Shown here: positions 1 through 64,000 of the stretch, one piece after another
Layout of the letters: every line of letters begins with the position of its first letter
Position numbering within the stretch: the first letter of the stretch is position 1
Origin: Lysobacter oculi
GTDB lineage: Bacteria; Pseudomonadota; Gammaproteobacteria; Xanthomonadales; Xanthomonadaceae
NCBI RefSeq assembly: GCF_003293695.1
Contig: NZ_CP029556.1
Location: 382,001 to 446,000 of the forward strand
DNA: 64,000 nt
Direction: 5' to 3'
The notes under the pieces: generated by a model
Seen by the model: the letters and a program-made list of their open reading frames with translations, nothing else
Told to the model about the DNA's origin: nothing
Database searches by the model: none
Translations under genes and position numbers: made by a program

Positions 1-414
1 AAGGGCTGCGCCGCGCCCGCCAGCGCGGTCATGCCGGCGGAAGATGGCGGCGTGGCTGAAGGCGCGACGGCAGCCGCGGCGGCCGGCGAAGAAGGCGCGG
101 TCACGCGCTTCAAGGCCAACGGCTTCTCGCCTGCATGGCGTGCGGAAGTGGATGGCAAGACCGTCAAGCTGGATGTGCCCGAGCATGGCCGCGTCGATCC
201 GGGTTTCACCACCGTGTCCGCTGAGCGTTCGGCCTATTCGAAGGGTGTGGAGTTCTCGGGCAAGGATGCGGGCGTGGACTTCACGCTCAACATCGATGGT
301 CGCGCGCGCTGCGACAAGGCGAGCGACGAGAACGGCAAGATGGGCCGCGAGTTCAGCGCCACCCTGCAGTACGGCAAGACCACCTACAAGGGCTGCGCCG
401 ACGCGGTGAAGTGA
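1..414 (+). CDS. Secreted/lipoprotein-like protein, 5' end missing
   Basis: Partial gene: the reading frame is open from base 1 and ends with TGA at 412-414, so the true start lies before the window. The visible 137 residues begin KGCAAPASAV, run through an Ala/Gly/Glu-rich linker and then a small beta-rich domain with GFSPAWRAEVDG and a C-terminal YKGCADAV. The two cysteines near the ends and the shape resemble small exported proteins of the COG3650 kind that bind nothing known. I infer export from the low-complexity linker after a cysteine that could be a lipobox residue, but the signal itself is out of view. Function unknown. Confidence 0.6.
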   Translation, partial: KGCAAPASAVMPAEDGGVAEGATAAAAAGEEGAVTRFKANGFSPAWRAEVDGKTVKLDVPEHGRVDPGFTTVSAERSAYSKGVEFSGKDAGVDFTLNIDGRARCDKASDENGKMGREFSATLQYGKTTYKGCADAVK

Positions 415-423
415 TCGGATCCG

Positions 424-1161
424 TCAGGGATCCAGCGGGAAGGCCTGCAATTGCAGGTCTTTTTCGTTGGCGCGGAGGAAACGCGCCGGGCCTTGGTACC
501 AGTCGCCCAGCACGATGCGCTCGCGGCCCGCGCCATGGTCGTGTACGGCAGGTCGATGCGTGTGGCCGTGGATGATGCGGCGGATGCCGTAGCGCTCGAA
601 CGCGCCATCGACGGCGGCCGGGGTGACATCGGTGACAGTTTCGGCGGTGCCGGCCTGCTGCAGTTCGCCGTAACGCGCCTTGCTGGCCTCGCGCGCCTGC
701 TGCGCGAAGGTCAGGCGTGCGGCCAGCGGCTGCGACAGGAACTGCGCGCGCCACTGCGGGTTGCGGGTCATCGCGCGGAACTGCTGGTAGCCGGCATCGC
801 TGGTGCAGTACAGGTCGCCGTGGCCGATCAGCGTCGGCGTGCCATCGATCACGATCATCGCCGGGTCGGGCAGCAGGCGCATCCGGCAGCGCGCGGCGTA
901 ATCGTGGCCGAGCAGGAAATCGCGGTTGCCGTGGATGAAGGCGATCTGGGTGCCTTTGGCGGCCAGAGTTGCGAGTGCTTCCGCCGTGCGCGCGCCGGTG
1001 TCTGACGGGTCGTCATCGCCCACCCAGGCCTCGAACAGGTCGCCGAGGATGTAAAGCGCGTCCGCGCCGCGGGCTTCATCGCGCAGGAAGCGGATGAAGG
1101 CATCGGTGGTTTCGGGGCGCGCATCTTCCAGATGCAGGTCGGCGATGAAGAGCGTGGTCAT
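424..1161 (-). CDS. lpxH: UDP-2,3-diacylglucosamine diphosphatase LpxH
   Basis: Hydrolyses UDP-2,3-diacylglucosamine to lipid X and UMP in lipid A synthesis, at the cytoplasmic face of the inner membrane. The 245-residue protein has the full calcineurin-like metallophosphatase set: D8 and H10 in ADLHL, D41 in GDLFE, N79-R80-D81 in HGNRD, H114 in GHGD and the C-terminal HGHTH at about 198-202. Length is normal for the family. It is divergent from gltX. No Shine-Dalgarno is seen; a TAGAAT hexamer lies exactly six bases before ATG, so the message may be leaderless. Confidence 0.95.
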
Positions 1162-1167
1162 GCCGAT

Positions 1168-1173
1168 ATTCTA
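1168..1173 (-). promoter_or_regulatory. -10 element of lpxH, leaderless spacing
   Basis: On the minus strand TAGAAT is followed by six bases and then the lpxH ATG at 1161. Transcription starting seven bases after the hexamer would begin at the A of ATG. No convincing -35 is visible in the GC-rich sequence upstream. Confidence 0.5.
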
Positions 1174-1204
1174 GGGCCGCGCGGGGATGCGCCGGCCGCT
1201 GCAC

Positions 1205-1210
1205 TAAAAT
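1205..1210 (+). promoter_or_regulatory. -10 element of gltX
   Basis: TAAAAT stands out in GC-rich sequence 26 bases before the chosen gltX ATG. This gives a leader of about 20 bases without an obvious ribosome binding site. No good -35 is visible. Confidence 0.4.
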
Positions 1211-1236
1211 GGCGGTTTTCCACGAACGCGCCCGTC

Positions 1237-2640
1237 ATGACCGTCCGCACCCGTTTCGCCCCCAGTCCCACCGGTTACCTGCACATCGGCGGCGCGCGCA
1301 CCGCGCTGTACTGCTGGCTGGCGGCGCGTCGCGCGGGCGGGCAGTTCGTGCTGCGCATCGAGGACACCGACCGCGAGCGCAGCACCCAGGCCGCCATCGA
1401 CGCCATCCTCGAAGCGATGGACTGGCTTGGCCTGGGCTATGACGAAGGCCCGATCTACCAGACCCATCGCCTCGACCGCTACCGCGAAGTCGCCGAGCAG
1501 CTGGTGGCGGAGGGCAAGGCCTACTACGCCTACGAGAGCCGCGAGGAACTCGATGCGATGCGCGAGGCGGCGATGGCGGCCGGCGACAAGCCGCGCTATC
1601 GCGGCAAGTACCGCGACGAGAACGCCGGCTGGCGCGACGACCCGAACCGCGTGATCCGCTTCCGCAACCCGGACGAAGGCAGCGTGGTGTTCGACGATCT
1701 GGTCAAGGGCCGCATCGAGTGGCAGAACGGCGAGCTGGACGACCTGGTGATCTTCCGCCCGGACGGTTACGCCACCTACAACTTTGCGGTGGTGGTGGAT
1801 GACATCGACATGGCCATTTCGCATGTCGTACGCGGCGACGACCACGTCAACAACACGCCACGCCAGATCAACCTGTACCACGCGCTCGGCAAGCAGCCGC
1901 CGCTGTTCGCGCACCTGCCGATGATCCTCGACGAGCAGGGCGCAAAGCTCAGCAAGCGCACCGGCGCGGCGGACGTCATGCAGTACCGCGATGCCGGCTA
2001 CCTGCCGCACGCGCTGCTCAACTACCTGGTGCGGCTGGGCTGGTCGCATGGTGACCAGGAGATCTTCTCGATCGCCGAGATGACCGCGCTGTTCGACCTG
2101 AAGGACGTCAACGCCAAGGCGTCGCGGTTGGATTCGGCCAAGCTCGGCTGGCTCAACCAGCAGTACCTGAAGAACGACGCGCCGGAGGATGTGGCGAAGC
2201 ACCTGGTGTGGCATCTCGAACAGGCCGGCTATGACCTCGCGCGTGGCCCCGCCGCCGCCGACATCGTCATCGCCCTGCGTGACCGCGTGCAGACGTTGAA
2301 GGAGATGGCGGAGAAGTCGGCGGTCTGGTTCACCGCGCTCGATGCCTATGACGATGCCGCCGTGGCCAAACATCTCACCGAGGCCGCGCGTGCGCCGCTG
2401 GCCGATGCCCGCGAACGGCTGGCCGCGTTGCCGGCGTGGAATGCCGAGGCCATCGGCGAGGCGCTGAAGGCGACGGTCGAGGCACTCGGCATCGGCATGG
2501 GCAAGCTGGCGCAGCCGATGCGCGTCGCGATCACCGGCACCCAGGTCAGTCCGGACATCTCGCATACCGTCTATCTGGCCGGTCGCGACGAAGCGCTGGC
2601 GCGTATCGATGCCGCGCTGGCGAAAATCCCCGCGGCTTGA
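1237..2640 (+). CDS. gltX: Glutamate--tRNA ligase
   Basis: Charges tRNA-Glu with glutamate. The start is set at the ATG opening [13 protein letters not shown], because class I GluRS proteins begin right before this FAPSPTG motif; the frame is open further upstream but that part is not protein-like. At 467 residues it is the usual size. The ATP-binding HIGG is at 16-19 and the KMSKS equivalent KLSKR at 237-241, followed by the helical anticodon-binding half. It is divergent from lpxH and followed by zur with a 31-base gap. A single housekeeping copy with nothing unusual. Confidence 0.97.
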
Positions 2641-2671
2641 GCCGGCCGCATCGCGCCCCCATCATCAGGAC

Positions 2672-3160
2672 ATGAGCGGCAGCGCCCACCACTGCACCGA
2701 CCCGGACCACCACGTCGATGACGCGGCGGCCTTCGTCGCGGCGGTCGAGCGGGCCTGTGGCGAGCGCGGCCTGCGCCTCACGCCGATCCGCGCCCACGTG
2801 CTGCAGCTGATCGCCGACGCCGGCCAGCCGATCAAGGCCTACGACCTGCTCGACCGCGTCCGCAGCGGCGATGGCCCCGGCGCCGCCGCGCCGCCCACGG
2901 TCTATCGCGCGCTCGACTTCCTCATGGCCAACGGCTTCGTGCACAAGCTGGAGTCGGTCAACGCCTTCGTCGCCTGCCACCACCCCAACGCCGCGCAGCA
3001 CTCGGTGCCCTTCCTCATCTGCAACCGCTGCCATGCGGCGGTGGAATTGGAGGATGAAGGCGTCGTCGCCGCGCTCGACGCCCGCGCGCGTGAACTTGGT
3101 TTCCTGCCGCAGGCGCAGACGCTGGAAGTCCACGGCCTCTGCGCGCGTTGCGCCGGCTGA
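2672..3160 (+). CDS. zur: Fur-family zinc uptake regulator Zur
   Basis: Metal-dependent repressor of the Fur family. The 162 residues hold an N-terminal winged helix (about 30-95, with PTVYRALDFL) and a C-terminal metal/dimer domain with the structural cysteine pairs C117-C120 and C157-C160 and a CHHPNAAQH metal-binding stretch. The N-terminus carries extra histidines (AHHCTDPDHH). The ATG follows AGGA by two bases, and upstream codons overlap the gltX end. I call Zur rather than Fur because of the zinc-type sequence and because the next gene is a ZnuD-like receptor that has a candidate Zur box in front of it. Confidence 0.88.
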   Translation: MSGSAHHCTDPDHHVDDAAAFVAAVERACGERGLRLTPIRAHVLQLIADAGQPIKAYDLLDRVRSGDGPGAAAPPTVYRALDFLMANGFVHKLESVNAFVACHHPNAAQHSVPFLICNRCHAAVELEDEGVVAALDARARELGFLPQAQTLEVHGLCARCAG

Positions 3161-3171
3161 TTCCTTCGCAA

Positions 3172-3195
3172 AAAGAAGGGCCGCATGGGCGGCCC
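3172..3195 (-). terminator. Terminator of the TonB receptor gene
   Basis: GGGCCGC and GCGGCCC arms at 3178-3184 and 3189-3195 pair around a four-base loop. Read on the minus strand, the stem is followed by a T-rich run (TTCTTTTT). It lies 45 bases after the receptor stop codon and between the convergent zur and receptor genes. Confidence 0.7.
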
Positions 3196-3239
3196 GAAGT
3201 GGGGGAGGAAGGCGCGGTCGCAATGCCGCGCTGTCGTTG

Positions 3240-5483
3240 TCAGAAGTAGTAGCGCACGCCGCCTACAAAGCCGCGCCCGGCCTGCGGCGCGACATCCTTC
3301 AGGAACGAGGTATGCGGGCGCGCTTCCGCGTCCAGCAGGTTGTGGCCGTCCATGAAGACTTCCCAGCCGTTGCCGGCGGCCGTGTCGCCATGCCAGGCGA
3401 AGTGCGCATCGACCAGCGTGTAGCCCGGCGTGGCGCTTTCGCCGAGGGCGGTGCGGCCCTGTTTCATGGTGCGGATGGCGCCGACTGAAGCGCGCCAGGC
3501 ATCCGCTTCCCAACGCAGTTCGCCACCGACGCGATCAGGCGCGATACGCGGCAGATGGCCGCTTTGTGCCAGTTCACCGACGCGGCGATGCGTGTGGTCG
3601 CCATGCATGATGCGCAGGTCGGCGGCACGCATGCCGTCGCCGGTCAGACGTCCGCGCACGGCATCGCCGAACAGCCGCACGTCGAGGTGGCCGGCATCGC
3701 TGTCGAAAGCCGTGAACGTGCCTTCCAGTTCCAGTCCGTGGAAGCGCGCATCGGACTGCGTCCAGGCCTGCACCGGCGTGCCGCCATCGGTCACGGCGAC
3801 GAAGCCGCCGCTTGTGTCGCGCTTCAACAGCGGCGCGAGATAGAGGTAGTCGTTGTAGCGCACGGCGTAGGCGGTCGCGCCGAGTTTCAGACGCCCCGCC
3901 TGCCAGCCCGCGCCCAGTTCGACACGGTTCGCGGTCTCGGGCCGCAGCCGGTCATCGCCGACTTCGATGTTGCCGGTGGCGACGTGGTGGCCGTTGGAAT
4001 ACAGCTCCTCCGCGCCCGGCGCCCGCTGTGCGCGGTCGATGCCGAGCCGCAGATGCAACGCGTCATCGACATCCCAGCGCAACGCGCCGGACAGGTGGTT
4101 GGTGGAGAAATCGCGTTCGGGCACGCGCGTCGGCAACAGCGGTTGCGGGGTGCTGTCGATGCGGTTGCGGTCGTGGCGCGCGCCGAGTTCAAGCTTCACC
4201 GCGCCGAAATCGCGCTGGCCCAACCAGAACATGCCGACGTCGCGGCCCTGCGTCGGCGGCACGAAGGCCTCGTCGCCGACCGCGTTGAAATCGCGCGTCG
4301 ATGCCTGCAGTCCGAACGCGCCGTTCCAGCCGGCCAGCGGGCGATGCACCAGCTCCAGCCGGCCTTCGGTGCTGCGGTTGTCGAACACCGTGCCAACCGC
4401 CGCGCCTTCGAATTCGGTGTGCGTGTAATTGGTGCGCGCCAGCTTGAAACGCAGGGTCTGGAAGAGGCCGACATCGTCCAGCCCGCCATGCAGTTCGTGC
4501 CGCCTCTGCGACAGGCCGATGTGGACGCCGGCTTCCTCTCCATCATGCGCATCGGGGGTGGGCGTGCCGTGACCGTGATCGTGGCCTTCGTGCGAATGGC
4601 CGGGCACCCCATATCGGGTTTCGAACAGGCTGCTGCTGATACCGAGATGGCCGCGTTCGCCGACCCACGTCATCCCCAGCGCGCCACTGCGCGTGCTCAC
4701 CGCGCTGTTGGGCAAGGTGCCGCGGGTGGCCGGGTCGGGCGTTTCGCCTTCGGCGGCGAGATGCGCGGCGCTTTCGGCATCACCGGGGATGCGGATGTCG
4801 CCGCTGTCGCGCATCAGGCCGTCGGCGTGGAAGACCAGGCCGCTGCCGGTGGCGTGGGTGCTGCCGTCGATGCGGAACATGCCTGTGCGCTCGCGGTCCA
4901 CGCTGCCGGCACGCAGCTCGACGCGGCCACTGAAGGGATCGGCGCTGAGCGCATCCGGCGTGCGGCCGTCGATCACGTTCACCGCGCCGCCGATCGCGCC
5001 GCTGCCGTAGAGCAGGGTGGCCGGGCCCTTCATCACCTCGATCTGGTTGGCGAGGAAGGGCTCGACGCTGACCGCGTGGTCGGCGCTGAGCGTGGAGACA
5101 TCGCCGCTGCCCATGCCGCCGCTGGTGACCTGCACGCGCGCGCCCTCCAGCCCGCGGATGATCGGCCGGCCCACGCCGGGCCCGAACGACGAACTCTGGA
5201 TGCCCGGCGTGCGTTCCAGCGTCCGACCGAGCGTGGTGCTCTTCTCCTCGTCCAGTTTTTCGCCGGCCAGCACGTTGACCGGGCGGACCAGTTCATCGGC
5301 GGTCTGGTGCAGCGGCGAGGCCTTCACCACCACGCGGTCGAGTTGATGGGCGTCCTGGCGGTGCGGGTCGGCGGGCCGGGCGTCCTGCGCCAGCGCCTGG
5401 GCAGCGGGAAGGGCCAGGGCGAGCGTCAGCGCAAGGCTCAAGGGGTGGCGGGCAGGACGTGCAACGTGAAGGCGTGGGGGCAT
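3240..5483 (-). CDS. znuD: ZnuD-like TonB-dependent zinc receptor
   Basis: Outer-membrane beta-barrel receptor, probably importing zinc (or heme/zinc) with TonB energy. The 747-residue precursor has a signal peptide (about 1-33, ending QALAQ), a plug domain with RTPGIQSSSFGPGVGRPIIRG and VMKGPATLLYGSGAIGG, and a barrel ending in YYF, the usual outer-membrane C-terminal aromatic. A histidine-rich extracellular loop at about 290-312 (GHSHEGHDHGHG) is typical of ZnuD. Neighbouring zur and a candidate Zur operator 35 bases upstream support zinc control. The substrate is inferred, not proven. Confidence 0.88.
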   Translation of the reverse strand: MPPRLHVARPARHPLSLALTLALALPAAQALAQDARPADPHRQDAHQLDRVVVKASPLHQTADELVRPVNVLAGEKLDEEKSTTLGRTLERTPGIQSSSFGPGVGRPIIRGLEGARVQVTSGGMGSGDVSTLSADHAVSVEPFLANQIEVMKGPATLLYGSGAIGGAVNVIDGRTPDALSADPFSGRVELRAGSVDRERTGMFRIDGSTHATGSGLVFHADGLMRDSGDIRIPGDAESAAHLAAEGETPDPATRGTLPNSAVSTRSGALGMTWVGERGHLGISSSLFETRYGVPGHSHEGHDHGHGTPTPDAHDGEEAGVHIGLSQRRHELHGGLDDVGLFQTLRFKLARTNYTHTEFEGAAVGTVFDNRSTEGRLELVHRPLAGWNGAFGLQASTRDFNAVGDEAFVPPTQGRDVGMFWLGQRDFGAVKLELGARHDRNRIDSTPQPLLPTRVPERDFSTNHLSGALRWDVDDALHLRLGIDRAQRAPGAEELYSNGHHVATGNIEVGDDRLRPETANRVELGAGWQAGRLKLGATAYAVRYNDYLYLAPLLKRDTSGGFVAVTDGGTPVQAWTQSDARFHGLELEGTFTAFDSDAGHLDVRLFGDAVRGRLTGDGMRAADLRIMHGDHTHRRVGELAQSGHLPRIAPDRVGGELRWEADAWRASVGAIRTMKQGRTALGESATPGYTLVDAHFAWHGDTAAGNGWEVFMDGHNLLDAEARPHTSFLKDVAPQAGRGFVGGVRYYF

Positions 5484-5517
5484 GTTTGGAGTAAAGTGAG
5501 CGTTCGGGATTTCTTTA

Positions 5518-5532
5518 CGTTATATTATTTCA
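5518..5532. promoter_or_regulatory. Candidate Zur operator between receptor and MerC-like gene
   Basis: The 15-base imperfect palindrome CGTTATATTATTTCA matches 11 of 14 defined positions of the enterobacterial Zur core TGTTATANTATAACA as I remember it. It sits in an AT-rich island between two divergent genes, 35 bases before the receptor ATG and 26 bases before the MerC-like ATG. An overlapping TATATT could be the -10 of the plus-strand gene, so a bound repressor could shut both directions. Confidence 0.6.
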
Positions 5533-5558
5533 ATTCGATGCGCGATAGGCCCAAAGTC

Positions 5559-5975
5559 ATGCCCACCCCGGCTCCCCGCCTGCAGCACGCCGACCGCGTG
5601 GGTTTCGCGGCCTCGATGCTGTGCGCGATCCACTGCGCCGCGATGCCGCTGGTGCTGGCTTTCCTGCCGACGCTGGGGCTGGGGGCGGGCGGCTGGATCG
5701 ACATCGACCAGGCCATCGTGGTCTTCGCCACCTTGCTGGCCGCCACCACGCTGACATTGGGCTGGCGCCGTCATCGCGCCTACCACGCCTGGGGCCTGTT
5801 GCTGCCGGCGCTGGGCCTGCTCTGGTTCGCCACCTTCGGGCCGTTCCACTCCCATGCCGGGGACACGCACGCCTGGTTGCATGCCGGGCTGATGGTGGCC
5901 GGTGGCCTGCTGCTGGCGGCGGCCCACCTGACCAACATGCGGCTCACCCACCGCGCCGGGCCGGAACGCGCTTGA
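5559..5975 (+). CDS. MerC-domain membrane protein
   Basis: A 138-residue inner-membrane protein with about four membrane segments and the MerC signature CAIHC (C22, H25, C26) in the first helix, where MerC proteins bind metal. The loop between later helices is histidine-rich (HSHAGDTHAWLH). Alone, without merA or merR, and sharing a promoter region with a zinc receptor, it is more likely part of zinc handling than mercury resistance; that is inference. I chose the ATG at 5559; an in-frame ATG at 5538 lies almost on the candidate promoter and would leave no leader. Confidence 0.75.
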   Translation: MPTPAPRLQHADRVGFAASMLCAIHCAAMPLVLAFLPTLGLGAGGWIDIDQAIVVFATLLAATTLTLGWRRHRAYHAWGLLLPALGLLWFATFGPFHSHAGDTHAWLHAGLMVAGGLLLAAAHLTNMRLTHRAGPERA

Positions 5976-6045
5976 GTCTGCTAGACTGGACGTTTCCCCG
6001 TATGCCGTGGTTTCCCGCGGCCACAGACCGATCAGGAGCATCACC

Positions 6046-6222
6046 ATGGGCAAGGGCGACCGCAAGACCGCCAAGGGCAAGCGTTACAACTGCAGCTACG
6101 GCAATGCCCGTGCCAAGGCCGTGATCAAGTCGGCCGGCACCGCTGCCGCGCCGGTGGCGAAGAAGGCCACCAAGACCGCGACCAAGAAGGTGGTGGCGAA
6201 GAAGGCCGCCAAGGCCGCCTGA
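6046..6222 (+). CDS. THX-type 30S ribosomal protein with a lysine-rich tail
   Basis: Small basic protein of 58 residues starting MGKGDRKTAKGKRYNCSYG, the THX (bTHX) pattern, where a short peptide fills a cavity in the head of the small ribosomal subunit. The family core is about 25 residues; here it continues into an Ala/Lys tail (AKKATKTATKKVVAKKAAKAA) that looks like a histone-H1 C-terminus. The start is supported by CAGGAG placed 9 bases before ATG. A strong terminator follows, so it is a separate transcription unit. Confidence 0.85.
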   Translation: MGKGDRKTAKGKRYNCSYGNARAKAVIKSAGTAAAPVAKKATKTATKKVVAKKAAKAA

Positions 6223-6250
6223 CCCGCAGCCAGCGACACCGCCTCAGCAG

Positions 6251-6276
6251 AAACCCCGCCTTCCGGCGGGGTTTTT
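6251..6276 (+). terminator. Rho-independent terminator after THX
   Basis: AAACCCCGCC and GGCGGGGTTT pair around a TTCC loop and are followed by a run of T. It lies 28 bases after the THX stop and also separates it from the convergent dipeptidase gene. Confidence 0.9.
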
Positions 6277-6284
6277 CGTTTGGG

Positions 6285-7465
6285 TCAGGGTTTCGCGCCG
6301 GCTTCGACGGCGGTCCAGACGCGCAGCAGGTTGGCGCCCATGACTTTGCGGATGTCGGCATCGGACAGGCCCGCTTCCTGCAGGGCGGCGATCAGGTTGG
6401 GATAGTCGGCGACGGTGCGCAGGCCATCGGGCAGGGCGCCGCCGACGCCATCGAAATCCGAGCCGATGCCGACGTGGTCGGCGCCGATCAGCTTCACCGC
6501 GTAGACGATCTGCGCGACGACCGCATCGATGCCGGTCGGCGGCACCGCGTGTGCGGCGTCCCAGGCCTTGCTCCAGGCGGCTTCGTCCTGCGTAGGTTGG
6601 CCGGCCGCGCGGGCGGCGGCGTTGCGGGCCTGCAATGCAGCGGATTCGCGGAATTTTTCCTGCATGTCGGCGGCGGCTTTCGGGTTGACGAAGCCGGTGC
6701 CGAAGGTGATCTGCACCACGCCATCCTTCGCCGCGATGGCCTTCGCCACTTCATCGCTGGCGTTGCGCTCGAAGCCGGGCGTGAAGTGGCGCATGCCGGA
6801 ATGCGTGGCGACGACCGGCACGCGGCTGAGGCGGATCGCTTCCAGCGCCGAGGCATCCGACAGGTGCGAGACATCGACCATGATGCCGAGGCGGTTCATC
6901 TCGGCCACCACCTCGCGGCCGAACGGCGACAGCCCGTTCCACTTGCGCTCGACGCCGTAGGAGGAGTCGGCGATGCGGTTGGCGGCGCTGTGCGCGAGGG
7001 TGATGTAGCGCACGCCACGCGCATGGAAAAACGCGAGGCGCTTGAGGTCGTCGCCGATCGGCGCGCCGTTCTCCATGCCCATCGGCAGCAGGACGCGGCC
7101 GGGCTTGGACAGACGCTTGATGTCGCGCGGCGATGTCAGCACCGCGAACTTTTCGGGCGCACGTGCGGCCAGCGCCATCACCGCATCGATCTGCTGGTTG
7201 GCGATGTGGAAGGCGCTGCCGTCGGCGTCCTGCTTGGGTGAGGTGTAGACCGACATGAAGGCGATATCCAGACCGCCGGCCCGTGCCTTCGGCCAGTCGA
7301 ACTCGCGGTCGGTATCGGTGGCGAGGTCGCGCCAGGCATCCATCAATTCGCCGGGGGCGTCGATATGGGTATCGACGATCACGGCGCTCTGCGCCAGTTT
7401 GCGCGAAGCGTCGGTGGCCTGTGCCTGCGCGATACCGACACACAGGAAAAGAGCGGCAGCGAGGC

Positions 7466-7478
<13 letters not shown>
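6285..7478 (-). CDS. Exported M19 (renal dipeptidase-like) peptidase
   Basis: Zinc dipeptidase of the membrane-dipeptidase family, expected in the periplasm. A signal peptide covers about 1-20 (ending AQAQA). Metal ligands are seen in order: H38 and D40 in VDTHIDAPG, an Glu in PMGMENG, His in the DVSHLSD segment and His in VATHSGMRH. The 397-residue length fits. Its first 13 bases overlap the end of hutI on the same strand, which suggests translational coupling with the histidine pathway gene; M19 enzymes can release free amino acids from dipeptides, but a specific link to histidine supply is only inference. Confidence 0.92.
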
Positions 7479-8698
<1,220 letters not shown>

Positions 8699-8704
8699 GC
8701 CCGC

Positions 8705-8710
8705 ATTCTA
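8705..8710 (-). promoter_or_regulatory. -10 element of hutI, leaderless spacing
   Basis: TAGAAT on the minus strand, six bases, then the hutI ATG at 8698. The arrangement is the same as before lpxH. Confidence 0.5.
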
Positions 8711-8721
8711 TGGCTTTGCGC

Positions 8722-8727
8722 CAGAAT
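8722..8727 (+). promoter_or_regulatory. -10-like element of hutF, leaderless spacing
   Basis: CAGAAT, six bases, then the hutF ATG at 8734. The first base departs from the -10 consensus, so the call is weaker than for hutI. Confidence 0.35.
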
Positions 8728-8733
8728 GGCGGC

Positions 8734-9963
8734 ATGCACGCAATCCCACATACCGACGCGGGCTGGCAGCTTCCCGGCATCGCCAACCTGCATTCGCATG
8801 CCTTCCAGCGCGCGATGGCCGGCATGGCCGAACGCCAGGGCGACCCCAATGATTCGTTCTGGACCTGGCGCGAAACCATGTACGCGATGGCCGCGCGCTT
8901 CACGCCCGAGCTGCTGCGCGATGTCGCCGCGCAGCTCTACGTGGAGATGCTGGAAGCCGGCTACACCACGGTGTGCGAATTCCACTACCTGCATCACCGC
9001 GCCGATGGCACGCCGCATCCCGATGCCGCGGCGATGTCGAATGCGTTGATCGAAGCCGCGCGCGACACAGGCATCCGATTGACCTTGCTGCCGGTGCTGT
9101 ACATGACCGGCGGTTTCGACGGCCGTGCGCTGTCCGAGCGCCAGCGCCGCTTCGGGCACGACATCGATGGCTATCTGCGCCTGCTCGACACCTTGCGTGC
9201 ATCGGCGAGCGACACGCTGCAGATCGGCTGCGCGCTGCACAGCCTGCGCGCGGTGCCGGCGGCGGCGATGCGCGAGGTGCTGGCCGCGTTGCCGGCCGAC
9301 AGCCGCATCCACATCCACATCGCCGAACAGGTGGCGGAGGTGGAGGAATGCATCGCGCTGCGCGGCGCGCGCCCGGTGCGCTGGCTGCTGGACCACGCGA
9401 ATGTCGATGCGCACTGGACGCTGGTGCACGCGACGCATCTGGACGCAGGCGAGGTGCGCGATGTCGCCGCATCACAAGCGACGGTCGCCATCTGCACCAC
9501 GACCGAGGCGAATCTCGGCGACGGACTGTTCCCGCTGCGCGACTACCTGGATGCCGGCGGTCGCTGGGGCATCGGTTCGGATTCGCACATCAGCGTGTCG
9601 CCGGTGGAAGAACTGCGCTGGCTGGAATACGGGCAACGGCTGGTCACGCAGCGTCGCAACATCGCCAGTTCGATCACGATGCCGAGCGTCGGCGACACCT
9701 TGTTGCAAGGTGCATGGACGAGCGCGGCGGATTCGACCGGTTTCGATGTGCGCGACGAGGTCGTGCTGGACGCGGAGGCCGCGACCCTGACCGGCGCGAC
9801 CGAAGCCGACATCGCCGACCGTTGGCTGTTCGCCGGCAACCGCAACGTGGTGCGCGAGGTGACGGTGGCCGGGCAGCGCGTGGTGGCCGATGGTCGCCAC
9901 AGGCGGCGCGATGAAACCCTGCGCGCTTACCTCAGCGCCATCAATACGCTGCTGGCGCGCTGA
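8734..9963 (+). CDS. hutF: Formimidoylglutamate deiminase, short N-terminus
   Basis: Converts N-formimino-L-glutamate to N-formyl-L-glutamate and ammonia, the branch of histidine degradation used by pseudomonads and xanthomonads. The signature NLHSHAFQRAMAG holds the metal pair H20/H22; HIHIAEQ and IGSDSHIS give further ligands. The 409-residue protein starts only 19 residues before NLHSH, whereas family members I know have around 50-60 residues there that form part of a small beta domain. An in-frame stop just upstream prevents a longer start, so the N-terminus is really short. It is divergent from hutI. Confidence 0.93.
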   Translation: MHAIPHTDAGWQLPGIANLHSHAFQRAMAGMAERQGDPNDSFWTWRETMYAMAARFTPELLRDVAAQLYVEMLEAGYTTVCEFHYLHHRADGTPHPDAAAMSNALIEAARDTGIRLTLLPVLYMTGGFDGRALSERQRRFGHDIDGYLRLLDTLRASASDTLQIGCALHSLRAVPAAAMREVLAALPADSRIHIHIAEQVAEVEECIALRGARPVRWLLDHANVDAHWTLVHATHLDAGEVRDVAASQATVAICTTTEANLGDGLFPLRDYLDAGGRWGIGSDSHISVSPVEELRWLEYGQRLVTQRRNIASSITMPSVGDTLLQGAWTSAADSTGFDVRDEVVLDAEAATLTGATEADIADRWLFAGNRNVVREVTVAGQRVVADGRHRRRDETLRAYLSAINTLLAR

Positions 9964-9969
9964 AAAACC

Positions 9970-10464
9970 TCACAGCAGCTCGGCGGGCAGCGCACCTTCC
10001 AGCCGCAGCAGGAATTCCTTGGTGGGCAGGCCGCCACCGAAACCGGTGAGCGTGCCGTTGGCACCGATCACGCGATGGCAGGGTACGATGATCGGAATCG
10101 GGTTGCGGCCATTCGCCGCACCGACCGCGCGCATCGCCGACGGATTGTCGATGGCCTGTGCCAGCCGCGCGTAGCTCCACGTCTGGCCGAACGGAATGGA
10201 ACGGAGCGCCTGCCACACCTGCAACTGGAACGGGGTGCCGCGCGGCGCGAGCGGCAGATCGAAATCGCGGCGTTTGCCTGCGAAATAGTCGTCGAGCTGG
10301 CGCATGGCGGCATCGAGCAGCGCGTGCACGCCTTCCCGCCAGTCGCCGTCGCGCTTCACGGGGTGACGGTTCTCGGGGAATTCGACGGCGTGGATGCCTG
10401 TATCTGTGGCGGCGAGCATCAACGTGCCGACCGGGCTGTCGTAGTGGGTGTGCACGATGTTCAT
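9970..10464 (-). CDS. ogt: Methylated-DNA--protein-cysteine methyltransferase
   Basis: Suicide enzyme that takes the methyl group from O6-methylguanine. The 164 residues carry the active motif PCHRVIG with C129, preceded by the helix-turn-helix wing (SYARLAQAI). The start at MNIVHTHYDSPVG is chosen because its ATG overlaps the stop of the upstream Ada/AlkA gene by four bases (ATGA), a typical coupled arrangement; the frame is open further but that part is coding for the neighbour. It is convergent with hutF, with six bases between the stops. Confidence 0.95.
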   Translation of the reverse strand: MNIVHTHYDSPVGTLMLAATDTGIHAVEFPENRHPVKRDGDWREGVHALLDAAMRQLDDYFAGKRRDFDLPLAPRGTPFQLQVWQALRSIPFGQTWSYARLAQAIDNPSAMRAVGAANGRNPIPIIVPCHRVIGANGTLTGFGGGLPTKEFLLRLEGALPAELL

Positions 10465-11924
10465 GGCGAAGATTCCTTGTTCGATGACGAAGCGGCGTGC
10501 CAGAGATGGCGGGCGGCGTAGGCGCGCCATGGCCGCCAGGCTTCCGCGCGTTGCAGCAGCGTTTTCTCGGTGAGGGCGCAGTCACCACCGGCCTGTTTGC
10601 GCAGCACCAGGTCGCCGGCGGGGAAGGCATCGGGATGCCCGAGCGCGCGCATCGCGATGTAGTGCGCGGTCCAGTCACCGATGCCGGGCAGGGCGCGCCA
10701 GCCGGCGATGAAATCTTCCAGCGGTTGGTCGCCGTGGAAACCGATGTGGCTCTCCGCTACGGCACGCGACACCGCGCGCACGGTCTCGGCGCGGCGCGTG
10801 GTCAAGCCGATGCCGGCGAGGTCGGCTTCGGCCAACATCTCGGGCGCGGGAAACAGGCTATGCAGCGCGGCGCTGGCGGGCGCGGCCAACGGGCGGCCAT
10901 GTTTTGCCACCACGCGCGCAGCGAGTGTCGTGGCCGCGGCCACGCTGACCTGCTGGCCCAGCACCGCGCGGATGGCGATCTCGAAACCGTCCCAGCCGCC
11001 GGGCAGTCGCAGGCCGGGGTGGCCCGTGAGCATCGGCGCGAGCGATGGGTCCGCGCGCAGGTGGTCGTGGATCGCCTGCGGATCGGCATCGAGGTCGAAC
11101 ATCCGCCGCACGCGTCGCACGATGCCGGGCAACGCCGCGGCACGTGCGCCGTGCAGCGAGAGTCGCAACGCGGCTTCATCCTTCCCCCATTCGGCGAGAT
11201 GCAAACAGCCGCCGGAAGCATCCAGCGTGCGTGCGTAGTCGGCATCGCCCACGTGTTCGATGCCGGGCAAGGCGCGCGTGCGCAGGAAGTCGAGTGTCGC
11301 GCGGAAATCGAACGGCGGCCGGTATGCGAGCTTCAAGACCAGCGGGCCGGGCGTGCCCGCGTTGTCCACCGATTTGCGCAGGCGCGTCGGTGCCAGACCA
11401 TACGCGGCGAGGAAGGCGTCGCTGAAGCGGCGCAGGCTGCGGAAGCCGGCGGCCAGCGCGATATCGGTCACGGGCAGCGCGGTTTCAGTCAGCAACTGCT
11501 TGGTGAACAGCAGCCGACGCGTGGCCTGCACCTGCTGCGGCGTGGTGCCGAGGGCATCGACGAACAGACGACGCAGGTGGCGGTCGCCGACATGCAGGCG
11601 TTCGGCCAACGTGGGCACGGTCGCTTCATCCAGCCAGCCGTCTTCGATCAGCCGCGAGGCGCGCGCGACCACGTCATCGCCGCGACGCCAGCGGCCATCG
11701 GCGGGCGAAAGCTCGGGCCGGCAACGCAGGCAGGGCCGGTAGCCTGCGGCTTCGGCGCTTGCGGCGTTGGCGAAATATTCGACATTTGCGGATTTCGGCG
11801 CCGGTGCCGGGCAGACCGGGCGGCAGTAGATGCCGGTGGTTTTCACCGCGGTGAAGAACAGGCCGTCGAAGCGTGCATCACGCGAGAGGCGCGCCTGTTC
11901 GCAGTTGGCGAGTCCGGGAAGCAC
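10461..11924 (-). CDS. alkA: Ada N-terminal regulator fused to AlkA glycosylase
   Basis: A 487-residue fusion. Residues about 8-75 form the Ada zinc domain with C34, C38, C65 and C68, the site that in Ada takes a methyl group from DNA phosphotriesters and turns on the AraC part. Residues about 85-190 are the AraC-type DNA-binding domain. From about 195 it is a 3-methyladenine DNA glycosylase: AlkA N-terminal domain, then a helix-hairpin-helix (LPGIGDWTAHYIAMRA) with the catalytic Asp in FPAGDLVL. It lacks the O6-methyltransferase domain of E. coli Ada, which is supplied by the overlapping ogt. It likely senses methylation and controls this pair. Confidence 0.93.
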   Translation of the reverse strand: MLPGLANCEQARLSRDARFDGLFFTAVKTTGIYCRPVCPAPAPKSANVEYFANAASAEAAGYRPCLRCRPELSPADGRWRRGDDVVARASRLIEDGWLDEATVPTLAERLHVGDRHLRRLFVDALGTTPQQVQATRRLLFTKQLLTETALPVTDIALAAGFRSLRRFSDAFLAAYGLAPTRLRKSVDNAGTPGPLVLKLAYRPPFDFRATLDFLRTRALPGIEHVGDADYARTLDASGGCLHLAEWGKDEAALRLSLHGARAAALPGIVRRVRRMFDLDADPQAIHDHLRADPSLAPMLTGHPGLRLPGGWDGFEIAIRAVLGQQVSVAAATTLAARVVAKHGRPLAAPASAALHSLFPAPEMLAEADLAGIGLTTRRAETVRAVSRAVAESHIGFHGDQPLEDFIAGWRALPGIGDWTAHYIAMRALGHPDAFPAGDLVLRKQAGGDCALTEKTLLQRAEAWRPWRAYAARHLWHAASSSNKESSP

Positions 11925-12107
11925 GGTCAGGCGCGGGAGCCGTGGACGGAGCCGGCATCGTCATGCCCCGCGAACAGTGGCGCGAAGTCATGGGCGGGCG
12001 GGGCGTGGAGGCGACACATGGCGGGTGTCCGATGCGGGATGCGGCCAGTCTGGCCATCGCAGCGCCAGCATACTCGCCATTTTCGGACATCACTGCGCGG
12101 CGCGGTT

Positions 12108-13340
12108 TCAGTGGTCCATCACGCCGTCGAAGGTGCGGGCATTGCCATCGTTTGGTGCGGCGGGCACGTGCAGAAGCCGCATCAACAAGGGATAGACATC
12201 CACGTTGTCGAACACCGGCAACCGGCTGCCGGCGCGGAACGCCGGGCCATGCGCGATGAAGCTGGCGCGCATCGCCGGCAGCGCGGGGTCGAAGCCGTGC
12301 GAGCCGCGGTCGCCCTGCGTGCGGCGCTTCTCCACCTGGTCGCGCGGCAAGGCATCCCAGCCGATATCCATCTGGCAGACGATCGGCGGCACGCGCGGGT
12401 TGGCGCCGTAATGCCAGCGGGCGGGCAGTTCGCCCCTGCGCCAGCACTGGTAATGGTCATGGCGGCCGAGCAGCCGCGCTTCGGCGCGGGTTTCGAAGCC
12501 GGGCTTCGGGGTGAAGGTCACCACCTGGCCGATCGAATCGGCGCGGGCTTCCTCGACCGGGACCATGTCCTCGACCGCGATGGCGTGGCCGGCCGGCACC
12601 TCGGCGAAACCGTGGTCGGAGACGATGACGATGTTGATGCGGTGCAGTTCGCCGCGTGCCTTGAGCGCATCGACCAGCCGGCCGAGGGCGGCGTCGGTGT
12701 CGCGGCGGGCGGCGTCGGCTTCGGGCGAGGCCGGGCCGTGTTCGTGCGAGGCCTTGTCCACGCGGTCGAAATACACGGTGGCGAAGTCGGGCCGGGTCGA
12801 TGCCGGTTCCAGCAGCCAGCCGGCGACGGTGTCGGCGCGGGCGGCGGCGGGCACGGCTTCATCATACGGCGTCCAGCGCTGCGGGCGGATGCCGTCGATT
12901 TCCGCCTCGCTGCCCGGCCAGAACAGCGTGGCGGTGCGCAGACCGGCTTTTCCGGCGCCGATCCACACCGGTTCGCCGCCCCACCAGCGGCCATCGCCAA
13001 CCGCGTCGCGCTTGGACAAGCGGAACTCGCCCAGCTCGCGGTCCCACATGCTGTTGTGGGTGATGCCGTGGCGGTCCGGGCGCAGGCCGGTGACCAGGGT
13101 GTAGTGGTTGGGGAAGGTGAGCGACGGATAGGGCGGACGCATGCCCTCCGCGCGCGCGCCCTCGCGGCCGAGGCGCGACAGCGTGGGCATGGCCGCATCG
13201 GTGATGTCGGTCGGGCGCAGACCGTCGATGGAGACCAGCAGCAGCGGCACGCGTGCGGGCGCCGGCACGGGCGTACTGGCGCAGCCGGCCAGCAGAATCG
13301 ACAGGACGAGGGCGGTAAGGAGGAGGCTTCGGCGGGTCAT
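12108..13340 (-). CDS. Nucleotide pyrophosphatase/phosphodiesterase lipoprotein (NPP type)
   Basis: Alkaline-phosphatase superfamily enzyme of the type I phosphodiesterase/NPP group, the group to which the Xanthomonas NPP belongs. A lipoprotein signal ends at LLAGC with C20 as lipid anchor. Metal and nucleophile residues follow the family: D39 in SIDGLRP, T75 in YPSLTFPNHYTLVTG as catalytic Thr, N78, and later YFDRVDKASHEHG and VSDHGF. Size 410 residues. It stands alone, with 183 bases of unassigned sequence after it. The start is the ATG six bases after a TACAAT hexamer, so it may be leaderless. Confidence 0.92.
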   Translation of the reverse strand: MTRRSLLLTALVLSILLAGCASTPVPAPARVPLLLVSIDGLRPTDITDAAMPTLSRLGREGARAEGMRPPYPSLTFPNHYTLVTGLRPDRHGITHNSMWDRELGEFRLSKRDAVGDGRWWGGEPVWIGAGKAGLRTATLFWPGSEAEIDGIRPQRWTPYDEAVPAAARADTVAGWLLEPASTRPDFATVYFDRVDKASHEHGPASPEADAARRDTDAALGRLVDALKARGELHRINIVIVSDHGFAEVPAGHAIAVEDMVPVEEARADSIGQVVTFTPKPGFETRAEARLLGRHDHYQCWRRGELPARWHYGANPRVPPIVCQMDIGWDALPRDQVEKRRTQGDRGSHGFDPALPAMRASFIAHGPAFRAGSRLPVFDNVDVYPLLMRLLHVPAAPNDGNARTFDGVMDH

Positions 13341-13346
13341 GGCCGC

Positions 13347-13352
13347 ATTGTA
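13347..13352 (-). promoter_or_regulatory. -10 element of the NPP gene, leaderless spacing
   Basis: TACAAT on the minus strand, six bases, then ATG at 13340. A near-consensus hexamer with the same spacing as lpxH and hutI. Confidence 0.5.
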
Positions 13353-13467
13353 GTCAGGGCGGATGACGCGACGGCCGGGCCGGAATCGCGGATGAACCTC
13401 CGTGCCGCGTGGCTGGCCGCAGCGCTGCCGGCGGCGTAGTGTGGAACGCCCGACCGGGAGACCCGCG

Positions 13468-13800
13468 ATGAAACTTCTGCTGATGGCTTCGGCCCTGTTC
13501 TTCGCCTCCGCGACGTACGCGCAGGAAGCGCCGACCGACCCGGCGCCGGTGCCCGGTCAGGCCGCCACATCGACCGACAAGGCAGGCACGCAGCCGGACG
13601 ATTTCCGTTGCCTGCGCCATACCGGTTCGATCATCACCGCCAGCCGCAACCAGCGCGATGAAACCCATGCGCGCGGCAAGCCGGTCAAGCCGCGTTGCGC
13701 GCCGGTCGCCGGCCGCAGCTGGAGCCGCGAGGACATCGAACGCACCGGCGTGACCGACCTCGGCACCGCGCTGCGGATGCTGGACCCGGCCGTCCACTGA
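13468..13800 (+). CDS. Small exported protein of unknown function
   Basis: A 110-residue precursor with a clear signal peptide (MKLLLMASALFFASATYAQ) and a mature part with two cysteines (RCLRHTGS and PRCAPVAG). The C-terminus, SREDIERTGVTDLGTALRMLDP, reads like the start of a TonB receptor plug, where such a helix follows the TonB box, but no receptor is attached. The ATG is preceded by GGGAG. It sits between the NPP gene and hutU. I do not know a function; I think it is a short lineage-specific family. Confidence 0.7.
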   Translation: MKLLLMASALFFASATYAQEAPTDPAPVPGQAATSTDKAGTQPDDFRCLRHTGSIITASRNQRDETHARGKPVKPRCAPVAGRSWSREDIERTGVTDLGTALRMLDPAVH

Positions 13801-13856
13801 CAGCTTCGCGCCGTCCCGCACCACACGCGGGCGCAGGGCGGTCCGATCCAAGCTGC

Positions 13857-13887
13857 GATAATGCGGGCTTGCCAAACGCGAGCCCGC
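13857..13887 (+). promoter_or_regulatory. hutU promoter and leader hairpin
   Basis: TGCGATAAT, an extended -10, ends at 13862. It is directly followed by an inverted repeat, GCGGGCT (13863-13869) and AGCCCGC (13881-13887), with an 11-base loop, just four bases before the hutU ATG. The hairpin would form at the very 5' end of the message and could limit ribosome access or stabilise the RNA. No HutC-like operator was recognised. Confidence 0.45.
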
Positions 13888-13891
13888 ACCG

Positions 13892-15562
13892 ATGTCGCAG
13901 AACAACCGCCACGATCCTTCCCGCAGCATCCGCGCCCCGCGCGGCAACCAGCTCAACTGCCGCAGCTGGCTGACCGAAGCCCCGTTCCGCATGCTGCAGA
14001 ACAATCTGGATGCGGAAGTGGCGGAGAAGCCCGAGGACCTGGTGGTGTACGGCGGCATCGGCCGTGCGGCGCGTGACTGGGACTGCTACGACAAAATCCT
14101 CGACACGCTCAAGATCCTCGGCGACGACGAGACCCTGCTGGTCCAGTCGGGCAAGCCGGTCGGCGTGTTCCCAACGCATGCGGACGCGCCGCGCGTGCTC
14201 ATCGCCAATTCCAACCTGGTGCCGCATTGGGCGACCTGGGAGCACTTCAACGAACTCGACCGCAAGGGTCTGATGATGTACGGCCAGATGACCGCCGGCA
14301 GTTGGATCTACATCGGCTCGCAGGGCATCGTGCAGGGCACCTACGAGACCTTCGTGGAGATGGGGCGCCAGCATTACGGCGGTGACCTCACCGGCAAGTG
14401 GCTGCTGACCGCCGGCCTGGGCGGAATGGGCGGCGCGCAGCCGCTGGCGGCGTCGCTGGCGGGCATGAGCAGCCTCAACATCGAATGCCGGCAGTCCAGC
14501 ATCGACTTCCGCCTGCGCACGAAATATGTCGATGAGCAGGCGTCCGACCTCGACGACGCGCTGGCCCGCATCGCCAAGTACACCGCCGCTGGCGAGGCCA
14601 AGTCGATCGCGCTGCTCGGCAACGCCGCCGACATCCTGCCCGAACTGGTGAAGCGCGGCGTACGCCCGGATTGCGTGACCGACCAGACTTCCGCGCACGA
14701 TCCGGTGCACGGCTATCTGCCCATCGGCTGGACCGTCGAGCAATGGGAAGCCGAACAGAAGGCCGACCCCGACAAGGTCCGCGACGCCGCCAAACAGTCG
14801 ATGCGCACCCATGTGGAGGCGATGCTGGCCTTCCACGCGCAGGGCATCCCGACCGTCGACTACGGCAACAACATCCGCCAGATGGCGTTTGATGTCGGCT
14901 GCGCGAACGCCTTCGATTTCCCCGGATTCGTGCCGGCCTACGTGCGCCCGCTGTTCTGCCGTGGCATCGGCCCATTCCGCTGGGTGGCGCTGTCGGGCGA
15001 CCCGGAAGACATCTACAAGACCGATGCCAAGGTCAAGGAACTGATCCCGGACGACGCCCACCTGCACCGCTGGCTGGACATGGCCCGTGAGCGCATCAGC
15101 TTCCAGGGCCTGCCGGCGCGCATCTGCTGGGTCGGGCTGGGCCTGCGCCACAAACTGGGCCTGGCTTTCAACGAAATGGTCCGCAACGGCGAGCTGAAGG
15201 CGCCGGTGGTGATCGGCCGCGACCATCTGGATTCCGGCAGCGTGGCCTCGCCCAACCGCGAGACCGAGTCGATGCAGGACGGGTCGGATGCGGTCTCCGA
15301 CTGGCCGCTGCTCAACGCCATGCTCAACGTGGCCGGCGGCGCGACCTGGGTCAGCCTGCACCACGGCGGCGGGGTGGGCATGGGCTTCTCCCAGCACTCC
15401 GGCGTGGTCATCGTCTGCGATGGCAGCGAGGACGCCGACCCCCGCATCGCCCGGGTGCTCTGGAACGACCCGGCGACCGGGGTGATGCGCCATGCCGATG
15501 CCGGATATGACATCGCCCGCGAATGTGCCCGCGAACAGGGGTTAAGATTGCCCATGGCGTGA
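13892..15562 (+). CDS. hutU: Urocanate hydratase
   Basis: Second step of histidine degradation, urocanate to 4-imidazolone-5-propionate, using tightly bound NAD. The 556 residues match the family length and motifs throughout, including the [10 protein letters not shown] dinucleotide-binding loop (about 176-185), the [10 protein letters not shown] segment, the active-site cysteine region [16 protein letters not shown] and the C-terminal [17 protein letters not shown]. The other known steps in the window, hutI and hutF, lie 5 kb away; hutH, hutG and hutC are not seen here. Confidence 0.97.
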
Positions 15563-15634
15563 TCCCCCGCACGCTTTCGTGCCGTACCGTGATCGTGGTC
15601 ACGGGCGGAAGGGTGCTACCTCTCAGGGGATGAC

Positions 15635-18049
15635 GTGGCGATTCGCGGCGCCAACAAGGATCGGGTCCTGACCCTGCAGATCGCCGCGCTGGTCGCGGCC
15701 GGGCTGCTGCTGGTCGGGCTGATGCTCGGCGCGCTGATGCTGCAGACCAATGTGCAGGCCTGGCTGCTGGCGAATCACCGCTGGGTGCATGCGCAGACCA
15801 CCATGATCGACGCGCTGGAGATCTACGCGGTCAACCGTGACCCGCATTTCATGGACCGCGCGCGGGAGTCGATGCAGGTGCCCATGGCCGCGCGCAACGC
15901 CCGCATCGCCGCCGAGCGCGACCCGGTGGACATGAAGACGGTACGCGCCGGCCTGCTCGAAATGGGGATGAACGAAGCCGACATCGACGGCATGGCCTGG
16001 CTCTACTTCAACATGGGCCGCTGGCCGTATCTGCGCGACTCCATCGCCATCTGGTTGAAGGTGGACCCCGACATCGACCGGCTGGCCGCCATCGGCACCG
16101 CGATGGAAGCCGACAACAAGGCCGGCCGGCTCACGCCCGTGCGTGCCGCCGCCTACCGCAAGGAGATCGCGCATATCCGCACGCGCATCGACGGCTATAC
16201 GTGGGATTTCTCCAACATGCTGGTGAGCGGCCTGCGCACGCTGCGGGTGGTGCTGATCGCCTCCACCGTGCTGCTGCTCGGGGCGCTGACCCTGCTGTTC
16301 GGGGTGATCCTGAGCAAGGTGGTCGGGCGCATCCGCAGCAGCGAGGGCTGGCTGCGCGCGTCCTTCGAGCAGGCCAACGTCGGCATGCTCCAGCTCGACG
16401 CCAAGGGCGCCATCCAGCACGCCAACTCCGCGGCCAGCCGCCTGCTCGGGCTGGGCGTGGACGAATGCCGGCAGCGGCGCCTGCAGGATTTCATCGTCGA
16501 TGGCGAGCAGGCGCGTTTCATGGACCAGCTGGAGCGCGGGGTGTCGGTCGGCGGTGGCGTGGAAGGCGACACCTACATGCTGGAATCCGCCAGCGGCCGC
16601 CACCAGATCGTGCGGGCGAGCATCAGCGAGGTCGATGCCGATCACGCCTTGGGGCGCCACGGCACCCACTTCGCGATGATCGAGGATGTCACCGAGGCCC
16701 ATGCCATGCGCGCCGAGCTGTCGCAGCGCGCGCGTTTCGACCACCTGACCGGCCTGCTCAACCGCGGCGAACTCAAGCTGCGCATCGATGCCGCATTGCG
16801 CGACCTGCGCGAAGGCCGCATCGCCGACCTGTCGGTCTGCCTGATCGACCTGGACCGCTTCGGCCACATCAACCACAGCGCCGGCCAGCGGGTCGGCGAT
16901 CGCATCCTGCAGGTCATCGCGCACCGGCTGCACGAAGCGGTGGGCGATGCCGGCGAAGTGGGGCGGCTCGGTGGCGACCAGTTCGTGCTGGTGCTGCCGG
17001 GCATGGAGTCCGGGCAGGCGATGGAGTTCGCGGCGCGCATCGCCGAAGCCATTTCGCGCCCCGACAAGGAACTCTCCGACAGCACGATGACGCCGACCGC
17101 GTCGATCGGTGTCGTCGCAGTGGACCGCCGCCATGCCAATGCCAGCGAAGTGCTGGCCGCCGCCGACACCGTCTGCGAGCGTGCCAAGCAGGCCGGGCGC
17201 AACCGCGTGCGCCTGCTCACCCGCGACGACGTGGCCGAAAGCGGCGGTCGCAGTGCGGCGGAATGCGTGCGCGAGATCCGCGCGGCGATCGCCCACGGCC
17301 GGCTGGAGATGCACGCGCAACGCATCGTGCCCTGCCACCCGGGTGGCCGCAGCGAGCAGGCCGAACTGCTGCTGCGCATGCGCGACAGCGAGGGCGTGGA
17401 GTTCATGCCGGCGGACTTCATGCCGGTCGCCGAGATGTACGGCCTGAACGTCGACATCGACCGCCAGGTGCTGCTGCTCGCCACCGAGGCCATCCGCGCG
17501 CACCGCAAGGCCGGCGGGCCGCCGCTGCTGCTGTTCGTCAACATCTCCGCCAGTTCGGTGGGCGAACCGGAGTTCGGTCTGTTCGTGCGCCACCTGCTGG
17601 ACGGCGAGCCCGGCCTGGCCCAGATGCTCTGCCTGGAAATCACCGAAACCGGGGTGATGGCCAACCTGGCGCAGGCGACCGCCTTCATGGACATGGTCCG
17701 CCAGCGCGGCTGCCGGATGGCGCTGGACGACTTCGGGACCGGGCATTCCTCGCTGGCGCACCTGCGCGTGCTGCCGGTGGACATCGTCAAGCTGGATGGC
17801 AGCTTCGTCCGCGACATCGACCGCGACGCCACCAGCGAAGTGCTGATCCGTTCCATCTGCCAGATGAGCCATGTGCTCGGCAAACGCACCGTGCTGGAGT
17901 GGGTGGAGCGCCGCGAAGACGCGCCGCGCATGTGCGCGCTCGGTGCCGATTACATGCAGGGGTTCGGGCTGCACCTGCCGGAACCCCTGGCCGACTATCT
18001 CGCCAGCGTCCAATCGTCCAAGGGGGCGTCGTTCGCGGGCGCGCGTTAA
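15635..18049 (+). CDS. Membrane PAS-GGDEF-EAL protein, degenerate GGDEF
   Basis: An 804-residue c-di-GMP protein starting at GTG, eight bases after CAGGGG. Two membrane segments (about 14-36 and 204-226) flank an extracytoplasmic sensor, followed by a PAS-like domain (about 235-350), a GGDEF domain (about 360-520) and an EAL domain (about 545-795). The GGDEF motif reads GGDQF at 446-450, losing the catalytic Glu, so cyclase activity is doubtful. The EAL domain reads E577-L-L-L-R but keeps the other catalytic positions I can find (FVNIS, LEITE, LDDFGTGHSS, VKLD, MQGFG), so it is probably a phosphodiesterase. Confidence 0.9.
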   Translation: MAIRGANKDRVLTLQIAALVAAGLLLVGLMLGALMLQTNVQAWLLANHRWVHAQTTMIDALEIYAVNRDPHFMDRARESMQVPMAARNARIAAERDPVDMKTVRAGLLEMGMNEADIDGMAWLYFNMGRWPYLRDSIAIWLKVDPDIDRLAAIGTAMEADNKAGRLTPVRAAAYRKEIAHIRTRIDGYTWDFSNMLVSGLRTLRVVLIASTVLLLGALTLLFGVILSKVVGRIRSSEGWLRASFEQANVGMLQLDAKGAIQHANSAASRLLGLGVDECRQRRLQDFIVDGEQARFMDQLERGVSVGGGVEGDTYMLESASGRHQIVRASISEVDADHALGRHGTHFAMIEDVTEAHAMRAELSQRARFDHLTGLLNRGELKLRIDAALRDLREGRIADLSVCLIDLDRFGHINHSAGQRVGDRILQVIAHRLHEAVGDAGEVGRLGGDQFVLVLPGMESGQAMEFAARIAEAISRPDKELSDSTMTPTASIGVVAVDRRHANASEVLAAADTVCERAKQAGRNRVRLLTRDDVAESGGRSAAECVREIRAAIAHGRLEMHAQRIVPCHPGGRSEQAELLLRMRDSEGVEFMPADFMPVAEMYGLNVDIDRQVLLLATEAIRAHRKAGGPPLLLFVNISASSVGEPEFGLFVRHLLDGEPGLAQMLCLEITETGVMANLAQATAFMDMVRQRGCRMALDDFGTGHSSLAHLRVLPVDIVKLDGSFVRDIDRDATSEVLIRSICQMSHVLGKRTVLEWVERREDAPRMCALGADYMQGFGLHLPEPLADYLASVQSSKGASFAGAR

Positions 18050-18079
18050 ACTTTCAGGACCTCTTCCCCCGGAGTGTGC

Positions 18080-19717
18080 ATGTCCCCTGACCGCCGCCTT
18101 GCCGGCTTGTTGCTCGCGTCCGTGCTGGGCTGTGTTCCCTTTGTCGTACACGCCCAGGCGCCGGCCGCGATGCCTGCCGGGCAAGCCGCCACGCCCGACA
18201 TCGCCGCCTTCGATGCGCGGGTGGAAGCCGTGCGCAGGCAGTTCGACGTACCGGGCATCGCGGTGGCCATCGTCAAGGACGGGCGCATCGTGCTGGAACG
18301 CGGCTACGGGCTGCGCGAGGTCGGCAAGCCGGACAAGGTCGATGCGCACACCATGTTCGCCATCGCCAGCAACACCAAGGCGTTCACCGCCGCGGCGCTG
18401 CAGATGCTGGCCGAGGACGGCAAGCTGGACATGAACGATCGCGTCATCGACCACCTGCCGTGGTTCCGCATGTCCGATCCCTACGTCACCCACGACATGC
18501 GCATCCGCGACCTGCTGGCGCACCGCAGCGGGCTCTCGCTCGGCGCCGGCGACCTGCTGTACTGGCCCACCACCGACTACAGTACGCGCGAAGTGGCCGA
18601 GCGCCTGAAGGACGTGCCGCTGACCGGCCAGTTCCGCGGGCAGTACGCCTACGACAACATCCTGTTCGGCGTGGCCCAGCTGGTGGTCGAAGAGGCGAGC
18701 GGCATGCCCTTCAAACAGTTCCTGCAGACGCGGGTGTTCACCCCGCTCGGCATGGACGAAACGCGCTACAACGCCGATGACCTGAAGCCCGGCGACAACG
18801 CCGCGACCGGCCATGCCAAGTTCGACTTCAAGGACCTCAAGCCGGTCGGCACGCTTACCTGGCGCAACGTGTCCGGCGCCGGCGGGCTCTACAGCAGCGC
18901 GCACGACATGGCGAAGTGGATGAACCTGCAGCTGGCGCACGGCCGCATTCCCGGCAGCGACCGCGTGCTGTTTCCGGAAAAGCGCCAGCGCGAGATGTGG
19001 ACGGTGCTGACGCCGATGCCGATCGCCGAGCCCTCGGTGCCGGAGCTGGCGCGCGCCACGCCCAATTTCCTCGGCTACGGGCAGGGCTGGATCCTTTCCG
19101 ACTATCGCGGCCAGCGGCTGGCCTGGCATACCGGCGGCTGGCCGGGCATGGTTTCGCGCCTGACCCTGGTGCCGGACAAGGGCATCGGCGTCGTGGTGTT
19201 GACCAACCAGGAAGTCGGCGCCGCCTTCAACGCCGTCACCTGGTCGGCGCTGGACATGATGCTGGGCGAGGCGGACTACGACTGGGTCGACGCCTATGCC
19301 AAGTCCGTCGCCAAGGCCGGTGCCAAATCCGACGACAGCTGGAAGCAGCACCTGGCCGCCCGCGATGCGACATCGACCCCTTCGCTGCCGCTGGCCAAAT
19401 ACGCCGGCACCTATCGCGACCCGTGGTACGGCGACGTGCGGGTGACGCAGTCGGGCAAGGGGTTGGCGATGCAGTTTTCGCGCACCCGCGAGCTGGCCGG
19501 CCGCATGGAGCACTGGCAGCACGACAGCTTCATCGTGCGCTGGAACGACCGCGCGATGAATGCCGATGCCTTCGTCACCTTCGCGCTCGACGCCGACGGC
19601 CAGATCAGCGAAATGCGGATGCAGGCGATCTCGCCGCTCACCGATTTCAGCTTCGATTTCCAGGACCTGCGGCTCAAGCCGGTCAAGCCCGCCGCTAGCG
19701 CGCAGGCGGGGCACTGA
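18080..19717 (+). CDS. Periplasmic serine hydrolase (beta-lactamase/class C fold)
   Basis: A 545-residue exported serine hydrolase. The signal peptide ends near VVHAQA (about 26). The SxxK motif is S97-N-T-K100 (IASNTKAF), the YxN motif is in YAYDN near 191, and HTGGWPG takes the place of the KTG box. The C-terminal 130 residues form a beta domain like DUF3471, often found on such proteins. The start at ATG 18080 is preceded by GGAG with six bases between. It follows the GGDEF-EAL gene by 30 bases and precedes the HD-GYP gene by seven, so all three may be co-transcribed. Natural substrate unknown: peptidase or esterase are both possible. Confidence 0.9.
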   Translation: MSPDRRLAGLLLASVLGCVPFVVHAQAPAAMPAGQAATPDIAAFDARVEAVRRQFDVPGIAVAIVKDGRIVLERGYGLREVGKPDKVDAHTMFAIASNTKAFTAAALQMLAEDGKLDMNDRVIDHLPWFRMSDPYVTHDMRIRDLLAHRSGLSLGAGDLLYWPTTDYSTREVAERLKDVPLTGQFRGQYAYDNILFGVAQLVVEEASGMPFKQFLQTRVFTPLGMDETRYNADDLKPGDNAATGHAKFDFKDLKPVGTLTWRNVSGAGGLYSSAHDMAKWMNLQLAHGRIPGSDRVLFPEKRQREMWTVLTPMPIAEPSVPELARATPNFLGYGQGWILSDYRGQRLAWHTGGWPGMVSRLTLVPDKGIGVVVLTNQEVGAAFNAVTWSALDMMLGEADYDWVDAYAKSVAKAGAKSDDSWKQHLAARDATSTPSLPLAKYAGTYRDPWYGDVRVTQSGKGLAMQFSRTRELAGRMEHWQHDSFIVRWNDRAMNADAFVTFALDADGQISEMRMQAISPLTDFSFDFQDLRLKPVKPAASAQAGH

Positions 19718-19724
19718 GGCCGGC

Positions 19725-20954
19725 ATGGAACTGCTCGAACATCCCCTCAACGTCGCCGACCTGCGGATCGGCATGTACGTCTGCCGGCTCGACCGCGACT
19801 GGAACGACACGCCGTTCCCGCTGCAGGGCGTGATGGTGCGCTCCGCCGACGACATCGAGGAAATCGCCCGTTACGCGCGCACCGTCTGGGTGGATCTGGA
19901 GAAGAGCCACGACGCGTCGATCAAGCAGCTGCGCACGCTGTCGCCGCGCCCGGCTTCCGCCACCACGGCCACGCGCCAGGCCAGCACGCGCATCGATGAC
20001 GCGCCGAGCAGTTTCGAGGAAGAGGTCGTGCGTGCCGGCGACCTGCTCGACAGCCTGTCGGTGCGCGCCGAAACGCTGCTCAACAAGCTCCGCGACGGCG
20101 GTGCGGTCAGCCAGGTCGAGATCGACCAGGTGGTCGAGCCGATCGTGCGCAGCCTGGTGCGCAACCCCGATGCCTATTTCTGGCTGGAGTCCCTGCGCAG
20201 CCGCCACCACTACACCTACACCCACGCGGTGAACTGCTGCGCGCTGGCGGCGGCCTTCGGGCGCCATCTCGGCTTGGGCGAGGACGACGTCAAGTCGCTG
20301 GCGACCGGCGCCTTGCTGCTGGACATCGGCATGGGCGCGGTGCCGCCGGAAATCATCAACCACCAGGGCCCGCTGGACCGCATGGGCCGCGCCTTCGTGG
20401 AGCGCCACGTCACCGAGGGCGTCGAGCGCCTGAAGGAAAGCGGCGTGGACGACCCGCAGGTGCTGGAGATGGTGCTGAACCACCACGAGCACAGCGACGG
20501 CAGCGGCTATCCCGAAGGCAAGGCGGGGGATTTCATCCCGCTGATGGGCCGGATCGCCGGGCTCATCGACACCTTCGACGCGATGACCAGCCAGCGCCCG
20601 TACCGGCAGGCCTTCAGCCGCGCCGACGCGTTGCAGCAGCTGGTCAAGCAGCGCGATTCCCTGCGTGATGCCGACCTGGTCGAACAGTTCGTCCGCTGCC
20701 TGGGCGTGTATCCGGTCGGCACCCTGGTCGAACTCAATACCGGCGAAGTGGGGCTGGTGATGGCGCAGAACCGCGAACAGCGCCTGCGCCCGCGGGTGAT
20801 GATGCTCACCAATGCCGGCAAGCAGCTGCGCGCGCACTTCATCCCGGTCAATCTGGTGGATGTGGAAGCGCACCCGGCGCTGGCCGAGGTGCACATCGTC
20901 CGCAGCCTGCCGCCGGGCAGCTACGGGCTGGACCCGGCCACCCTGCCGATCTGA
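19725..20954 (+). CDS. DUF3391/HD-GYP domain protein with a degenerate HD motif
   Basis: A 409-residue cytoplasmic protein: N-terminal DUF3391-like domain (about 1-60, LRIGMYVCRLDRDW), a variable linker, then an HD-GYP domain (about 150-345). HD-GYP proteins hydrolyse c-di-GMP using iron-bound His and Asp. Here the HD pair of LLHDIGK reads L199-D200 (LLLDIGMG), while the HHEHSDGSGYP element (G261-Y262-P263) is intact. Loss of the metal-binding His suggests a binding or regulatory role rather than catalysis. The start ATG lies seven bases after the serine hydrolase stop. Confidence 0.88.
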   Translation: MELLEHPLNVADLRIGMYVCRLDRDWNDTPFPLQGVMVRSADDIEEIARYARTVWVDLEKSHDASIKQLRTLSPRPASATTATRQASTRIDDAPSSFEEEVVRAGDLLDSLSVRAETLLNKLRDGGAVSQVEIDQVVEPIVRSLVRNPDAYFWLESLRSRHHYTYTHAVNCCALAAAFGRHLGLGEDDVKSLATGALLLDIGMGAVPPEIINHQGPLDRMGRAFVERHVTEGVERLKESGVDDPQVLEMVLNHHEHSDGSGYPEGKAGDFIPLMGRIAGLIDTFDAMTSQRPYRQAFSRADALQQLVKQRDSLRDADLVEQFVRCLGVYPVGTLVELNTGEVGLVMAQNREQRLRPRVMMLTNAGKQLRAHFIPVNLVDVEAHPALAEVHIVRSLPPGSYGLDPATLPI

Positions 20955-20960
20955 GTTGGC

Positions 20961-21500
20961 TCAGGCCAGTTCTTCGGGGATGCCGATGCGCTGGCCGGCA
21001 CGACGCGGGCGGCGCTCCGCATCCAGCAACGCCTCGATGCGCGAGAACACTTCGGCGCGCGAGAACGGCTTCTTCATGAAATCGTCGGCGCCGATGCGCT
21101 GCACGTAGAACTGCTCGGTGGCCTGCGCGTTGCCGCTCATCATGATCACCGGCACGTCGCGGGTGGCGGGCTGGCGGCGCAGGCCGCGCAGCACCTGGAA
21201 GCCGTCGCCATCGGGCAGGACGATATCGAGGAAGATCAGCTCCGGTTCGTTTTCCGCGACCCGTGCCAATGCGCTGGCGACATCCACCGCCTCGATCACC
21301 TCGTAGCCGTTCTGCCGCAGCATCTTGCGCAGCAGCGCGACGATGGTCGCCGAGTCATCCACCACCAGCACGCGGGTACCGGCACGCGCGTTGACGCGGG
21401 CCTTGCCGCGACGTTCGCCGCCGGCCCAGCTGCCATCCACCGACCCGCTTTCGGGCCGGGCCGGAGTGCGCCAACCGCGCAGCTTTTCGAACAACGACAT
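20961..21500 (-). CDS. Single-domain response regulator
   Basis: A 179-residue receiver protein with no output domain. After a 42-residue unstructured N-terminus comes a CheY-like fold: acidic pocket D48-D49, phosphoacceptor D92 in FLDIVLPDGDG, and the conserved Lys in DDFMKKPFSR (about 143-144). It resembles twitching-motility receivers such as PilG/PilH. It is convergent with the HD-GYP gene, with stops six bases apart, which hints at a local signalling group; no histidine kinase is seen in the window. A GGGGG ribosome binding site precedes the ATG. Confidence 0.88.
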   Translation of the reverse strand: MSLFEKLRGWRTPARPESGSVDGSWAGGERRGKARVNARAGTRVLVVDDSATIVALLRKMLRQNGYEVIEAVDVASALARVAENEPELIFLDIVLPDGDGFQVLRGLRRQPATRDVPVIMMSGNAQATEQFYVQRIGADDFMKKPFSRAEVFSRIEALLDAERRPRRAGQRIGIPEELA

Positions 21501-21532
21501 GTGGGATCCCCCCGGAACTTGGTGTCAATGTA

Positions 21533-23344
21533 TCAGCGGATCGGCTCGTCCAACATCAGCTGGCGGACGAAGCGGACCGGCGGCGCGCCGTAGGACAGCA
21601 CGCGGTCGTGGTAGCGCTTCTGGTCGAAGGCGGCGCCTTCCTTCGCTTCCGCCGCGCGGCGGGTGTCGAAATGCTCCTGCACGCCGACGAAGTAGGTGGG
21701 CAGCTGCGCCGAGGTGAGCTGGGCGCGGACCCATTTGCCGGCGGCCTCGCGCTCCTGCTGGAAGGTCTGGCGGGTCATGAAGTCCATCGCCTGCGCGCGG
21801 CTCCAGCCATCGACATGCACGCCCTGGTCGAGGATCGCGTTGCCGATGGTGCGCAGGTAGAACTTGAGCTGGACCAGCCGGAACAGCGGGTCGTTGTCGA
21901 GGTAGCCGGCGTCGGCCATCATTTTTTCGGTATAGACCGCCCAGCCTTCGGCGAACATGCCGGAGCGCAGCACCGCGCGCAGGGTGGAGGGGAACTGCGC
22001 GGAGTGCGCGCCTTCCAGGTAGTGGCCGGGCATCGCCTCGTGGATCGACAGCAGGTGGATCATGCGGTCGTTGTATTCGCGCAGGAACGATTCGGTCTGC
22101 TGCGCGGACCAGTCGTCGGGGATCGGCGAGATGGCGTAGTAGGTGTCCAGGCCCTTGTCGAGCGGGCCGGGCGAATCGCAGTAGGCGACCGCGACGCCGC
22201 GCTGGAATTCCGGCATCAGGATCACCTTGACCGGATCGGCGGGCACGGTGACGAGGTCGTGCTTGCGGACGAAGTCGGTGGCCATGGCCAGCGTCTGCTT
22301 GGCGAAGGGCACCACCTGGTCGCGCGCGGGGCGTTCGGCGTAGGCGAGTTCAAGCGCCGCCTCGATGGCCTTCTGCTGCTGCGCCGGTGTGGGCGAGGCC
22401 GGCAGCGCCGGGGCGCCGCGCTTGCCCTTCAATACCTGCCGCGCGATGCCGTACATCTCGCCACGCGCGCGCTTGAGTTCGGCTTCCGCACGCTGCTTGA
22501 TCTCGCCGCGCGACAGCGCCGAGTTGAGCGAGAACTTCAGCTTCTGGTCGTACAGCGCGGCACCCAGGCGGAAGTCGCCCTTGGCGTTCGGCACCAGCGT
22601 CTTGTCCAGCCACTGCTGGTTCTCGGCAACGGCGGCGCGCACGCCGGCGATGGCCGCATCCAGCCGCTGGCGGTCGGCGCCCTTGAGCTGGCCGGCATTG
22701 GGCGTGATGAACTGGTCGATCAGCGCCAGCACGCCGCCGTTCTGCTTGGACACGGTTTCGGCGTGGATCCGCGGCACGCGCGCGGGGTCCAGGTTGGCGC
22801 GCATCTGTGCGTAGAGCGCGGGCAGCTTCTCCATGCGCAGGGTGGCGGACTTCAGGCGCTCGGGCATCGGCGCGAACTCGCGCGCCATCAGCCCGTAGAT
22901 CGCGCCACCGGCCACGCCGTTGTAGACCTGCGGATCCCAGGCCCAGCTCTGCAGCGTCTCGGTGTACCAGATGTCGGCCTGCAGCTGGTTGCGCAGGATC
23001 AGCGCATCGACCTGGTTTTCGCGGCCGAGCGCGGCGATGTCGATGGCATCGAGCCGCGCCAGCATGTCGCGCGAGAACGCCGCGCCCTTCGCCATGCCGG
23101 CCGGCGACAGGTCATCCAGCTCGCCATCGAAACGGTGGTCGCCGATGGAGGTGGCCGAGACCGGCGACAGCGCCAGCATTCCGTCCAGCCACTGCTTGGA
23201 CAGCGTGGCGAAGGCGGCGTCCGGCGTGGTGGCCGGGGTTTCGGTGCTGCCGGCGGGAACCGGGGCCGGTGCTTCGGCGGGCGCGTGGGCGCAGGCGGTG
23301 ACCAGCGAGGTGGCGAGGGCGAGGGCGAGCAGGGATGGACGCAT
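21533..23344 (-). CDS. DUF885 family exported protein, zinc-motif peptidase-like lipoprotein
   Basis: A 603-residue protein with a lipoprotein-type signal (ATSLVTAC, cysteine at about 18) and a DUF885 body. The motif H435-E-A-M-P-G-H441 is a zinc-binding HExxxxH signature kept in this family, and a second acidic element follows in EGWAVYTEKM, as in gluzincin-like carboxypeptidases. Activity has rarely been tested. The start is the ATG preceded by GGAG five bases upstream; the longer open frame is not protein-like. It follows the membrane gene by 22 bases on the same strand and may belong to the same transcript. Confidence 0.88.
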   Translation of the reverse strand: MRPSLLALALATSLVTACAHAPAEAPAPVPAGSTETPATTPDAAFATLSKQWLDGMLALSPVSATSIGDHRFDGELDDLSPAGMAKGAAFSRDMLARLDAIDIAALGRENQVDALILRNQLQADIWYTETLQSWAWDPQVYNGVAGGAIYGLMAREFAPMPERLKSATLRMEKLPALYAQMRANLDPARVPRIHAETVSKQNGGVLALIDQFITPNAGQLKGADRQRLDAAIAGVRAAVAENQQWLDKTLVPNAKGDFRLGAALYDQKLKFSLNSALSRGEIKQRAEAELKRARGEMYGIARQVLKGKRGAPALPASPTPAQQQKAIEAALELAYAERPARDQVVPFAKQTLAMATDFVRKHDLVTVPADPVKVILMPEFQRGVAVAYCDSPGPLDKGLDTYYAISPIPDDWSAQQTESFLREYNDRMIHLLSIHEAMPGHYLEGAHSAQFPSTLRAVLRSGMFAEGWAVYTEKMMADAGYLDNDPLFRLVQLKFYLRTIGNAILDQGVHVDGWSRAQAMDFMTRQTFQQEREAAGKWVRAQLTSAQLPTYFVGVQEHFDTRRAAEAKEGAAFDQKRYHDRVLSYGAPPVRFVRQLMLDEPIR

Positions 23345-23366
23345 GGGAACTCCGGTCAGGCGCGGA

Positions 23367-24353
23367 TCAATAGGATGAGGGAAGCGGCGGCGCGATGTTC
23401 GATGCCGGTGCGGCCACGGGTGCGGCCGGTAGTGGCGCGTCGATGGCCGGTGCGGGCGTCGGGGCCGGGCTGATCGCGGCCAGCGCATGCAGGCGGGCGA
23501 TGCGCGTCCACCACAGCACCACGACCGTCAGCTGGGCCAGCCCCAGGACCAGCCCGGTGGCGATCCGCGGGTTGATGGCCGGCCGCTGCAGCGCCATGGC
23601 GACGGCCAACCCGAGCGCCGTGGTCACCAACATGACCAGCAGGACCGCGAGCGGGCGGCGCGCCATCAACTTCAGGCCGCGCAGCCAGGCGTGGAAGGCC
23701 GAGCGCAGGGTGGTGTCGGCGGCGAAGGCGGCGCGGGCGGACTCGATGCTGGTCCAGGTCAGGAAGCCGGCCGCCAGCATCAGCCACATCGCGATCTGCT
23801 GGCGCTGCTCGCCGACCGATTGCAGGATGCGCGTGTCATCGCCATGGCGTGCCCAGAAGCTGGCGATGGCGGCTACCAGGCCCACGCCGATCCACGGGAT
23901 CAGCGACACCAGCAGCAGGCGGAACTGGCGGCCGTATTCGCGCCAGCCGCCGGCCCACAGCTCACCGAAACGCAGCACGCGGCCTTCGCGCAGGCTGGCG
24001 ACCAGCATGCCGGCCAGCCACGGCGCCAGCAGCAGGCTGACGATGACCGCCGAGCTGATGCCTTCGCTGAGCGGCGCCAGCGCGGCGGTCAGGCCGCCGT
24101 CCGGCAGGGTCATCAGCGCATCGGCCAAGGGCGCGATGTCGCTGCCGCGCACGATGCCCGATGCATCCGGGTGTTCGCCCAGCGCGCGGTTGAACAGCGC
24201 GAAGACCGGCAGCGCGGCCAGCGTCGCCGTCAGCAGCCCGGCCAGCCAGCCGAGCACGATCACGCGCCAGTGGCGGAGGCCGGCGCGGAAGCCACCGGGC
24301 AGCGCAGCCAGCAGGCCGGTGCGGGAAGCGGGATTCGTCTTCGTCATGCTCAT
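23367..24353 (-). CDS. Multi-spanning membrane protein, unknown function
   Basis: A 328-residue protein with about six membrane segments (starting near 22, 92, 130, 177, 218 and 243) and a Pro/Ala-rich C-terminal tail after 285. No catalytic motif seen. The ATG overlaps the stop of the upstream M1 peptidase gene by four bases (ATGA at 24350-24353), so it is translationally coupled to it; a second ATG six bases later is possible. I do not recognise the family. The coupling suggests a membrane partner of the exported peptidase, which is inference. Confidence 0.75.
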   Translation of the reverse strand: MSMTKTNPASRTGLLAALPGGFRAGLRHWRVIVLGWLAGLLTATLAALPVFALFNRALGEHPDASGIVRGSDIAPLADALMTLPDGGLTAALAPLSEGISSAVIVSLLLAPWLAGMLVASLREGRVLRFGELWAGGWREYGRQFRLLLVSLIPWIGVGLVAAIASFWARHGDDTRILQSVGEQRQQIAMWLMLAAGFLTWTSIESARAAFAADTTLRSAFHAWLRGLKLMARRPLAVLLVMLVTTALGLAVAMALQRPAINPRIATGLVLGLAQLTVVVLWWTRIARLHALAAISPAPTPAPAIDAPLPAAPVAAPASNIAPPLPSSY

Positions 24354-26566
24354 GCCCCCATCAGCCAGGCCAGCGCGACCTGCATCCACGCCAAGGCGCG
24401 GCTGCCGTAGAAATCGCCGGCATCGGTATTCGATTCAAGTGCGCGGACGTTGTCGGTCAGCGAGCGGTCCATCGTGTACTGGCCGGCGGGGTCGAGTTCC
24501 ACCTTCACCGCCTTCGACGGGCGCACCCAGTCCCAGCGGAACCAGCGCTGCCGGCCGGCGAAGCGCACGGTCTCGCTGCTGCCGTCATCGAAGGTGACCT
24601 TCAGCGTCTGCGGCACGTCCGCGCCCTGGCGCTTGACCACCACGCGGGTGCGGAACGGGTAGGGGCCGGTGCCGTTTTTCGCATCGGGATGCGCCTTCTT
24701 CCACGCCTCGCGCGCCTGGCTGATCACCTTGCCGCGCGCTTCGGTGCCGACGGGCTTGCCCTGCTCGTCGTTGTAGCCGAGCTTCGGCAGTTCCTCGTCG
24801 CTGCTGAAGGCGTCGATGGCGTCATCCACCACCTGCGTGCCGTACACCGCCATCGCGAACTCGCGCTCGATGATGTCGCGGCGGCCGGTGCCTTCGGCCA
24901 GCGCCTCGCGGAAATCGGCGATGGAGGGATGGCGGAACTTCCAGCGTTCGTAATAGAGCTTCATCGCCCGCGCCATCGCCTCGCGGCCGACCTGTTTCTC
25001 GATGCCGGCCAGCATGGTCGAGGTGCGCGAGTACACCGTGTTGTAGCTGCCGCTGGAGCGGCGGTCCCAGCTGTTGTTGCCGAGCGGGTCGGCGGGATAG
25101 TCCAGCCGGGCGGTCAGGCGGTCGGCCATGAGGGCGTCGATGCTGGCCTTCGGTGCCATGCGGGTCATCCGGCCCGGCAGCGGCACGATGCGCTGGCGGC
25201 GGTCGACCAGCATCCGGCCGTTCCAGTACTGGTTCACGCCTTCGTCGAGCATCGGTTCCTCGAACTCGTTGCTGGCGAGGATGCCGTAGAAGTAGCCGTG
25301 GCCGAACTCGTGGATGGTCACGAAGTCGAGCAGGTACTGCTCGATGCCGCCGGGCTTGAAATCCAGCACGCTGTCGGCGGTGAAGAAGGTCGGGTACTCC
25401 ATGCCGCCGGCTTCGCCCGCGTTGTACGGCGGGATCACCGCGGTCACCGTGCGGTACGGGTAGCGGCCGAGCGTGTCGGAGAAATAGGTCAGCGAATCCA
25501 GCGTCGCCTTCATCACCACCGGCGCGTTGTCGGCGTATTCCGGCGGGAACAGCACGCGCACCTTGACCGGCTCGCCGCCGGGGTGGGTCCAGGTGGTTTC
25601 GAGCGGCTTGGCGCTGCGCTTGTCGGCGGTCCAGGCGAAGTCATGCACGTCGCCCTGCAGGTAGCGGTAGGTGGTCTTGCCGTTGCTCTTGACCGGCGTG
25701 CCGGTGAGTTCGCCGGTGGCGCCGACCACGTAGTCGGAGGGTACGGTCAGGCTGACGTCGTACTCGCCGAAGTCGGCGTAGAACTCGCTGTGCAGGTGGA
25801 ATTCGTGCACGTTCCAGCGCGGCGCGGTGGCCCCGCGTTCGCCCGGCAGTTCCAGCACGCCGATCTTGGGGAACCACTGCGCGACCAGATGGAAGCTGCC
25901 GAAATAACCGGTGCGTGCGACCACGCGCGGCAGCTGGTTGAAGAAGTCGATGTCGAGCGTGGTGGTGCCACCGGCGGCGACCGGCGTCGGCAGGTCCAGC
26001 CGGACCACGGTGCGGTCGGTGGCCGGGCCGCCATCGGGCTGCACGAAGGCCCACTTCACCGCCTGCCCGCCCTGCACCACGCGATTGAGCCGGATGTAGC
26101 CCCAGTCGCCATCCTTGGTTTCCACGTCGGAACGGAACTGGAAGCCGCGCGTGCGCTGCTCCGACATGAAGGTGCTGCCGCTGGACTCGAAGCCGTTGAG
26201 ATAGAGATGCAGATAGACCGCGCAGACCGGCTGGCCGCTGCGGTTTTTCCACGTCAGCTGCTGGCGGCCGCCGATGGTGTGTTTGTCCGGGTCCAGCGTG
26301 GCCTGGATGCGGTAGCTGGCGATGCGCTCGGACAGCGTGGGCTCGTGGCCGGTGCGCGGCCCGCCCCAGGCATTCGCCGCGCTGGGCACGCTGACTGCGG
26401 CGGCATCGGCCGCGGCGAAGGGGATGGGGGCGCAGCGGCTGTCAGCGACGGGGGGCGCGACGGGGGCGGTGGGCTTCGCGGCGGGCGGGGCCGGCGGTTT
26501 CGCCGACATCGCCAGGGGAATCAGGCAGGCCGCGAGCAGGAGACCGGAAAGGAAGCGGGGCGACAT
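24350..26566 (-). CDS. Exported M1-family metallopeptidase
   Basis: A 738-residue zinc aminopeptidase of the M1 family, exported by an N-terminal signal (about 1-22) followed by a Pro/Ala-rich linker. The zinc site is HEXXH-X18-E: H419, E420, H423 and E442 (HEFGH and LDEG). The substrate-positioning motif GGMEYP stands for the usual GxMEN. C-terminal part is beta-rich. A Tyr in YNTVYSR may be the catalytic tyrosine. It forms a coupled pair with the downstream membrane gene, and DUF885 follows, giving an exported-peptidase cluster. Confidence 0.92.
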   Translation of the reverse strand: MSPRFLSGLLLAACLIPLAMSAKPPAPPAAKPTAPVAPPVADSRCAPIPFAAADAAAVSVPSAANAWGGPRTGHEPTLSERIASYRIQATLDPDKHTIGGRQQLTWKNRSGQPVCAVYLHLYLNGFESSGSTFMSEQRTRGFQFRSDVETKDGDWGYIRLNRVVQGGQAVKWAFVQPDGGPATDRTVVRLDLPTPVAAGGTTTLDIDFFNQLPRVVARTGYFGSFHLVAQWFPKIGVLELPGERGATAPRWNVHEFHLHSEFYADFGEYDVSLTVPSDYVVGATGELTGTPVKSNGKTTYRYLQGDVHDFAWTADKRSAKPLETTWTHPGGEPVKVRVLFPPEYADNAPVVMKATLDSLTYFSDTLGRYPYRTVTAVIPPYNAGEAGGMEYPTFFTADSVLDFKPGGIEQYLLDFVTIHEFGHGYFYGILASNEFEEPMLDEGVNQYWNGRMLVDRRQRIVPLPGRMTRMAPKASIDALMADRLTARLDYPADPLGNNSWDRRSSGSYNTVYSRTSTMLAGIEKQVGREAMARAMKLYYERWKFRHPSIADFREALAEGTGRRDIIEREFAMAVYGTQVVDDAIDAFSSDEELPKLGYNDEQGKPVGTEARGKVISQAREAWKKAHPDAKNGTGPYPFRTRVVVKRQGADVPQTLKVTFDDGSSETVRFAGRQRWFRWDWVRPSKAVKVELDPAGQYTMDRSLTDNVRALESNTDAGDFYGSRALAWMQVALAWLMGA

Positions 26567-26675
26567 CGGCGCGAATCCATGCGGAAACGGCCAGCCTGAG
26601 GCATCTCCGCCGCCCGGACAACATGACCGACGGCACGGGCGGGCGGCCCGTGCGGGTTACGTCAGGCGGGCTACG

Positions 26676-27094
26676 TCAGGCGGGCTGGGCGATGCGCCCG
26701 GCGGCGGCGCGGATGCCCTCCGGCAGCGGTACCGGCTTGCCGCTGCGGCGGTCCACCCAGACCACGACCACCTGGCCGTCGCTGTGCAGGGTGCCGTTGC
26801 CGGCATCCACGATGCGATGGCCGATGGTCAGGCTGCTGCTGCCGATGCGGGTGGCGAACAGTTCCACATCCACCTGCGACGGGTATTCGATCGGCATCCG
26901 GTAGTTGACCGTGGCCGAGGCCAGCACCGGCGCGTGGTCGTCGTCGAACCACGGCGTGTCCAGCGCGGTCAGCCACTGGATGCGCGACTCTTCCAGATAA
27001 CGCAGGTAGGTGGCGTTGTTGACGTGGTTCATCGCGTCCAGATCGCCCCAGCGCGGGGCGATGCGGAAACGGAAGGCTTCGGCGGCGGTGTCGG

Positions 27095-27098
<4 letters not shown>
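26676..27098 (-). CDS. Hotdog-fold acyl-CoA thioesterase
   Basis: A 140-residue single hotdog-domain protein of the 4-hydroxybenzoyl-CoA thioesterase/FcbC group. The active-site segment [23 protein letters not shown] (residues about 17-39) is the standard one, with the catalytic Asp in GDLDAMNH. It likely cleaves short or aromatic acyl-CoA. Its ATG overlaps the uvrA stop by four bases (ATGA), so it is translated with uvrA, a link that probably reflects compaction rather than shared function. 109 bases separate its end from the M1 gene. Confidence 0.9.
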
Positions 27099-29974
<2,876 letters not shown>

Positions 29975-30061
29975 GCGGGGGCGGGATCCTTGGGCCAGTC
30001 GTCCAGTGTAGGGGGAAGTGGGGGCGCGGCGGCCCCATCGCAACCGTGCGCCGCAAAGGAA

Positions 30062-30083
30062 ACGGGGCGCCGAAGCGCCCCGT
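30062..30083 (-). terminator. Terminator of the YidB/OmpA gene
   Basis: ACGGGGCGC and GCGCCCCGT pair around a four-base loop; the minus strand then reads TTTCCTTT. It is 21 bases after the stop of the OmpA-type gene and before uvrA on the same strand. Confidence 0.75.
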
Positions 30084-30104
30084 CCGTCGGGTCGCGATGC
30101 AGAT

Positions 30105-31604
30105 TTACTTGCTGATCGCGTAGTCGATGCGGCGGTTCAGCGCCTTGCCGTCCTCGGTGGCGTTGTCGCCGACCGGCTTGGTTTCGCCATAGCCCTTGGC
30201 GGTCAGGATGCCGGCCGGCACGCCCAGTTCCTGCAGCTTGGCCACCACGGCGTCGGCGCGCTGCTGCGAAAGGGTCATGTTGGCGGCATCGTCGCCATCG
30301 CTGTCGGTGTGGCCGGAAACTTCGATCTTGGTGCCGGCCGGGACCTGCTTGATGTACTCGGCGGCCTTGGTCAGCGTTTCCAGGCTGTCGCGGGTGATGG
30401 TGGCCTTGGCGGTATCGAAATACACGTTCGACAGATCGAGCGCCTTGACCAGGTCATCGCCGCTGAAACCCGCCTTCAGGCCGGCGAAAGCGGCCATCGC
30501 CTTGTCCCACAGACCGGAGATCTCGTAGCCCGCGAACGCGCGGCGCAGCTTGTCGGAGAGGGCGAAACGCTCCTCGTCGCTCATGCCCGAGGTGTCGATG
30601 TTGAGCCTGTCGCCGTCCAGGCCGAACTTCAGGCCCTTCGCCTTCAGGTCGGGCAGCAGGCCCACCAGCTTGTCCAGCCAGCCGGCCGGGGCCGCGCTCG
30701 CGTTGACGGTGATGTCGCCGTTGACGTTGCCGTCGCCGAAGGTCGCCTTCAACGCATCCCACAGGCGGGTCTTCTCGGCGTCGCTCGGCACGCTGCCGCT
30801 GACGTTCACCTTGGTGCCGTCCACGTTCTCGAAGTTGAAGGTGGAATTGGCGCTGGTGGCGGCCGGGGTGGTCGCGGCGGGTTCGGTCACCGGGGCCGGT
30901 ACCGGAGCGGCTTCGTGCTTGCTGCAGCCCTTGAACCAGAACAGCGCGGCGACCAGCAGGCCTGCCAGCAGCAGCCACGGCAGCCATTTGCCGATGCCGC
31001 CGCCGGCGTCGCGGGCCACGTCACCGACGCGGTCGGCCGCGCGGTCCACGGTGCGGGCCGCGGCACGCCCGGCATCGCCGATGGCATCCACGGTGTTGTC
31101 TGCGGCATGGCCGATGGCATCGCCGGCGCGATCGGCGGCATGCGCCACCCCGCCGACCGCTGCCGCGCCCAGACCCAGCGCGCCGACGCCCAGGTTGCGG
31201 AAGAAGTCGCCCAAGTCGTCCATGAAGCCGCGGATGCGGTCCGGGATGCCGACCGGGATGCGGCCGTCTTCGGTCAGGGAATTGAAGGCGTCCGGAAGCA
31301 TCGCCGCCAGTGCCGAGGCCGCCACGCCACGCTCCACGCCGGTCTGGCGGGCGAGGGTGTCGAGTTCGCTGGCGCCGAGCGCATGTTCAAGCTGGGCCGC
31401 GTCGATCGGCTGGTTGGGACCGCCACCGATCCACGAATCCACCAGCCCGCCCAGGCCGCGGCTCCGGAACATGTCCACGAAACCCGCGACGCCGCCACGT
31501 TTTTCGTTGAAAATCAATGCGATGAGCAGGCCGAGCAGCTGCTTGGCCTTCTCGGCCGGAATGCCCAACCGGGCGGCCGTATTGCTGAGTAGGGTGTCGA
31601 ACAT
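30105..31604 (-). CDS. YidB-like/OmpA-like envelope protein
   Basis: A 499-residue mosaic. Residues about 1-125 match the YidB/DUF937 family ([30 protein letters not shown]). A long Ala/Asp-rich helical stretch follows (about 145-200, repeated [20 protein letters not shown]), then one membrane segment (about 207-225), a Pro/Thr linker, BON-like beta-alpha units, and a C-terminal OmpA domain (about 375-499) with [18 protein letters not shown] and NRRIDY that should bind peptidoglycan. This would join the inner membrane to the cell wall. The ATG follows GGGGAT. Exact role unknown. Confidence 0.85.
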
Positions 31605-31724
31605 GGGAATCCCCGCGCTTGGTGGATGGACAACTGCCCCCATGCGCGAACGCATGGCGACAGTCCGGCCCATCGTCCATGGCCGGCGTGAGGAATTGGT
31701 TATGGGAAGCCGGGCCGGCCACCA

Positions 31725-31753
31725 CTGCACATCAGCCCGGAAATCGCTATAAT
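31725..31753 (+). promoter_or_regulatory. rplU-rpmA promoter
   Basis: -35 CTGCAC (31725-31730), a 17-base spacer and a perfect -10 TATAAT (31748-31753). The start site would be near 31760, leaving a leader of about 60 bases before rplU. The rest of the gap after the OmpA-type gene holds nothing recognisable. Confidence 0.75.
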
Positions 31754-31818
31754 CGCGGGTTCAGTCCGGCCAAAGAGCCGGCTGGATGCAGCCACAATAA
31801 CGACAAAGGAAGATGGCA

Positions 31819-32136
31819 ATGTACGCAGTACTGGTAACCGGCGGTAAGCAATACCGCGTCATGCAGGGCGAAACCCTGCGTGTGGAGAAGCTCGAGGTCG
31901 AAGCCGGCAGCGAGATCAAGTTCGACGACGTCCTGATGCTGGGCGGCAGCGATGGCGTGAAGATCGGCGATGCGCTCAAGGGCGCCACCGTCTCCGCCAA
32001 GGTGATCGGCCACGGCCGCGCCGACAAGGTGCGGATCGTCAAGTTCCGTCGCCGCAAGCACCACCGCAAGCAGATGGGTCACCGTCAGCACTACACCGAA
32101 ATCGAGATCACCGGCATCGCCGGTGGCAGCAAGTAA
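31819..32136 (+). CDS. rplU: 50S ribosomal protein L21
   Basis: Large-subunit protein binding 23S rRNA. 105 residues, starting [14 protein letters not shown]. Two ATG codons compete: 31813 lies only two bases after the ribosome binding site AAAGGA, while 31819 lies eight bases after it, so the second is chosen. The C-terminus carries the [14 protein letters not shown] basic run typical of L21. First gene of the rplU-rpmA-obgE cluster. Confidence 0.97.
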
Positions 32137-32148
32137 GGAGAAGCAGTC

Positions 32149-32409
32149 ATGGCACATAAAAAGGGCGTAGGTTCCTCGCGCAACGGCCGCGACTCCAACC
32201 CGAAGTACCTGGGCGTCAAGATCTACGGTGGCCAGGCCATCGACGCTGGCAACATCATCGTTCGCCAGCGCGGCACCCAGTTCCATCCGGGTCCGGGCGT
32301 CGGCCTCGGCCGTGACCACACCCTGTACGCGCTGCTGGACGGCACCGTGCAGTTCTCGGTCAAGGGTCCGGCCAAGCGCCGCACCGTGAGCGTGGTGGCC
32401 GCCGAGTAA
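32149..32409 (+). CDS. rpmA: 50S ribosomal protein L27
   Basis: Its N-terminal tail reaches the peptidyl-transferase centre. 86 residues beginning [16 protein letters not shown], without the cleavable N-terminal extension found in Firmicutes. AAGGAG stands seven bases before ATG. It is 12 bases after rplU and is closed by a terminator before obgE. Confidence 0.97.
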
Positions 32410-33576
<1,167 letters not shown>

Positions 33577-33605
33577 CGATCCAGCCGGTTTCCGACCGGC
33601 CACGA

Positions 33606-33637
33606 AAAAGCCTCGCGGGTGATCGCGAGGCTTTTTT
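33606..33637. terminator. Bidirectional terminator between obgE and rpsT
   Basis: AAAAGCCTCGCG and CGCGAGGCTTTT (12 bp arms) pair around GGTGAT, with a T run on both strands. It serves obgE on the plus strand and rpsT on the minus strand. Confidence 0.92.
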
Positions 33638-33684
33638 ATCGGCTTGAGTTGCAGGCCCGCGCGCGAGGCGGGGGCCTACGAAGC

Positions 33685-33954
33685 TCAGGCAGCCTTGAGC
33701 GCCTTGATGCGGGCGTTCAAGCGGCTCTTGTGGCGGGCAGCCTTGTTCTTGTGGATCAGGCCGCGCGACGCGAAACGGTCGAGCAGCGGCTGGGCCACGG
33801 CCATGGCGGCGACAGCGCCGTCGGCATCATTGGAATGCAGGGCCTTGAGCACCTTCTTCACGGACGTGCGCAGCATGGAACGCTGGCTGTTGTTGCGCGC
33901 ATTGCGCACAATGGTCTGCTTGGCGCGCTTCTTGGCGGACTTGATATTGGCCAC
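33685..33954 (-). CDS. rpsT: 30S ribosomal protein S20
   Basis: Small-subunit primary binding protein, 89 residues, starting [13 protein letters not shown] with GTG as start codon. A weak start codon is also found in E. coli rpsT, where it takes part in autoregulation, so the GTG is likely real. GAAGG lies seven bases upstream of it. The sequence is the expected Lys/Arg-rich helical bundle. Confidence 0.96.
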
Positions 33955-34009
33955 GATGGAACCTTCGAGGAATCTGGAGAGAATGAGGTCGCGGGACGCG
34001 AGACAGAAA

Positions 34010-34038
34010 AGTATGGGCCATTCAACGGCTTGCGTCAA
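34010..34038 (-). promoter_or_regulatory. rpsT promoter
   Basis: On the minus strand: -35 TTGACG (34038-34033), 17-base spacer, -10 CATACT (34015-34010). The leader before the GTG start is about 50 bases. It overlaps the upstream region of divergent murJ. Confidence 0.75.
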
Positions 34039-34092
34039 CCGGGCGGATCCGCGTTGAGCGGCGGGCAGGTGCCGGCCCCGCGTGGCCGCAGC

Positions 34093-35685
34093 ATGACCCG
34101 CGGCATACTCTCGTTCGGGGGGATGACGATGCTCAGTCGCGTCTTCGGGCTGCTGCGCGACCGGCTGATCGGCCACTATTTCGGCGCCAACGCGATGACC
34201 GACGCGTTCTGGGTCGCCTTCCGCATCCCCAATTTCATGCGCCGGCTGTTCGCCGAAGGCTCGTTCTCGACCGCCTTCGTGCCGGTCTTCACCGAGATCA
34301 AGGAAAAGCGCAGCCACGAGGAGCTGAAGGTGCTGATGGCGCGCACCGCAGGCACCCTCGGCGGCGTGCTGCTGGTGGTGACCGCGTTGGGCATGCTGGC
34401 CGCGCCGTGGCTGGCGGACGCCTTCACCAACAACGCGCAGCCGATCCCCGGCCAGCACGCGCTCATCGTCAAGCTGCTGCTGCTGACCTTCCCGTTCCTG
34501 CTGTTCGTGTCGCTGACGGCGCTGGCAGCCGGCGCGCTCAACAGCTACCAGCGCTTCGGGTTGCCGGCCTTCACCCCGATCATCCTCAACCTGTGCCTGA
34601 TCGCGGGCGCGGTCTGGGGCTCGAAACTGGCCGAGCCGCCGATCATGGCGCTGGGCTGGGCGGTGCTGGCGGGCGGCCTGCTGCAGCTGCTGTTCCAGTT
34701 TCCGCAGCTGGCCAGGATCGACCTGCTGGTGCTGCCCAGCTGGGGCTGGCACCACCCGGACGTGCGCCGGGTGATGAAGCTGATGGTGCCGACGCTGCTC
34801 GGTTCGTCGGTGGCGCAGATCAATTTGTTGTTCGACACCTTCATCGCCTCGCAGCTGGCGCCCGGCTCGCAGAGCTGGCTGACCACGGCCGACCGTTTCC
34901 TAGAACTGCCGATGGGCGTCTTCGCCATCGCGCTGGGCACGGTGGTGCTGCCGACGCTGTCCCGTCACCACGTCAACACCGACCGCGTCGGCTTCTCAAA
35001 ATCGCTGGACTGGGGACTGCGCGCGACCTTCCTGCTGATCGTGCCGGCGATGGTGGGCCTGATGCTGCTGGCCACGCCGCTGGTCTCGACGATGTTCCAG
35101 ACCGGCCAATTCGACGAAACCGCCACCCGGATGACCGCGTTGTCGGTGTTCGGCCTGAGCTTCGGGCTGCCGGCGGTGGCGCTGGTGAAGACGGTGCTGC
35201 CGGCTTTCTATGCGCGCCAAGACACCATGACCCCGATGCGTGCCGGCGTGGCCGCGCTGGTCGCCAACATGGTGTTCAACGTGGCGCTGATCGCGCTGCT
35301 CTACGTGCTGTGGGTGCCGGATGCGGCCAAGACGCAGGGCGTGATGCACGCGCTGGCCAGCACGCCGGGCATCCACTTCGCGCTCGGCATCGCCAGCGCG
35401 CTGTCGGGCTACCTCAACCTGGGGCTGCTCTATTACTGGCTGCGCAAGGCCGATGTGTACGACGCGCAACCGGGCTGGCGCATGTTCCTGCTGCGGGTCG
35501 GCATCGCCAACCTGCTGATGGGCGTGGCGCTGTGGGTCGCGCTGCGCTACATCCCCGATTTCACTTCGATGGGCGAATGGACGCGCGTCGGTTGGCTGGC
35601 GGTGCTGGTCGGCGGCGGCGCGGCGGTCTATGGCGTGGCGATGCTGGCGTTCGGCTTCCGCCCGCGCGATCTCCGCGAGCATTGA
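34093..35685 (+). CDS. murJ: Lipid II flippase MurJ
   Basis: Moves lipid II across the inner membrane for peptidoglycan synthesis. 530 residues with about 14 membrane segments and the family signatures [31 protein letters not shown] and [13 protein letters not shown]. The start at MTRGILSF fits the usual length before MTMLSRV; no strong ribosome binding site is seen. It heads the murJ-ribF-ileS-lspA-ispH block common in gamma-proteobacteria. Confidence 0.95.
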
Positions 35686-35696
35686 GGGGCGGCCGT

Positions 35697-35702
35697 TATA
35701 CT
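35697..35702 (+). promoter_or_regulatory. -10 element of ribF
   Basis: TATACT in the context GTTATACTTGCCGCC, ten bases before the ribF ATG. The start site would fall near 35709, leaving about four bases of leader and no ribosome binding site. The same TATACTTG context recurs before ffh, rpsP and rplS. Confidence 0.55.
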
Positions 35703-35712
35703 TGCCGCCTCC

Positions 35713-36663
35713 ATGGAATTCCTGTTTCGCGACGCTGAAGGCGGGCCCCTGTGCCCCGAAGGAAGCGTGGTCTGCATCGGTGCGTTCGACGGCCTGCATC
35801 GGGGTCATCAGTCGCTGCTGCGCCACGCCGCCACGCGTGCGCATCTGCTCGGCGTGCCGGCAGTCGCGGTCGCCTTCGAACCGCTGCCGCGCGAGTTCTT
35901 CGCTGCCGGTGATCCGCCGCCGCGTCTGATGCTGCCGCGCGACAAGGTGCGGGGGATGCGTGAAGCCGGCATCCACGGCATCGGCCTGCTGCGCTTCAAT
36001 GCGCGGATGGCGGCGATGCCGGCCAACGACTTCATCGAAAAAGTGCTGGTCCAGCGCCTTGCCGCGAGCGAGGTCTGGGTGGGCCCGGACTTCCGCTTCG
36101 GCCACAAGCGCCTGGGCGATGTGGCGATGCTGCAGGCCGAAGGCCAACACCGCGGCTTCAGTGCGCATGCCATCGAACCCTTCCTGCTGGACGGCGAACG
36201 GGTGTCGAGTTCGGCGATCCGCGCCGCGCTGTCGGCGGGTGACTTCGCCACGGCCGAACGCCTGCTCGGTCGCCCTTATGTGATCGGCGGGCGGGTGGTG
36301 CGTGGCCGGCAACTCGGGCGCACGCTGGGCTTTCCCACCGCCAACCTGCGCTTCCCGAAAAAGCCTGCATTGCAGGGCATCTACGCAACCTGGGTGCATG
36401 GCATTGGTGATGCGCCGATGCCGTCGGTGTCGAGCTTCGGCACCCGGCCCACGGTCGATGGCGTCGAGCCATTGCTGGAAGCGCACCTGTTCGATTTCGA
36501 CGGCGATCTGTACGGTCGCCACATCCGGGTGGAGTTTGTCGCCAAGCTGCGTGACGAGGAGAAGTTCGATTCCCTCGACGCGCTCACCGCGCAGATGCGG
36601 CAGGATGCCGACAACGCCCGTACCCTTCTTGAATCCCCGCGCCCGGCTGCCGCCTGCGCCTGA
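35713..36663 (+). CDS. ribF: Bifunctional riboflavin kinase/FAD synthetase
   Basis: Makes FMN and then FAD from riboflavin. 316 residues: an N-terminal nucleotidyltransferase with GAFDGLHRGHQ (about 23-33) and SSSAIRAAL, then a C-terminal flavokinase with GRTLGFPTANL (about 202-212) and FGTRPTVDG. Between murJ and ileS, 12 bases before the latter. The very short predicted leader suggests near-leaderless translation. Confidence 0.96.
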   Translation: MEFLFRDAEGGPLCPEGSVVCIGAFDGLHRGHQSLLRHAATRAHLLGVPAVAVAFEPLPREFFAAGDPPPRLMLPRDKVRGMREAGIHGIGLLRFNARMAAMPANDFIEKVLVQRLAASEVWVGPDFRFGHKRLGDVAMLQAEGQHRGFSAHAIEPFLLDGERVSSSAIRAALSAGDFATAERLLGRPYVIGGRVVRGRQLGRTLGFPTANLRFPKKPALQGIYATWVHGIGDAPMPSVSSFGTRPTVDGVEPLLEAHLFDFDGDLYGRHIRVEFVAKLRDEEKFDSLDALTAQMRQDADNARTLLESPRPAAACA

Positions 36664-36675
36664 CATGACACGACG

Positions 36676-39515
<2,840 letters not shown>

Positions 39516-39516
<1 letters not shown>

Positions 39517-40019
39517 TGCGTGCACCCAAACCGAATGCGCTGCCGTGGCTGGCGCTGTCCGCGCTGGTCATCGTGCTGGACCAGTGGAGCAAGGCCTGGG
39601 TGCTGCGCGCCCTGCCCGAATACACCGACATCGTGGTGATTCCCGGTTTCTGGAACTGGTTCCGTACCTACAACACCGGCGCGGCCTTCAGCTTCCTGGC
39701 CAACAGCGGCGGCTGGCAGATCTGGTTCTTCAGCATCCTCGCCTTCGGCATCAGCGGCCTGCTGGGGTGGTGGCTGTACAGGACGCGGCGCGGCGACTGG
39801 AATACGGCGCTGCCGTATGCGCTGATCATCGGCGGCGCGCTGGGCAACGTGATCGACCGCTTGATCCACGGCCACGTCATCGACTTCATCAAGTGGTACG
39901 TCGGCGACCATGTCTGGCCGGCCTTCAATCTGGCCGATGCGGCGATCGTCGGCGGCGCGGTCGGGCTGGTGCTGTTCAACCTGGTCGGCGGCAAGAAAGA
40001 TTCAGTGGAAGGGAAGTAG
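39516..40019 (+). CDS. lspA: Prolipoprotein signal peptidase
   Basis: Aspartyl protease of the inner membrane that cuts prolipoproteins after lipidation. 167 residues, four membrane segments, catalytic Asp in [10 protein letters not shown] and FNLADAAI. The ATG is the one overlapping the ileS stop. Several lipoproteins in this window (the NPP protein, DUF885, NodT) would be its substrates. Confidence 0.96.
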
Positions 40020-40028
40020 GCTGCACGC

Positions 40029-40982
40029 ATGGAAATCCTGCTCGCCAACCCGCGTGGTTTCTGCGCCGGCGTCGACCGCGCCATCGAGATCGTCAAGCGC
40101 GCCATCGAGACCCTCGGCGTGCCGATCTACGTGCGCCACGAAGTGGTCCACAACAAATTCGTGGTCGATGACCTGAAGCAGCGCGGCGCGGTGTTCGTGG
40201 AGGAGCTCGACGAAGTCCCCGATGGCGCGACGGTGATCTTCTCCGCGCACGGTGTCTCGCAGGCGGTCAGGAACGAAGCCGACCGCCGCGGATTGAAGGT
40301 CTTCGACGCGACCTGCCCGTTGGTGACCAAGGTGCATCTGGAAGTCGCGCGCCATTGCCGCAACGGGCGCGACATGATCCTGATCGGCCACGCCGGCCAC
40401 CCCGAGGTCGAAGGCACGATGGGGCAGTGGAAGCGCGAAGGCGCGACCGGGCGGATGTACCTGGTCGAGAACCTGGAGGATGCCCGCACGCTGGAGATCG
40501 GGCAGCCGGACGACCTCGCCTACACGACGCAGACGACCCTCTCGGTCGATGACACCCGCGAGATCATCGCTACCCTGCGCGAGCGCTTTCCGAAGATGCA
40601 GGGGCCGCGCAACGACGACATCTGCTACGCCACCCAGAACCGGCAGGATGCAGTGCGTGAACTCGCCGCCGAATGCGACCTGATCCTGGTGGTCGGCTCA
40701 CCCAACAGCTCCAACTCCAACCGCCTGCGCGAGCTGGCCGAGCGCGAAGGCGTTGAGGCCTATCTCATCGATGGCGCCCACGAGATCGACCCGGCCTGGG
40801 TGGCCGGCAAGCGCCAGGTGGGCGTCACCGCCGGTGCCTCGGCGCCAGATGTGCTGGTGCAGGGCGTGCTGGCGCGATTGGCCGAACTGGGTGCCGGCAA
40901 CCGCTTCCGCGAACTGCACGGCGAACCCGAGGACATGGTGTTCGCGCTGCCCAAGGAACTGCGCCTGCGGCTGGTTGATTGA
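40029..40982 (+). CDS. ispH: 4-Hydroxy-3-methylbut-2-enyl diphosphate reductase
   Basis: Last step of the MEP isoprenoid pathway, giving IPP and DMAPP. 317 residues. The three iron-sulphur cysteines are in NPRGFCAGV (C12), DATCPLVTK and [11 protein letters not shown]; the catalytic Glu lies in the [11 protein letters not shown] segment, and [10 protein letters not shown] binds the diphosphate. Nine bases after lspA. Confidence 0.97.
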
Positions 40983-41008
40983 TGCTGCCGGCGTCCGGGG
41001 CCTATAAT
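40979..41008 (+). promoter_or_regulatory. tRNA-Thr promoter
   Basis: -35 TTGATG (40979-40984), 18-base spacer and perfect -10 TATAAT (41003-41008), followed by a GC-rich stretch. The start site would be near 41015, about 43 bases before the tRNA. Confidence 0.7.
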
Positions 41009-41057
41009 CGCCCCCCTTGGCCGGACGGCACCCAGCCCAACCCGCCAGATCCAATTC

Positions 41058-41133
<76 letters not shown>

Positions 41134-41139
41134 GATGCA

Positions 41140-41165
41140 AAAAGCCCGCGCAAGCGGGCTTTTGC
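41140..41165 (+). terminator. Terminator after tRNA-Thr
   Basis: AAAAGCCCGC and GCGGGCTTTT pair around GCAA, seven bases after the CCA end. Confidence 0.85.
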
Positions 41166-41247
41166 GTGTCCGGCGCCGATGAGCCGGATGATCTCGCGTG
41201 CCGAGACGCGCGGCGGCTAAGCTTCGCGCATCCTCATGGAGTTCCGA

Positions 41248-42636
41248 ATGGCCAAGCCCGCCGCCAAAGCCCGCACCGCGTACGTCTGCAGCGAATGCGG
41301 CGCCGACTATCCGAAATGGCAGGGGCAATGCTCGGCCTGCGGGGCGTGGGACACGCTGGCGGAAATCGTGCTGGAAAGCGCGGCGGCGGCGAAATCCCCG
41401 GCCGGGCGTCGCAGTGGCTGGGCCGGCAAGCTGGATGCGCCGAAGATCACCGCGCTCAAGGATGTGCAGCACGGCGAGTCAGCGCGCGTGTCCACCGGCA
41501 TCGGCGAGTTCGACCGCGTGCTGGGCGGCGGGTTGGTGGAAGGCGCAGTGGTACTGATCGGTGGTGACCCCGGCATCGGCAAATCCACGTTGCTGACGCA
41601 GGCGTTGGCGTCGATGGCCGGCAGCCTGCACGGGCTCTACGTCACCGGCGAGGAATCGCTGGGGCAGGTGGCCGGGCGAGCGTCGCGGCTCGGGCTGCCG
41701 CTGGAGGGCATGCACGCGCTGGCCGAGACCTGCGTGGAGCGCATCCTGGAGCAGGCTATCGTCGCCAAGCCGCGCTTCATCATCGCCGACTCGATCCAGA
41801 CCCTCTGGACCGAGACCCTGACCGCCGCGCCCGGTTCGGTCAGCCAGGTCCGTGAGGCCGCCGCGCGGCTGGTGCGCTACGCCAAGGAAACCGGCACCGC
41901 GGTGTTCCTGGTCGGCCACGTGACCAAGGAAGGCGGCATCGCCGGCCCGCGCGTGCTCGAGCACATGGTGGATGCGGTGCTGTATTTCGAAGGCGATTCC
42001 GGCAGCCGTTTCCGCGTGCTGCGCGCCTTCAAGAACCGCTTCGGTGCGGTCAACGAGCTGGGCGTGTTCGCGATGGGCGACCGTGGCCTGCGCGAAGTGC
42101 CGAATCCGTCGGCGATCTTCCTGTCCGGTGGCAGCACGCACCAACCCGGTAGTTGTGTGATGGTGACGCGCGAAGGCACGCGCCCGCTGCTGGTCGAGGT
42201 GCAGGCGCTGGTCGATGCCTCGCCGCTGTCCAACCCGCGTCGCGTCGCGGTGGGGCTGGAAGGCAACCGCCTTGCGATGCTGTTGGCGGTGCTGCATCGA
42301 CACGGCGGGATCATGGTCGGCGACCAGGATGTGTTCGTGAACGTGGTCGGTGGCATCCGCGTGCAGGAAACCGCAGCGGATTTGCCGGTGCTGCTGGCCG
42401 TGCTGTCGTCGTTGCGTGACCAACCCTTGCCGGAGAAAACCATCGCCTTCGGCGAAGTCGGCCTGTCCGGCGAGATCCGCCCGGTGCCGAATGGCGAGGA
42501 GCGCCTGAAGGAAGCCGCGACGCACGGTTTCAAGCGCGCCATCGTGTCGAAGGCGAACGCGCCGAAGGCCGGCAGCATCAAGGGCATGGAAGTGATCGCC
42601 GTCGAGCGACTGGCCGACGCACTGGCGCAGGCGTGA
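41248..42636 (+). CDS. radA: DNA repair protein RadA
   Basis: Helicase-like branch-migration factor in recombination. 462 residues: an N-terminal C4 zinc finger (CSECG..CSACG, about 10-31), a RecA-like core with Walker A GGDPGIGKST (about 108-117), the RadA signature KNRFG, and a C-terminal Lon-protease-like domain. ATG 41248 is chosen because GGAG lies six bases upstream; the earlier in-frame ATG sits on that site. Its stop overlaps the next gene (GTGA). Confidence 0.96.
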   Translation: MAKPAAKARTAYVCSECGADYPKWQGQCSACGAWDTLAEIVLESAAAAKSPAGRRSGWAGKLDAPKITALKDVQHGESARVSTGIGEFDRVLGGGLVEGAVVLIGGDPGIGKSTLLTQALASMAGSLHGLYVTGEESLGQVAGRASRLGLPLEGMHALAETCVERILEQAIVAKPRFIIADSIQTLWTETLTAAPGSVSQVREAAARLVRYAKETGTAVFLVGHVTKEGGIAGPRVLEHMVDAVLYFEGDSGSRFRVLRAFKNRFGAVNELGVFAMGDRGLREVPNPSAIFLSGGSTHQPGSCVMVTREGTRPLLVEVQALVDASPLSNPRRVAVGLEGNRLAMLLAVLHRHGGIMVGDQDVFVNVVGGIRVQETAADLPVLLAVLSSLRDQPLPEKTIAFGEVGLSGEIRPVPNGEERLKEAATHGFKRAIVSKANAPKAGSIKGMEVIAVERLADALAQA

Positions 42637-43220
42637 GCGATCCGGCTTCGGCAACAGGCATCAGCGCACCACGCTTCGCGCGCTTCGTTTCCATCGCGCT
42701 GCATCCGTTCGCGGTGTTCGCGATGCTCACGCTGCTGGCCGCGTGGCGGCTCGATCCCGCATCGCTGCCGCGCGTCGCGCTCGGCATGGCGGTGGTGGTC
42801 GCGGCGGTCTGGGCCTTCGTCTGGCAGCGGCATCGCGGCGGCCACTGGGGCACGGTGGATGCGTCATCGAAACACGAACGCCCGCTGCTCTACGTCGTGG
42901 TGCTGGCGTTGATGCTCGCCTATGCGGCGTGGGTGAGCCGCGCCTCGCCGCTGGCCGGCGGCATCATCGCGGTCATGGCCATGCTGTGCATCGCCGGCAT
43001 CGCCAACCGCTGGATCAAGCTGTCGCTGCACATGGCGAGCCTGGCGTTCTGCGCGATGGCGCTGTGGCCGATCAACCGCGACATCGCCCTCGTCGCGTTC
43101 GCGCTGTTGCCGCTGCTCGGCTGGTCGCGGCTGCGGATGGCGCGTCACACCTGGCCGGAAGTGGTGGGCGGGACGATGCTCGGCCTCGCGACCGGCATCG
43201 TCCTCCAACTCCTGCGCTGA
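42633..43220 (+). CDS. PAP2-like membrane phosphatase
   Basis: 195 residues, about six membrane segments. The C-terminal half holds PAP2-type motifs: SLHMASLAF and GWSRLRMARHTWPEVVGG, where the family has SxH and SRxxxxxHxxxD. The first Lys-rich phosphatase motif is only weakly present (NRWIKLSLH), and the final Asp is Glu. The GTG start overlaps the radA stop. Likely acts on a lipid-linked phosphate; substrate unknown. Confidence 0.75.
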   Translation: MSDPASATGISAPRFARFVSIALHPFAVFAMLTLLAAWRLDPASLPRVALGMAVVVAAVWAFVWQRHRGGHWGTVDASSKHERPLLYVVVLALMLAYAAWVSRASPLAGGIIAVMAMLCIAGIANRWIKLSLHMASLAFCAMALWPINRDIALVAFALLPLLGWSRLRMARHTWPEVVGGTMLGLATGIVLQLLR

Positions 43221-44813
43221 TCAGTGCCCGCCGGCGGCCGCGCCGCCCATCTTGGCCGCGAACGGCGGCTTGGCGATCCACACCAGCAGGATCACGCCGA
43301 GAAAGATCCAGCCCAGCGCGTGGAAGATTTCGTTGAAGCCGATCTGCAAGGCCTGCTGCGAGATGATCCGGTCCATCACGAAGGCGCCGCGCTGCACATC
43401 GCCCATGCCGTACTGCGCCAGCGCCTGCGTCATGGACGGGTCGGTCGCGCTGATGTGTTCGGTCAGTTGCGCGTGGTGGATGCTGGTGCGCTGCGACCAG
43501 AAGTAGGTGGTGAGGGAGGCGGCGAAGCTGCCTCCCAGCGTGCGCAGGAAGGTCGAGAGGCCCGAGCCGGCGGCGATCTCGTGCGGTTCCAGGTCGGAGA
43601 GCAGGATCTGCAGCACCGGCATGAAGAACAGCGCCACGCCGAGACCCTGCATCAGCTGGATCCAGGCGACGTGGTTGAAGTCGACATCGAGGTTGAAGCC
43701 GGAGCGCAGGAAGCTGGTGGTCGACATGACGATGAACGCGCCGCTGGCCAGATAGCGCAGGTCCACCTTGTTGCCGTACTTGCCGATGATCGGCGCGATC
43801 AACACCGGCAGGATGCCGATCGGCGCGGTGGCCAGGCCGGCCCAGATCGCGCTGTAGCCCATGCTTCGCTGCAGCCACAGCGGCACCAGGATGCCGACCG
43901 CGAAGAATGCCGAGTAGGCCATCACCATCGCCAGCGTGCCGGCGGTGAAATTGCGATGGCGGAACAGGCGCAGGTTGACGATGGGATCGTCGTCGGTGAG
44001 TTCCCAGATCACGAACACCGCCAGCGAGATCGCCGCGACGATCGCCAGGATGACGATGGTGGTGGAGCGGAACCAGTCCTCGTCATTGCCCAGGTCCAGC
44101 AGCACCTGCAGCGCACCGACGCCGAGCACCAGTGTGAGCAGGCCGACGTAATCCATCTTCGGCTTTTCGAGCCGCTCCGGGCGGCCCTTCAGCTGCGCAC
44201 CGACCACGAGGCTGGCGAAGATGCCAAGCGGGATGTTGATGAAGAAGATCCATTCCCAGCTGTAGTTGTCGGTGATCCAGCCGCCGAGGATCGGCCCGGC
44301 GATCGGCGCGACCACGGTCACCATCGCCAGCAACGCGATGGCCTGCCCGCGTTTGGCCGGTGGATAGATCGACAGCAGCAAGGCCTGCGTGACCGGATAC
44401 ATCGGCCCGGCGACCAGGCCCTGCAGGGCGCGCGCGGCAACCAGCAGGCCCATCGAATGCGCGAGCCCGCAGAGGAAGGAGGCGATGACGAAGGCCATCG
44501 TCGACCACATGAACAGCTTGCGTTCGCCGAAGCGGCGGGTGAGCCAACCGGTCAGCGGCAGCGCGATGGCGGTCGAAACCGCGAACGAGGTGATGACCCA
44601 CGTCGCCTGGTTGGCGCTGCCGCCGAGGTTGCCGGAGATCGCCGGCAAGGAGACGTTGGCGATGGTGGTGTCAAGCACCTGCATGAAGCTGGCCAGCGCC
44701 AGCCCGATCGTCGTCAACGCGCGGTTGGGCGGCGCGAAGCCCGGCATCCCGGCCGCGGTGTTGGCGGCCGGCTGCGGTGCCGCAGGTGCGGCCTCGGTGG
44801 AAGCGGCGGACAT
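43221..44813 (-). CDS. emrB: DHA2-family drug efflux transporter EmrB
   Basis: Proton-driven 14-segment major facilitator of the EmrB/QacA type, 530 residues. Motif C-like GPILGGWITDNYSWEWIFFINIPLG and LTGWLTRRFGERK are as expected. Last gene of the marR-nodT-emrA-emrB operon, four bases after the emrA stop. With EmrA and NodT it should form a tripartite pump across both membranes; if emrA is really broken the pump may not be assembled. Confidence 0.94.
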   Translation of the reverse strand: MSAASTEAAPAAPQPAANTAAGMPGFAPPNRALTTIGLALASFMQVLDTTIANVSLPAISGNLGGSANQATWVITSFAVSTAIALPLTGWLTRRFGERKLFMWSTMAFVIASFLCGLAHSMGLLVAARALQGLVAGPMYPVTQALLLSIYPPAKRGQAIALLAMVTVVAPIAGPILGGWITDNYSWEWIFFINIPLGIFASLVVGAQLKGRPERLEKPKMDYVGLLTLVLGVGALQVLLDLGNDEDWFRSTTIVILAIVAAISLAVFVIWELTDDDPIVNLRLFRHRNFTAGTLAMVMAYSAFFAVGILVPLWLQRSMGYSAIWAGLATAPIGILPVLIAPIIGKYGNKVDLRYLASGAFIVMSTTSFLRSGFNLDVDFNHVAWIQLMQGLGVALFFMPVLQILLSDLEPHEIAAGSGLSTFLRTLGGSFAASLTTYFWSQRTSIHHAQLTEHISATDPSMTQALAQYGMGDVQRGAFVMDRIISQQALQIGFNEIFHALGWIFLGVILLVWIAKPPFAAKMGGAAAGGH

Positions 44814-44817
44814 GGGA

Positions 44818-46088
44818 TCAGCCGCGCGCGTGGCCGAGGTTGGCGTCGATCACCGCATCGACTTTCGCGTCGGCGTCGTGCATCAGCCTGGCGTAGGCAT
44901 CAGTGCCGGTGGCCGGCGCGGAGGAGGGCGCGGTCGGCAGCAGGCCGTCGCCCTTGTCGTGCAGGTTGACCTTGGCCGACATCGACAGGCCCAGGCGCAG
45001 CGGGTGCTCGCGCAGTTCCTTCGGGTCCAGCGCCACGCGCACCGGCACGCGCTGCACGATCTTGATCCAGTTGCCGCTGGCGTTCTGCGCGGGAAGCGAG
45101 AACGCGGCACCGGTGCCGAGGCCCAGGCTCTCTGCAGGGTGCCGTGGTAGACGACATCCTCGCCATACAGCTCGGACGTGAGTTCGACGCGCTGGCCCAG
45201 GCGCAGCTTCTGCAACTGGGTTTCCTTGAAGTTGGCATCCACCCACACGTCCTGCAGCGGGATGACGGCCATCAGCGGCGTGCCCGGCGCGATGCGCTGG
45301 CCCAGCTGCACGGTGCGCTTGGCGACGAAGCCGTCGATCGGCGCGATCACTTCGGTGCGCTGCCTGTTGAGCCAGGCCTGGCGCAGCTGCGCGGCGGCGG
45401 CGGCGACCTGCGGGTTGTCGCGCATGCTGGCGTTGTCGATCAGCACGCGGCTGCGTTCCACGTTCTCGCGCGAACCGGCCAGCGCGGCCTGCGCCGAAGC
45501 CAGCGTGGCCTGCGCGGTGGCGAGCTGGGTGCGGGCGTGGGCGAGCTCCTCGGCGGAGACCGCACCGCTGGAGACCAGTCCACCGCGACGCGCGACATCG
45601 GCCTGTGCGGAAGCGACGGCGGCCTGCGCCTGGCGCACCGCGGCGGCACGCGCCTGCACATCGGCCTGGCCGGCGCCGACCGCGCTGTAGAGCCCGCGCA
45701 CCTGGCGCACGGCATTGGCGAGGCCGGCTTCGGCCTGGGCGTAGGCGGCATCGGCATCGGCGGCATCGAAGCGCACCAGCACCTGCCCGGCGACGACCTT
45801 CTCGCCGTCCTCGGCGCCGATGGCGACCACCGTGCCGCCGGTCTGCGGCGTCACTGTGACCACGTTACCCTGCACGTAGGCGTCGTCGGTTTCCTCCGAC
45901 CATCGCCCGATCATGAAGTGGTAGGCCAGCCAGCCGAGGGCTGCCAGCACGATCACGCCGGCCAGCAGCATCAGCGCCTTCTTGCGCTTGCGTTGCTGCG
46001 GCGTGTTGTTGGGGTTGCTCGGCGGCAGCGGCGTGGAGACAGGCGGCTGCGCCGGGGTGTCAGCGTGGGAATTCGGTTCGGTGGTCAT
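44818..46088 (-). pseudogene. emrA: EmrA membrane fusion protein with a 2-bp frameshift
   Basis: HlyD/EmrA-type periplasmic adaptor: one N-terminal membrane segment (about 38-58), lipoyl halves around YVQGNVVTVTPQTGG, a long alpha hairpin and a barrel. The frame is intact from ATG 46088 to GEDVVYHGTLQ near 45135, then reads nonsense (RAWASAPVPRS); the true continuation SLGLGTGAAFSLPAQNASG is in another frame and runs to a TGA at 44818. The break lies at a CTCTCT repeat (45128-45133). Removing one CT unit gives 1269 bases, 422 residues, a normal EmrA. It is either a sequencing error, a real mutation, or slippage-driven switching. Confidence 0.9.
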
Positions 46089-46103
46089 GGCGATGGACGC
46101 TTC

Positions 46104-47552
46104 TTATTGGTGTGCGGTGGGCGCGGTGACGGGCAGGCCGCCGCCGAGCGCGATGTCGAGGTTGATGGCGGCGTCGATCCGGCGCGCGCGCAACGTGGCG
46201 AGTTGCTGGTCGAGCTGCAGCAGCGGCTTTTCGGCGTTGAGCACGTCGAGCTGGTTGGCGAGTCCCGCCTGCCGGCGCTGGCGCATCAGCGTGGCGGACT
46301 TGGCCGCCGCGTCACGGGCGATGCGGGTTTCGCTGATCTGCGCCTCCAGCGTGCGCGCCGACTGCGTGGCATCCACCACCTCGCGCAGCGCGGCCAGCAC
46401 GGTCTGGTCGTAGTTGGCGATGGCCAGATCGAAATCCGCGTTGCTGCTGGCCAGCTGGTTGCGCAGGCGGCCGCCGTCGAAGATCGGCAGGGTGATGGCC
46501 GGGGCGACGTAATCGAACGCCGACTGGCGCTGGAAGAGGCTCGACAGCGGGCCGACCAGACCGGCCATCGCGGCCAGGTTGATGGTGGGATAGAAGTCGG
46601 CCTTCGAAGCCTTGATGCCGTTCGATGCGGCTTCGACGCGCCAGCGCGCGGCGGTGACGTCTGCGCGGCGCGACAGCAGATCGCTCGGCAGCACCGACGG
46701 CACGGCGATGGCCGGCGTGTCGAGCCTGGGCCGCGCGATGGTCAGCCCGAAGTCCGGGCCCTGGCCGACCAGCATCGCCAAGGTGTTGCGCAGCGCGTCG
46801 ATCTGCTGGCCGGCGGCTTTCGCCTGTGCCTGCGCGGCGGCTTCGGCGCTGACGATCTGTTCCAGCGCGATGCGGTTGTCGATGCCGGCGCGCACGCGCT
46901 GTTCCGACAGCTTGCGCAGCCCGGCGTTGCGGGCGGCCTCGGCGGCGGCGACATCCTGCATCGCATGCGCCTGCGACAGCGCGGCATAGGCGTGGGCGAT
47001 GTTGCCGGCCAGGGTGGCATGGGCGGCCTGGGTCTCGGCCTCGGTGGCGCGGTCGCTGCCCAGTGCGGCCTGGTAACGCGCGCGCTTGCCGCCCCACAGG
47101 TCGGGCGACCAGTCGAAGCGCAGCGACAGCATGTTGGAGCCGACCGTCATCCCGCCGAGCGGAGAAGGCAGCGAATCGGGCAGGTCGATGTGGGTGTGTT
47201 GGGCCGATGCGCCGAGCGTCGGCAGCAGGCCGGCTTCGGCCAGGCCGGCCTGGGCCAGCGCCTTGCGCAGGCGGGCGTCGGCGGCCTCGATACCGGGGGA
47301 GTCTGCCAGCGCGCGGGTGATCAGCGCGTCCAGCTGCGCATCACCCAGCGACTGCCACCAGCGGGCATCCGGCCAGGCGGCCGGGGTGACATCGACCTGT
47401 GCCAGCGATTCGCCGGCCTGCAGCCGGTCGCTGTCGCGCATCGTGGACTGCGGCGCCATGCCGTGGGTGCTGGCGCAGCCGGCCACGGCGAGCGTCATCG
47501 CCAGGGCGGCCAGCGCATGGCGGCCGGCGGGAAGGGAATGGGGAAGCGGCAT
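46104..47552 (-). CDS. NodT-type outer-membrane efflux lipoprotein
   Basis: TolC-like channel of the NodT/OprM group, 482 residues. The signal ends at LAVAGC (cysteine about 26), giving a lipid anchor. Two long-helix repeats follow, with DLWGGKRARYQAA and PIFDGGRLRNQLASSNADFD as family signatures. Between marR and emrA on the same strand, 15 bases before emrA. It would be the outer-membrane exit of the EmrAB pump. Confidence 0.93.
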   Translation of the reverse strand: MPLPHSLPAGRHALAALAMTLAVAGCASTHGMAPQSTMRDSDRLQAGESLAQVDVTPAAWPDARWWQSLGDAQLDALITRALADSPGIEAADARLRKALAQAGLAEAGLLPTLGASAQHTHIDLPDSLPSPLGGMTVGSNMLSLRFDWSPDLWGGKRARYQAALGSDRATEAETQAAHATLAGNIAHAYAALSQAHAMQDVAAAEAARNAGLRKLSEQRVRAGIDNRIALEQIVSAEAAAQAQAKAAGQQIDALRNTLAMLVGQGPDFGLTIARPRLDTPAIAVPSVLPSDLLSRRADVTAARWRVEAASNGIKASKADFYPTINLAAMAGLVGPLSSLFQRQSAFDYVAPAITLPIFDGGRLRNQLASSNADFDLAIANYDQTVLAALREVVDATQSARTLEAQISETRIARDAAAKSATLMRQRRQAGLANQLDVLNAEKPLLQLDQQLATLRARRIDAAINLDIALGGGLPVTAPTAHQ

Positions 47553-47553
47553 C

Positions 47554-48003
47554 TCAGGCCTCGTCGGTCAGGTTGTGCCGTACCTGCTCGAGCAGGCGCA
47601 CGAAATGGTCTTGTTCGGCCTCGCTCATGCCGGCTAGCGCACGGGCGCGGACGCGGTCGGCGCAGGCCAGCATCGCGGGGATCAGGGCGCGGGCGTCTTC
47701 GGCCAGCTCGATGCGCAACGCACGGCGGTCGGTGGGGTCGGGCACGCGGCGCAGCAGGTCTTTCTTTTCCAGCTGGTCGAGCAGGCGGGTCATCGCGCCG
47801 GGGTTGAGTTCGGCGGCGCGCGCCAGTTCGCCCGGGCTGGCCTCGCCCTCGGCCAGCTTTTTCAGGGTGATGTACTGGCTCAGGGTGATGTTGTGGCCGT
47901 CGCGGGCCAGTTCGGCTTCGAGCGCGGCACGGGTGGCATCGCGCACCTGGCGCAGCAGCAGGCCAAGCGAGGAACCGGAGCAGGTGGGGAGGGGCTTGTT
48001 CAT
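47554..48003 (-). CDS. MarR-family regulator of the efflux operon
   Basis: 149 residues, winged helix with LSQYITLKKLAEGEASPGELARAAELNPGAMTRLLD region (about 42-76) and the DPTDRRALRIELAED wing. First gene of the operon, with a strong promoter whose -35 lies in a palindrome it probably binds, so it should repress itself and nodT-emrA-emrB until an effector releases it. The ATG at 48003 gives the family length; upstream frame is open but crosses the operator. Confidence 0.92.
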   Translation of the reverse strand: MNKPLPTCSGSSLGLLLRQVRDATRAALEAELARDGHNITLSQYITLKKLAEGEASPGELARAAELNPGAMTRLLDQLEKKDLLRRVPDPTDRRALRIELAEDARALIPAMLACADRVRARALAGMSEAEQDHFVRLLEQVRHNLTDEA

Positions 48004-48012
48004 GAGGCCGGC

Positions 48013-48049
48013 ATCATATAGCCCGCGCAATATTTGTCAAGGCAAATAT
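48013..48049 (-). promoter_or_regulatory. marR operon promoter with overlapping operator
   Basis: On the minus strand: perfect -35 TTGACA (48040-48035), 16-base spacer, -10 TATGAT (48018-48013). The perfect inverted repeat ATATTTG (48030-48036) / CAAATAT (48043-48049) with six bases between covers the -35, the size and symmetry of a MarR-type operator. Confidence 0.8.
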
Positions 48050-48086
48050 CTAGCCAACAGGAAGCGCGCTGCCGGACGGGCCCGGA

Positions 48087-48875
48087 TCAGCGCCGGTGCA
48101 GGAGGAAGTCGTAGACGAACTGGCTGCCGAAGAAGGCCAGGAACAGCAGCAGCATCGCCCAGAGCGTGGCGAAGACGGCGGTGCGGCCGCGCCAGCCGTA
48201 GCGCCAGCGGCCGAACAGCAGCACGCCGAAGATCAGCCACGAAATGATCGACAGCACGGTCTTGTGCGCCAGGTGCTGGCCGAACAGGTCGTGGACGAAC
48301 AGCATGCCGGTCAGCAGGGTCGCGGTGAGCAGCACGAAACCGACCGTGATGGTGCGGAAGAGCAGGGTTTCCAGCTCGGTCAGTGGCGGCAGCACGCGCA
48401 GCCAGCGGTGGAAATCGCGGCGGCGCAGGGCACGTTCCTGCACCCACAGCAGGATGGCGAGCAGGGCGGCGATCGCCAGCGTGGCGTAGGCCAGCAGCGC
48501 ACACCAGGCATGCAGCTGCAGGCGCCAGTCCATCGGCATCGGCCGGGCGTGGCCGTGCAGTTCGTAGGCCAGGCCGAAGGCGGCGGCCAGCGGGAAGACG
48601 ATCACGCCCAGCGCCGACATCCGCCCACGCATCGCGAACAGGCTGGTCAGTGCGGCCATGCCCAGCGCCGACAGCGACAGGGCGGCGAAGAAATGCATGT
48701 CCGGGCCCTGGCCGGCGCGCCAGGCTTCGGCGTGGATCTCGCCGTGGAAGAGCATCGCCACGATGGCCACCGGCAGCCAGGTACGGTTTTCGGACGCCTC
48801 GGTGCGCCGCAGCGACAGCCCGAGCAGGGCGGCGGCGACCAGGTACAGCGCAACGGCGGCAAGGGCGGCGAGCAT
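48087..48875 (-). CDS. ypjD: YpjD/CcsA-like inner membrane protein
   Basis: 262 residues, about eight membrane segments, of the cytochrome c assembly (CcsA/HemX-like) family with conserved His in LHAWCALLAYA and the C-terminal HKTVLSIISWLIF. In gamma-proteobacteria this gene is regularly divergent from ffh, as here. Function uncertain; the family has heme-handling members. A GACACT hexamer six bases before ATG suggests a leaderless message. Confidence 0.85.
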   Translation of the reverse strand: MLAALAAVALYLVAAALLGLSLRRTEASENRTWLPVAIVAMLFHGEIHAEAWRAGQGPDMHFFAALSLSALGMAALTSLFAMRGRMSALGVIVFPLAAAFGLAYELHGHARPMPMDWRLQLHAWCALLAYATLAIAALLAILLWVQERALRRRDFHRWLRVLPPLTELETLLFRTITVGFVLLTATLLTGMLFVHDLFGQHLAHKTVLSIISWLIFGVLLFGRWRYGWRGRTAVFATLWAMLLLFLAFFGSQFVYDFLLHRR

Positions 48876-48881
48876 CGCGCC

Positions 48882-48887
48882 AGTGTC
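48882..48887 (-). promoter_or_regulatory. -10-like element of ypjD, leaderless spacing
   Basis: GACACT on the minus strand, six bases, then ATG at 48875. The first base departs from consensus; the spacing equals that before lpxH, hutI and the NPP gene. Confidence 0.35.
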
Positions 48888-48918
48888 GCATGCGCGGCGG
48901 GCCCAAGTCAGCGACGGC

Positions 48919-48924
48919 TATACT
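48919..48924 (+). promoter_or_regulatory. -10 element of ffh
   Basis: TATACT in GCTATACTTGCGCGCT, 29 bases before the ffh ATG. It shares its flanks with the rpsP promoter. Confidence 0.6.
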
Positions 48925-48953
48925 TGCGCGCTGTATTTGAAGGCCGCTTTCCC

Positions 48954-50315
48954 ATGTTCGAATCGCTGACCGAACGCCTGTCCGGCACCATCAACCGCCT
49001 GCGCGGCCGTGGCCGCCTGACCGAGTCCAACATCACCGAAGCCATGCGCGAAGTCCGCATCGCGCTGCTCGAGGCCGATGTCGCGCTGCCGGTGGTGCAG
49101 GCGCTGATCCAGCGCATCAAGGTGCGCGCGCTCGGCCAGGAAGTGATGAAGTCGCTCACCCCCGGCCAGCAGCTGGTCAAGGTGGTCCGCGACGAGCTGA
49201 CCAACGTGATGGGCGCGCAGGCCAGCGACCTCAACCTCAACGTGCCGGCGCCGGCGGTGATCCTGATGGCCGGCCTGCAGGGCGCGGGCAAGACCACCAC
49301 GGTCGGCAAGCTGGCGAAGCACCTGCGCGAGAAGCGCAAGAAGAAGGTGATGGTGGTGTCGGCGGACGTCTATCGTCCGGCCGCCATCGAGCAGTTGAAG
49401 ACGTTGGCCGGCCAGACCGGCGCGGAATTCTTCCCGTCCGATGCCGGGCAGCAGCCGGAAGCCATCGTCCGCGCCGCCATCGATGCCGCGCGCAAGTCCT
49501 TCGCCGACGTGCTGATCGTCGATACCGCCGGCCGCCTCGCCATCGACGAGGCGATGATGGCCGAGATCAAGGCGCTGCACGCCGCGGTGAATCCGGTCGA
49601 GACCCTGTTCGTCGTCGACTCCATGACCGGCCAGGACGCCGCCAACACGGCGAAGGCCTTCAGCGAGGCGCTTCCGCTGACCGGCGTGGTGTTGACCAAG
49701 ACCGATGGCGATGCACGCGGCGGCGCGGCGCTCTCGGTGCGCTACATCACCGGCAAGCCGATCAAGTTCATCGGCGTCGGCGAAAAGCCCGACGGGCTGG
49801 ATGTCTTCCACCCGGATCGCGTCGCCAGCCGCATCCTCGACATGGGCGACGTGCTGTCGCTGGTCGAGCAGGTGGAAGCCGGCGTCGATAAGGAAAAGGC
49901 CGCCAAGCTCGCCGAGAAGGTGCAGAAGGGCAAGCGCTTCGACCTCAACGACATGCGCGACCAGCTTGAGCAGATGCAGAACATGGGCGGGCTGACCGGC
50001 CTGATGGACAAGCTGCCGGGCATGGGCCAGATCCCGGAGAACGTGAAGAGCCAGGTCACCGGCAAGGAAGTGCCGCGGATGATCGCCATCATCAATTCGA
50101 TGACGCTGAAGGAACGCCGCAACCCGGACCTGCTCAACGGCTCGCGCCGCGCCCGCATCGCGCGCGGTGCCGGCATGCAGCCCGCCGACGTCAACCGCCT
50201 GCTCAAGCAATACCAGCAGATGGAAAAGATGATGGGCAAGCTGGGCCGTGGCGGCATGAAGGGCATGATGCGGGGCATGCGCGGGATGATGGGCGGCGGC
50301 ATGCCGTTCCGTTGA
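48954..50315 (+). CDS. ffh: Signal recognition particle protein Ffh
   Basis: GTPase that targets membrane proteins with 4.5S RNA and FtsY. 453 residues: N domain, G domain with GLQGAGKTTT (about 102-111), DTAGRL, TKTD, then a methionine-rich M domain ending in repeated GMM/RGM units (MKGMMRGMRGMMGGGMP). GAAGG stands about ten bases before ATG. Divergent from ypjD. Confidence 0.97.
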   Translation: MFESLTERLSGTINRLRGRGRLTESNITEAMREVRIALLEADVALPVVQALIQRIKVRALGQEVMKSLTPGQQLVKVVRDELTNVMGAQASDLNLNVPAPAVILMAGLQGAGKTTTVGKLAKHLREKRKKKVMVVSADVYRPAAIEQLKTLAGQTGAEFFPSDAGQQPEAIVRAAIDAARKSFADVLIVDTAGRLAIDEAMMAEIKALHAAVNPVETLFVVDSMTGQDAANTAKAFSEALPLTGVVLTKTDGDARGGAALSVRYITGKPIKFIGVGEKPDGLDVFHPDRVASRILDMGDVLSLVEQVEAGVDKEKAAKLAEKVQKGKRFDLNDMRDQLEQMQNMGGLTGLMDKLPGMGQIPENVKSQVTGKEVPRMIAIINSMTLKERRNPDLLNGSRRARIARGAGMQPADVNRLLKQYQQMEKMMGKLGRGGMKGMMRGMRGMMGGGMPFR

Positions 50316-50416
50316 TCGCGGCGCATCCGCCGCGGCTTCGGCGGGCGCGGGGGATGCGATAACGTGCGCGGGTGAACCGGCCAGGGGTGGCCGGCAAGGA
50401 CGAAAGGGGACGCTGC

Positions 50417-51505
50417 ATGGAATACCGCATCTGGCCGGACGCGCAGCCTGGGCCCGGTGGCCCGCCACCGCTGCCGGAAAGCCGGCACCGCCCGCAGTTC
50501 TCGGGTCAGGCCGGCGAATACTTCGGCATCTGGATCGTCAACGTCATCCTCAGCATCCTGACGCTCGGCATCTATTCGGCCTGGGCCAAGGTGCGCACCG
50601 AGCGCTACTTCTACAGCAACACCCGGCTGGCCGGCGCGTCGTTCGAATACACCGCCGATCCCATCGCCATCCTCAAGGGCCGGCTGATCGCCTACGCGGT
50701 CGTCATCACCCTGGGCCTCGCCTCCAAGTTCATGCCGCTGCTGTACTTCGGGCTGATCATGCTGGTGATGGTGGCGATGCCGGCTTTCATCGTGCTCAGC
50801 CTGCGCTTCCGCGCGCGCAACTCGGTCTGGCGCGGGCTGTCGTTCCGCTTCGACCAGCCGGTCAGCGAGGCCTACATGCCGTTCTTCCTCTGGCAGATCC
50901 TGGTCAGCATGAGCGGCACGCTGCTGTACCCGGTGGCCAAGGTGAAGCAGCAGGAATTCGTGGTCGAAGGCCATCGTTACGGCGTCAAGCGCTTCACCTT
51001 CCGTGCCTATGCCGGCCAGTACTACCCGTCCTACCTGCTGGCGGTCGGCATGGGCATCGCCGGGGTGATCGCGGTGGTGATCCTGCTCGCCGTGACCGCC
51101 AAGGGCTCGGATGCCGGTGCCGACAAGGACGCCTTCGGCGCGGCGATGATCGCGTTCCTGGCGCTGTTCTACGGCGGCGTGTTCTTCGCCATGACCTTCC
51201 TCAAGGTCCGCTACACCAACCTGATGTGGCGCAACGCCTCGCTCGGGCCGCACACCTTCGACTCCACCCTACGCGTGCGCGACGTGTTCTGGCTCTACTT
51301 CAGCAATACCGTCGCGATCATCTGCACGGTGGGGCTGGCGGTGCCGTGGGCGATGATCCGGCTGGCCCGCTATCGCGCCGACCATTTCATGTTGTTGTCG
51401 TTGGGCGACCTGGACGACTTCGCCGCGGCCTCCGACATGCACGCGGGCGCGACCGGCGCAGAGCTGGTCGATGCGCTCGATGCCGGCCTCGACTTCGGGA
51501 TCTGA
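50417..51505 (+). CDS. DUF898 (YjgN-like) membrane protein
   Basis: 362 residues with about six membrane segments and the DUF898 signature FGIWIVNVILSILTLGIYSAWAKVRTERYFY (about 34-63), repeated in weaker form in the second half (YTNLMWRNASLG, FWLYFSNTVAIICTVGLAVPWA). GGGGA precedes the ATG. Stop and the M48 start are one base apart, so the two form an operon, a pairing I associate with this family in other genomes. Function unknown. Confidence 0.88.
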   Translation: MEYRIWPDAQPGPGGPPPLPESRHRPQFSGQAGEYFGIWIVNVILSILTLGIYSAWAKVRTERYFYSNTRLAGASFEYTADPIAILKGRLIAYAVVITLGLASKFMPLLYFGLIMLVMVAMPAFIVLSLRFRARNSVWRGLSFRFDQPVSEAYMPFFLWQILVSMSGTLLYPVAKVKQQEFVVEGHRYGVKRFTFRAYAGQYYPSYLLAVGMGIAGVIAVVILLAVTAKGSDAGADKDAFGAAMIAFLALFYGGVFFAMTFLKVRYTNLMWRNASLGPHTFDSTLRVRDVFWLYFSNTVAIICTVGLAVPWAMIRLARYRADHFMLLSLGDLDDFAAASDMHAGATGAELVDALDAGLDFGI

Positions 51506-51506
51506 C

Positions 51507-52529
51507 ATGGATGCGCAGTGGTCGGATGGACGCAGCAGCCGCGTCCGGCAGGTGCGGCTTGCACGCGTGGGCGAGGTTCTGCGCATCGAGTCGGGCGCCG
51601 ATGGTTCGCCGGAATGGCCGCTGGCCGACATCCGCATCAGTCCGCGACTGGGCCGCACGCCGCGCACGCTGACCTTGCCGGATGGCGGGCGCATCGAAGT
51701 CGCCGACGGCCCGCTGATGGACGACTGGTTCCCGCGGCCGCCGAGCCGGGTGGAAGCCATCGCCGACTGGCTGGAGCGCCGCAAATACGCCATCGCGGTG
51801 GCGGCGGTGATGACGGTGGCGGTGATCCTCGGCTTCTGGCGCTTCGGCCTGCCGTGGGTCGCGCAGCGCATCGCCGACCACATCCCGCCGGCGGTCGAAC
51901 GCAACGCCAGCGACCAGGTGGTGAAGGTGCTGGAGCGCTTCCATCTCAACCCTTCGCGCCTGCCCGCCGCACGCCAGCAGGCGTTGCAGAGCAAGTTCCG
52001 CGCGTTGATCGCGAACGAGCCGCGCGCCGGCGACATGCGGCTCAACCTGGTGGATGCGCCGGGCATCGGGCCGAATGCCTTCGCGCTGCCCGATGGCCGC
52101 ATCTACATGACCGACCAGCTGGCGGCGCTGGCGAAATCCGATGACGAACTGCTCGCCGTGCTCGCCCACGAAGCCGGTCATCACGTCCATCGCCACGGCA
52201 TGCGCGGGGCGATCGAAAGTTCGTCGGTGTTCGTGCTGGCCGGGTTGATGCTGGGCGATGCGTCGGGTTCGTCGCTGGCGGTGTCGTTGCCGGCCACGTT
52301 GCTCAGCAATGGCTTCTCGCGCGAGCACGAACGCGAGGCCGACCGTTACGCTTTCGCGCTGCTCAAGCGCCATGGCCGTTCGCCGCACGACTTCGCCACG
52401 ATGATGAAGCGGCTCATGGAAGCGCACGGCATGGACGGGGAAGACGACGGCATCATCGGTTACATGTCCACGCATCCGCCGAGCCGCGAACGCGTCCAGG
52501 CCGCCGAGGCCGCGGCGGCGAAGCCCTGA
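51507..52529 (+). CDS. M48-family membrane-anchored metalloprotease
   Basis: 340 residues. A short N-terminal beta domain, one membrane segment (about 93-112), then an M48 domain with H221-E-A-G-H225 and the third ligand in EREADRYA. It resembles HtpX/BepA-type peptidases acting at the envelope. The C-terminal STHPPSRERVQ is the standard M48 ending. It follows the DUF898 gene by one base, so they are probably made together. Confidence 0.92.
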   Translation: MDAQWSDGRSSRVRQVRLARVGEVLRIESGADGSPEWPLADIRISPRLGRTPRTLTLPDGGRIEVADGPLMDDWFPRPPSRVEAIADWLERRKYAIAVAAVMTVAVILGFWRFGLPWVAQRIADHIPPAVERNASDQVVKVLERFHLNPSRLPAARQQALQSKFRALIANEPRAGDMRLNLVDAPGIGPNAFALPDGRIYMTDQLAALAKSDDELLAVLAHEAGHHVHRHGMRGAIESSSVFVLAGLMLGDASGSSLAVSLPATLLSNGFSREHEREADRYAFALLKRHGRSPHDFATMMKRLMEAHGMDGEDDGIIGYMSTHPPSRERVQAAEAAAAKP

Positions 52530-52568
52530 TCATCGGCTTCGCCGCCCATCCCCCCTCCCGTTGTCACT

Positions 52569-54389
52569 TCAGGGCGCGCGCACCTGGTTGGCGCTGACGA
52601 ACTGGTAGCCCTGTCCGCGGATGCCATCCACCACCTGGCCCAGATAGCTGACCGGCACATAGGGGTGGAAGAAGAAGCTGAGCACGCCGTCCTTCACCAC
52701 GGCATTGCGCTGCGCGGTCGCCAGGATGTCGGCGGGGTAGCGCGGCGGATGGTGGTTGGCCGCTTCCAGCTCAATGTTGCCGAGCGATTCCGGGATCACG
52801 ATGGTGTCGAAGATGTCGCGCACCAGGAACGGGAAGTACTGGCCGTGGATGCGGGTGTAGTCCGGCGTGCCGGTGCCGCAGTTGCCGCCCGGGCACCAGT
52901 TGGCCGCGTACAGGCCACGGTCGTAGCGGGTGGTGAACTTCAGGCGCACGCGCTGGTAGTCGAGCGCCGAGCCGGCGTAGTGCGGGAACTCGAAGATCGT
53001 CGGCTTGCCCAGCCCGGCGGCGGTGAACTCGTTGAGCCCGTTGGCCAGGCGCTGGTCGGCCCAGCGTGCGCTGTCCAGCGGCACGGCGCCGTCGTAGCGG
53101 ACGTAGTCATCGGCATCGACATGCGACAGGTAGAACTCGAAGTCGTCCGCACTGGTCCCGGTGTAGGGGTTGAGGCGGGCTTCGTACTGGTGCGTGTAGC
53201 CGTGCATGATCAGCGTACCGCCCCGCGCCTGCATGTAGCGCAGCGCCGACACCACCGCCGGTGCGCGCGACATCTTGACCGTCACCGGCACGCCGCCGTT
53301 GTAGGCGCCGTTCGGGTCCTTGTAGACCGGGTACACCGCCACCGAGAACGGGATGCGACGCGCGTAGAGAAGATCGGCGATGGCGCGAAGCTCGGCGGGG
53401 TCGGCATCCGGGCCCACGTCCTCGATGCGGACCAGCGCGCGCTTGCGGTCGGGGCCGTTCGGGTTGGCCTGCTGCGCGATGAGATCGGCGGCGGCCAGAT
53501 AGCGATCATCCGGACCGACATAGGAAAACGGAATCTCGCCGATGTAGGTCAGGTTGCCGCCGCGCACCGCCCACGGCGAATACACGCCATCGTCGCGCTT
53601 GGCCTGCGCCAGCACGGTGGCCAGCAGCGGGTCGGTCACGCTGATCTGCAGCAGGCCGTTGTTCCAGGCTTCCGGCGAACGGGTCAGCTCGGCGCCCTTG
53701 TAGGCCACCGCGACCTGGCTGGAGAAATCGATGAACTGGGGCTGGAAGCCGAAGCGGGCGGCGAAGTCCGGCGCGCGCGCCACCAGCTGCCAGATGTTGA
53801 AGTTCATCCACAGCACCGGGCGGCCGCCGGCGAGCACGTCATCGAGGAAGGCGACGGGAATCGGTTCGTCGTAGGTGGAACCGACGTAGACCACCGCGCT
53901 GTAGCCGGTCATCTCGCCGGCGGTGTAGGTGCGCACCGGGTGGAAGGTGTACGCACCGCCATGCGATGCCAGTTGCGCGCTCTGCAGCGCGTAGGCCTCA
54001 CCCAGCCAGCCCCAGCTGCCGCCGTCGTCGTACAGCACCAGCGTGCTGCGATCGGCCGGCGAACCGGGTGCACCGAAATAGAGTCGGGATGTCGCGGCGG
54101 CCAGCGCCAGGCTGCTGCCTGCGGCGGGGCGCAACAGCGACTGGTCCTGACCGAGCTTGAGCTTGCGGACGTTGTCGGGCCTGGCCTTCTGCAGCTTGGA
54201 CTTGGGCAGGCGGGATTCCTTCGCCCGTGGCGGCGCGGGCAGGTCGCGCAGCATCGTGCTGGAGCGTTCGCCCTTGAGCGCGGGACCCTTATGCTTGCCG
54301 GGGTCGGCCTGACCCTCGGGCGCCAGCACCATGCCGACGATCAATACAGCCAGCGCCAGCCATTTCGGATACGAGATTCCGTCCATCAT
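52569..54389 (-). CDS. DUF2334 domain exported protein, deacetylase-like
   Basis: 606 residues with a signal peptide (about 1-28), a Lys/Arg/Pro-rich linker and a C-terminal DUF2334 domain (about 330-600) of the polysaccharide-deacetylase superfamily: [33 protein letters not shown] and FFFHPYVP supply Asp/His ligands. The middle (about 110-300) looks like a glutamine-amidotransferase-type beta/alpha domain ([13 protein letters not shown]). Substrate unknown, probably an exopolysaccharide. A near-perfect CRP/Clp site lies 25 bases upstream. Confidence 0.88.
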
Positions 54390-54413
54390 GCTCCCCCCTG
54401 CTTCGTCCTGAAT

Positions 54414-54429
54414 TGTGATTCATATCACA
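54414..54429. promoter_or_regulatory. CRP/Clp-type binding site before the DUF2334 gene
   Basis: TGTGA (54414-54418), six bases, TCACA (54425-54429): perfect arms, with TGTGAT and ATCACA agreeing with the CRP consensus. In xanthomonads the CRP homologue is Clp, which answers to c-di-GMP. A second half site TGTGAT follows at 54437. It lies only 25 bases before the minus-strand ATG, so repression is as likely as activation; the rest of the gap to rpsP holds nothing else. Confidence 0.7.
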
Positions 54430-54500
54430 AGCAAATTGTGATGGAACGCAAAATACGCCGGGTGATCAGTCGATGCAACTACGCGGAGGCGTATGGGGGA

Positions 54501-54530
54501 TTGGCTGGGCGGACAGGCTTTGGCTATACT
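54501..54530 (+). promoter_or_regulatory. rpsP-rimM-trmD promoter
   Basis: -35 TTGGCT (54501-54506), 18-base spacer, -10 TATACT (54525-54530) in the context GCTATACTTGCGGGCT. The leader is about 43 bases. Confidence 0.65.
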
Positions 54531-54579
54531 TGCGGGCTTACCCTGCCATCCCGGCAGCTGGGCAACACGAGTCAAAGCA

Positions 54580-54837
54580 ATGGTCAAGATCCGCCTTACC
54601 CGTGGCGGCGCCAAGAAGCGCCCCTTCTACCACATCATCGTCACCGACAGCCGCAGCGCCCGCGACGGCCGCAACATCGAGCGCGTCGGTTACTTCAATC
54701 CCGTTGCCCAGGGCAACGAGAAGCGCGTCGAAATGGACCTCGAGCGCGTCAAGCACTGGGTTGGCCACGGCGCCCAGATGACCGACAAAGTCGGCGCCCT
54801 GTACAAGGAAGCCACCAAGGCCCAGGCCGCCGCCTGA
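54580..54837 (+). CDS. rpsP: 30S ribosomal protein S16
   Basis: 85 residues, [25 protein letters not shown], first gene of the rpsP-rimM-trmD-rplS set. Small-subunit assembly protein. Start clear from homology; only a weak binding site (CAAAG) precedes it. Confidence 0.97.
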
Positions 54838-54881
54838 GCCTGCGGCCGCTCCGGCGGCCCATCGCAGAGACGGCAGCCCGC

Positions 54882-55406
54882 ATGTCCGCTCCCGTCGAAA
54901 CCCACTCCAAACGCATCCTGATCGGCACGGTCATGGGTGCGTTTGGCGTGCGTGGGGAAGTGAAAATCCAGTCCCACACCGAGCCGGAAACGGCGATGTT
55001 CCGCTACCAGCCGTGGCTGCTGCGCGATGCGCGAGGCATTGAGCGTGAACTCAGCGGTGCGCGTGGCCGCAGCGGCGCCAAGGGCGTCGTCGCGCAACTG
55101 CCCGGCGTGGAGGATCGCGATGCCGCCGAGGCCCTGCGGGGCACCGAAATCTACGTGCCGCGCGATGCACTGCCGCCCCCGAAGCCCGGCGAATACTACT
55201 GGGTCGATCTGGAAGGCCTGCGCGTGGAAACGGTCGAAGGCCTGCCGCTGGGCCACGTCGCCTATGTGTTCTCGACCGGCGCGAACGATGTGCTGACCGT
55301 GCAGGGTGAGCGCGAGCGGATGATTCCCTTCGTCCAGCCCGACGTCGTCACCCGCGTAGATTTCGATGCCGGCCTCGTCGTTGTCGACTGGGATCCGGAG
55401 TTCTGA
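54882..55406 (+). CDS. rimM: Ribosome maturation factor RimM
   Basis: 174 residues with an N-terminal RimM domain ([16 protein letters not shown], about 15-30) and a C-terminal PRC barrel ([11 protein letters not shown], about 102-112). Helps assemble the 30S head around S19. 44 bases after rpsP and six before trmD. Confidence 0.96.
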
Positions 55407-55412
55407 GGCGCC

Positions 55413-56147
55413 ATGCGCTTCGACATCCTCACCCTGTTTCCTGATTTCATCCGCCAGGTCGTGGCATTCGGCGTGCTCGGGCGTGCCTGCGAGCGCGGCC
55501 TGATCGACATCGAGGCCTGGAACCCGCGTGATTATGCGGAAGGCGGCTATCGGCGCGTCGATGACCGTCCGTTCGGTGGCGGTCCCGGCATGGTGATGAT
55601 GATCGACCCGCTGGCGCGTGCGCTGGCGGCTGCCCGCGCCGCGGACGAACGGCCGGCCCATGTCATCCACCTGAGCCCGCAAGGTGCGCCGCTGACGCAG
55701 GCGCGGGTCCGCGAACTGGCCGCGATGCCGCGCCTGGTGCTGGTCTGCAGCCGCTACGAAGGCGTGGATGAGCGCTTCATCGAGCGCGAGGTGGACGAAG
55801 AAATTTCGCTGGGTGACTACGTCATTTCCGGCGGCGAGTTGGGTGCGGCGGTGCTGGTGGATGCGATCGCCCGCCTGCAGGATGGCGCGCTGAATGACGC
55901 GGAATCGGCCGCCCAGGACAGTTTCGAAGACGGCCTGCTGGACTGCCCGCACTACACGCGGCCGCTCCAGCACCCCTATGGCGAGGTGCCCGAGGTGCTG
56001 CTGTCCGGCAACCATGCCGACATCGCCCGCTGGCGGCATGCGCAATCGCTGGCGCGTACCCGCGAGCGCCGGCCGGACCTGCTTGGGGCGGCCCCGGCCA
56101 GCCCGGCTTCACCCGCTGCCCTGAAAGACAGTGGGGAATCCACCTAA
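55413..56147 (+). CDS. trmD: tRNA (guanine37-N1)-methyltransferase
   Basis: Knotted (SPOUT) methyltransferase that makes m1G37. 244 residues with [35 protein letters not shown] and [14 protein letters not shown], all in place. Six bases after rimM. Confidence 0.97.
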
Positions 56148-56174
56148 CCCCCTGTTGCAATAGAGAAATTCCGC

Positions 56175-56180
56175 TATACT
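56175..56180 (+). promoter_or_regulatory. -10 element of rplS
   Basis: TATACT in CGCTATACTTGGCGGC within the 112-base gap after trmD, so rplS has its own promoter besides read-through. A TTGCAA lies 14 bases upstream, too close for a good -35. Confidence 0.55.
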
Positions 56181-56259
56181 TGGCGGCTTCGTTCCACCAG
56201 CCCAGACGCGGGTCCACGTGCACTCGCGCTGACAAACCACAAATACACAGGCAAATCCC

Positions 56260-56664
56260 ATGAGCAAGCCCTCTCTGCACAACCTCATCAACGAGTTCGA
56301 ATCGGCCCAGGCCGAGCGCAAGCTCCCCGAATTCGGCCCCGGCGACACCGTCGTGGTCAACGTCAAGGTGAAGGAAGGCAACCGCGAGCGCGTCCAGGCT
56401 TACGAAGGCGTGGTCATCGCCAAGAAGAACGCCGGCCTCAACTCCGCCTTCACCGTGCGCAAGATCTCGCACGGCTATGGCGTCGAGCGCGTTTTCCAGA
56501 GCCACAGCGCCGCCATTGATTCGGTCACGGTCAAGCGCCGTGGTGCCGTCCGCGCCGGCAAGCTGTACTACCTGCGTGGTCTGGAAGGCAAGGCTGCCCG
56601 TATCCGCGAGGATCTGGCTGCCGTCGCCAAGGCCAAGGCCGAAGCCAAGGCTTCCGCCGAGTAA
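56260..56664 (+). CDS. rplS: 50S ribosomal protein L19
   Basis: 134 residues, [26 protein letters not shown] and [25 protein letters not shown] in the centre, with an Ala/Lys extension ([14 protein letters not shown]) at the end as in other xanthomonads. Sits at the 30S-50S interface. A terminator follows. Confidence 0.97.
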
Positions 56665-56686
56665 TCCGATCGGATATCGATCCTGC

Positions 56687-56712
56687 AACGGCCGCCTCGC
56701 GCGGCCGTTTGC
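56687..56712 (+). terminator. Terminator after rplS
   Basis: AACGGCCGC (56687-56695) and GCGGCCGTT (56701-56709) pair around a five-base loop, followed by a short T run. Confidence 0.65.
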
Positions 56713-56725
56713 ATTTGGGCCTGCG

Positions 56726-57130
56726 ATGCAGTCAGCATCACCACCCACGGAAATGCGACTGGATGCGTGGCTTTGGGTAGCGCGCTTCTTCAAGACGCGT
56801 GGCCTGGCGAAGGAAGCGATCGAGCACGGGCGCGTGCAGGTTGAAGGGCAGGCGGCGAAACCTTCGCGACTCGTCAAGCCGGGTTTGGGGCTGAAAATCC
56901 GTAAAGGTGATGAAGTCTTCGAGGTGAAGATCGCGGACTTGGCGCCCACCCGAGGCCCTGCCCGCGAGGCACAGAAGCTGTATGAAGAAAGCGAGGCCTC
57001 CCGCGCACTGCGCGAAAGCCAGAAGGCCGAGATGCGGGCGGCGAGGGCGGGTTACAGCCCACCGGAAACCAAGCCCGACAAGCGTGCCAGGCGACTGATT
57101 CGGGCGCTGGGGGATATCGATGCGATGTGA
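56726..57130 (+). CDS. hslR: RNA-binding heat shock protein Hsp15
   Basis: 134 residues with an S4 RNA-binding domain (MRLDAWLWVARFFKTRGLAKEAI region, about 10-32) and a basic tail. In E. coli Hsp15 binds free 50S subunits carrying a stuck nascent chain. The ATG at 56726 is chosen; MRLDAWLW at 56753 is an alternative and has equal support. Last core-genome gene before the low-GC integron. Confidence 0.9.
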   Translation: MQSASPPTEMRLDAWLWVARFFKTRGLAKEAIEHGRVQVEGQAAKPSRLVKPGLGLKIRKGDEVFEVKIADLAPTRGPAREAQKLYEESEASRALRESQKAEMRAARAGYSPPETKPDKRARRLIRALGDIDAM

Positions 57131-57541
57131 CTGCGCCGGCCATCCTTGTGCTGGTGCAGTCTCCTTCGTTCGGAGCAGATCAACGCAGGGCCTGCAACCG
57201 GCACGTTCTATCAGTAATTGTTCATGAGCCTGCAGTTGGTCCTGTATCTGCTGCTGCATTCGGCTGTTGAGGGACGCGTGCCGCTTTGTCGTTGATCTGC
57301 TTGGGCTATTACGCAGCCTGCGTCCTTTCGGCGGTCCTTGTGGCACAGCAAGGCAGCTGCGATACCGCCGCAGATGAGTAAGCGAGGCCCAGGCGTTTGA
57401 CGTCTTCCCTTGAGATTGCGAAGGGATCTTGAGCGTGTAATTCAACACTGGGGCGGACATTTCCCTGTCTTCAGATGCGGCTCTGCGCTGCACGCAATCA
57501 CATGAACCGGCGTAGTGAAGCAATGTCGTCTTTGATAGGGA
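57131..57541. other. 411-base gap between hslR and intI, no gene recognised
   Basis: Intermediate GC. On the minus strand a frame is open across most of it and could encode a Gln-rich helix (RMQQQIQDQLQAHEQLLIER), but that frame continues antisense through hslR and has no clear start or family, so I read it as at most a remnant. No attC or attI-like pair of core sites and no terminator for intI were seen. It may hold the scar of the integron's insertion. Confidence 0.5.
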
Positions 57542-58510
57542 CTACGCGCGCATGAGGGAATCGAACGGGCTCACGGCAGAGATTGCCTCGTTATCGTTGA
57601 TATGGGCATAGATCATGGTGGTATTCAAATCTTTATGTCCCAGGAGTTTCTGAATCGTCCGAATGTCAGTGCCGGCCTTCAATAGATGCGTGGCAAACGA
57701 GTGCCTGAGTACGTGTGGTGTTACACGCTTCAATATCCCTGCATTCTTGGCGGCCAGCTGTACGGATCTCTGAATGGTCGAAATGTTGACATGCCAGCGG
57801 CCGCTGATACCGGAGATGCTGTCGCGGAATGTGGCACGAGACGGAAATACGAACTGCCAAATGAAATCCCTGCTCATCTTCTGCTTACGACGGCCGTAGG
57901 ACTCTGGCATTACGCAACTCCCAAGTCCGTTTCTGAGATCGTCGGTATGCAATCGTTTGGCCAGCATCAATTGATTTCGAAGTGAGTGCTTGAGATTGAT
58001 CGGAAGTAGCGTGAGTCGATCCTTACGGCCTTTTCCGTCCCGCACCATCACCCTTGATGCTCCGAAGTCGATGTCCTTCACCCGCAAAGAAAGTGCTTCG
58101 GATATTCTCAGCCCGGCACCATAAGTCAATTCACAGATCAGGCGCGCTGGCTGAGAAAGTTGGCTGAAAAGCGTGGTGATCTCCGCTTTGCTAAGCACCA
58201 CGGGTATGCGGTTGTAGCGCTTCGCCCGGATCGCGTCGACGGTCCCGAGTTCTTTTTCGAGCACATGTCGATAGAGAAACTGTATTGCAGCGAGGGCTTG
58301 GTTCTGGGTCGACGCGGATACCTTTTGACTCTTGGCTAAAAAGGTGAGGTAGGCTGCAACCTCCGCTCTTCCCATCTCATTTGGATGGCGCATTCGATGA
58401 AACACGATAAAACTTCGCACCCAATACGCGTACACACTTTTCGTTGATCTGGACAAGCCACGAGTTGTGATTTTGTCGACAAGTTGAATCAACAAGCGTG
58501 GTTTCGTCAT
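57542..58510 (-). CDS. intI: Integron integrase IntI
   Basis: Tyrosine recombinase of 322 residues. N-terminal SAM-like domain (about 10-95), catalytic domain with Arg in TYGAGLRISEALSL (about 130-143), HxxR in TPHVLRHSFATHLL (about 267-280) and Tyr in TTMIYAH (about 301-307). The extra stretch WQFVFPSRATF and QRSVQLAAKNAGILKRVTPH, between patches, is the IntI-specific insert that separates it from XerC/D. Length fits. The ATG is preceded by GGAG buried in a hairpin. It is co-oriented with the cassettes. Confidence 0.94.
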   Translation of the reverse strand: MTKPRLLIQLVDKITTRGLSRSTKSVYAYWVRSFIVFHRMRHPNEMGRAEVAAYLTFLAKSQKVSASTQNQALAAIQFLYRHVLEKELGTVDAIRAKRYNRIPVVLSKAEITTLFSQLSQPARLICELTYGAGLRISEALSLRVKDIDFGASRVMVRDGKGRKDRLTLLPINLKHSLRNQLMLAKRLHTDDLRNGLGSCVMPESYGRRKQKMSRDFIWQFVFPSRATFRDSISGISGRWHVNISTIQRSVQLAAKNAGILKRVTPHVLRHSFATHLLKAGTDIRTIQKLLGHKDLNTTMIYAHINDNEAISAVSPFDSLMRA

Positions 58511-58514
58511 TGCG

Positions 58515-58534
58515 AGACTCCGTGTGTGGAGTCT
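58515..58534 (-). promoter_or_regulatory. Hairpin enclosing the intI ribosome binding site
   Basis: Perfect 7-bp arms AGACTCC and GGAGTCT around six bases, ending four bases before the intI ATG. On the message the 3' arm contains GGAG, eight bases before AUG, so the fold would hide it. As DNA it could also be an operator. No LexA-like box seen. Confidence 0.65.
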
Positions 58535-58562
58535 TTACGTTAGCGATAGTTGAATTAATGCG

Positions 58563-58670
58563 ATTTAACGCCTGAGTTAAGCCGGGCCGCTTTGCGGCCG
58601 AGCGATGTGCTAAACGCTAGCACATAAGTCGAGGCCGCGAAGCGGGCTCGGCTTGAACGAATTGTTAGAC
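58563..58670 (-). repeat. attC site 1 (next to intI)
   Basis: 108 bases from ATTTAAC to GTTAGAC on the plus strand. On the minus strand it opens GTCTAAC, has CGTTCAAGCCG and CGGCTTAACTCAGGC as inner arms, and ends in core GTTAAAT. That last core differs from the GTTAGGY of the others and marks the end of the array. Confidence 0.92.
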
Positions 58671-58672
58671 GT

Positions 58673-59206
58673 TTACATTTTTATATTTCGCTGTTTAAGG
58701 TGGCGGGCGTAAGCGAAAGCGTCTTCTGCTTTGTCAAAGTGCATTTCGCCGACGGCATAATATCGGCCGTTGTACGCGATCCCTTCTTGTGCCATCAGCT
58801 CTGCGTGTGGATGTTTAACTGTCGATGGATCTACCAGTAATTCTTTACTCGCGGAGACGACCCAAAGAGTGTATGCGCCGACAATCGTTCCTATTGGAAA
58901 TGCCAATAGTGAGATGATGCTGACTATCATTAGTCCAGTCATATCTTTCTCTCCCGCAAGTAATTTCTTTCCTCCTGATATTTGAGTTATTGAGAAAGTA
59001 AGTTGTAGAGCTGCCAACACGAACGCCAAAAGGCCTAGTGATCTGATCCAGTCTCCAGCGGTGTCTCCGGCCGTCAAGTCTTTTATGCTCCCGCCGGATG
59101 CGGCGTAAAATATAAAAATCAATGAGCATGCCAGTACGGTCAATCCAATGCCGATCCAGCCCAAAATAATGTTGAATTGCGCCGCTAGTTTTAGATGATT
59201 TTGCAT
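58673..59206 (-). CDS. Cassette protein with three membrane segments
   Basis: 177 residues. Membrane segments at about 12-34, 53-75 and 90-115, then a soluble C-terminal tail (about 118-177) ending YAVGEMHFDKAEDAFAYARHL. No family recognised. GGAAG lies six bases before the ATG. It is the last cassette before intI and has the longest leader (115 bases), which might carry a promoter though none is convincing. Its stop is two bases before the attC. Confidence 0.75.
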   Translation of the reverse strand: MQNHLKLAAQFNIILGWIGIGLTVLACSLIFIFYAASGGSIKDLTAGDTAGDWIRSLGLLAFVLAALQLTFSITQISGGKKLLAGEKDMTGLMIVSIISLLAFPIGTIVGAYTLWVVSASKELLVDPSTVKHPHAELMAQEGIAYNGRYYAVGEMHFDKAEDAFAYARHLKQRNIKM

Positions 59207-59321
59207 GTGAAGCTTCCAAGAGCTGATGTATTCTGGTGATTATTTCTTTAACGCGAGCGCGCTAGGTTCACAGCCCCATGATTTTCATTGGTGCATGCTC
59301 TCTACTGAACGACATCCCAAC

Positions 59322-59430
59322 GTCTAACGCCTGAGTTAAGCCGGCCCGATTTGCGGCCACGGCTGAGTGACCATCTTACGGCGCTCTGCCGAGGCCGCGA
59401 AGCGGGCTCGGCTTGAACGAATTGTTAGGT
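59322..59430 (-). repeat. attC site 2
   Basis: 109 bases from GTCTAAC to GTTAGGT on the plus strand. Outer arms match the other sites; the centre (GCTGAGTGACCATCTTACGGCGC) is its own. It supplies the last codons and stop of the next cassette gene. Confidence 0.9.
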
Positions 59431-59990
59431 GGCGGGCTCGTTAACGTGAACCTGACGCCATCTGCTGCCAGTTCTGTTGGGGTGAGCCAGAGAATGGAGT
59501 TGGGTGGAACCTTGCGGGCTTTAGCGAGCAAGCGTTCGGAGAACCCCGCGTGGCGCAGCATGTCATCTGCCAATTTCATGCGGGCGGGAGATGCGATGGC
59601 TTCAAATGCGCCAGGTGCCTTTTTGACGGGAATGCCGGCATGTAACCCAAGGCGAGCAGTTGCTGTGAGCTCTCGCCGATCAGTGGCAGCCCACAGGCCG
59701 ACGCATGCGCTGGCGCATCTCCCAGCGACGCGAATAGTGATTCCGTGCGTATTTAACAGTTGCGCTGTGCGCTTGGCCTCCAGGGTCTTGCCGCCAGTGC
59801 TCTCGATGTAAACACGTTTTAGGTTCGGACTTCTGGCGATTGCTTTGCGCATTTCAGCCTCGAATCCATCAGTGATACGCCCGAAAGCCATGAATTGTTG
59901 TAACGGCTCTGCGGGGATGATCTTGAACTGGGGCTCGGAGGCAATTGCTGGAGATATGAGAACTGCCAGCAAGATAGCGAGAGTCTTCAC
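59376..59990 (-). CDS. ClpP-like periplasmic protein (COG3904-like), cassette gene
   Basis: 204 residues with a signal peptide (MKTLAILLAVLISPAIAS). The body matches exported ClpP/crotonase-fold proteins: GRITDGFEAEMRKAI, RVYIESTGG and then GRCASACVGLWAATDRREL, where the Ser between two Cys is the likely nucleophile, and LGLHAG with a conserved His. The GTG start at 59990 is chosen because upstream codons are attC. The frame has no stop before attC 2 and takes its last 17 residues (PNNSFKPSPLRGLGRAP) from it. Confidence 0.78.
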   Translation of the reverse strand: MKTLAILLAVLISPAIASEPQFKIIPAEPLQQFMAFGRITDGFEAEMRKAIARSPNLKRVYIESTGGKTLEAKRTAQLLNTHGITIRVAGRCASACVGLWAATDRRELTATARLGLHAGIPVKKAPGAFEAIASPARMKLADDMLRHAGFSERLLAKARKVPPNSILWLTPTELAADGVRFTLTSPPPNNSFKPSPLRGLGRAP

Positions 59991-59995
59991 AAGCC

Positions 59996-60103
59996 ACCTA
60001 ACGCCTGAATTAAGCCGCGCCGCTTTGCGGCCGAGCGATGTGCTAAACGCTAGCACATAAGTCGAGGCCGCGAAGCGGGCTCGGCTTGAACGAATTGTTA
60101 GGC
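59996..60103 (-). repeat. attC site 3
   Basis: 108 bases from ACCTAAC to GTTAGGC on the plus strand. Nearly identical to attC 1, 7 and 8 over its whole length, including the central GTGCTAAACGCTAGCAC hairpin. Confidence 0.93.
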
Positions 60104-60391
60104 TGCGTGCATTTCGAGTTTGACAACCCGATTGAGATTGACAGTCTTACGAGCAGTCCAAAGGTCGTGATTGTCTTGCATGGCGAGCCAGCTTTCCGGC
60201 GTACGTCCAAGCGTCTTGGATAGGCGCAGAGCCATTTCTGGAGTGATCCGGCTGGAGCCATTGAGCACGCGGCTCAAGGTAGACGCAGCGACGTCCAGCT
60301 TAGCCGCAAGTTCACGACCACTAATCCCGTTCGGCTCCAGGTAGATGCCAGTGATGAACTCACCGGGGTGGGGAGGATTGTGCATGCTCAT
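60098..60391 (-). CDS. higA: HigA-type antitoxin, cassette gene
   Basis: 97 residues, XRE-family helix-turn-helix (about 27-80: GRELAAKLDVAASTLSRVLNGSSRITPEMALRL region) with the HPGEFITGIYLEP start of the VapI/HigA group. It should neutralise HigB and bind the operator before higB. ATG overlaps the higB stop (TAATG). Its own stop TAA lies in the attC core GCCTAAC. Confidence 0.95.
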   Translation of the reverse strand: MSMHNPPHPGEFITGIYLEPNGISGRELAAKLDVAASTLSRVLNGSSRITPEMALRLSKTLGRTPESWLAMQDNHDLWTARKTVNLNRVVKLEMHAA

Positions 60392-60669
60392 TAGTGATAG
60401 TCCTCATAGTCGAGAACGTAGACGTGTCCGTCTTTGAACTCAAAGGTTAGGCGCCAATTGCCGTTGACCCAGATTGACCAGCGCCCTTTCAATTTGCCCT
60501 TGAGCGGGTGGAGGCCGAATCCGGGAATGTTCAAGTCGTCGATGACTTGGGCTGTGTCCAGGGCAGAAAGCTGAAGTCGAAGCCGTTTAGCGTGGGCTGC
60601 TTGGACGCCAGCGGTGCTGCCACTTTCGTAGAGCTTGGCCAGACCTTTGTGTCGGATCGACTTGATCAT
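60391..60669 (-). CDS. higB: HigB-type toxin, cassette gene
   Basis: 92 residues of the RelE/HigB superfamily, which cuts mRNA on the ribosome. HKGLAKLYESGSTAGV at the start, LHPLKGKLKGRWSIWVNGNWRLTFEF in the core and VLDYEDYH at the end match the HigB host-inhibition group. Toxin precedes antitoxin, the order usual for higBA. A promoter and operator lie in its own 5' region, and the start codon is almost on the predicted start site. Confidence 0.95.
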   Translation of the reverse strand: MIKSIRHKGLAKLYESGSTAGVQAAHAKRLRLQLSALDTAQVIDDLNIPGFGLHPLKGKLKGRWSIWVNGNWRLTFEFKDGHVYVLDYEDYH

Positions 60670-60674
60670 GGCCT

Positions 60675-60706
60675 AGTCTAGCAGCGTGTTGCGCGATGCG
60701 CAACAC
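60675..60706 (-). promoter_or_regulatory. higBA promoter and operator
   Basis: Perfect 9-bp arms GTGTTGCGC (60686-60694) and GCGCAACAC (60698-60706) around GAT. On the minus strand a -35 TTGCGC (60703-60698), 17-base spacer and -10 TAGACT (60680-60675) overlap it, and ATG follows the -10 after five bases. HigA binding here would block transcription. The only clear promoter in the array. Confidence 0.8.
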
Positions 60707-60712
60707 CGCGCA

Positions 60713-60819
60713 GCCTAACGCCTGAGTTAAGCCGACCTGCGTAGTGGCACGGCGATGTGGTACACGCTACCACGTTAGCCGGGCCACGAAGCAGGTTCGG
60801 CTTGAACGAATTGTTAGGC
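60713..60819 (-). repeat. attC site 4
   Basis: 107 bases from GCCTAAC to GTTAGGC on the plus strand. Outer arms as in the other sites; centre with TGTGGTACACGCTACCACG, related only to attC 5. Confidence 0.92.
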
Positions 60820-60824
60820 GGCAC

Positions 60825-61160
60825 TCACATAATTTTCTTCAAGTTTGGTACTAACCGCTGCCAGCCGTCATCTCCAAGTTCTGCGTCGTCAAACACGAGA
60901 TAGATTTCCCACATATTATTTGAAACCCTGTCTTTGGATATGGCATACCCAGCCAAGTTATTTATGGCCTTATCGAGTTCTTCAAAAGGGGCATCTTGAT
61001 TAATAGCTTTTTTGGCTATATGAACAGCCAGTCGATCAATAAGTGGTCCTATTTCATTTTCATGGCACAGTGAAACTATGCTGTTGAACTCATGGATGAA
61101 CGCGTCATCTGGCTTTGAACGAACGCAGATCTGGTAGAGGGTAGCGATGATATCGGGCAT
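60825..61160 (-). CDS. Cassette protein of unknown function
   Basis: 111 residues, acidic and mostly helical, with no signal or membrane segment. Features are two cysteines (C12, C32), an NNLAGYAISKDRVSNNMWEIYLVFDDAE stretch in the second half. Family not recognised; could be a small immunity or antitoxin-like protein, which is a guess. ATG comes four bases after the AGG of the attC core, which may serve as ribosome binding site. Confidence 0.65.
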   Translation of the reverse strand: MPDIIATLYQICVRSKPDDAFIHEFNSIVSLCHENEIGPLIDRLAVHIAKKAINQDAPFEELDKAINNLAGYAISKDRVSNNMWEIYLVFDDAELGDDGWQRLVPNLKKIM

Positions 61161-61163
61161 GCC

Positions 61164-61271
61164 GCCTAACGCCTGAGTTAAGCCGCGTTGCGTAGTGGCA
61201 CGGCGTTGTGCTAGAAGCTAGCACATAAGGCCGAGCCACGAAGCGGCGTCGGCTTGAACGAACTGTTAGGT
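61164..61271 (-). repeat. attC site 5
   Basis: 108 bases from GCCTAAC to GTTAGGT on the plus strand; shares the GTAGTGGCACGGCG segment with attC 4 and the GCTAGCACATAAG segment with attC 1. Confidence 0.92.
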
Positions 61272-61277
61272 TGCAGG

Positions 61278-61700
61278 CTAGCAGACCACAGATTCGATAC
61301 TGTCGCCTGGAATCCATTTGCCGGATTTGAAAGTGAACTGAATTGAGTCCGTAGTGCCACAGTCTAAATTTGCGTTCTTGTACATCGGCCCGAAAGTCAT
61401 TGTGACCTTGGCCTGATCGCCTGAGATATCAATTTTCCGAACGATTGCGCCCGTAGGTGCAATCTCATACTTGTCGTCTGACAGATTAGATCTGTCCACA
61501 ACAGGGGCGATCATTCTTAGAGCAGCCAAATATTTGTCTGGAACTGTATCCTCGATGGCGAATTTCCTTGGCGCTTCTCTTCGTAAAGTCTGAAAATAGA
61601 TGTCGAGAAGCTGCTTATCTGTTTTAACATCTTGTCTAGGCAAGACATTGCAAGCAGCAAAGGTGATGAGGGAAACGAGAAGGACGCTGCGAGGGACCAT
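61278..61700 (-). CDS. Small exported/lipoprotein cassette gene
   Basis: 140 residues. The hydrophobic N-terminus MVPRSVLLVSLITFAACNV ends in a lipobox-like FAAC (C17). The rest is a soluble beta-rich domain with IAPTGAIVRKIDISGDQAKVTMTFGPMYKNANLDCG and KWIPGDSIESVVC, similar in feel to small periplasmic domains with a disulphide. No family recognised. Start at ATG 61700, since upstream codons belong to attC. Confidence 0.68.
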   Translation of the reverse strand: MVPRSVLLVSLITFAACNVLPRQDVKTDKQLLDIYFQTLRREAPRKFAIEDTVPDKYLAALRMIAPVVDRSNLSDDKYEIAPTGAIVRKIDISGDQAKVTMTFGPMYKNANLDCGTTDSIQFTFKSGKWIPGDSIESVVC

Positions 61701-61708
61701 GATCTGCA

Positions 61709-61768
61709 ACCTAACACCTGAGTTAAGCCGCGCCGCGAAGCGGCGTCGGCTTGGACGAATTGTTAGGC
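61709..61768 (-). repeat. attC site 6, short 60-bp type
   Basis: 60 bases from ACCTAAC to GTTAGGC on the plus strand. The arms TTAAGCCGCGCCGCG / CGGCGTCGGCTTGG fold over a tiny loop. Half the length of the other sites and, from memory, very close to the attC of aadA resistance cassettes. Confidence 0.93.
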
Positions 61769-62059
61769 CGCATGCCTTCGATTCCGCCACATGGCAAACG
61801 CCCGCACTGAGAGAGCGACGCCGGCGAAGACAATCCCCACGAGCGGGCCGCCAAAGATGATGATGCCCGCGAGAACCATACCCGGGCCGTCGCAGGGCGG
61901 AGGGCATTCGCCCGGGCTCGGAAGCGTGAAGTACCAAAGCGCGATTGTTGCCAGATAGCCGGCGGCAAACGCAATCGCGCCAACGGAAAACGCGGACATT
62001 GGCTGGGCGCGCTGCTGCGGCGGCAAGTCGGTGTTCGAGCTTTCGTACGGGTTATCCAT
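61763..62059 (-). CDS. Small membrane protein, cassette gene
   Basis: 98 residues, start MDNPYESS, two membrane segments (about 23-45 and 58-85) and a basic end (RNRRHAA). A PSPGECPPPCDGPG loop with two Cys lies between the segments. MDNPYESS-type starts occur on many small bacterial membrane proteins of unknown role. The stop TAA is inside the attC core. Start at 62059 because the upstream frame is attC. Confidence 0.65.
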   Translation of the reverse strand: MDNPYESSNTDLPPQQRAQPMSAFSVGAIAFAAGYLATIALWYFTLPSPGECPPPCDGPGMVLAGIIIFGGPLVGIVFAGVALSVRAFAMWRNRRHAA

Positions 62060-62073
62060 GATCTGTCGCAGCG

Positions 62074-62181
62074 GCCTAACGCCTGAGTTAAGCCGGGCCG
62101 CTTTGCGGCCGAGCGATGTGCTAAACGCTAGCACATAAGTCGAGGCCGCGAAGCGGGCTCGGCTTGAACGAAATGTTAGGC
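62074..62181 (-). repeat. attC site 7
   Basis: 108 bases from GCCTAAC to GTTAGGC on the plus strand; differs from attC 8 at very few positions (AAATGTT for AATTGTT near the end). Confidence 0.93.
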
Positions 62182-62196
62182 TTCAGACCGAAAGCA

Positions 62197-62493
62197 TCAA
62201 GAAGCTGACCTTGAAGGTCGTTTAACTCTGTAGGATCGAAACAGAGAAACCCATCCACCCAAAATTCCGACAAACCCCAGCAAGATTCCAAAGAGAACAG
62301 TGCCAAAGGCCAGCCATGAAAGGGGTTCGTCAGGGCCGTAATTTATGCTGAAGCCGAACGCAACTCCAACTGCTGCAACTGCAACTCCGAGTAGTGAAAT
62401 TTTCAGCCAATTGCGATAACGGCAACGTGGACAATAAGTGAGGTCTTGCCGGTATGAGAGAGAGCACTTACTACAAGTCGAATAGCCTTTCAT
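62197..62493 (-). CDS. Zinc-ribbon membrane protein, cassette gene
   Basis: 98 residues. An N-terminal zinc ribbon with C7, C10, C21 and C24 (TCSKC and YCPRC), then two membrane segments (about 30-52 and 58-84). The basic tail SYRVKRPSRSAS faces the cytoplasm by the positive-inside rule. Family not recognised. ATG lies eight bases after the AGG of attC 8. Confidence 0.65.
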   Translation of the reverse strand: MKGYSTCSKCSLSYRQDLTYCPRCRYRNWLKISLLGVAVAAVGVAFGFSINYGPDEPLSWLAFGTVLFGILLGFVGILGGWVSLFRSYRVKRPSRSAS

Positions 62494-62500
62494 TTCTGCA

Positions 62501-62608
62501 GCCTAACGCCTGAGTTAAGCCGGGCCGCTTTGCGGCCGAGCGATGTGCTAAACGCTAGCACATAAGTCGAGGCCGCGAAGCGGGCTCGGCTTGAACGAAT
62601 TGTTAGGC
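62501..62608 (-). repeat. attC site 8
   Basis: 108 bases from GCCTAAC to GTTAGGC on the plus strand, same type as attC 1, 3 and 7. Confidence 0.93.
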
Positions 62609-63901
62609 CTCACGCTTTTCATGAGCGCCACGATCCTGGACAAGGAGCTTGTAGTAGTACAGAGATTTGATGACGTGGTGCAAATTGTGCATTTCTCTGA
62701 AAGCCAGAAGGAGGGATCGCATGAATGCTAGAAAGCTGATTTCTTTCCCCTCAGTGGCTGCCAGCCTGCCGCCTTCTGGGTAGTATGTGACGGTCTGTGT
62801 TTCACTGTTGTAGTTGATGTTGTTGTGGGCAACTGCATTGCGTAGGCCGAGATTCAAATCAGTTGTGGCCAAGTTGTACCAACAGTCGTCAAGGTACTTA
62901 AATTTGTCAGACAGCGTTTTCTCTGAAAGCTTTTGCAGGCTACTAAGAGCGCCGCCGTCAATAGCCTTGAAGGAATTGAAATTTCCTCTGTGGTAAAGAT
63001 TGTTGATTCCAGCGACCAATACGATCTGCCGCGCAATTATTTCTAGGATGTCCTTGTAAAGATCTTTCAGGCTGAAAAAGTCCTGAGAGGAGACTCTTCC
63101 CGCTACCAAATCAGACTGTTCGCCTTCGAAAAAATCTAGGAAGAGCGCTGGTCTAAACGGGATCTCCGCATCAAATACGCGCGGGTATATGCGCAAGCAG
63201 TCTCTTTGCAGAGATGTAAGGAATCCAGAGCTGAAGATGTCTTCAATGAACGAATCGAGTTGCTCTCGGTCAAGTTCATACAGAAGTTTCGGTAGCTCCT
63301 CGGATATCTCCTTGCCGTGTTCATGCACCACGAAAGGAAAAAAAGCCTTCGCAATCACTCGATAGAGCGTGGCGTTAAGATCCTGCTGCAGTATGGATTT
63401 CTCTTGCTCTTCGCCAAGGAACTCGGCTGCTCGCTTCTGGAAGAGTTGCTTGTTCGCTCCATGATAGAGATTGATGATTCTCTTTAATTCTTCAGCTTTT
63501 GGATAAAGCTCATTGAGGATGTTGAGCCTTGCGGAATGAAACATGGAGAGTTGAAGCGACTTATTGCGGTCGCCAGTCACCTCATCCAGTTGATTGAGAG
63601 ATGCAAACCACGGAGTTAGGCCAGGCACATAAGCACCAAACATCACCGGGAAGTCGAGGTGAAGATCAACGAACGGATTTGCGCCATCGAATGGCCCGTC
63701 TGGTTGATTGTTTGATGGATGGCATCCGTTGAACGAGAACCCCGACTGGGGAGCATTGGACGTATCTAAAGTCACCTCAATTGATGAATGGCAATGAGGA
63801 CATGAGAACTGAAGTGGTTGAATAAGGCGATTCGAATAGCCGATTCGACAGTCCGTATCTTGCTCGCAAGTTGAGCAAGTGATCGTCATGCATGTGTTCA
63901 T
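62603..63901 (-). CDS. Zinc-ribbon protein with HEPN-like Rx4H motif, cassette gene
   Basis: 432 residues, the largest cassette product seen. The N-terminus has a four-Cys zinc ribbon (C9, C12, C34, C37). The middle (about 70-270) is helical. The C-terminal part (about 275-425) is helical with LGLRNAVAHNNI, an Rx4H motif (R354-H359), the signature of HEPN ribonucleases found in toxins and phage-defence proteins. No transmembrane segments. Start at 63901 (MNTCMTITC) is uncertain; 63889 is an alternative. Its stop TAA lies in the attC core. No known family; a defence RNase is my inference. Confidence 0.72.
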   Translation of the reverse strand: MNTCMTITCSTCEQDTDCRIGYSNRLIQPLQFSCPHCHSSIEVTLDTSNAPQSGFSFNGCHPSNNQPDGPFDGANPFVDLHLDFPVMFGAYVPGLTPWFASLNQLDEVTGDRNKSLQLSMFHSARLNILNELYPKAEELKRIINLYHGANKQLFQKRAAEFLGEEQEKSILQQDLNATLYRVIAKAFFPFVVHEHGKEISEELPKLLYELDREQLDSFIEDIFSSGFLTSLQRDCLRIYPRVFDAEIPFRPALFLDFFEGEQSDLVAGRVSSQDFFSLKDLYKDILEIIARQIVLVAGINNLYHRGNFNSFKAIDGGALSSLQKLSEKTLSDKFKYLDDCWYNLATTDLNLGLRNAVAHNNINYNSETQTVTYYPEGGRLAATEGKEISFLAFMRSLLLAFREMHNLHHVIKSLYYYKLLVQDRGAHEKREA

Positions 63902-63924
63902 TTGGCGAGAAACTCGATAGTGAG

Positions 63925-64000
63925 GCCTAACGCCTGAGTTAAGCCGTGGTGCTGCTCGGCCACAATTGGACAAGAACCTTACCTTAGAAAATTGTGGCCG
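63925..64000 (-). repeat. attC site 9, cut by the window end
   Basis: Begins GCCTAACGCCTGAGTTAAGCCG like the others, then diverges into a different centre with arms CGGCCACAATT (63957-63967) and AATTGTGGCCG (63990-64000). The right-hand core is outside the window, so at least one more cassette is likely. Confidence 0.85.

Follow-up and report, generated by a model that had tools for sequence, protein, structure and literature searches.

An integron integrase gene of apparently different lineage at the distal tail of a probably classical sedentary chromosomal integron in Lysobacter oculi

The window, that is the whole stretch of 64,000 nucleotides that was analysed, corresponds to G000:C1:382001-446000 and lies within a single contig of 2,592,821 bases. 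It holds eight whole attC sites and a ninth cut by the window end, all on the minus strand, and the array formed by these sites ends at the 5' side of a minus-strand integron integrase gene, here called IntI-L (Table 1). The distal end of the array (440566) is located 1.4 kb from an hslR-like gene, a name taken over from the preliminary description as an assumption.

Table 1. Features at the distal end of the array, with positions counted from the first base of the window
Feature	Position	Strand	Remarks
hslR-like gene, flanks the distal end	56738..57130	+	15 of 17 genus genomes have relatives, this genome among them
attC-like stretch at and after the IntI-L stop codon, possible decayed attC	57440..57547	-	local score 38, global score 57; suggestive only
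IntI-L, integron integrase gene, 322 aa	57542..58510	-	TIGR02249; PDB 2a3v; apparently separate lineage; distal array end
IntI-L leader	58511..58568	-	stretch between the cut point in the final attC (core GTTAAAT) and the start codon
attC 1, final site of the array	58566..58667	-	paired search; folds on both strands
attC 2	59325..59427	-	paired search
attC 3	59999..60100	-	paired search
HigA-like antitoxin and HigB-like toxin cassette	60098..60669	-	TIGR02607, PF05015
attC 4	60716..60816	-	paired search
attC 5	61167..61268	-	paired search
attC 6, short type	61712..61765	-	paired search, folding also examined
attC 7	62077..62178	-	paired search
attC 8	62504..62605	-	paired search
attC 9, cut by the window end	63928..64000	-	array goes on to G000:C1:539187

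The array spans 98.6 kb (G000:C1:440566-539187) and reaches 93 kb past the window. A paired attC search of G000:C1:436001-556000 delivered 109 sites on the minus strand and 0 on the plus strand, with lengths from 54 to 106 bases (102 bases in 48 of the 109). A scan of the whole genome for the attC 5' motif with up to 3 mismatches gave 109 reverse and 0 forward matches, the control pattern giving 0. Twelve families of duplicated cassettes are present in the array, which is interrupted for 38.4 kb (491752-530163) by a prophage that encodes terminase, portal, major head and tape-measure proteins. PADLOC detected none of its systems among eight cassette proteins. The preliminary description had placed the attC sites, all cassette genes and the intI on the minus strand, with the array ending at the 5' end of the intI. 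This arrangement stands, except for the word "all": the longest frame is on the minus strand in most of the 108 intervals, and in some intervals the other strand carries short frames or frames that resemble insertion sequences.

IntI-L scores 374.2 bits against TIGR02249 (cut-off 265), which identifies its product as an integron integrase. Residues 7-317 align with IntI4 (PDB 2a3v) with an E value of 5.9e-66, and the frame is full-length and open. The G+C content of the gene is 51.5%, compared with 54% for the cassettes (sd 5, n=107), 64.8% for the second integrase gene IntI-R described below and 68.1% for the chromosome (window positions 1-56700). IntI-L lies on the cassette strand, with its start codon 58 bases past the cut point of the last attC, the site itself stopping 55 bases ahead of that codon; 82% of the 88 cassette frames of at least 70 aa begin no more than 60 bases from the cassette start (median 20). 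The core which precedes the gene, GTTAAAT, is of the GTTRRRY type and in cassette orientation, and is unique among the 109 cores. Near IntI-L 0 promoter-like sites were found, where shuffles would give 1.5, and no resemblance to the IntI-L leader was seen by eye in the distal flanks of G046, G149 and G166. By the evidence of the sequence, IntI-L holds the place and the orientation of the last cassette gene and is not the integrase of this array.

Beyond the window, at the opposite end of the array, a second integrase gene, IntI-R (345 aa), is located at G000:C1:539785-540822 on the plus strand, as an open frame divergent from the array. A classification of IntI-R as a pseudogene was rejected: the one TGA is its own stop codon, and none lies inside. 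In 90 of the 108 cassettes the 7-mer at the cassette start exactly complements the R'' box of the same cassette, compared with 29.6 on average and at most 40 when the cassette ends were re-dealt. The cassette adjacent to IntI-R obeys this rule (GTTAGAC/GTCTAAC), which puts the attI-R junction at G000:C1 539449, and like sequence is found ahead of the first cassette in the congener G079. The array therefore appears to belong to IntI-R and to have the classical layout: it lies 5' of the intI and on the opposite strand, and the putative attI is between the intI and the first cassette. The gene beside IntI-R on the other strand is, to judge by its sequence, presumably mfd, and is present in all 17 genus genomes. 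The preliminary description was right in its guess that attI would be found at the far end beyond position 64,000. Its main claim, an inverted integron, is undone by the extension past the window, as the array appears to belong to a second, normally oriented intI with a normal attI at the far end, the very finding that the description itself had named as contrary to it.

IntI-L and IntI-R share 47% identity. Among 297 family genomes, 185 of which match IntI-L at E<=1e-50, the best listed identity is 49%, and among 369 class genomes there is one other match at E<=1e-92 (48% identity). The closest listed relative besides IntI-L itself is a metagenome protein (68%), followed by others with 56-58%. 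Viral contigs gave two weak partial matches; at least 5000 plasmid records match, and the best among the matches listed are all below 60% identity and mostly intI1. In a quick tree with SH-aLRT support only, IntI-L pairs with the 68% metagenome protein (support 100), and both fall in a clade made up of metagenome matches of IntI-L, a clustering that is partly by choice, since the metagenome rows (60 of the 120 proteins listed, with 6,890 matches in all) were picked as best matches of IntI-L. The tree also comprised the first 60 of 80 contig loci from genomes, of which 55 were retained after those with in-frame stops were dropped, and 71 family rows, some of them one gene present in two loci. 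Apart from the clade of IntI-L, 58 family rows group with IntI-R, and 13 of the 71 make up a further clade. To all appearance IntI-L is of a different lineage from the native integrase of the array. An integrase named from Lysobacter fragariae, a species of the Lysobacteraceae, belongs to the broad clade of IntI-L (54% identity), so that the donor of IntI-L need not be distant and may be a relative.

With a probability of about 0.9, the window is the distal tail of the classical sedentary chromosomal integron of IntI-R, and IntI-L, at the oldest end of the array, comes from a different integrase lineage. On the basis of established integron biology, IntI-R would recombine attC sites with attI-R, so that new cassettes would enter beside mfd and old ones would shift towards hslR, with IntI-L sitting at the oldest end of the array.

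At a threshold of E<=1e-40, IntI-R matches were found in 11 of the 17 genus genomes, own included, and 6 were without a match. The orthologue adjoins mfd in seven of the ten other matching congeners (G079, G106, G236, G248, G269, G279 and G289), that of G248 being a fragment at a contig end. The three others have no intI beside mfd, which counts against the main reading: the match in G046 (70%, with one in-frame TAG) lies about 24 kb from mfd, and those in G149 and G166 (59%) lie elsewhere, away from mfd. Orientation was tallied in a sample that was not random, consisting of 29 best-match family loci, the genus loci and the loci of 18 other genomes with at least two matches. Among the 77 intI genes classified, 56 are classical (IntI-R included; 53 distinct genes, three having been fetched twice), 20 are without detectable attC, 0 are mixed and 0 have attC on the 3' side. 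The classical type thus accounts for 56 of the 57 classified loci with attC, the exception being IntI-L, which has the attC sites 5' of it and on the same strand; shuffled loci gave 0 attC sites. This tally and the seven orthologues beside mfd also speak against the geometry proposed in the preliminary description. Two family genomes, G237 and G249, resemble the present locus in having two intI genes at one array; there the two are adjacent, on one strand and both at the attI end beside mfd, whereas here they bracket the array.

An array beside hslR is found only in this genome, which counts against the main reading and against hslR as a fixed boundary, and intact attC sites were found at 0 of 14 other fetched hslR loci. 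In G259 other genes come after hslR, one of which we take, from reading by eye, to be uvrB. The counterpart of this gene is 1.08 Mb away in the present genome, which shows that a rearrangement has taken place on the hslR side at some time. The contigs of G079 break off 967 bases beyond hslR and 783 bases short of IntI-R. In the same genome a glyoxalase-like gene comes after hslR, with relatives in the distal regions of G149 and G166; no attC remnant was detected beside that gene, the scores being 32 and 30 with shuffle maxima of 39 and 46.

A cassette is expected to carry an attC of its own at its end. The best attC similarity within the 411 bases that precede hslR is found on the cassette strand, with its beginning at the IntI-L stop codon. 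None of 60 shuffles attained its local score, whereas 11 of 600 and 5 of 400 cassette-interior controls and 23 of 400 chromosome controls did. The global score over 108 bases was reached by 1 of 500, 0 of 300 and 8 of 400 controls, counts which flatter the stretch because the 108-base segment was set after viewing the local alignment and neighbouring segments score up to 61. The stretch folds no better than shuffles (z 0.07 and 0.26), and the R'' box predicted for IntI-L (ATTTAAC) is absent on the minus strand of G000:C1:436001-440560. The similarity is a hint of a decayed attC, suggestive only and not proof.

Most likely the array brought in IntI-L as a passenger, which may have been a cassette, the step of its arrival being conjectural. 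Within the main reading, the chance is somewhat short of even that it was captured via attI-R as a cassette or part of one, its own attC having since decayed. That an IntI-L of foreign lineage made the entire journey as a cassette, with capture at attI-R, carriage down the 99-kb array and stranding at the tail, is doubtful. If this were true, cassettes could spread integrases, and one array may be worked by two integrases, one per end.

As the main alternative, IntI-L could be what is left of a second integron that has become empty, has an attI of its own within the leader and lies head-on against the tail of the native array. This is rather unlikely. The gene is full-length and open as such an origin would have it, and the leader carries on the plus strand, at 58549-58555, a GTTGAAT which fits GTTRRRY, would face the array and is a candidate core of an attI of its own. 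A single 7-base core is not an attI, however, and none of the cassettes is oriented as such an attI would have it, the plus strand having 0 attC. Hardly tenable is a reverse integron of the Treponema type in which IntI-L drives the array. It would account for the shared strand of intI and cassettes, but the array adjoins IntI-L on the 5' side and has its attI end 99 kb off beside another intI, and of the 22 attC sites in locus L009 all are 5' of IntI-L and 0 are 3' of it. The Treponema intI, by contrast, reads toward attI with the array downstream, according to the part of PMC3607928 that was available, which agrees with the preliminary description, where that intI is upstream of the array and reads into it.

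The preliminary description had also considered a flip of the array, or an inversion of the assembly, between hslR and attC 1. The attC sites and the 12 duplicated cassette families make a misassembly possible, and the hslR side has been rearranged at some time, as the distant counterpart of the G259 gene indicates. Against a flip stands the normal order of IntI-R, attI-R and array, and so does the genome G130, in which the 2.6 kb from rplS to mfd hold attC scars directed as in this array, while no match for intI or hslR was found. The best local score of these scars is 61 on that strand (shuffle maximum 46) and 37 on the other (shuffle maximum 42). With respect to rplS and mfd, the array thus points the same way as in a relative that lost the integron, and no flip is needed. 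The contig ends of G079 neither support nor exclude such an event, which we regard as very improbable.

With the window read as the tail of the IntI-R integron, the supposed new integron geometry is removed; the tail of a long array viewed alone imitates one. What is left is an oddity that bears on the movement of intI genes and on their possible carriage by cassettes: the oldest end of one integrase's array holds an integrase from another lineage. Among the titles and first lines of abstracts listed in literature searches there is no report of an intI at an array tail or as a cassette.

Vibrio superintegrons are classical sedentary chromosomal integrons with a divergent intI, attI in between, one attC type and a conserved locus; the present integron differs in its locus beside mfd and in the extra intI of another lineage at the tail. 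The reverse integrons of Treponema have intI and cassettes on one strand, as here, with the intI transcribed toward attI and the array downstream in the available parts of PMC3607928 and PMC7691350, whereas the present array starts from another intI and stops on the 5' side of IntI-L. In Xanthomonas the intI is mostly found at ilvD, and some lineages gained an intI from elsewhere, as far as the available part of PMC12444791 describes. The ilvD integrons of that source share with the present one a divergent intI, attI in between, one attC type, a conserved locus and the occurrence of a foreign intI, and differ from it in that this locus is beside mfd, not ilvD, and carries an extra intI of another lineage at the tail. 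As far as sequence can tell, the integron is a classical, very large, sedentary chromosomal one, viewed from its tail and with one unusual passenger.

Within the cassette array near-identical duplicated cassettes form twelve families, one of them with seven copies. By visual inspection, a 340-aa frame is repeated in array cassettes 9, 12, 19 and 34 and occurs on either strand, a recurrence as would be produced by an insertion sequence. A prophage of 38.4 kb is located between two attC sites of the same array (loci L011-L013) and carries genes for terminase, portal, major head and tape measure. The cassette cargo includes a phosphotransferase of the APH family and a HigBA-like toxin-antitoxin pair.

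At least two intI matches were detected in 19 of the 297 family genomes, the source genome included. Two adjacent intI genes occur in loci L223 (G237) and L224 (G249). A further intI clade, accounting for 13 family rows of the intI tree, was found in genomes of the family (f1) and is associated with classical arrays of its own (examples are loci L213, L216, L219, L226, L227, L230, L231 and L246).

Location of the features described
Feature	Position	Strand	Remarks
Cassette array	G000:C1:440566-539187	-	duplicated cassettes
Prophage	G000:C1:491752-530163
APH-family phosphotransferase cassette	G000:C1:537438-538232 (L014:1438-2232)	-	near attI-R, the attI of the native integrase; PF01636, 116 bits
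HigBA-like toxin-antitoxin cassette	window 60098-60669
Two adjacent intI	L223 (G237) 7019-9008	both on one strand	attI end of array, beside mfd
Two adjacent intI	L224 (G249) 7903-9892	both on one strand	attI end of array, beside mfd
Integron locus relic	L189 (G130) 9820-12384		identified by eye

The relic in genome G130 was recognized by eye, as were its contents, namely attC scars and a glyoxalase-like frame, together with four repeats of the GTTTCAATTC type spaced 53-64 bases apart. To the eye these four repeats resemble a CRISPR remnant.
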